IMG/VR virus record: IMGVR_UViG_3300035187_001397
Span: 1-20,448 of that record
Direction: 5' to 3' (one strand)
Length of the DNA: 20,448 nucleotides
From: a virus
Both the position numbers and the translations under genes were made by a program. Numbering within the stretch: the first letter of the stretch is position 1; the number at the start of each line of letters is the position of its first letter. This document shows positions 1 through 20,448 of the stretch, one piece after another. Under the pieces are notes generated by a model. It had not been told where the DNA came from, ran no database searches, and saw only the letters and a program-made list of their open reading frames with translations.

Positions 1-78
1 GCCGTCCATGCGGCTGAACTCGCGGGCGATCCCTTCGAGGATCAGGGCGCGGCGGATGACTTCGAGGTGGTTCAGCAT
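1..78 (-). CDS. Leftward hypothetical protein, truncated at window edge
   Basis: An open frame on the minus strand runs off the left edge, so only about 26 N-terminal residues are visible (MLNHLEVIRR...EFSRMDG). They look alpha-helical. I cannot name a family, and no helix-turn-helix is visible in this part. I chose the ATG at 78 because a GGAG sits 6 nt upstream of it. An in-frame ATG at 90 would add METD but has no ribosome-binding site. A promoter-like pair (TTGACG, 16 nt, TATAGT) lies just upstream on the same strand. Its position opposite a Cro-like HTH gene suggests a regulatory or lysogeny-side gene, which is inference from layout only. Confidence 0.5.
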   Translation of the reverse strand, partial: MLNHLEVIRRALILEGIAREFSRMDG

Positions 79-120
79 GTCCGTCTCCATCAGGTGCCGC
101 GTGGTGCGGCGATGGAGAGA

Positions 121-148
121 ACTATACGCCACCGTTTCAGCACGTCAA
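121..148 (-). promoter_or_regulatory. Leftward sigma70-type promoter
   Basis: Read on the minus strand, TTGACG (148-143) and TATAGT (126-121) are separated by 16 nt, close to the sigma70 consensus. Transcription would start near 114, and the first leftward ATG codons are at 90 and 78. The -35 hexamer is also one arm of the inverted repeat at 143-168, so a protein bound there would compete with RNA polymerase. Confidence 0.6.
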
Positions 149-168
149 CTGTTTTGTTTCACTTGACG
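143..168. promoter_or_regulatory. Inverted repeat, probable divergent operator
   Basis: CGTCAA (143-148) and TTGACG (163-168) form a perfect 6-bp inverted repeat with a 14-nt AT-rich spacer. The left arm, read leftward, is the -35 of the leftward promoter. The right arm is a -35-like hexamer facing the rightward HTH gene, although its -10 is weak (GATCAT at 186-191, 17 nt away). A dimeric repressor bound here would control both directions, as in immunity regions of temperate phages. No binding protein is proven; the HTH protein encoded from 199 is the natural candidate. Confidence 0.5.
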
Positions 169-198
169 CAGATTATTTTCGGGGCGATCATCCGCACC

Positions 199-444
199 AT
201 GAGCACACCCACGATTCAACACATGGCCCTCGCCGTCCTCGAAGCCTACGGCTGGACGCAGGTTGAACTGGCAGAGCGCGTCGGTCTCACGCAGGCGTCG
301 GTTAACCGGCTGCTGCGAGGGCTGGCACGCACCACCAGCTATGAACCAGGGGCGCGCATTGCCGCCCTGTACGCAGCTCGCCCAGCCAAGCCGATCCCGC
401 GCGTCGAGCGCAGGGGTAGGCCGCGCAAAGAGAGGGCCGCATGA
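199..444 (+). CDS. Cro-like HTH DNA-binding protein with C-terminal AT-hook
   Basis: This 81-residue protein carries a classical helix-turn-helix at about residues 18-41 (GWTQVELAERVGLTQASVN), typical of the Cro/CI superfamily. Its basic tail (RRGRPRKERAA) contains an RGRP core, the signature of an AT-hook that contacts the minor groove. It probably regulates the divergent promoters just upstream. I chose the ATG at 199; extending the frame to 112 would place the inverted repeat and the leftward promoter inside the coding sequence. The ribosome-binding site is weak (GGGG about 14 nt upstream). Its stop overlaps the next start (ATGA, 441-444), so it is probably translationally coupled to the methyltransferase. 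The HTH call is solid; the Cro-like role is inferred from position. Confidence 0.8.
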   Translation: MSTPTIQHMALAVLEAYGWTQVELAERVGLTQASVNRLLRGLARTTSYEPGARIAALYAARPAKPIPRVERRGRPRKERAA

Positions 445-1154
445 ATGAGCTGGCTCTATTCGCAGGCGCTGGTGGCGGCATTCTCGGCGGCCACTTGCTC
501 GGATGGCGAACCGTCTGCGCCGTCGAACTCGACCCCTACGCCGCAAGCGTACTTGTCGCCCGACAGAATGACGGCTTTCTCCCGCCTTTCCCGATTTGGG
601 ATGACGTTCGGACCTTTGACGGACGACCGTGGCGAGGACGTGTTGACGTGGTTTCTGGCGGCTTTCCCTGTCAGGACATCAGCGTCGCAGGAAAGGGCGC
701 TGGCATTGACGGAGAACGCTCCGGCCTCTGGTCCGAGTTCGCTCGCATCATTGGCGAGGTTCGACCGCGCCACGTCTTTGTGGAGAACTCCCCAGCTCTC
801 GTTACTCGCGGACTCGGACGAGTCCTCGGTGACCTGCCCGCGCTCGGGTATGACGCGCGATGGACTGTGCTGGGCGCTGCCGATGTCGGCGCGCCGCATC
901 GGCGAGACCGGCTGTGGCTCGTCGCTACCGACGCCCAGCGGGACCAGCAATTACGGCCAGAACCACGTTATGGGCAGGCTGGACGAGTGGGGCGGCAGTT
1001 CCAACCCGCTGCGTGGCACCGAGATTGGGAAGGTGCGTTGCGCGAGTTTCGAGGAATGGATGATGGGTTGGCCTACGGGGTGGAGCGCCTTGACGCCATC
1101 CGCAACGGCCAGGTCCCGCAATGCGCAGCCGCAGCATGGAGGCTGCTGGCATGA
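441..1154 (+). CDS. C5 cytosine-specific DNA methyltransferase
   Basis: This 237-residue enzyme would transfer a methyl group from S-adenosylmethionine to carbon 5 of cytosine in DNA. The family motifs appear in order: motif I LFAGAGGG (6-13), catalytic motif IV GGFPCQ with Cys77, motif VI ENS (115-117), motif VIII PHRRDR (152-157), and a C-terminal motif IX/X region ending in NGQVP (222-226). Residue 221 is Arg where homologues usually have Gly in the GNG(Q/A)VP motif. The protein is short, with little room for a target-recognition domain. It overlaps the HTH gene by ATGA and the next gene by ATGA at 1151-1154, and has a GAGG ribosome-binding site 5 nt upstream. Third-position GC is unusually low: 63 of the first 100 codons by hand, against 44 of 50 in the primase gene. 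A second open frame overlaps it almost completely. Likely roles are protection from host restriction or self-regulation. Confidence 0.88.
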   Translation: MNELALFAGAGGGILGGHLLGWRTVCAVELDPYAASVLVARQNDGFLPPFPIWDDVRTFDGRPWRGRVDVVSGGFPCQDISVAGKGAGIDGERSGLWSEFARIIGEVRPRHVFVENSPALVTRGLGRVLGDLPALGYDARWTVLGAADVGAPHRRDRLWLVATDAQRDQQLRPEPRYGQAGRVGRQFQPAAWHRDWEGALREFRGMDDGLAYGVERLDAIRNGQVPQCAAAAWRLLA

Positions 1155-1158
1155 CTGA
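445..1158 (+). CDS. Overprinted second-frame protein (MSWL-type) inside the methyltransferase gene
   Basis: A second 237-codon frame starts 4 nt after the methyltransferase start and stops 4 nt after its stop. Its ATG follows directly on the HTH gene stop, and the same GAGG ribosome-binding site lies 9 nt upstream. The product starts MSWLYSQALV, is rich in Ser, Thr and Pro, contains TPTPQAYLSPDRM and SWRTPQLSLL, and ends with an EEWMMGWPTGWSALTP segment. From memory, phage hypothetical proteins beginning MSWL and sharing these segments are common, which suggests a real family; I could not check this. The methyltransferase third codon position is this frame's second position, so real coding here would explain the low GC3 of the methyltransferase. 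No function is known to me. It could still be a chance open frame in GC-rich DNA. Confidence 0.5.
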   Translation: MSWLYSQALVAAFSAATCSDGEPSAPSNSTPTPQAYLSPDRMTAFSRLSRFGMTFGPLTDDRGEDVLTWFLAAFPVRTSASQERALALTENAPASGPSSLASLARFDRATSLWRTPQLSLLADSDESSVTCPRSGMTRDGLCWALPMSARRIGETGCGSSLPTPSGTSNYGQNHVMGRLDEWGGSSNPLRGTEIGKVRCASFEEWMMGWPTGWSALTPSATARSRNAQPQHGGCWHD

Positions 1159-1345
1159 CAACGCACAGCGTGTCTTGGCGGCCCTCCAGCGCACCACCAG
1201 CGCACGCCGCGTTGACCTGATGCACATCTGCCACATGACCCGTGGCGAGGTGCTGGAGGCCTGCGAGGAGCTGATGCGGGCGCGGCTGGTGCGATCCATC
1301 AATGGCGGGGCGAGATACGCCACGCGGGAGAGGGCGCAGGCGTGA
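1151..1345 (+). CDS. Small winged-helix-like protein
   Basis: A 64-residue protein (MTDNAQRVLAALQRTT...) starts in an ATGA overlap with the methyltransferase stop and ends in a GTGA overlap with the primase-helicase start. The pattern looks like a compact winged helix-turn-helix: helix 1 around VLAALQ, a recognition-like helix TRGEVLEACEELMRARLV (about 30-47), then a wing SINGGARYATRE. It may be a small DNA-binding accessory factor for replication or gene control. The fold is judged by eye and the function is unknown. Confidence 0.65.
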   Translation: MTDNAQRVLAALQRTTSARRVDLMHICHMTRGEVLEACEELMRARLVRSINGGARYATRERAQA

Positions 1346-3432
1346 CCGAAGTCGCCGACCTGTTCGCGGCCGTCAAGGCCGACATGCTCGCGCACTCCGA
1401 GGAGTGGTGCCGATCGCTGTTCCCTGCCGGCCGCCGCGTCGGGCATGAGTGGTGCGTTGGCAGCTTGCGCGGCGAACCGGGGATGTCGCTCAAGATCAGC
1501 CTGCGCAAGGGCGTCTGGAAGGACTTTGCGACCGGCGACGGCGGCAACGACCTTATCAGCCTCTACGCAGCGCAGGGCGGATTGAGCCAGGGCGCAGCGC
1601 TTGAGCAGATCACCGGCCAGCCGTTGCACGTTCGCAGCAACGTCGTCATCCGCTCCACCCGACCACGCGCGCCGGCATCCGCCATCGTCCCGTCGATGGA
1701 GCACACCGAGTACGGCCTGCCGTCGCACTCTTGGGTCTACGCAGACACCGATGGCGTGGTGCTCGGTTACGTCGCCCGCTACGACATCCCCGGCAAGCGA
1801 AAGCAGTTCGTGCCGTGGACGTGGAGCGACGAGCGCGGCAGGTACGTTGCCAAAGGATTCGAATCTCCGCGCCCGCTGTACGGCCTGCACGATCTCGCAG
1901 CCAGACCCGAAGCCCGCGTGCTGGTGGTCGAGGGCGAGAAGGCCGCAGACGCCGCCAGAAGGCTCGCGCCGGACATGGTGGCAGTGACATGGCCGGGCGG
2001 CGCGCAAAGCGTGCTCACGGCCGACTGGGGTGCCATTGCGGGGCGATCCGTCGTGCTGTGGCCGGATGCCGACGAACCCGGCGCGGTTGCGATGGACAAG
2101 TTGGCCGGCGCGCTGGCCGAGATCAAGTGCTCCGTCTCGCGCATCAGCACCGAGGGCTATGCGGGCGGATGGGATGCGGCGGATTCAGGGTTTACGCCGG
2201 ATGCGTTCCGCGAGTGGATGCAGGATCGAGCTGAAGACCTGACCGCAGCCACGAAGGCAGAGGAGCAGTTCGCGCCGCTGTGGTTCGACCTGCCTGACGA
2301 TGCCGACATCCCGCAGCGCGAATTCCTTGGCGGGAACAAGTCCTATCCCGTGGGCGTCGCTACCGCCATCGTGGCTGTGGGTGGCGCTGCGAAGTCCAGC
2401 CTGACCATTGTAGAACTGCTGGAACTGGCCACCGGACGCCCGCTCCTGCACAGCGCCGGCAGCGCAGACCGCTATCGGGTCTGGATGCTGAACCTGGAGG
2501 ACTCGCAGGACGAACTGCGCCGTCGCTTCACCGCAGCGTGCCGCCACTACGGCATCACGGCCGACGAGATTCGCGGCTGGATGGCCATCAACAGCGGCCT
2601 CGACTTCCCCGAGCCGTTCATCACCGCCGAGACCACGCGCGACGGCACCGTCGTTCACGCGCCGGTATTCGAGGCGCTGGAGCGGCACATCCGCGCGCAC
2701 AACATCCGCGTCCTGACCATCGACCCGTTCGTGTCATCCCACCGGGTGACCGAGAACGACAACATGGCCATCGACGCCATCGCCAAGCGCTGGGCCAAGC
2801 TCGCCCACGACTGCCAGATCGTTGTCGTCCTCGTCCACCACAGCCGCAAGACCAACGGCAACGAGGTCAGCGCAGAGGACGCGCGCGGCGGCGTCGCCCT
2901 GATCGGTGCCGTCCGGCTGGTGCGCGTGCTCAACCGCATGAGCAAGACCAAGCCCGCGCCCGGCATCGAGCCGGACGAGGCGTGGCGCTACTTCAAGAGC
3001 GTGGACGGCAAGGCAAACCTCGCGCCGCCCGACGAGCGCGGCACGTGGTATCGCCTCGAATCCGTCTCCCTCATGAACGGCCCCGGCCGAACCATCGGCG
3101 ACTCGATGGGCGTCGTCACGCCGTGGCAGTGGCCCGATCCCTTCGAGGATGTCAGCACCGGCGACCTCAATCAGGTCATCAGCCGCATGGGCATCGGTCG
3201 CTGGAAGCTGAACCAGCAATCGCCGGAGTGGGCTGGTCAGGTCGTGGCGCAGGTGCTCGACATCGACATCACCGACAAGGACGGCAAGGCCCAGGTCCGC
3301 AAGGTGCTGGAGACATGGATCAAGAAGGGTGCCCTTCGCGTCGTGATCGAGCCGGACGAGCGTCGCAAGAAGAAGGAATACGTCGTTCCCGGCATTCCGC
3401 TCCACTCGGAGTTTGGTGCCGATGATGAATAG
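1342..3432 (+). CDS. Phage primase-helicase (TOPRIM plus RepA/RecA-like ATPase)
   Basis: This 696-residue replication protein starts at GTG 1342, with GAGAGGG about 8 nt upstream and a GTGA overlap with the previous gene. Residues about 55-75 (GVWKDFATGDGGNDLISLYA) resemble the N-terminal domain of phage primases. A TOPRIM domain follows, with the acidic Glu197 in VVEGEK and the DxD pair at 242/244 in LWPDADEPG. A RecA-fold ATPase spans about 335-530, with a Walker A-like loop AVGGAAKSS (345-353), Walker B VLTIDPF (Asp461) and a VVVLVHHSRK strand like those of RepA-type hexameric helicases. The Walker A departs from consensus: Ala replaces the Gly normally found before the Lys. The C-terminus is helical and charged and may be a DNA-binding wing. 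It probably primes and unwinds phage DNA. The repeat cluster directly downstream may be its origin. Confidence 0.85.
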   Translation: MTEVADLFAAVKADMLAHSEEWCRSLFPAGRRVGHEWCVGSLRGEPGMSLKISLRKGVWKDFATGDGGNDLISLYAAQGGLSQGAALEQITGQPLHVRSNVVIRSTRPRAPASAIVPSMEHTEYGLPSHSWVYADTDGVVLGYVARYDIPGKRKQFVPWTWSDERGRYVAKGFESPRPLYGLHDLAARPEARVLVVEGEKAADAARRLAPDMVAVTWPGGAQSVLTADWGAIAGRSVVLWPDADEPGAVAMDKLAGALAEIKCSVSRISTEGYAGGWDAADSGFTPDAFREWMQDRAEDLTAATKAEEQFAPLWFDLPDDADIPQREFLGGNKSYPVGVATAIVAVGGAAKSSLTIVELLELATGRPLLHSAGSADRYRVWMLNLEDSQDELRRRFTAACRHYGITADEIRGWMAINSGLDFPEPFITAETTRDGTVVHAPVFEALERHIRAHNIRVLTIDPFVSSHRVTENDNMAIDAIAKRWAKLAHDCQIVVVLVHHSRKTNGNEVSAEDARGGVALIGAVRLVRVLNRMSKTKPAPGIEPDEAWRYFKSVDGKANLAPPDERGTWYRLESVSLMNGPGRTIGDSMGVVTPWQWPDPFEDVSTGDLNQVISRMGIGRWKLNQQSPEWAGQVVAQVLDIDITDKDGKAQVRKVLETWIKKGALRVVIEPDERRKKKEYVVPGIPLHSEFGADDE

Positions 3433-3450
3433 GCACGAGTGGCGCAAAAG

Positions 3451-3563
3451 GTGGAGCACGAGTGGAGCAATGCGCCACCTGAGTGGAGCAAATGGGCTTC
3501 TGCTCCACTGCTCCACTGCTCCACTCCCTATCTATAGGAGTGGAGCGGTGGAGCAGGTGGAGC
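3451..3563. repeat. GTGGAGC iteron-like cluster with long hairpin
   Basis: The 155-bp gap after the primase-helicase holds nine copies of one 7-mer. Six are direct GTGGAGC, starting at 3451, 3462, 3483, 3540, 3548 and 3557. Three are inverted GCTCCAC, starting at 3502, 3510 and 3518, exactly 8 bp apart. The inverted block (3501-3526) can pair with the last direct block (about 3536-3563) around a short AT-rich loop (3527-3535), with a 10-bp perfect inner stem and one wobble and one bulge further out. Closely spaced iterons next to a replication gene suggest a replication origin. A transcription attenuator is the alternative, but there is no T-run after the stem. Confidence 0.65.
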
Positions 3564-3587
3564 GCGAACACGAGTGCAGCGGAGCAG

Positions 3588-3797
3588 ATGACTGAGAACA
3601 GGCCAACCGACGTGATCCGGTCCTGCGATACGTGCAGGTTCTGGAGGTTTCTCCGCCCAAAGCTGGGCGAGTGCAGGCGATACGCGCCAGACATCAATCC
3701 ACGCAGCACACCGGACATCGGAAGCAATGCCACGTGGGTAAGGACAGAAGGCCGCGAGTGGTGCGGCGAGTGGAAACCCGAGGGCCGACACCAATGA
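3588..3797 (+). CDS. Cys-rich small phage protein, probable zinc-binding
   Basis: A 69-residue protein (MTENRPTDVIRSCDTCRFWR...) with a CDTC pair near residues 13-16, a later ECRRYAP cysteine and a C-terminal REWCGEW cysteine. Together they could form a four-Cys metal site. From memory, many phages carry short proteins with this CxxC-FW-G-C-R-AP-WCGE layout near replication genes, with no known function. The start at 3588 lies just after the repeat cluster, with a GGAG at 3581-3584, rather close. An upstream in-frame ATG at 3483 would translate the repeats themselves, so I rejected it. The stop overlaps the next start (ATGA). Confidence 0.7.
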   Translation: MTENRPTDVIRSCDTCRFWRFLRPKLGECRRYAPDINPRSTPDIGSNATWVRTEGREWCGEWKPEGRHQ

Positions 3798-4135
3798 CCC
3801 GATGGACTTCAGTGGATCAGCCCGTTACCAGCGCCGAACGCAGGCGTGGCGAGTACGCGCCGCTCAGGCCGCGCAAGCCCGACCGCATCGACATCGCAGT
3901 CATCGTCACGCTCTGCACGCCCGTCGTGCTGATCGCGGCGATCCTGGCGTTCCTGTCCGGCTGCGTCACGACCAAGCTGCAGACCGAGCGCGTGACGATG
4001 ACGCGCACCAGCGTTTTGAGCGATGTCGAGGTCGAAGCCACGATGGCAGCAGATGGCAGCATCTCGGTGCGCGAGCGGCAGGCGCAGGACGCGGCGGGGC
4101 GGCTGATCGACCGCATCCCGGTGGTGACGCCGTGA
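3794..4135 (+). CDS. Small membrane protein or lipoprotein
   Basis: A 113-residue protein with a basic N-terminus of about 30 residues, then one strongly hydrophobic segment (IDIAVIVTLCTPVVLIAAIL, about 36-55) ending in a lipobox-like LSGC. The rest is a polar tail with a beta-rich pattern. This suggests an inner-membrane anchored protein or a lipoprotein processed at the Cys, with the tail in the periplasm. The N-region is longer than in typical lipoprotein signals, so a plain membrane anchor is equally possible. It starts in an ATGA overlap with the Cys-rich gene and ends head-on against the leftward operon. Superinfection exclusion is a possible role for such an early membrane protein, but nothing in the sequence proves it. 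Confidence 0.65.
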   Translation: MTRWTSVDQPVTSAERRRGEYAPLRPRKPDRIDIAVIVTLCTPVVLIAAILAFLSGCVTTKLQTERVTMTRTSVLSDVEVEATMAADGSISVRERQAQDAAGRLIDRIPVVTP

Positions 4136-4315
4136 TCAGGCCGGCTCGACCCTCGGCCTGCCAGCAGCACGCGGAGGCTCGCCAATGGCCCTCAAAGCGC
4201 GTCGCACGCTGCTCACGGCCACGCCTGCACGTCGGGCTGCCTCGTGCAGGGAAAGCCCCCGCAGGCGCACTAGGCGCACTGCAGAGGCCACAGCGGAGGA
4301 TTGGCGTCCGCTCAT
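4136..4315 (-). CDS. Small HTH DNA-binding protein, leftward
   Basis: A 59-residue basic protein (MSGRQSSAVASAVRLVRLRG...) with a helix-turn-helix-like stretch LSLHEAARRAGVAVSSVRRA (about 22-41) and a C-terminal AGRPRVE segment resembling a weak AT-hook. The start at 4315 forms an ATGA overlap with the stop of the upstream leftward gene, so the two are one operon. Its stop abuts the stop of the rightward membrane-protein gene. It is a candidate repressor of its own operon through the palindrome at 4689-4707; this is inference. Confidence 0.6.
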   Translation of the reverse strand: MSGRQSSAVASAVRLVRLRGLSLHEAARRAGVAVSSVRRALRAIGEPPRAAGRPRVEPA

Positions 4316-4638
4316 GCGTGGACCACCTTGATGGAGGGGCAGGGCGTCACGACGCCGCTGCGCCACGCGACGAGCACGGTGGTGTCGTCAAGCACTTCGC
4401 GCACTTGGCCGTCGTCGAAGTCGTCGGGGTTGTCGCTGGTGGACTCGATGCGGTCGCCGGCCTCAATCGGCTTGCCTTCTGCGCTCATGGCGCACGGCTC
4501 GACGGACCAGTCGCGCGCGTTGTCCAGTTCCGCGCCGGCCTCGTGCGCCATCTGCGCGAGTGCAGCGTCCGCGCTATCCGCAGTCCACACGCCGAAGTCT
4601 GCGCCGCTGATGTTGTTCGTGATGCGGTAGGTGCTCAT
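4312..4638 (-). CDS. Hypothetical acidic protein, leftward
   Basis: A 108-residue protein (MSTYRITNNISGADFGVWTA...) with a GAGGAA ribosome-binding site 6 nt upstream of the ATG at 4638. The N-terminal part has alternating beta and helix patterns (YRITNNISGADFGVWTADSA), followed by an Ala/Glu-rich helix. A Cys-containing acidic middle and a C-terminal beta-rich segment (VLDDTTVLVAWRSGVVTPC) follow. I do not recognise a named family. It is the first gene of a two-gene leftward operon with the small HTH gene. Upstream in-frame codons up to 4740 would cross the promoter region and were rejected. Confidence 0.65.
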   Translation of the reverse strand: MSTYRITNNISGADFGVWTADSADAALAQMAHEAGAELDNARDWSVEPCAMSAEGKPIEAGDRIESTSDNPDDFDDGQVREVLDDTTVLVAWRSGVVTPCPSIKVVHA

Positions 4639-4684
4639 GTCTCGTTCCTCGTTGCCGGGCGACACCGCGCCGCCCATGACCAGA

Positions 4685-4713
4685 ACAATACGCGCAACAT
4701 GCGCGTAATACAA
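4685..4713 (-). promoter_or_regulatory. Leftward promoter with internal palindromic operator
   Basis: On the minus strand TTGTAT (4713-4708) and TATTGT (4690-4685) are spaced by exactly 17 nt, a plausible if moderate sigma70 promoter for the two-gene leftward operon. The perfect inverted repeat TACGCGCA-ACA-TGCGCGTA (4689-4707) fills the spacer, so a bound repressor would block polymerase directly. The same site lies upstream of the rightward gene starting at 4728 and may control it too. Confidence 0.55.
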
Positions 4714-4727
4714 GGGGTGTTTGCAAA

Positions 4728-4967
4728 ATGAATCGCGCACTCTCGCAGGATTTCTTTCACATCAATCGACAGTTCCGCCTGTGGGACATGCTCGCCAAGG
4801 TCAGCCCGCGCGTCCTCCCGCTCCCGCCGACGACATCGCCTGAACGCCGCATGGAACTGACCCGCCACTGGATCGAGGTGCTTGGCATCGCCGACCACCG
4901 CGCGCAGCCGTCGCACTCGCAGACCTGGGCGCAGGCGTTCGAGGCGGTTTACGGGGAGGCGCTGTAA
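4728..4967 (+). CDS. Hypothetical protein
   Basis: A 79-residue protein (MNRALSQDFFHINRQFRLWD...) that looks soluble and helical, with no motif I recognise. It ends in a TAATG overlap with the Zn-ribbon/HTH gene. AAGGGG lies about 10 nt before the ATG as a ribosome-binding site. It is the first rightward gene after the leftward operon and shares the palindromic control region with it. Its overlap with the next genes suggests a role in the same early or middle transcript. Confidence 0.65.
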   Translation: MNRALSQDFFHINRQFRLWDMLAKVSPRVLPLPPTTSPERRMELTRHWIEVLGIADHRAQPSHSQTWAQAFEAVYGEAL

Positions 4968-5536
4968 TGGGCCGCCTGCCCGACGGAAGCCACCGCTGCC
5001 CGCGATGCAAGGGCACGTTCTCAGAGGCCGACATGACCGCCCGCACGCGCTACTGCAGGCCGTGCTGGGCAGCCATCCGCAGGGACAGCTACGCGAGGAC
5101 GCGCGGCGGTCTCAAGCGACCGCACGAGTACGGCATCCCGGCCGACTTTGTTGAGCGCGCAGGCAAGGTCGCAGACGTGACGCTGGCGGGCCTGTACGGC
5201 GTCAGCTACGTCACGATCCGGCGCTGGCGGCACAAGTTGGGCATCGCCCCCAAACGCCGCACGCGCGAGGAGCTGCAGGCGTGGGGCAGGCAGGGCATGG
5301 CCAAGCTGCGCGCGACGATGCCTGAGCGTTGCAGCGGGCAGGAACGAGCACGCCGCGCAGTGGCAGTGCGCGAGGCCAGGAGAGCCAACCTCGACGCCGC
5401 GCTCGACAGCAGCGGTCGGATCATCCCGACGAGCAACGGCTCGGTGCTGGCCGAGGCCGGCATCTCCCGCGACCTGATGCGGATGGCGATGCAGGCGATG
5501 GCGAGGAGTGGCGTGGACGACGAGGTGGCCGCATGA
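4967..5536 (+). CDS. Zn-ribbon and HTH DNA-binding protein
   Basis: A 189-residue basic protein. Residues 11-33 hold two CxxC knuckles (C11/C14 and C30/C33), consistent with one zinc ribbon. Residues about 60-85 (VADVTLAGLYGVSYVTIRRW) look like a helix-turn-helix that reads DNA, followed by a long Arg-rich helical region. A second HTH-like stretch (LAEAGISRDLMRMAMQ) lies near the C-terminus. It starts in a TAATG overlap and ends in an ATGA overlap with the RuvC-like gene. It may be a transcription factor or a DNA-binding partner of the nuclease. No specific family is recognised. Confidence 0.75.
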   Translation: MGRLPDGSHRCPRCKGTFSEADMTARTRYCRPCWAAIRRDSYARTRGGLKRPHEYGIPADFVERAGKVADVTLAGLYGVSYVTIRRWRHKLGIAPKRRTREELQAWGRQGMAKLRATMPERCSGQERARRAVAVREARRANLDAALDSSGRIIPTSNGSVLAEAGISRDLMRMAMQAMARSGVDDEVAA

Positions 5537-6033
5537 CTTACGACCTGTTCGCCATCGACCCCGGCACGACCGAGTCGGCATGGGTGAAGTTCCAACACGG
5601 CCAGCCTGTCGCCTACGGCAAGGATGCGAACCCAACCGTATTGCGCAAAGTCGGCGCGTACATCGGCCCCGGCGCGCAGGTCGTGTGCGAGCAGATCGAG
5701 TCCTACGGCATGGCAGTCGGGCGCGAGGTATTTGAGACCGTGCGATGGGCTGGGCGCTTCGAGCAGGCGTTCCTCGGTCTCAACGGCTCGCCCGATCACG
5801 CCTGCTGGCACTACCTGCCACGCCGCGCCGTGAAGCTGGAAATCTGCGGCCAGCCGCGCGCGAAGGACGCCAACATTCGGCAGGAACTCATCGACCTGCA
5901 CGGCGGCAAGGAGCTGGCCATTGGCCGCAAGGCCGCTCCCGGCCCGCTGTACGGCATGTCCGGCGACGTGTGGGCAGCACTGGCCGTCGGCATCACGTGG
6001 ATGCGTCTGCAGGACGCAAGGAGGGCAGCATGA
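5533..6033 (+). CDS. RuvC-like (RNase H-fold) nuclease, probable Holliday junction resolvase
   Basis: A 166-residue protein with the layout of RuvC-fold resolvases: a first strand FAIDPGTTESAWV with catalytic-type Asp9, a second acidic residue Glu53 in VVCEQIESYG, and a C-terminal Asp145 in SGDVWAALAVG. In such enzymes these acids bind magnesium and cut branched DNA. A phage would use it to resolve recombination or replication intermediates before packaging. It is ATGA-coupled on both sides, to the Zn-ribbon/HTH gene and to the next small gene. Family membership is assigned by eye, and the junction-resolving role comes from known phage relatives. Confidence 0.75.
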   Translation: MTYDLFAIDPGTTESAWVKFQHGQPVAYGKDANPTVLRKVGAYIGPGAQVVCEQIESYGMAVGREVFETVRWAGRFEQAFLGLNGSPDHACWHYLPRRAVKLEICGQPRAKDANIRQELIDLHGGKELAIGRKAAPGPLYGMSGDVWAALAVGITWMRLQDARRAA

Positions 6034-6257
6034 CCCACGAACTCCGCAACACACACGAGGCGAGGGATGACCTGCCTACGTCGCGCGACCAGTTCCTGCA
6101 CCCTCGCGCCGTGGCCGACCTGATTGACCACGCGCTGCCAGACCTGCGCCGCGCCCGCGACCTCGTGCAGTACGTGCCGCACAACCAGCGACTGGCGCGG
6201 CTGATCGCCGAGGCCGAGGAAATCGTGATGCTGCTGCGGACGGAGCGGCACCGATGA
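6030..6257 (+). CDS. Small hypothetical protein
   Basis: A 75-residue, mainly helical, charged protein (MTHELRNTHEARDDLPTSRD...). It has an excellent ribosome-binding site, AAGGAG 6 nt before the ATG, and ATGA overlaps with both the RuvC-like gene and the antiterminator gene. No family is recognised. The pattern PDLRRARDLV...LARLIAEAEEIVMLL suggests a short helical bundle or coiled coil. Confidence 0.7.
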   Translation: MTHELRNTHEARDDLPTSRDQFLHPRAVADLIDHALPDLRRARDLVQYVPHNQRLARLIAEAEEIVMLLRTERHR

Positions 6258-6796
6258 GCGCGCTGGAACGCCTGGCCCTCCTCACACCTCACGGCTCCAC
6301 CGGCATCGGCGGCCGAGGCGGCAAGGACCGCGTGACCGCGCAGGACGTGGCTGCAGCCGTGGCAATGGCGGGCCTTGAGACCGGCCCCGAGCTGCTGGTG
6401 CTTGTGCGCTACGCAGACCAACACGACCTGCTGCCGAGGCTGCGCACGCAGTGGTATCTGGAGTTGATTGACGCAGCTCGTGCCGGCGGCTGGCACATCG
6501 ACCGAGGCGTGCCTCGCGTGCGCTGGCTGTCGGTGCTGACCCTGAGCGAGCACATGACGCCGCCGCTGTGCGGTCACTGCAACGGCACGGGCATCCACCA
6601 CAATCAGCGGACGTGCGCGCAGTGCGAGGGCAGCGGTCGCGTGCAGATGCGCCGGTCACGCGACTACGCCGACGACCTCCAGGTCAGCGTGTCCGACTGG
6701 GAAAGCACATGGGTCCACCGGCACCGCGCTGCGATGGCGAGGCTGGATGTGTGGGAGTCGGATGCGGAGCGGGCGCTGGGGAGGGCGATGCGATAG
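6254..6796 (+). CDS. Lambda Q-like late antitermination protein
   Basis: A 180-residue protein with a DnaJ-type zinc motif: CGHCNGTG at C106/C109 and CAQCEGSG at C121/C124. Lambda Q has the same paired CxxCxGxG zinc finger, and an N-terminal DVMAAMGMAQ segment that resembles DVAAAVAMAG here (31-40). Q joins RNA polymerase paused just after the late promoter and lets it read through terminators. The context fits exactly: it is the last gene before a promoter and terminator pair, and the late genes follow. It is ATGA-coupled to the gene before it. The zinc motif and position make the call strong, although overall identity to lambda Q is low. Confidence 0.8.
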   Translation: MSALERLALLTPHGSTGIGGRGGKDRVTAQDVAAAVAMAGLETGPELLVLVRYADQHDLLPRLRTQWYLELIDAARAGGWHIDRGVPRVRWLSVLTLSEHMTPPLCGHCNGTGIHHNQRTCAQCEGSGRVQMRRSRDYADDLQVSVSDWESTWVHRHRAAMARLDVWESDAERALGRAMR

Positions 6797-6801
6797 TCCG
6801 A

Positions 6802-6830
6802 TTGACATTGGAAGCGCCCTGATATTCAAT
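6802..6830 (+). promoter_or_regulatory. Late promoter (pR'-like)
   Basis: A perfect -35 TTGACA (6802-6807) is followed after 17 nt by TTCAAT (6825-6830), a four-of-six match to the -10 consensus. TATTCA at 6823 with 15-nt spacing is the alternative. Transcription would start near 6837. It lies directly after the Q-like gene and about 35 nt before an intrinsic terminator, as expected for the Q-controlled late promoter. Confidence 0.65.
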
Positions 6831-6842
6831 GCCGCACAGATT

Positions 6843-6860
6843 GTGGGAATCCGTCCCCAC
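6843..6860 (+). promoter_or_regulatory. Leader hairpin, possible pause element
   Basis: GTGGG (6843-6847) and CCCAC (6856-6860) can pair around an 8-nt loop within the first 25 nt of the predicted late transcript. Q-dependent systems need polymerase to pause early in the leader. In lambda the pause is caused by a -10-like DNA element rather than a hairpin, so this is only suggestive. Confidence 0.3.
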
Positions 6861-6865
6861 TCGCC

Positions 6866-6890
6866 AAGCCCGCCCCGCGCGGGCTTTTTT
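6866..6890 (+). terminator. Intrinsic terminator (tR'-like)
   Basis: AAGCCCGC (6866-6873) pairs perfectly with GCGGGCTT (6879-6886) around the loop CCCGC, and the T-run extends to 6890. It lies between the predicted late promoter and the first late gene. Late transcription would stop here unless antiterminated, matching tR' in lambdoid phages. Confidence 0.9.
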
Positions 6891-6908
6891 GTGCCCGGAG
6901 GATCCCCG

Positions 6909-7127
6909 ATGGGATACAGCAGCAAGCGCATGAAGCGCTACTTCAAGCAGCCCTCGACGTGGGGCGGCCTGCTCTCGATCCTGGCCGGCGCACTCGCAGC
7001 GTCCGGCGTGGTCACGCCCGAGCTTGCTGGCGGCGTCGTCAGCGTCATTGGCGCAATCGCCGTGGCGCGCGACGAGGACGGGCAGGCTGTCAACCGTCTA
7101 AACCAGCCGGACACCAGCGAAGGCTGA
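6909..7127 (+). CDS. Small membrane protein, holin-like
   Basis: A 72-residue protein with a basic N-terminus (MGYSSKRMKRYFKQ), then two weakly hydrophobic stretches, GGLLSILAGALAASGVVT (19-36) and GGVVSVIGAIAVAR (about 41-54), and a charged tail. It is the first late gene after the terminator, with GGAGG 7 nt upstream of the ATG. Size, topology and position suit a phage holin, which would form holes in the inner membrane at lysis. However, no endolysin follows. The holin name is tentative; the membrane character is clear. Confidence 0.65.
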   Translation: MGYSSKRMKRYFKQPSTWGGLLSILAGALAASGVVTPELAGGVVSVIGAIAVARDEDGQAVNRLNQPDTSEG

Positions 7128-7296
7128 TCTTTCTGGGCACACGACGTGCCCGCCTCACCGCGCCCACGACGGGACGCGGGCCGCTCGACCAAGCCCGCAT
7201 CGCCGGGTGGAGGACGCAATCATCATGAGTGCGGCCCTCGATGATGGCTATTTGCCATTGCGTTTTGCCGCCCCCGACTGCGAAGGAGAGCCGGAG

Positions 7297-7638
7297 GTGG
7301 CGCGATTGACCAACCAGCAGCAGATCACGCACGAGCAGATCATCGGCGCGATTGGTCGGCTGGAGGGCCTTGTCGAGGCCGAGGCCGAAGCGCGCCGCGA
7401 GTTCCGCAACGACATCGGATCGCGTTTCCAGTCGCTCGACCAGCGCATCGGTAACCTCGGGCTGGAGGTCCAGCAGCTCCGCATGCAGACAGCCAACCAG
7501 GCGCGACCTGATGGCGTCATTCACGCCGTGCTTCTGCTGTTTGAACGCCAGCCGCTGCTTGCAGTCGTCATCGCCGGCACGCTTCTGGCCTTGGGGTCGG
7601 GTGGCGTGGTGGCGATATGGGAGGCGTTCCAGAAGTGA
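7297..7638 (+). CDS. Coiled-coil protein with C-terminal membrane anchor
   Basis: About 113 residues. The first two thirds form an amphipathic helix likely to be a coiled coil (QQQITHEQIIGAIGRLEGLV through LDQRIGNLGLEVQQLRMQT). One transmembrane helix follows near the end (LLAVVIAGTLLALGSGGVVA). The GTG at 7297 has AAGGAG 8 nt upstream, the best start signal. ATG at 7225 or GTG at 7207 would add a less helical N-terminus and have poorer spacing. The layout resembles XhlA-type lysis accessory proteins, but the family is not certain. The stop overlaps the next GTG start. The stretch 7128-7296 before it holds only a small GGGCAC/GTGCCC hairpin (7135-7151) without a T-run. Confidence 0.6.
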   Translation: MARLTNQQQITHEQIIGAIGRLEGLVEAEAEARREFRNDIGSRFQSLDQRIGNLGLEVQQLRMQTANQARPDGVIHAVLLLFERQPLLAVVIAGTLLALGSGGVVAIWEAFQK

Positions 7639-8042
7639 TTCGCTACCTCCTCGCCCTGATCCTTTCCCTCTCCGCATTTGCCGCCCCCGTCACCGTCCGC
7701 GTGACGATGCCGAGCGCCTACAGCGACGGCACGACGCTGCCGGCCGCCAACAGGATCGGCGCGCAGCTCTACTGCGGCCCGACGACTGGGCGCTACGTGC
7801 AGGGCTGGGGCGCACTTGGCACTGACCCGACCGTGGACATCGTGGTGGACATCTCGTCGCGCTCGTTCTGCGCCGTGACCTCGTTCGCCACCGCCCCCGA
7901 TGGCACCGGCTCGCGCGAATCCGGCTACTCGACGGAGTTCGTCATCAACCCGACCGTGCCGAACATCCCCGTTACCGTCCAGACCATTATCCAGTCGCCC
8001 GCGATCTGCACGACGGTCTGCATTGTGGATCGAAGGCGCTAG
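7635..8042 (+). CDS. Exported small protein with signal peptide
   Basis: A 135-residue protein starting at GTG 7635 in a GTGA overlap with the preceding gene. The N-terminus (MIRYLLALILSLSAFAAPVT) is a standard Sec signal peptide, with probable cleavage after AFA. The mature part is beta-rich, like a single Ig or fibronectin-type domain, with four Cys (in LYCGP, RSFCA and near the C-terminus) that could form disulfides in the periplasm. Structural phage proteins do not normally carry Sec signals, so it probably acts on the host envelope, for example in superinfection exclusion or lysis control. Function is inferred only from location. Confidence 0.65.
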   Translation: MIRYLLALILSLSAFAAPVTVRVTMPSAYSDGTTLPAANRIGAQLYCGPTTGRYVQGWGALGTDPTVDIVVDISSRSFCAVTSFATAPDGTGSRESGYSTEFVINPTVPNIPVTVQTIIQSPAICTTVCIVDRRR

Positions 8043-10247
8043 GTGGCTGCGTATACCGCCAGCGTTACGGGCAACTGGGCCGACACGGCCACGTGGGGCG
8101 GCTCCGGGCCTCCGGTGAATGGCGACAGTGCTGCGATAAACACCGGCATTACGGTCACCGTTGCTGCGGGCACGAACGCCGCCTGCGGTACCAGCGCGGA
8201 CAACGTCACGACCTACGATGTCGACGTTGCGGGAACCGGCAAGCTGGTCATCGCAGACGGCGCGCGACTTGTCGTCAAGGGCAACCTGCGATTTGTGGGC
8301 GGGTCCGGCAACCGGCTGGAGATCAACGGCACGGGCGTGCTGGAGATCGACGCAACGCCGAGAACGACGCTCACGTCGGGCGGCGCGAAGGTCTATCGCA
8401 TTCTCGGCGGCGACAGCGGTGAGTGGACGTGCTACATGCGCGGCACAGACCGCAGCAACCTCGCGAAAATCGTGGGCACCACTGGCGGGTACTGGTATCA
8501 CACGCGCACGGCGGGCGGAACGCTCAAGGGCCTGATAGACATCGAGTACGGCCGATTCGAGCGCATGTGGAACGGCGTTACCGGAATCAGCGCCGAGAGC
8601 TGGGTGTGCAACCGGGCAACGTCTGGCGTTGCGTGCCACATCGAGTACCTGGAGATGGACTCGTGCGGCTTCATAACGATGAGCGCAGCGGGGACCGGCA
8701 CGGCCGACATCTCTAGGGCCATCATCGAGAACTCAGTTTCCAACGACTATTACGGCTTCAAGTGGAACACGTTCGGAGCTTCGGCGTCCGCGACCATGAC
8801 GAAGTGCGTGATGGACGTGAACCCGAACAGCGATTCCTACGCCAATCTGACGATGACGGAATGCGTGTTCACGAACAGCATCGGCGGGCTGACTGCCGGG
8901 GCGAACTCGAAGAACAACGTGCTAATTCGCAACCAGACGAGCGGGACAGGCCCCGGCCTGATTCAAAGCGGATCGGGACTTCCGAAGGATCAGCTGCATT
9001 GGGCGCGCAACGCGGCTGCAGCCAACCCGCATTTCGGCTTCTTCAGCGGCACGACGGGCACGCAGACGGCTGACGGCATCGTCATCGTGTACGCCGGAAA
9101 CGACGGCGACGGCGATGTTTGGAACGACGGCGGCGGATCGGCAACGTACACGGTACGCAACTGCATCACGCTGAAAGGCGGGAACGGGCAATCTCCGGGC
9201 GTGTTCCTTGCGCCGCTGGTTGCGGCCGGGACATCGACAATCACGATTGAGCACTGCGGCATTCTGATCAACCAGTACGGCGTTCTGCACATGGGTGAAA
9301 ACGTCGGGCTGCCTGGGCACACGGGCATGGTTGCGACGTTTGCAAACAATCATTGCTACCTTGGTGCTGACACCCCCGTTGGCTATGCAATCGTGCAGTC
9401 AACATCGGGCACCGTTGCTAACCGACTGACGGCATCCGGTGCTGATTACAACTGGATCGAGGCGGGCGCGGCATTCGACACGCCTGCTGAGTGCTACGAC
9501 CCTGACAATCAGACCGTCCCGACGGCAGCAAACGACACGTACAACACGGCATCGGACTGCCTTGATCTTGATCGCGGGATGGCAGAGTGGGCGGGTTGGT
9601 GGGGCGCTCGAATTGGCGCATCCGGCAACGCCAACAGCGACGCAACTGACGCCAACGCGCTGAACCTGCTCATTTACGCATATCGCGACGGAATGTACGT
9701 CGGCAGCGACATGATTGAGCAGCTTTTGCGCTATTTGCGCCGAGCGTGGCTGCCGCGTGCGACAGCTATGCGGAATGCCGGAAGCATCAAGACGCCCAGC
9801 CCCTACGGAATGTGGGCCCCCGCACTGTCCGCCCTGTCCGCATCCGCAAGCGGCGCGAGCTGCACGACCAACGCGGCCGACGGCACGCTGTACTGGGTGC
9901 TGACCAGCAGCGCCACGGTGCCCGACTGGGACCGCATCATCGCCGGCCAGGATCACACAGGCGCATCGCTTCCGGCCGCACAGAAGGGCAGCGTCGCGGT
10001 CAGCACGACATCCCCGTCGTGGTCCTACTCGCCCGATCCCGGCACGTACTACCTGCACATCGTGCATTCAGCAGACGCCACGACCAACGGCGATGCTGGG
10101 CAGGAGGCGTACCTGCGCACGAGCGCAGAGACCAGCAGCGCAAGCTTTGCGGCAAGCGCGGGCGGCGGAGGCGGCACAAACAGAATCCTGACAACCGTTG
10201 CCGTCACAAGGCAATGGGGCGGAAGCAGAGGTAGGCGCGCAGCATGA
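8043..10247 (+). CDS. Large beta-helix-type virion protein (G8-like N-terminus, Ig-like C-terminus)
   Basis: A 734-residue protein starting at GTG 8043, directly after the previous stop. The N-terminus (NWADTATWGGSGPPVNGDSA) resembles the G8 or repeat-capping segments seen in secreted and phage beta-helix proteins. Residues about 40-450 have short repeating strands with many Gly, Asn, Thr and Ser (for example TITIEHCGILINQYGVL), typical of a right-handed parallel beta-helix. Residues about 600-700 resemble phage Ig/fibronectin-like domains (DGTLYWVLTSSATVPDW, TYYLHIVHSADAT). A Gly-rich linker (AGGGGGTN) and a basic tail end the protein. It is probably a receptor-binding or surface decoration protein. 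Its place upstream of the terminase differs from P22, where the tailspike lies at the far end. It overlaps the next gene by ATGA. Confidence 0.7.
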   Translation: MAAYTASVTGNWADTATWGGSGPPVNGDSAAINTGITVTVAAGTNAACGTSADNVTTYDVDVAGTGKLVIADGARLVVKGNLRFVGGSGNRLEINGTGVLEIDATPRTTLTSGGAKVYRILGGDSGEWTCYMRGTDRSNLAKIVGTTGGYWYHTRTAGGTLKGLIDIEYGRFERMWNGVTGISAESWVCNRATSGVACHIEYLEMDSCGFITMSAAGTGTADISRAIIENSVSNDYYGFKWNTFGASASATMTKCVMDVNPNSDSYANLTMTECVFTNSIGGLTAGANSKNNVLIRNQTSGTGPGLIQSGSGLPKDQLHWARNAAAANPHFGFFSGTTGTQTADGIVIVYAGNDGDGDVWNDGGGSATYTVRNCITLKGGNGQSPGVFLAPLVAAGTSTITIEHCGILINQYGVLHMGENVGLPGHTGMVATFANNHCYLGADTPVGYAIVQSTSGTVANRLTASGADYNWIEAGAAFDTPAECYDPDNQTVPTAANDTYNTASDCLDLDRGMAEWAGWWGARIGASGNANSDATDANALNLLIYAYRDGMYVGSDMIEQLLRYLRRAWLPRATAMRNAGSIKTPSPYGMWAPALSALSASASGASCTTNAADGTLYWVLTSSATVPDWDRIIAGQDHTGASLPAAQKGSVAVSTTSPSWSYSPDPGTYYLHIVHSADATTNGDAGQEAYLRTSAETSSASFAASAGGGGGTNRILTTVAVTRQWGGSRGRRAA

Positions 10248-10534
10248 CGCTCACCAAGCCCTTCCGGCGCTATCGCCGGCACACCAATGCGATCTTGCGC
10301 GTCAATCACGACGCCACGACGTACATCGACGCCAACAGCGTCACGTTGACCACGGCGGATGCACAGAATGTAGATGATGGGTTGACCATCACCGGGGCGA
10401 CACAGACTGCGTCTGGCTGGTCTGCGCTCGTCACCGCCACGCACGTCGGCGAGTATGCATTTGAACTGTGGTTGACGTACTCGGACGGCACCCGGCAGGT
10501 GCTGACTTACGTCATCGACGTTGTCAACCCGTAG
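10244..10534 (+). CDS. Small Ig-like, probable virion protein
   Basis: A 96-residue protein with a basic N-terminus (MTLTKPFRRYRRHTNAILRV) and then a compact beta-sandwich-like sequence (SVTLTTADAQNVDDGLTI ... VGEYAFELWLTYSDGTRQVL). The pattern is like the Ig-like or BppU N-terminal domains found in phage tail and baseplate accessory proteins. It starts in an ATGA overlap with the beta-helix gene, so it is probably made with it and may be its partner or chaperone. Exact family uncertain. Confidence 0.6.
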   Translation: MTLTKPFRRYRRHTNAILRVNHDATTYIDANSVTLTTADAQNVDDGLTITGATQTASGWSALVTATHVGEYAFELWLTYSDGTRQVLTYVIDVVNP

Positions 10535-10541
10535 GTTACGA

Positions 10542-10961
10542 ATGAACAGGCCGGAACAGGGCACGCTCGCGGGCATGACGCCCGACGACGTGGAGGCGCT
10601 GGAGCTTCGCGAGCGCGATTTCGAGCGCAAGTTCGGGGACTACTGGGCGCAGAGCAACACGGCGTGGGGTGCGGAGCGCATCGAGCGCACCGTGATCGGC
10701 ATCGTCAAGGAACTGATGGTCCTGGCTGACGCGCCGAAATGCGACGCGCAGCGCGTGGGCGCGCTCAAGTCCGCAGGCGACCTGCTGATGCGGATGCTCA
10801 ACAAGCACAAGGCCGACCTCAAGGCCATCGAGATGACCGGCAACGTCGGGTTGAGTCACGAGGATGCCCTTGCCCAACTTGAGTTCGCAATTCGAGCTGC
10901 GGAAGAGGCTGATGGCCGACTTCCCGCTGTACGCGAGGACGGTCCTCAAAATACGCACTAA
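10542..10961 (+). CDS. Terminase small subunit (probable)
   Basis: A 139-residue helical protein (MNRPEQGTLAGMTPDDVEAL...), close to the 162 residues of P22 gp3. Its sequence alone does not give a certain family. The call rests on size, helical character (RIERTVIGIVKELMVLADAP, GALKSAGDLLMRMLNKH) and position immediately upstream of, and overlapping, the large terminase. The small terminase recognises the pac site on concatemeric DNA and hands it to the large subunit. The ribosome-binding site is weak (AGG upstream). The 98-nt overlap with the large terminase, in another frame, suggests tight translational coupling. Confidence 0.65.
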   Translation: MNRPEQGTLAGMTPDDVEALELRERDFERKFGDYWAQSNTAWGAERIERTVIGIVKELMVLADAPKCDAQRVGALKSAGDLLMRMLNKHKADLKAIEMTGNVGLSHEDALAQLEFAIRAAEEADGRLPAVREDGPQNTH

Positions 10962-12378
10962 GTCGGGTGCCATCGAGCCGTTCGTGCTCAACCGCGCCCA
11001 GTTGTTCCTGCACAACATCGCCGAGCAGCAGAAGCGCGAGACAGGCCGCGTCAGGCTGGTGTGCGTGAAAGGCCGCCAGCAGGGAATCAGCACGTACTGG
11101 CAGGCGCGCACGTACCACGCCATCACGCACGCACGCGGGCGCGAGGCGTTCATCCTGACGCACGAGCAGGACGCGACAGACAACCTGTTTTCGATGACCG
11201 AGCGGTTCCACCGGCACGTCCACCCGTGGTTCAAGCCGCACACGAGCGCGGCAAACGCCAAGGCGCTGAAGTTCGACCAGCTCGACAGCGGCTACACGGT
11301 CGCCACGGCGGGCAGCAAGGGCGCTGGACGGTCCAAGACCATTCATCTGTTCCACGGCTCCGAGGTTGCCTACTGGCCGCACGCACAGACGCACATCGGC
11401 GGCGTGATGCAGGCGATTCCGGGCTACGACGACACCGAGGTCATGCTGGAAAGCACCGCCAACGGCCCCGGTGACGTGTTTCACGGCTTCTGGCAGGCCG
11501 CAATTGCCGGCCGCAGCGAGTATCGGGCGGTGTTCGTGCCCTGGTACTGGCAAGACGAGTACCAGCGCGACCCGAAAGACCTTGTGTTGAGCGAGGACGA
11601 CCGGCTCTACATGGCGGCGAATGACCTGACGCTGCCGCAGATGGCGTGGAGGGCGCACAAGATTACTGAATTCAACGGCGATGGCGGTCAGTTCAAGCGC
11701 GAATATCCGGCAAACCCGGACGAGGCGTTTGAGGCGAGCGCGGAACAGTCGTTCATCACGCCGGAATGGGTCCAGATTGCCCGCAGGGCGCGCGCAGAGC
11801 CCTTCGGGCCGCGCCTGCTTGGGGTAGACCCTGCCCGCTTTGGAGACGACCTGACGGCCATCGTGGAGCGCCAAGGGCGGGTCGTGCATGCGGTCGAGAC
11901 GGTGGCCAAGCGCGACACGATGGAGGTCGCCGGGATGGTGAAAAAGCGCCTCGACGCCGGAATCGACTTCGCGTTTATCGACGTGGTCGGGATCGGCGCA
12001 GGCGTGGTGGATCGGCTGCGGGAAATGGGCTACGGGACCAAGATCATCCCAGTCAACGCGGGCGAATCGGCGCTCGATGACGCCAAGTACCGCAACCTGC
12101 GTGCCGAGATGTACGGAAACCTGCGCGACTGGCTGCGCGAACAGCCGGCAGTGCTGCCAGACGACGATGCCGTGCAGGCCGACCTGTGCACGGTGCAATA
12201 CAAGTTCACGAGCAATTCGCAATACCAGCTCGAATCCAAAGACGACCTCAAGAAGCGGCTCAGCCGCTCACCGGACAGGGGAGACGCCATCGTGCTGACG
12301 TTCGCCCGCCCGGTTTCAGTCGCGTCCGTTGACGTTTCCGCATTTGAGCGACAAGGCAGAACCTCATGGATGGCATGA
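10864..12378 (+). CDS. Terminase large subunit (P22 gp2-like)
   Basis: A 504-residue packaging motor, matching P22 gp2 in length (499). The ATPase half has the deviant Walker A of terminases, GRQQGIST (70-77), Walker B IHLFHGSE with Glu167, and a C-motif ESTANG (196-201). The RNase H-fold nuclease half carries acidic residues Asp322 (LLGVDPARFGDD), Asp373 (FIDVVG) and Asp474 (DRGDAIVL), which cut concatemers into headfuls. It starts inside the small-subunit gene. An alternative ATG at 10912 (MADFPLYARTVL) would shorten both the protein and the overlap. The end overlaps the portal gene by 13 nt. Confidence 0.93.
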   Translation: MPLPNLSSQFELRKRLMADFPLYARTVLKIRTKSGAIEPFVLNRAQLFLHNIAEQQKRETGRVRLVCVKGRQQGISTYWQARTYHAITHARGREAFILTHEQDATDNLFSMTERFHRHVHPWFKPHTSAANAKALKFDQLDSGYTVATAGSKGAGRSKTIHLFHGSEVAYWPHAQTHIGGVMQAIPGYDDTEVMLESTANGPGDVFHGFWQAAIAGRSEYRAVFVPWYWQDEYQRDPKDLVLSEDDRLYMAANDLTLPQMAWRAHKITEFNGDGGQFKREYPANPDEAFEASAEQSFITPEWVQIARRARAEPFGPRLLGVDPARFGDDLTAIVERQGRVVHAVETVAKRDTMEVAGMVKKRLDAGIDFAFIDVVGIGAGVVDRLREMGYGTKIIPVNAGESALDDAKYRNLRAEMYGNLRDWLREQPAVLPDDDAVQADLCTVQYKFTSNSQYQLESKDDLKKRLSRSPDRGDAIVLTFARPVSVASVDVSAFERQGRTSWMA

Positions 12379-14456
12379 CCGCAGCGCCAGCCATGGGCGA
12401 GCAGGACGACGCGCGCGCCGAGGAACTGCGCAAGTTGCACTCCATTGCCATGAAGCGGTGGAAGCTGTGCGACGACTTCGAGCGCCCCGACCGACTGCTG
12501 GCTGCAGAGGACATGCGGTTTGCTGCCGGCGGCGAGGGCCAGTGGCCGCCCGAGGTGGTCGAGGAGCGCCGCAAGACCGGCCGCCCGATGCTGACCATCA
12601 ACCGGCTGGCTGGCCCGATCAAGCAGGTCATCAACGACGCACGGCAGAACAAGCCCGGCATCAAGGTCATCCCGGCCGGCATGGAAGACGTTGAGGCCGA
12701 GAAGAAGGCCAAGAAGAAGGCCGAGATTTACGAGGGCATCGTTCGCCAGATCGAGTCCACGAGCCGCGCCCAGAACGTCTACATGCCGGCATACGAACTG
12801 GTCGTGCGTGGCGGCTTCCGTGGCTCGTGGCGCGTCACCACGCGCTATTGCGATGACGAGACGTTCGACCAGGAGATCGCCATCGAGCCGATCCTGTCGC
12901 CGTTTGCGGTCTATCGCGACCCGGACAGCAAGCAGGTCGATCACGCCGACGATCAGTTTTGCTTCGTGTGCGAAGACGTGTCGAAGGAGCGTTTCGAGGA
13001 GCTGTACCCGGACGAGTCGGAATCGTCGTGGGATACCAGCAACGAGCGCGTGCTGCTGGACGGATGGAAGACCATCGACACGATCCGGCTGGCCGAATAC
13101 TGGTACTACGACGAGTCCGAGCAATCCACGATCTCGATCCTTGAGAGCGGCGAGATCGTTGAGGGCGGCGAGGTAGGGCAGCAGTACCAATATCCGCCCG
13201 ACCACGAGCAGTTTCCGGGCGCGGTGGTGGCCATTGCGCAGACGCGCACGATCAAGCGCAAGCGCGTCATGCGCGCGCTGCTGAACGGCGCGAAGGTGCT
13301 GGAAGGCCCGCACGAGTTCCCCGGCAAGATGATCCCTATCGTGTCGGTCGAAGGGCCGAAGCAGTGGGTAGGCGATCAGGTGCGCCACTGGTCGCTGATC
13401 CGCGACGCAAAGGGGCCGCAGCAAAATTACAACTTCTGGCAGAGCGCCATCGCAGAGAAGATCGCGCTTGCACCCAAGCAGCCGTTCATCGCCACGCCCA
13501 AGCAGGTCGAAGGGCAGATGACGGCATGGGCAAACGCCAACCGCTCGACGGCGGGCGTGCTGCTCTACAACCCGGACCCGCAGGCACCGGGCGCACCGCA
13601 GCGCCAGCAGCCGGCGTCGCTGAATTCGGCCGAGATGTCGCAGGCCGCGCAGGCCATTGACGACATCAAGTCAACGACGGGCATTTTCGACCGTTCGCTG
13701 GGCAACCAGTCAAACGAGAAGTCAGGCCGCGCAATCCTGGCCGTGCAGGCGCAGGGCGACAACGCGACCTACGACTTCCCCGACCTGCTGGCATCGGCAA
13801 TCGCCTACTGCGGGCGCGTGATCGTCGGGCTGATTCCCATCGTGATGCGCAACCGGCGCGTCATTCGCACACTGGCCGAGGACAACACGCCGCAGAGCTA
13901 CGTGGTCAACGACGGCACGCCAGAGACGGACATCGTTGAAGGCAAGTACGAGGTGCAGGTCACCGTCGGCCCCAGCTACGCCACCAAGCGTATGGAGATG
14001 GCCGAGAAGACCATCGCGCTCGCGCAGGCCGTGCCGCAGATCGGTGCCGTAGGTGCCGACCTGATCGTGCGCGCGCAGGACATTCCGGGCAGCGACGAGT
14101 TGGCGGACAGGCTCAAGAAGACGCTCCCGCCCGGACTGGCAAAGAACGAGGAAGGGCAGGAGGAGCAGCCGGCCCCGCCGCCCCCGCCCGACCCGGAACT
14201 GCTCATCAAGATGCGGACGGCAAAGGCCGACATCGAGCTGAAGGAGTCGCAGCGCGAGAAGGTCGATGCCGAGCGCGAAGGCGTGCAACTGCAGAACCAG
14301 ATGCTCGCAGCGCAACTCGCGCCGGACATGGCTGGCCTGATCCAGCAACTCGTCCGGCAGACAATCGCCGAGATGCTGCAGGGCGAGCAGGAAGCGCCGG
14401 AGCAGATGGAGCAGCCAGAACAACCGCCACCCGAACAGGGAGGCATGCAGATGTAG
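12366..14456 (+). CDS. Portal protein (P22 gp1-like)
   Basis: A 696-residue protein of the P22 portal family (P22 gp1 has 725). It forms the dodecameric ring at one head vertex through which DNA enters and leaves, and nucleates head assembly. Typical sequence features are the N-terminal RRKTGRPMLTINRLAGPIKQ, the middle SPFAVYRDPDSKQVDHADD, and FPGKMIPIVSVEGPKQWVGD followed by SLIRDAKGPQQNYNFWQS. The C-terminus is a Gln/Glu/Pro-rich helical tail, consistent with the barrel of P22 portals but shorter. It overlaps the large-terminase gene by 13 nt in another frame. An intrinsic terminator follows directly. Confidence 0.93.
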   Translation: MDGMTAAPAMGEQDDARAEELRKLHSIAMKRWKLCDDFERPDRLLAAEDMRFAAGGEGQWPPEVVEERRKTGRPMLTINRLAGPIKQVINDARQNKPGIKVIPAGMEDVEAEKKAKKKAEIYEGIVRQIESTSRAQNVYMPAYELVVRGGFRGSWRVTTRYCDDETFDQEIAIEPILSPFAVYRDPDSKQVDHADDQFCFVCEDVSKERFEELYPDESESSWDTSNERVLLDGWKTIDTIRLAEYWYYDESEQSTISILESGEIVEGGEVGQQYQYPPDHEQFPGAVVAIAQTRTIKRKRVMRALLNGAKVLEGPHEFPGKMIPIVSVEGPKQWVGDQVRHWSLIRDAKGPQQNYNFWQSAIAEKIALAPKQPFIATPKQVEGQMTAWANANRSTAGVLLYNPDPQAPGAPQRQQPASLNSAEMSQAAQAIDDIKSTTGIFDRSLGNQSNEKSGRAILAVQAQGDNATYDFPDLLASAIAYCGRVIVGLIPIVMRNRRVIRTLAEDNTPQSYVVNDGTPETDIVEGKYEVQVTVGPSYATKRMEMAEKTIALAQAVPQIGAVGADLIVRAQDIPGSDELADRLKKTLPPGLAKNEEGQEEQPAPPPPPDPELLIKMRTAKADIELKESQREKVDAEREGVQLQNQMLAAQLAPDMAGLIQQLVRQTIAEMLQGEQEAPEQMEQPEQPPPEQGGMQM

Positions 14457-14457
14457 C

Positions 14458-14484
14458 AAGGCCCCTTCGGGGGCCTTCTTCGTT
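14458..14484 (+). terminator. Terminator after the portal gene
   Basis: AAGGCCCC (14458-14465) pairs with GGGGCCTT (14470-14477) around a TTCG tetraloop, followed by CTTCGTT. The stem is very stable but the U-tract is broken, so termination is probably partial or bypassed by antitermination. It lies between the portal and scaffold genes. No clear promoter is visible in the 52 nt up to the scaffold start. Confidence 0.75.
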
Positions 14485-14536
14485 ATGGGTATCGGCGACC
14501 TTCACCGAGCAAAATCCACTAGGGGAATCCTAGGCA

Positions 14537-15340
14537 ATGGCAGATGAGGAACTGGGCACCGAGCAGCCCGAACAGCTCGCGAATGACGCCAGTGTTGAGC
14601 CGGAATCGTCACCCGGCGAAGTCGATGAGAGCAGCGAAACCAGTGCAGAGCCGGAAGGCTCACCGAAGAAGACTCCCTGGTTCCAGAAGCGCATCGATGA
14701 AGTAACCGCAGAGAAGTGGGACCTGAAGCGGCAGAACGAGCAACTGTTGGCGCTGCTACAGCAGGGCCAGCAGAGGCAGCCGGAGCCGACGCCCGCACCG
14801 ACCGGAAAGCCCGAACTTGAGTCGTTCTCTTCTTTCGAGGAGTACACCGAGGCGCTGGCCGACTGGAAGGTCGAGCAGAAGTTCGCGGAGATCGAGCAAC
14901 GCAGGAATGCCGAGACCGCCGCGCAAGCGGCAGCACGGCAGGAAGCGGAGTTCGCCCAACGCGTCCGGCAGGCAATCGCCGTTCAGCCCGAGATCGAACG
15001 CATCGTCAATGACCCGTCGCTGCCTGTATCGCAGGCGATGGCAGAGGTCATCCGTGCCGCCGAGAACGGGCCGCAGATGCTCGCCGCACTCGATGCCAAC
15101 CGCGAACAGGCGGCACGCATCTACGCCATGTCCCCACAACTCGCGGCCTTCGAACTAGGCCGGCTCGCAGCAGGCATCCAGCCGCCGCAGCCACGACGTG
15201 TAACCGTGCCACCCAAGCCCATCAACACCCTGGGCGGTGGTGCATCCCCGACGCCGTTTGACCCATCGACCATCACGGATGGCGATGAGTACAAGCGATG
15301 GCGGGAAGCTGACATGAAGGCGAAACGCAATGCCCAATAG
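14537..15340 (+). CDS. Scaffolding protein (P22 gp8-like)
   Basis: A 267-residue, highly charged, helical protein (P22 gp8 has 303). The N-terminus is acidic and disordered (Glu, Ser, Pro rich). A long helical region with coiled-coil character follows (KRIDEVTAEKWDLKRQNEQ; FAEIEQRRNAETAAQAAARQ). The basic C-terminus (EADMKAKRNAQ) matches the helix-loop-helix coat-binding end of P22 scaffold in charge and position. It helps coat subunits build a procapsid of correct size and then leaves. It lies between portal and coat, as in P22, and overlaps the coat gene by 11 nt. Confidence 0.85.
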   Translation: MADEELGTEQPEQLANDASVEPESSPGEVDESSETSAEPEGSPKKTPWFQKRIDEVTAEKWDLKRQNEQLLALLQQGQQRQPEPTPAPTGKPELESFSSFEEYTEALADWKVEQKFAEIEQRRNAETAAQAAARQEAEFAQRVRQAIAVQPEIERIVNDPSLPVSQAMAEVIRAAENGPQMLAALDANREQAARIYAMSPQLAAFELGRLAAGIQPPQPRRVTVPPKPINTLGGGASPTPFDPSTITDGDEYKRWREADMKAKRNAQ

Positions 15341-16601
15341 GCAACTTACCCCGCTGATGATCACCAACGAAGCACTCGCCGTGCTTCATGGCGAACTGTC
15401 GTTCCTCAAGAACGTCAACCGTCAGTACGACAACCGTTTCGCGCAGTCCGGCGCGAAGATCGGCCAGACCCTCAACATCCGCATGCCGCCGAAGTACAAG
15501 ACCCGCACGGGTACGACCTTCAGCGGGCAAGACCACTACGAGCGCAGCACGCCGCTCGCGGTGACCTCGCAGATCGGCATCGACCTGTCGTTCACCTCGG
15601 TCGAGATGACGATGGAACTCGACGGGCTGCGTGCGTTCCTCAAGCCGGCGATGGCGCAACTGGCGGCGGATATCGAGTTCGACTGTCTCTCGAAGGCAAA
15701 GAACCTGATCTCCAACTACAACGGCACGACCACGACCAGCGGTCAGCTCACGTTCAAGCAGTTCGACGAGATGGGGGCCATCCTGACCCGCAACCTCGCC
15801 GGACGAACCGACCGTGTTGCGCTGCTGGCACCCGGCTCGCGGGTCGAGTTCAACGATGCGACGAAGGGCCTGTTCCAGGCCAGTCAGAACATCAGCGAAC
15901 AATACCGCGAGGGCATGCTTGGCCGGACCAGCGGCTTCGACGTGTTTGAGAACACGTTCCTGCCGACGCACACGACCGGCACGCTTGCGGGCACGCCGCT
16001 GCTGACCGGCGCAACGCTGGGCCTGACGACCACGTCGAACGAGTGGACGTCCACGACCATCCTGCAGATCGACGGCGCAACCTCGGCCACCACGCTGCTC
16101 GCGGGTGACATCATCACCCTCGGCGCGGCCGGCGGCACGGGCGTCTACGATGTCCATCCGGAGACCAAGGACCGCACCAGCACGCTGAAGCGGTTCGTGG
16201 TGCAGTCGTCCGTCACTCTGACCACGTCGGCCAACGCCTACGCGGTCACCGTGCGGCCGGCGCTGATCCACGGTGCGGGCAACGCCTACCGCAACTGTTC
16301 GCTGAACGGCACCACCAGCACGGACAACGTGACGGTGACGCTGATCGGCAACACGGGGACGACCTACGGGCAAAACATCGCATTCCACAAGGATGCGTTC
16401 GTGTTTGCCACGGCCGACCTTGTGGACGTGTCGCAGTACGGCGCTTATGGTGCTCGGCAGTCGATGGACGGCATTTCGATGCGGATGGTCCAGCAGTACG
16501 ATGTGGCCAGCGACACCGTACCGTGTCGGTTCGACGTGCTGTACGGCTTCGGCCCGCTCTACCAGGAGCTGGCCGTGCGCCACTGGTACACGTCGCCGTA
16601 A
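15330..16601 (+). CDS. Major coat protein (P22 gp5-like, HK97 fold)
   Basis: A 423-residue protein of the P22 coat family (P22 gp5 has 430). The N-terminus (MPNRQLTPLMITNEALAVLH) and the following NRQYDNRFAQSGAKIGQTLN match the N-arm and E-loop region of that family. A beta-rich Thr-heavy insertion at about residues 225-330 is in the place of the I-domain. The C-terminus (LDVLYGFGPLYQELAVRHW, quoted approximately from FDVLYGFGP...) is typical too. It forms the T=7 shell. AAGGCG lies 7 nt before the ATG. A strong terminator follows the stop codon. Confidence 0.92.
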   Translation: MPNRQLTPLMITNEALAVLHGELSFLKNVNRQYDNRFAQSGAKIGQTLNIRMPPKYKTRTGTTFSGQDHYERSTPLAVTSQIGIDLSFTSVEMTMELDGLRAFLKPAMAQLAADIEFDCLSKAKNLISNYNGTTTTSGQLTFKQFDEMGAILTRNLAGRTDRVALLAPGSRVEFNDATKGLFQASQNISEQYREGMLGRTSGFDVFENTFLPTHTTGTLAGTPLLTGATLGLTTTSNEWTSTTILQIDGATSATTLLAGDIITLGAAGGTGVYDVHPETKDRTSTLKRFVVQSSVTLTTSANAYAVTVRPALIHGAGNAYRNCSLNGTTSTDNVTVTLIGNTGTTYGQNIAFHKDAFVFATADLVDVSQYGAYGARQSMDGISMRMVQQYDVASDTVPCRFDVLYGFGPLYQELAVRHWYTSP

Positions 16602-16608
16602 GCGATGG

Positions 16609-16649
16609 GCGAGCGGTCACCGCACGACGGGTGACCGCTCGCGTTTCTT
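16609..16649 (+). terminator. Strong terminator after the coat gene
   Basis: GCGAGCGGTCACC (16609-16621) and GGTGACCGCTCGC (16630-16642) form a perfect 13-bp stem with an 8-nt loop, followed by GTTTCTTC. It begins 8 nt after the coat stop and would end most coat transcripts here. Downstream genes then need read-through or their own promoter. Confidence 0.85.
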
Positions 16650-16668
16650 CAACCTGCGGAGTGTGGGA

Positions 16669-17490
16669 ATGCCGAAAGAGATTCGGAAGCTCGGAGCGCG
16701 ACACGAACTGAAGCAAGTCAATGCCAAGGTCTTCGTCGCCACGCCTGCCTACGATGGCCATGTGCTCGCCGACTACGCGATGTCGCTGGCGGACTCGGTC
16801 GTGGCAGCCGCTCAGTGCGATATCGGCGTCATGGCAAGCGTCATGGGCAACGGTGCGTTCATCGAGATCGCCCGCAACGTGTTCGTGAAGCAGTTCCTCG
16901 AAACGGACTGCTCGCATCTGTTCTTCATCGACGCGGACCTGAAGTGGGAGGCCCGCGCGTTCATCGGCCTGGTCAACGCCAACCGCCCCGTTTCGGCGGG
17001 CGCGTACCGCCGCCGGCAGGAGCCGGAAGACTACCCGCTGCACTACCTCGAAGACCCGGAAGAACCCGGCCTGTCGATCATCGAGGGCGGCTGGGTGCCC
17101 TGTGATCGCGTCGCCACCGGCTTCCTGTGCATCCGCCGCGACGTGGTCGAGGCAATGGCGGCAGAAGCGCCGCGATGGAGGATTCGCGAGAACGGCGACA
17201 TTCCTGCGCTGTTCTACACCAAGCTGACCGAGCAGACCTCGGAGACGGATTCCGACGCCAGGGGCTTCGTGGGCGAGGACTTCACGTGGTGCGACGACTA
17301 CATGAACAAGTTCCGCACCCGCTTCAACAACCAGCCGATCATGGTCTGGCCGGACTTCGACTTCGTCCACAACGGCTTCAAAGGCAACTGGCTGAAGTTC
17401 ATCAACAAGGAGGTCGCCGAGTACGAGGCGAAGCTGAAAGCTGAAGCCGAGGCGGAAGCTGCGGCCAGCGTCAGCGAGGTGGCGGCATGA
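16669..17490 (+). CDS. GT-A-like glycosyltransferase
   Basis: A 273-residue protein with the core of a GT-A fold: a first strand VFVATPAYDG (21-30), the metal and nucleotide-binding DxD in LFFIDADLKW (Asp88, Asp90), then GGWVPCDRVATGFLCIRRDV (140-159), an acidic GEDFTWCDDY (202-211) like the catalytic ED of family 2 enzymes, and a late His234 in FVHNG. It probably transfers a sugar from a nucleotide-sugar donor; the acceptor is unknown. The C-terminus ends in a Glu/Ala-rich helix (EAKLKAEAEAEAAAS). It follows the coat terminator and is ATGA-coupled to a methyltransferase. Related phage glycosyltransferases modify DNA, capsid or host surface, but nothing here decides which. Confidence 0.8.
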   Translation: MPKEIRKLGARHELKQVNAKVFVATPAYDGHVLADYAMSLADSVVAAAQCDIGVMASVMGNGAFIEIARNVFVKQFLETDCSHLFFIDADLKWEARAFIGLVNANRPVSAGAYRRRQEPEDYPLHYLEDPEEPGLSIIEGGWVPCDRVATGFLCIRRDVVEAMAAEAPRWRIRENGDIPALFYTKLTEQTSETDSDARGFVGEDFTWCDDYMNKFRTRFNNQPIMVWPDFDFVHNGFKGNWLKFINKEVAEYEAKLKAEAEAEAAASVSEVAA

Positions 17491-18083
17491 ACAACACATT
17501 CAGCCTCGTCGCGCCTACGGTGGACTTCGTGGAGGTGCCGTCGGAGGCAGTCGAACTGCTCATCGGCTGCGGCAACTCGCGCGAGAAGCGGCTCGACGCC
17601 AACCGCAGCAACATCTGGAAGAACGTCTACACGCTGGACATCGACCCGTCGTGCAACCCCGACGTGGTCTGGAACCTCGATGATCTCCCGCTGCCCTTCG
17701 AGGACGAGACGTTTGAGGAAATCCACGCCTACGAGGTGCTGGAGCACTGCGGAAAGCAGGGCGACTGGCGGTTCTTCTTCGCGCAGTTCGCGGAGTTCTG
17801 GCGCATCCTGAAACCCGGCGGCATGTTCTACGCCACGACGCCGTGCTGGGATGCGGTGTGGGCGTGGGGCGATCCTGGCCACACACGGGTCTTCACGCCG
17901 GGTACGCTGAACTTCCTGTCGCAGGATGCCTACAAGCGCGATGTCGGCAAGACGATGATGACCGACTATCGCGGCGTCTGGCCGCACGACTTCCAGATTG
18001 CCGGCGCGCAGGAGACGAACGGACAGTTCTGCTTCGTGCTGCGCAAGCCGGACCCGGCGACGGACGAAGCGCCTGCAGCGTGA
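17487..18083 (+). CDS. Class I SAM-dependent methyltransferase
   Basis: A 198-residue Rossmann methyltransferase. SAM-binding motif I is ELLIGCGNSREKR (23-35). The strand-2 acidic end is TLDIDPS (Asp51/Asp53). DLPLPFEDETFEEIHAYEVLEHCG (66-89, quoted in part) is the motif II/III region typical of Methyltransf_11-type enzymes. The later FWRILKPGGMFYATTP (104-119) is the post-motif strand. It is most like small-molecule or sugar methyltransferases rather than DNA methylases, as there is no NPPY or PCQ motif. It sits between the glycosyltransferase and radical SAM genes with ATGA and GTGA overlaps, so all three are probably made together and act on the same substrate. Confidence 0.85.
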   Translation: MNNTFSLVAPTVDFVEVPSEAVELLIGCGNSREKRLDANRSNIWKNVYTLDIDPSCNPDVVWNLDDLPLPFEDETFEEIHAYEVLEHCGKQGDWRFFFAQFAEFWRILKPGGMFYATTPCWDAVWAWGDPGHTRVFTPGTLNFLSQDAYKRDVGKTMMTDYRGVWPHDFQIAGAQETNGQFCFVLRKPDPATDEAPAA

Positions 18084-18904
18084 GCCTCGACAGCCTGCGC
18101 TTGCTGTATCTGGACCAACCCAACGAGGTGTCCATCGAGACGCTGTCGCGCTGCAACGCGGCCTGCAGCTTCTGCCCCTATCCAACGCTGGAGCGGATAG
18201 GGACGCAGATGCCGGACGAGATGATTGACCGGCTGATTGACGAGATGAGCGGCTGGCAACTGCCGTTCGCGTTCACGCCGTTCAAGGTCAACGAGCCGCT
18301 GCTGGACAAGCGGCTGTTCGACATCCTGTCGAAGGTCAACGAGCGCGTACCGCTTGCGAAGATTCGCATCTTCACCAATGGCGCACCGCTGACGCTGCGG
18401 AAGGCCGAGGAACTGAACAGCATCGACAACCTTGAGTTGTGGGTGTCGGTCCACGAACCTGACGCGGGCACCTACAAGTCAGTGCTGGGCATTGACCAGC
18501 GGCACGTCGTGGCCAACCTCGACGCGCTGCACAAGACCGACTTTCGGCACCCGGTACACATCCTGCGGGTCGGCACTGATGGCGCGGAGGAGTTCAGGGA
18601 CTGGGTCTGGGACCGCTGGCCGGAGTTCACGCCTGTCGTGGTCTGGAAGTCGTCATGGCTGGGCTACACCAGCCCGGATCGGCCGGAAATACCCGACGAG
18701 GCGTGCTCCCGCTGGTTCGAACTGTCGATCATGTCTACCGGCATCGTGTCGCTGTGCTGCATGGACGGCGAGGGCAAGTTCCCGATTGGGGACATCAACA
18801 AGCAGACGATGCTTGAGGTCTACAACTCTCCGGCGTGGCGCGAGCGCCGCGAGCTGATGTTGAGCCGGCGCAGCGTGCCGGTGTGCGAGTCGTGCAGCTA
18901 CTGA
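18080..18904 (+). CDS. Radical SAM enzyme with SPASM-like C-terminus
   Basis: A 274-residue protein starting at GTG 18080 in a GTGA overlap with the methyltransferase. The cluster-binding CX3CX2C motif is complete: Cys25, Cys29 and Cys32 in RCNAACSFCPYP. NEPLLDKRLF (71-80) and IRIFTNGAPL (95-104) are the usual second and third strand motifs. The C-terminal region has Cys209, Cys226-Cys227 (LCCMDGEG), then GDINKQTMLEVYNS and VCESCSY (Cys269, Cys272), resembling a short SPASM or twitch domain that holds an auxiliary iron-sulfur cluster. Such enzymes make radical changes to peptides, sugars or other small molecules. The substrate here is unknown. The first three genes after coat thus form an enzyme cassette within the head module. 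Confidence 0.85.
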   Translation: MSLDSLRLLYLDQPNEVSIETLSRCNAACSFCPYPTLERIGTQMPDEMIDRLIDEMSGWQLPFAFTPFKVNEPLLDKRLFDILSKVNERVPLAKIRIFTNGAPLTLRKAEELNSIDNLELWVSVHEPDAGTYKSVLGIDQRHVVANLDALHKTDFRHPVHILRVGTDGAEEFRDWVWDRWPEFTPVVVWKSSWLGYTSPDRPEIPDEACSRWFELSIMSTGIVSLCCMDGEGKFPIGDINKQTMLEVYNSPAWRERRELMLSRRSVPVCESCSY

Positions 18905-18913
18905 GGGTGACCA

Positions 18914-19327
18914 GTGTCCAACACGTACAACGAGATCGTCAGTGCGGCAATGCGCCGTCTTGGCCTGACGCAGGCAGGCGAAGCGCCGACGGGCGACGAG
19001 TACGGCATCGGCATCGAGGCGCTGAATGACCTCGTCTCCGGCTGGCGCATTCGCGGGCTGGAGATGTCCTACACCTCGGTTGAGTCGAGCGCAGGCGGCG
19101 ATGTCTCGCCGTTTGAGGATGAAGACCTCGATGCCGTCAAGGCGCTGCTGGCGATGCGGCTGGCCGAGGAGTACGGAAAGATGCCATCGCCGATGCTAGC
19201 TGCGGCGGCGTCAACGTACTGGAATGCGCTGTTCGGGAAATACGTGGTCGGCCCCGACATGGTGACGGACTCGGCGCTGTTGCCGCGCAACACGCCGGGA
19301 TCGTCCTGGCCTCGCAACTACACGTGA
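18914..19327 (+). CDS. Tail accessory factor (P22 gp4-like)
   Basis: A 137-residue helical protein starting at GTG 18914, 10 nt after the radical SAM stop, with GAGGGTG just upstream. Features such as YNEIVSAAMRRLGL at the N-terminus, IEALNDLVSGWRIRGLEM, and DLDAVKALLAMRLAEEYG match the P22 gp4 head-tail connector family (P22 gp4 has 166 residues). gp4 binds the portal after packaging and begins to close the head. Its order before a gp10-like gene supports the call. It overlaps the next gene by GTGA. Confidence 0.82.
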   Translation: MSNTYNEIVSAAMRRLGLTQAGEAPTGDEYGIGIEALNDLVSGWRIRGLEMSYTSVESSAGGDVSPFEDEDLDAVKALLAMRLAEEYGKMPSPMLAAAASTYWNALFGKYVVGPDMVTDSALLPRNTPGSSWPRNYT

Positions 19328-20448
19328 AGATTCAGATCGCGCTGAACAGCGCGCGCGGGCGCTCGACCACGTTGACGGCCGAAAGGCTGATCAACCTGTT
19401 CGCTGAGAAGGCCCCGGAGGGCGCTGAAAGCCCTGCCGTCACCCACGGCTGCCCCGGTCTCGTGACGCACGCCACGGCCGGCACAGGGCCTTGCAGAGGC
19501 ATGTGCATGGTCGGCAGCGACATGTACGTGGTCAACGGTGACAGCCTGTATCAGGTCACCTCGACCGGCGTGGTCGGCTCGGCGCTGGGCACCATTGCCG
19601 GCACCGAACTGGTTTCGATGGCAACGGATGGCGACATCCTTGTGATCGTGTCGAACCCGCTCGGCTACACCTACACGGTGAGCACGGCGACGTTCGCGCA
19701 GATCACCGACGTTGCCTACGGTGGCGCGCACTCGGTGATCTGGATGAATCAGACGTTCATCTTCGCCAACGACACCGAGCACTTTGTTGGCGCGACCGGC
19801 GGCCTGCTGCCGTTCGACCCGCTGCTGGCGGCGTCGGCTGAATACTCGCCCGACGGCATTGTCGGGCTGGCGAAGGACCACAACGAACTGCTGATCTACG
19901 GCGGCTTGACGCTGGAGTCGTGGCAGAACATTCAGGTGGCCAGCGCGACGGATTACCCGTTCGAAGCCATCAGCGGCGCGACCGGCGAGAAAGGGCTGGC
20001 CAGCCGCAGCGCGGTCGCCCAGATCGACAACACGACCGTCTGGCTTGACCAGAACGGCATCGTGCGCAGGCTGGCGGGCGGCTACGTGCCGCAGCGCATC
20101 AGCACCGAGGCCATCGAGCACCAGGTCGCCAGCGCGGACCTGACGACGGCAGAAATGCTGGTCTACATTCTCGAAGGCCACGAGTTCTTTGCGCTCAACA
20201 CCAACGTCGGCACGTTCGTCTACGACGCCAACACCAGCCTATGGCACGAGCGAGCCAGTTTTGGCCTTCCTCGCTGGAAGGCGCAGCGGTCGCTGTACAT
20301 CTGGGGCGACTGGTACGTCGGCAGCTTCTCGGACGGCACGATCTCCAGGCTCGACCTCGACGTGAACGACGAGAACGGCGACGACCTCGTGGCGACCGCC
20401 GTCTTCCCGCCGCTTGTGTTCGGCCGAGATCGGTTCACGCTCGATCAT
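19324..20448 (+). CDS. Packaged-DNA stabilization protein, tail hub (P22 gp10-like), 3' end missing
   Basis: An open frame of 375 codons starts at GTG 19324, overlapping the gp4-like stop, and runs off the right edge (P22 gp10 has 472 residues). Beta-propeller-like repeats with VVNGDSLYQVTSTG, VSMATDGDILVIVSNP, AGGYVPQRISTEAIEHQ and ENGIVR-type segments match the P22 gp10 family. Near the start, STTLTAERLINLFAEKAPEG is a family feature. The protein forms the hexameric hub below gp4 that holds the DNA in and carries the needle and tailspikes. I read every codon to the window end and found no stop. Confidence 0.85.
   Translation, partial: MKIQIALNSARGRSTTLTAERLINLFAEKAPEGAESPAVTHGCPGLVTHATAGTGPCRGMCMVGSDMYVVNGDSLYQVTSTGVVGSALGTIAGTELVSMATDGDILVIVSNPLGYTYTVSTATFAQITDVAYGGAHSVIWMNQTFIFANDTEHFVGATGGLLPFDPLLAASAEYSPDGIVGLAKDHNELLIYGGLTLESWQNIQVASATDYPFEAISGATGEKGLASRSAVAQIDNTTVWLDQNGIVRRLAGGYVPQRISTEAIEHQVASADLTTAEMLVYILEGHEFFALNTNVGTFVYDANTSLWHERASFGLPRWKAQRSLYIWGDWYVGSFSDGTISRLDLDVNDENGDDLVATAVFPPLVFGRDRFTLDH

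Follow-up and report, generated by a model that had tools for sequence, protein, structure and literature searches.

Phage capsid glycosylation is known from mycobacteriophages (Freeman et al. 2023, as cited in PMC11256854 and PMC12619734). According to these citing papers, Che8, Rita and their relatives encode glycosyltransferases (GTs), and the glycans are carried on the capsid or the tail-tube protein. In Maravista, however, the GT genes lie near the 3' end of the genome, whereas the GT gene described here follows the coat gene, and no radical SAM step is known to be reported for these phages. Two further viruses offer parallels. In STIV, A197 is a strong candidate for a coat glycosyltransferase, itself uncharacterised (PMC4187194). 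Like the GT described below, A197 (PDB 2c0n) has a GT-A fold and a DxD motif and is proposed to glycosylate the coat, but it belongs to an archaeal virus with an unrelated capsid. To our knowledge, it has no methyltransferase (MT) or radical SAM enzyme (rSAM) as a partner. In PBCV-1, A064R consists of GT, GT and methyltransferase domains and acts on the capsid glycan (PMC9614988). In that protein, as in the GT-MT fusions reported below, a viral GT and a class I methyltransferase are linked, and the methyltransferase caps a glycan of the capsid; PBCV-1 is an algal virus, however, its glycan is a multi-sugar N-glycan, and no radical SAM enzyme is reported.

The window, i.e., the whole stretch of DNA analysed here, comprises 20,448 bases and is a virus record in IMG/VR. 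Consecutive genes on its plus strand match head genes in Pfam and PHROG: a P22-type portal protein (12366..14456; PF16510, E = 7.1e-154), a scaffolding protein (14537..15340; phrog_8865, E = 1.5e-42), a P22-type major coat protein (15330..16601; PF11651, E = 1.8e-35; phrog_283, E = 1.3e-65), a gp4-like head-tail adaptor (18914..19327; phrog_637, E = 3.4e-15) and a gp10-like head-closure protein truncated by the window end (19324..20448; phrog_578, E = 2.6e-75). A previous sequence-only reading of this DNA had described an enzyme trio inserted between coat and gene 4. Indeed, the gap between the coat stop at 16601 and the gp4 start at 18914, which marks the downstream border of the cassette, is occupied by three plus-strand ORFs (16669-18904). 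The first encodes a GT-A glycosyltransferase of 273 aa (16669..17490; phrog_1574, E = 1.3e-17), the second a class I SAM methyltransferase of 198 aa (17487..18083; Methyltransf_11, E = 4.1e-7), and the third, which begins with GTG, a twitch-type radical SAM enzyme of 274 aa (18080..18904; Radical_SAM, E = 1.8e-10; SPASM, E = 5.6e-10). GT stop and MT start form an ATGA overlap, and MT stop and rSAM start a GTGA overlap, in agreement with the earlier description of one translationally linked unit. No further ORF was found in this interval. Elsewhere in the window, a DNA-methyltransferase-like gene (445-1155; phrog_1008, E = 1.2e-21) is followed by a primase/helicase-like gene (1342-3432). The cassette is read here, with a probability of roughly 55%, as a virion-glycosylation and glycan-tailoring module.

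Relatives of the locus were collected by IMG/VR searches with rSAM, GT and coat, and iterated HMMs served to annotate the loci. Dozens of contigs share the order coat-GT-MT-(rSAM)-gp4-gp10, although their proteins have diverged to about 45-55% identity. Among the 80 nearest coats, 57 loci were readable through to a gp4 or gp10 match. Nearly half of the enzyme-bearing majority carries the complete trio and nearly all of the rest only the first two genes (25 GT-MT-rSAM, 25 GT-MT, 3 GT only, 4 none), so that GT is present in 53/57 and GT-MT in 50/57 loci; these counts come from the best 80 coats, found with a coat profile built from rSAM-bearing phages, and are biased toward GT/rSAM-bearing phages. 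On the coat tree, GT changes state once, MT three times and rSAM ten times, and the four enzyme-free loci form one clade. From these changes and the locus counts it follows that GT is a near-fixed core and MT nearly so, while rSAM is an optional extra with frequent gains or losses. Coat, GT, MT and rSAM distances are intercorrelated (Mantel r 0.45-0.74), and the three enzymes, each compared with three relatives, have dN/dS values from 0.04 to 0.28. Co-occurrence of the trio in related phages had been set beforehand as a check on the sequence-only reading, together with the retention of active-site residues in homologues, and both are observed. A chance or one-off insertion of the trio was rejected on the conserved order and the invariant active sites.

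The position behind MT behaves as an exchangeable slot. Loci without rSAM usually have gp4 as the next gene, but other genes can occupy the rSAM slot: a sulfotransferase in L079 (PF03567, E = 2.1e-11), a 202-aa protein in L175 that matches DUF6445 just under the family cut-off (E = 1.5e-4), and in L172 an ORF similar by eye to the L175 protein. The L175 and L172 genes appear oxygenase-like by inspection only. The sulfotransferase fits a glycan of varied tailoring. In L012, rSAM is found upstream of the scaffold gene instead. At its usual position, rSAM is shortened or split in L111 (a weak remnant) and in L054 and L056 (two pieces), through either ongoing decay or sequencing errors.

Several other features were observed around these loci. 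A conserved acidic protein of ~105-117 aa is encoded between GT and MT in L108 (2971-3303), L012 (3741-4094), L117 (4395-4730) and L101 (2126-2443); in such loci gp4, not rSAM, follows MT, and Pfam gave no match for the L108 copy. A GroES-like gene lies between coat and GT in L144 (3476-3742; Cpn10, E = 4.6e-15), and a gene similar to it by eye is found beside the cassette in L175 (8964-9428). Its product possibly has a role in coat folding. In L005/L062, L079, L082, L115, MW202674 and L195, several hundred bases interrupt the coat gene itself close to residue 30 or residue 100, which suggests introns or inteins.

Coat and cassette are separated by a terminator-like hairpin on the plus strand (16609..16642), in which 13 perfect pairs are followed by GTTTCTT. 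The 75-nt region around it has a folding energy of -36.8 kcal/mol (z = -3.4). Among the relatives, 52 of 94 coat-GT gaps contain a hairpin of this kind, compared with a mean of 0.8 and a maximum of 3 in dinucleotide shuffles. Hence, expression of the enzymes below coat level is likely to be a general feature of these loci. This separating hairpin, the GT-MT core and the optional nature of rSAM are absent from the sequence-only reading.

Moreover, the same enzymes are found in phages whose capsids belong to other families. A second group (L058, L053, L045, L047; L037, where MT precedes rSAM; L028 and L052, partly covered) has the gene order terL, rSAM, MT, portal, scaffold, MCP, a ~100-aa protein, GT and adaptor, and the MCP is of the SU10 type (PF17236, E = 1.1e-82 in L058). 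The MCP of a third group matches phrog_9953, with a GT-MT fusion encoded two small genes further on. Seven third-group contigs carry this fusion, and L051 alone adds an rSAM, one further small gene later. The tested GTs of all three capsid groups match phrog_1574, and in each group a phage-encoded GT is linked to head genes. The complete podovirus genome MW202691 encodes, between coat and gp4, a separate fusion in which GT is joined to a methyltransferase-like domain (with weak matches in Pfam), and MW202573 has MT and GT at the same place. These two metagenomic complete genomes are the closest cases in the phage collection, among whose named isolates the trio was not found. The isolates with related coats (PBR31, PAE2, DSL-LC05, P26218, phiAX1 and BA3) have no annotated GT, MT or rSAM after the coat; several genes there are 'hypothetical'.

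This distribution bears on the target of the enzymes, which the earlier reading had sought on the virion or, after lysogeny, on the host surface. Temperate phages use GTs to modify the surface of their hosts. The enzymes described here could likewise alter LPS, capsule or another glycan during infection or lysogeny and cause superinfection exclusion or a serotype change; such activity of temperate-phage GTs is documented (PMC12619734), and GtrB is a weak fold match of the GT. The genes, however, belong to the late head block, and in all three groups, whose capsid families differ, they keep close to the major capsid gene; neither a flippase nor a membrane partner is encoded between coat and gp4 in the window, and no nucleotide-sugar synthesis genes of the families PF00483 and PF01370 were found in 15 records. 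A role at the host surface is decidedly unlikely on this evidence, and the virion half of the earlier claim stands as the best reading.

The GT retains its active-site residues: D88, D90, E203, D204 and H234 are invariant among 78 homologues, with D88-x-D90 forming the DxD metal site. Pfam gave no match for the GT of the window, and a PDB sequence search with its profile returned nothing usable. Its structure model (pLDDT 94) has a GT-A fold. In Foldseek, STIV A197 ranks first (E = 3.9e-8, 15% identity), followed by LH3 and COLGALT1, mimivirus R699, TarP and polypeptide GalNAc-transferases, with the PBCV-1 capsid GT 2p72 at a lower rank; TM-scores are moderate, about 0.4-0.6, and donor and acceptor are not readable from such scores. 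As for MT, its matches are Methyltransf_11 and, from a PDB sequence search with its profile, only a weak O-methyltransferase.

Some phage GTs glycosylate DNA, according to work cited in PMC12619734, and the set might hypermodify the phage genome with glycosylated, methylated or radical-modified bases as a protection against restriction. The GT part of the L051 fusion weakly matches TET-associated GTs (E = 4.6e-4), which agrees with this idea. Nevertheless, the genes are located with the head and not the replication functions, the solved structures that match the GT best are virion- and protein-linked GTs, and no thymidylate-synthase homologue (Thymidylat_synt) was detected in 15 records (control working; most records may be fragments). 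DNA hypermodification is thus considered very unlikely. Tet_JBP had no match in the 15 records either, where its positive control was also silent.

The rSAM contains a CxxxCxxC motif (C25/C29/C32) and four further cysteines (C209, C226, C269 and C272), all invariant in 50 homologues. In the twitch enzyme BtrN, four cysteines ligate the auxiliary cluster (PMC6231123), and three of the four further rSAM cysteines align directly with cysteines of BtrN. The C-terminus of rSAM is hence a one-cluster 'twitch' with four cysteine ligands, the cluster itself being predicted from the sequence. A profile search of PDB sequences ranked BtrN first (E = 5.5e-16) and EpeE/YydG second (8e-9). With the AlphaFold model (pLDDT 93), Foldseek also placed BtrN first (E = 4.8e-12, TM 0.69/0.76) and DesII next, then SuiB and anSME; MoaA was matched as well, and the matches to BtrN, DesII, SuiB and MoaA agree with a partial SAM-binding barrel. 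Identity to BtrN and DesII in the fold alignments is 15-18%. The likeness to these two enzymes is one of fold and extends, for BtrN, to sequence and to the four-cysteine pattern; both belong to antibiotic pathways (butirosin for BtrN) and act on soluble sugars. Function within the radical SAM group is hard to infer from similarity (PMC6231123), and the reaction assigned to rSAM is therefore treated as a lead only. A second rSAM lineage was sought in phage records, and distant matches only were found there. Bacterial MAGs contain rSAM homologues (L186 755-1903, L185 1299-2444, L187 657-1808, L188 9683-10828), each with an N-terminal extension of ~100 residues that is TPR-like by eye, and the L186 homologue has as neighbours a methyltransferase gene and a gene for a TPR-repeat-rich protein, one on either side.

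The emphasis of the sequence-only reading on SPASM-type peptide modification is not supported in view of the twitch architecture and the carbohydrate-acting nearest matches, BtrN and DesII. A full SPASM domain has a second auxiliary cluster motif, CX2CX5CX3C and a further C (PMC6231123). The rSAM terminates two residues past C272, and therefore this motif cannot be present, so the protein was rejected as a full SPASM peptide maturase. Peptide chemistry could take another form: rSAM, perhaps with MT, might modify side chains or the backbone of virion proteins in the manner of a RiPP maturase, while GT would act either independently or on the residue so modified. The second rank of the peptide epimerase EpeE/YydG, the strong fold matches to SuiB and anSME and the SPASM match in Pfam would agree with such a role. 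BtrN is the best match by both sequence and fold, however, and DesII is next by fold. The barrel of the model begins at ~residue 16, so that no N-terminal peptide-recognition (RRE) domain is found, a criterion to be read with the knowledge that some SPASM enzymes also lack it. Furthermore, the coat-gp4 interval of the window leaves no space for an additional gene encoding a precursor peptide, and the exchange partner of rSAM in L079 is a sulfotransferase. Modification of virion peptides is accordingly regarded as unlikely.

The substrate of BtrN is a soluble aminocyclitol, and that of DesII is a sugar nucleotide. By the same token, the three enzymes might produce or convert a small soluble metabolite and so serve an auxiliary metabolic role independent of the virion. 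Only GT and MT are constant, however, no NDP-sugar synthesis was found in the 15 records, and placement near the major capsid gene, which is kept across capsid families, would not be explained. Of the alternatives considered, this one has the slimmest chance.

In the virion module, GT would take a sugar from a nucleotide-sugar of the host and attach it to one of the head proteins, of which the coat encoded just upstream is the likeliest. MT would then methylate, and so cap, the added sugar. The twitch rSAM, where present, may oxidise the sugar; by analogy with BtrN, a 5'-deoxyadenosyl radical would serve to convert an alcohol into a ketone, and the auxiliary cluster would accept the electron. 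The hairpin would hold the amounts of the enzymes low compared with that of coat, and the start-stop overlaps would couple the three. We infer the coat as acceptor, the identity of the sugar, the order of the steps and the rSAM reaction; any advantage, for instance in shielding, adsorption or stability, is equally putative. The nucleotide-sugar synthesis families PF00483 and PF01370 were not found in the 15 records (controls working; most records may be fragments), which fits host-supplied donors. When coats with and without GT are compared, T134 and S73-T74 track GT presence, but these residues are no more than candidates, since the coats without GT also stand apart in phylogeny and the signal is confounded by descent.

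The virion reading is favoured for several reasons. The GT sits behind the coat in 53/57 readable loci, with a single change of GT and three of MT on the coat tree, and the same enzymes lie in head blocks with SU10-type and phrog_9953 MCPs. GT and MT are fused in the seven contigs and in MW202691, and a sulfotransferase takes the slot in L079. The GT fold is nearest to A197 and then to protein-acting GTs, and rSAM is nearest to BtrN and DesII. Mycobacteriophage capsid glycans and PBCV-1 A064R provide precedents. The reading is weakened because peptide-acting EpeE, SuiB and anSME also match rSAM, although less well, and because the isolates looked at show no such cassette. The moderate TM-scores of the GT, the lack of a coat residue that stands out independently of descent and the bias of the locus sample also count against it.

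Capsid glycosylation in phages is already known, and the radical SAM step appears to be new. Searches of open-licence papers turned up no phage virion cassette with a radical SAM enzyme, and likewise none when the sulfotransferase was added. It is tentatively suggested, as a possibility well short of even odds, that the capsid glycan carries an oxidised sugar produced by a radical SAM dehydrogenase on a protein-bound glycan, which would be the first such virion step, encoded in an exchangeable slot.

If the virion reading is true, capsid glycosylation would be common in a large uncultured P22-like group and not a curiosity of mycobacteriophages, and a capsid glycan would be tailored by radical chemistry. 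The cassette would offer a compact three-gene system for testing the roles of capsid sugars in shielding, stability and adsorption. Finally, the exchangeable tailoring slot suggests selection for diversity of the virion glycan.
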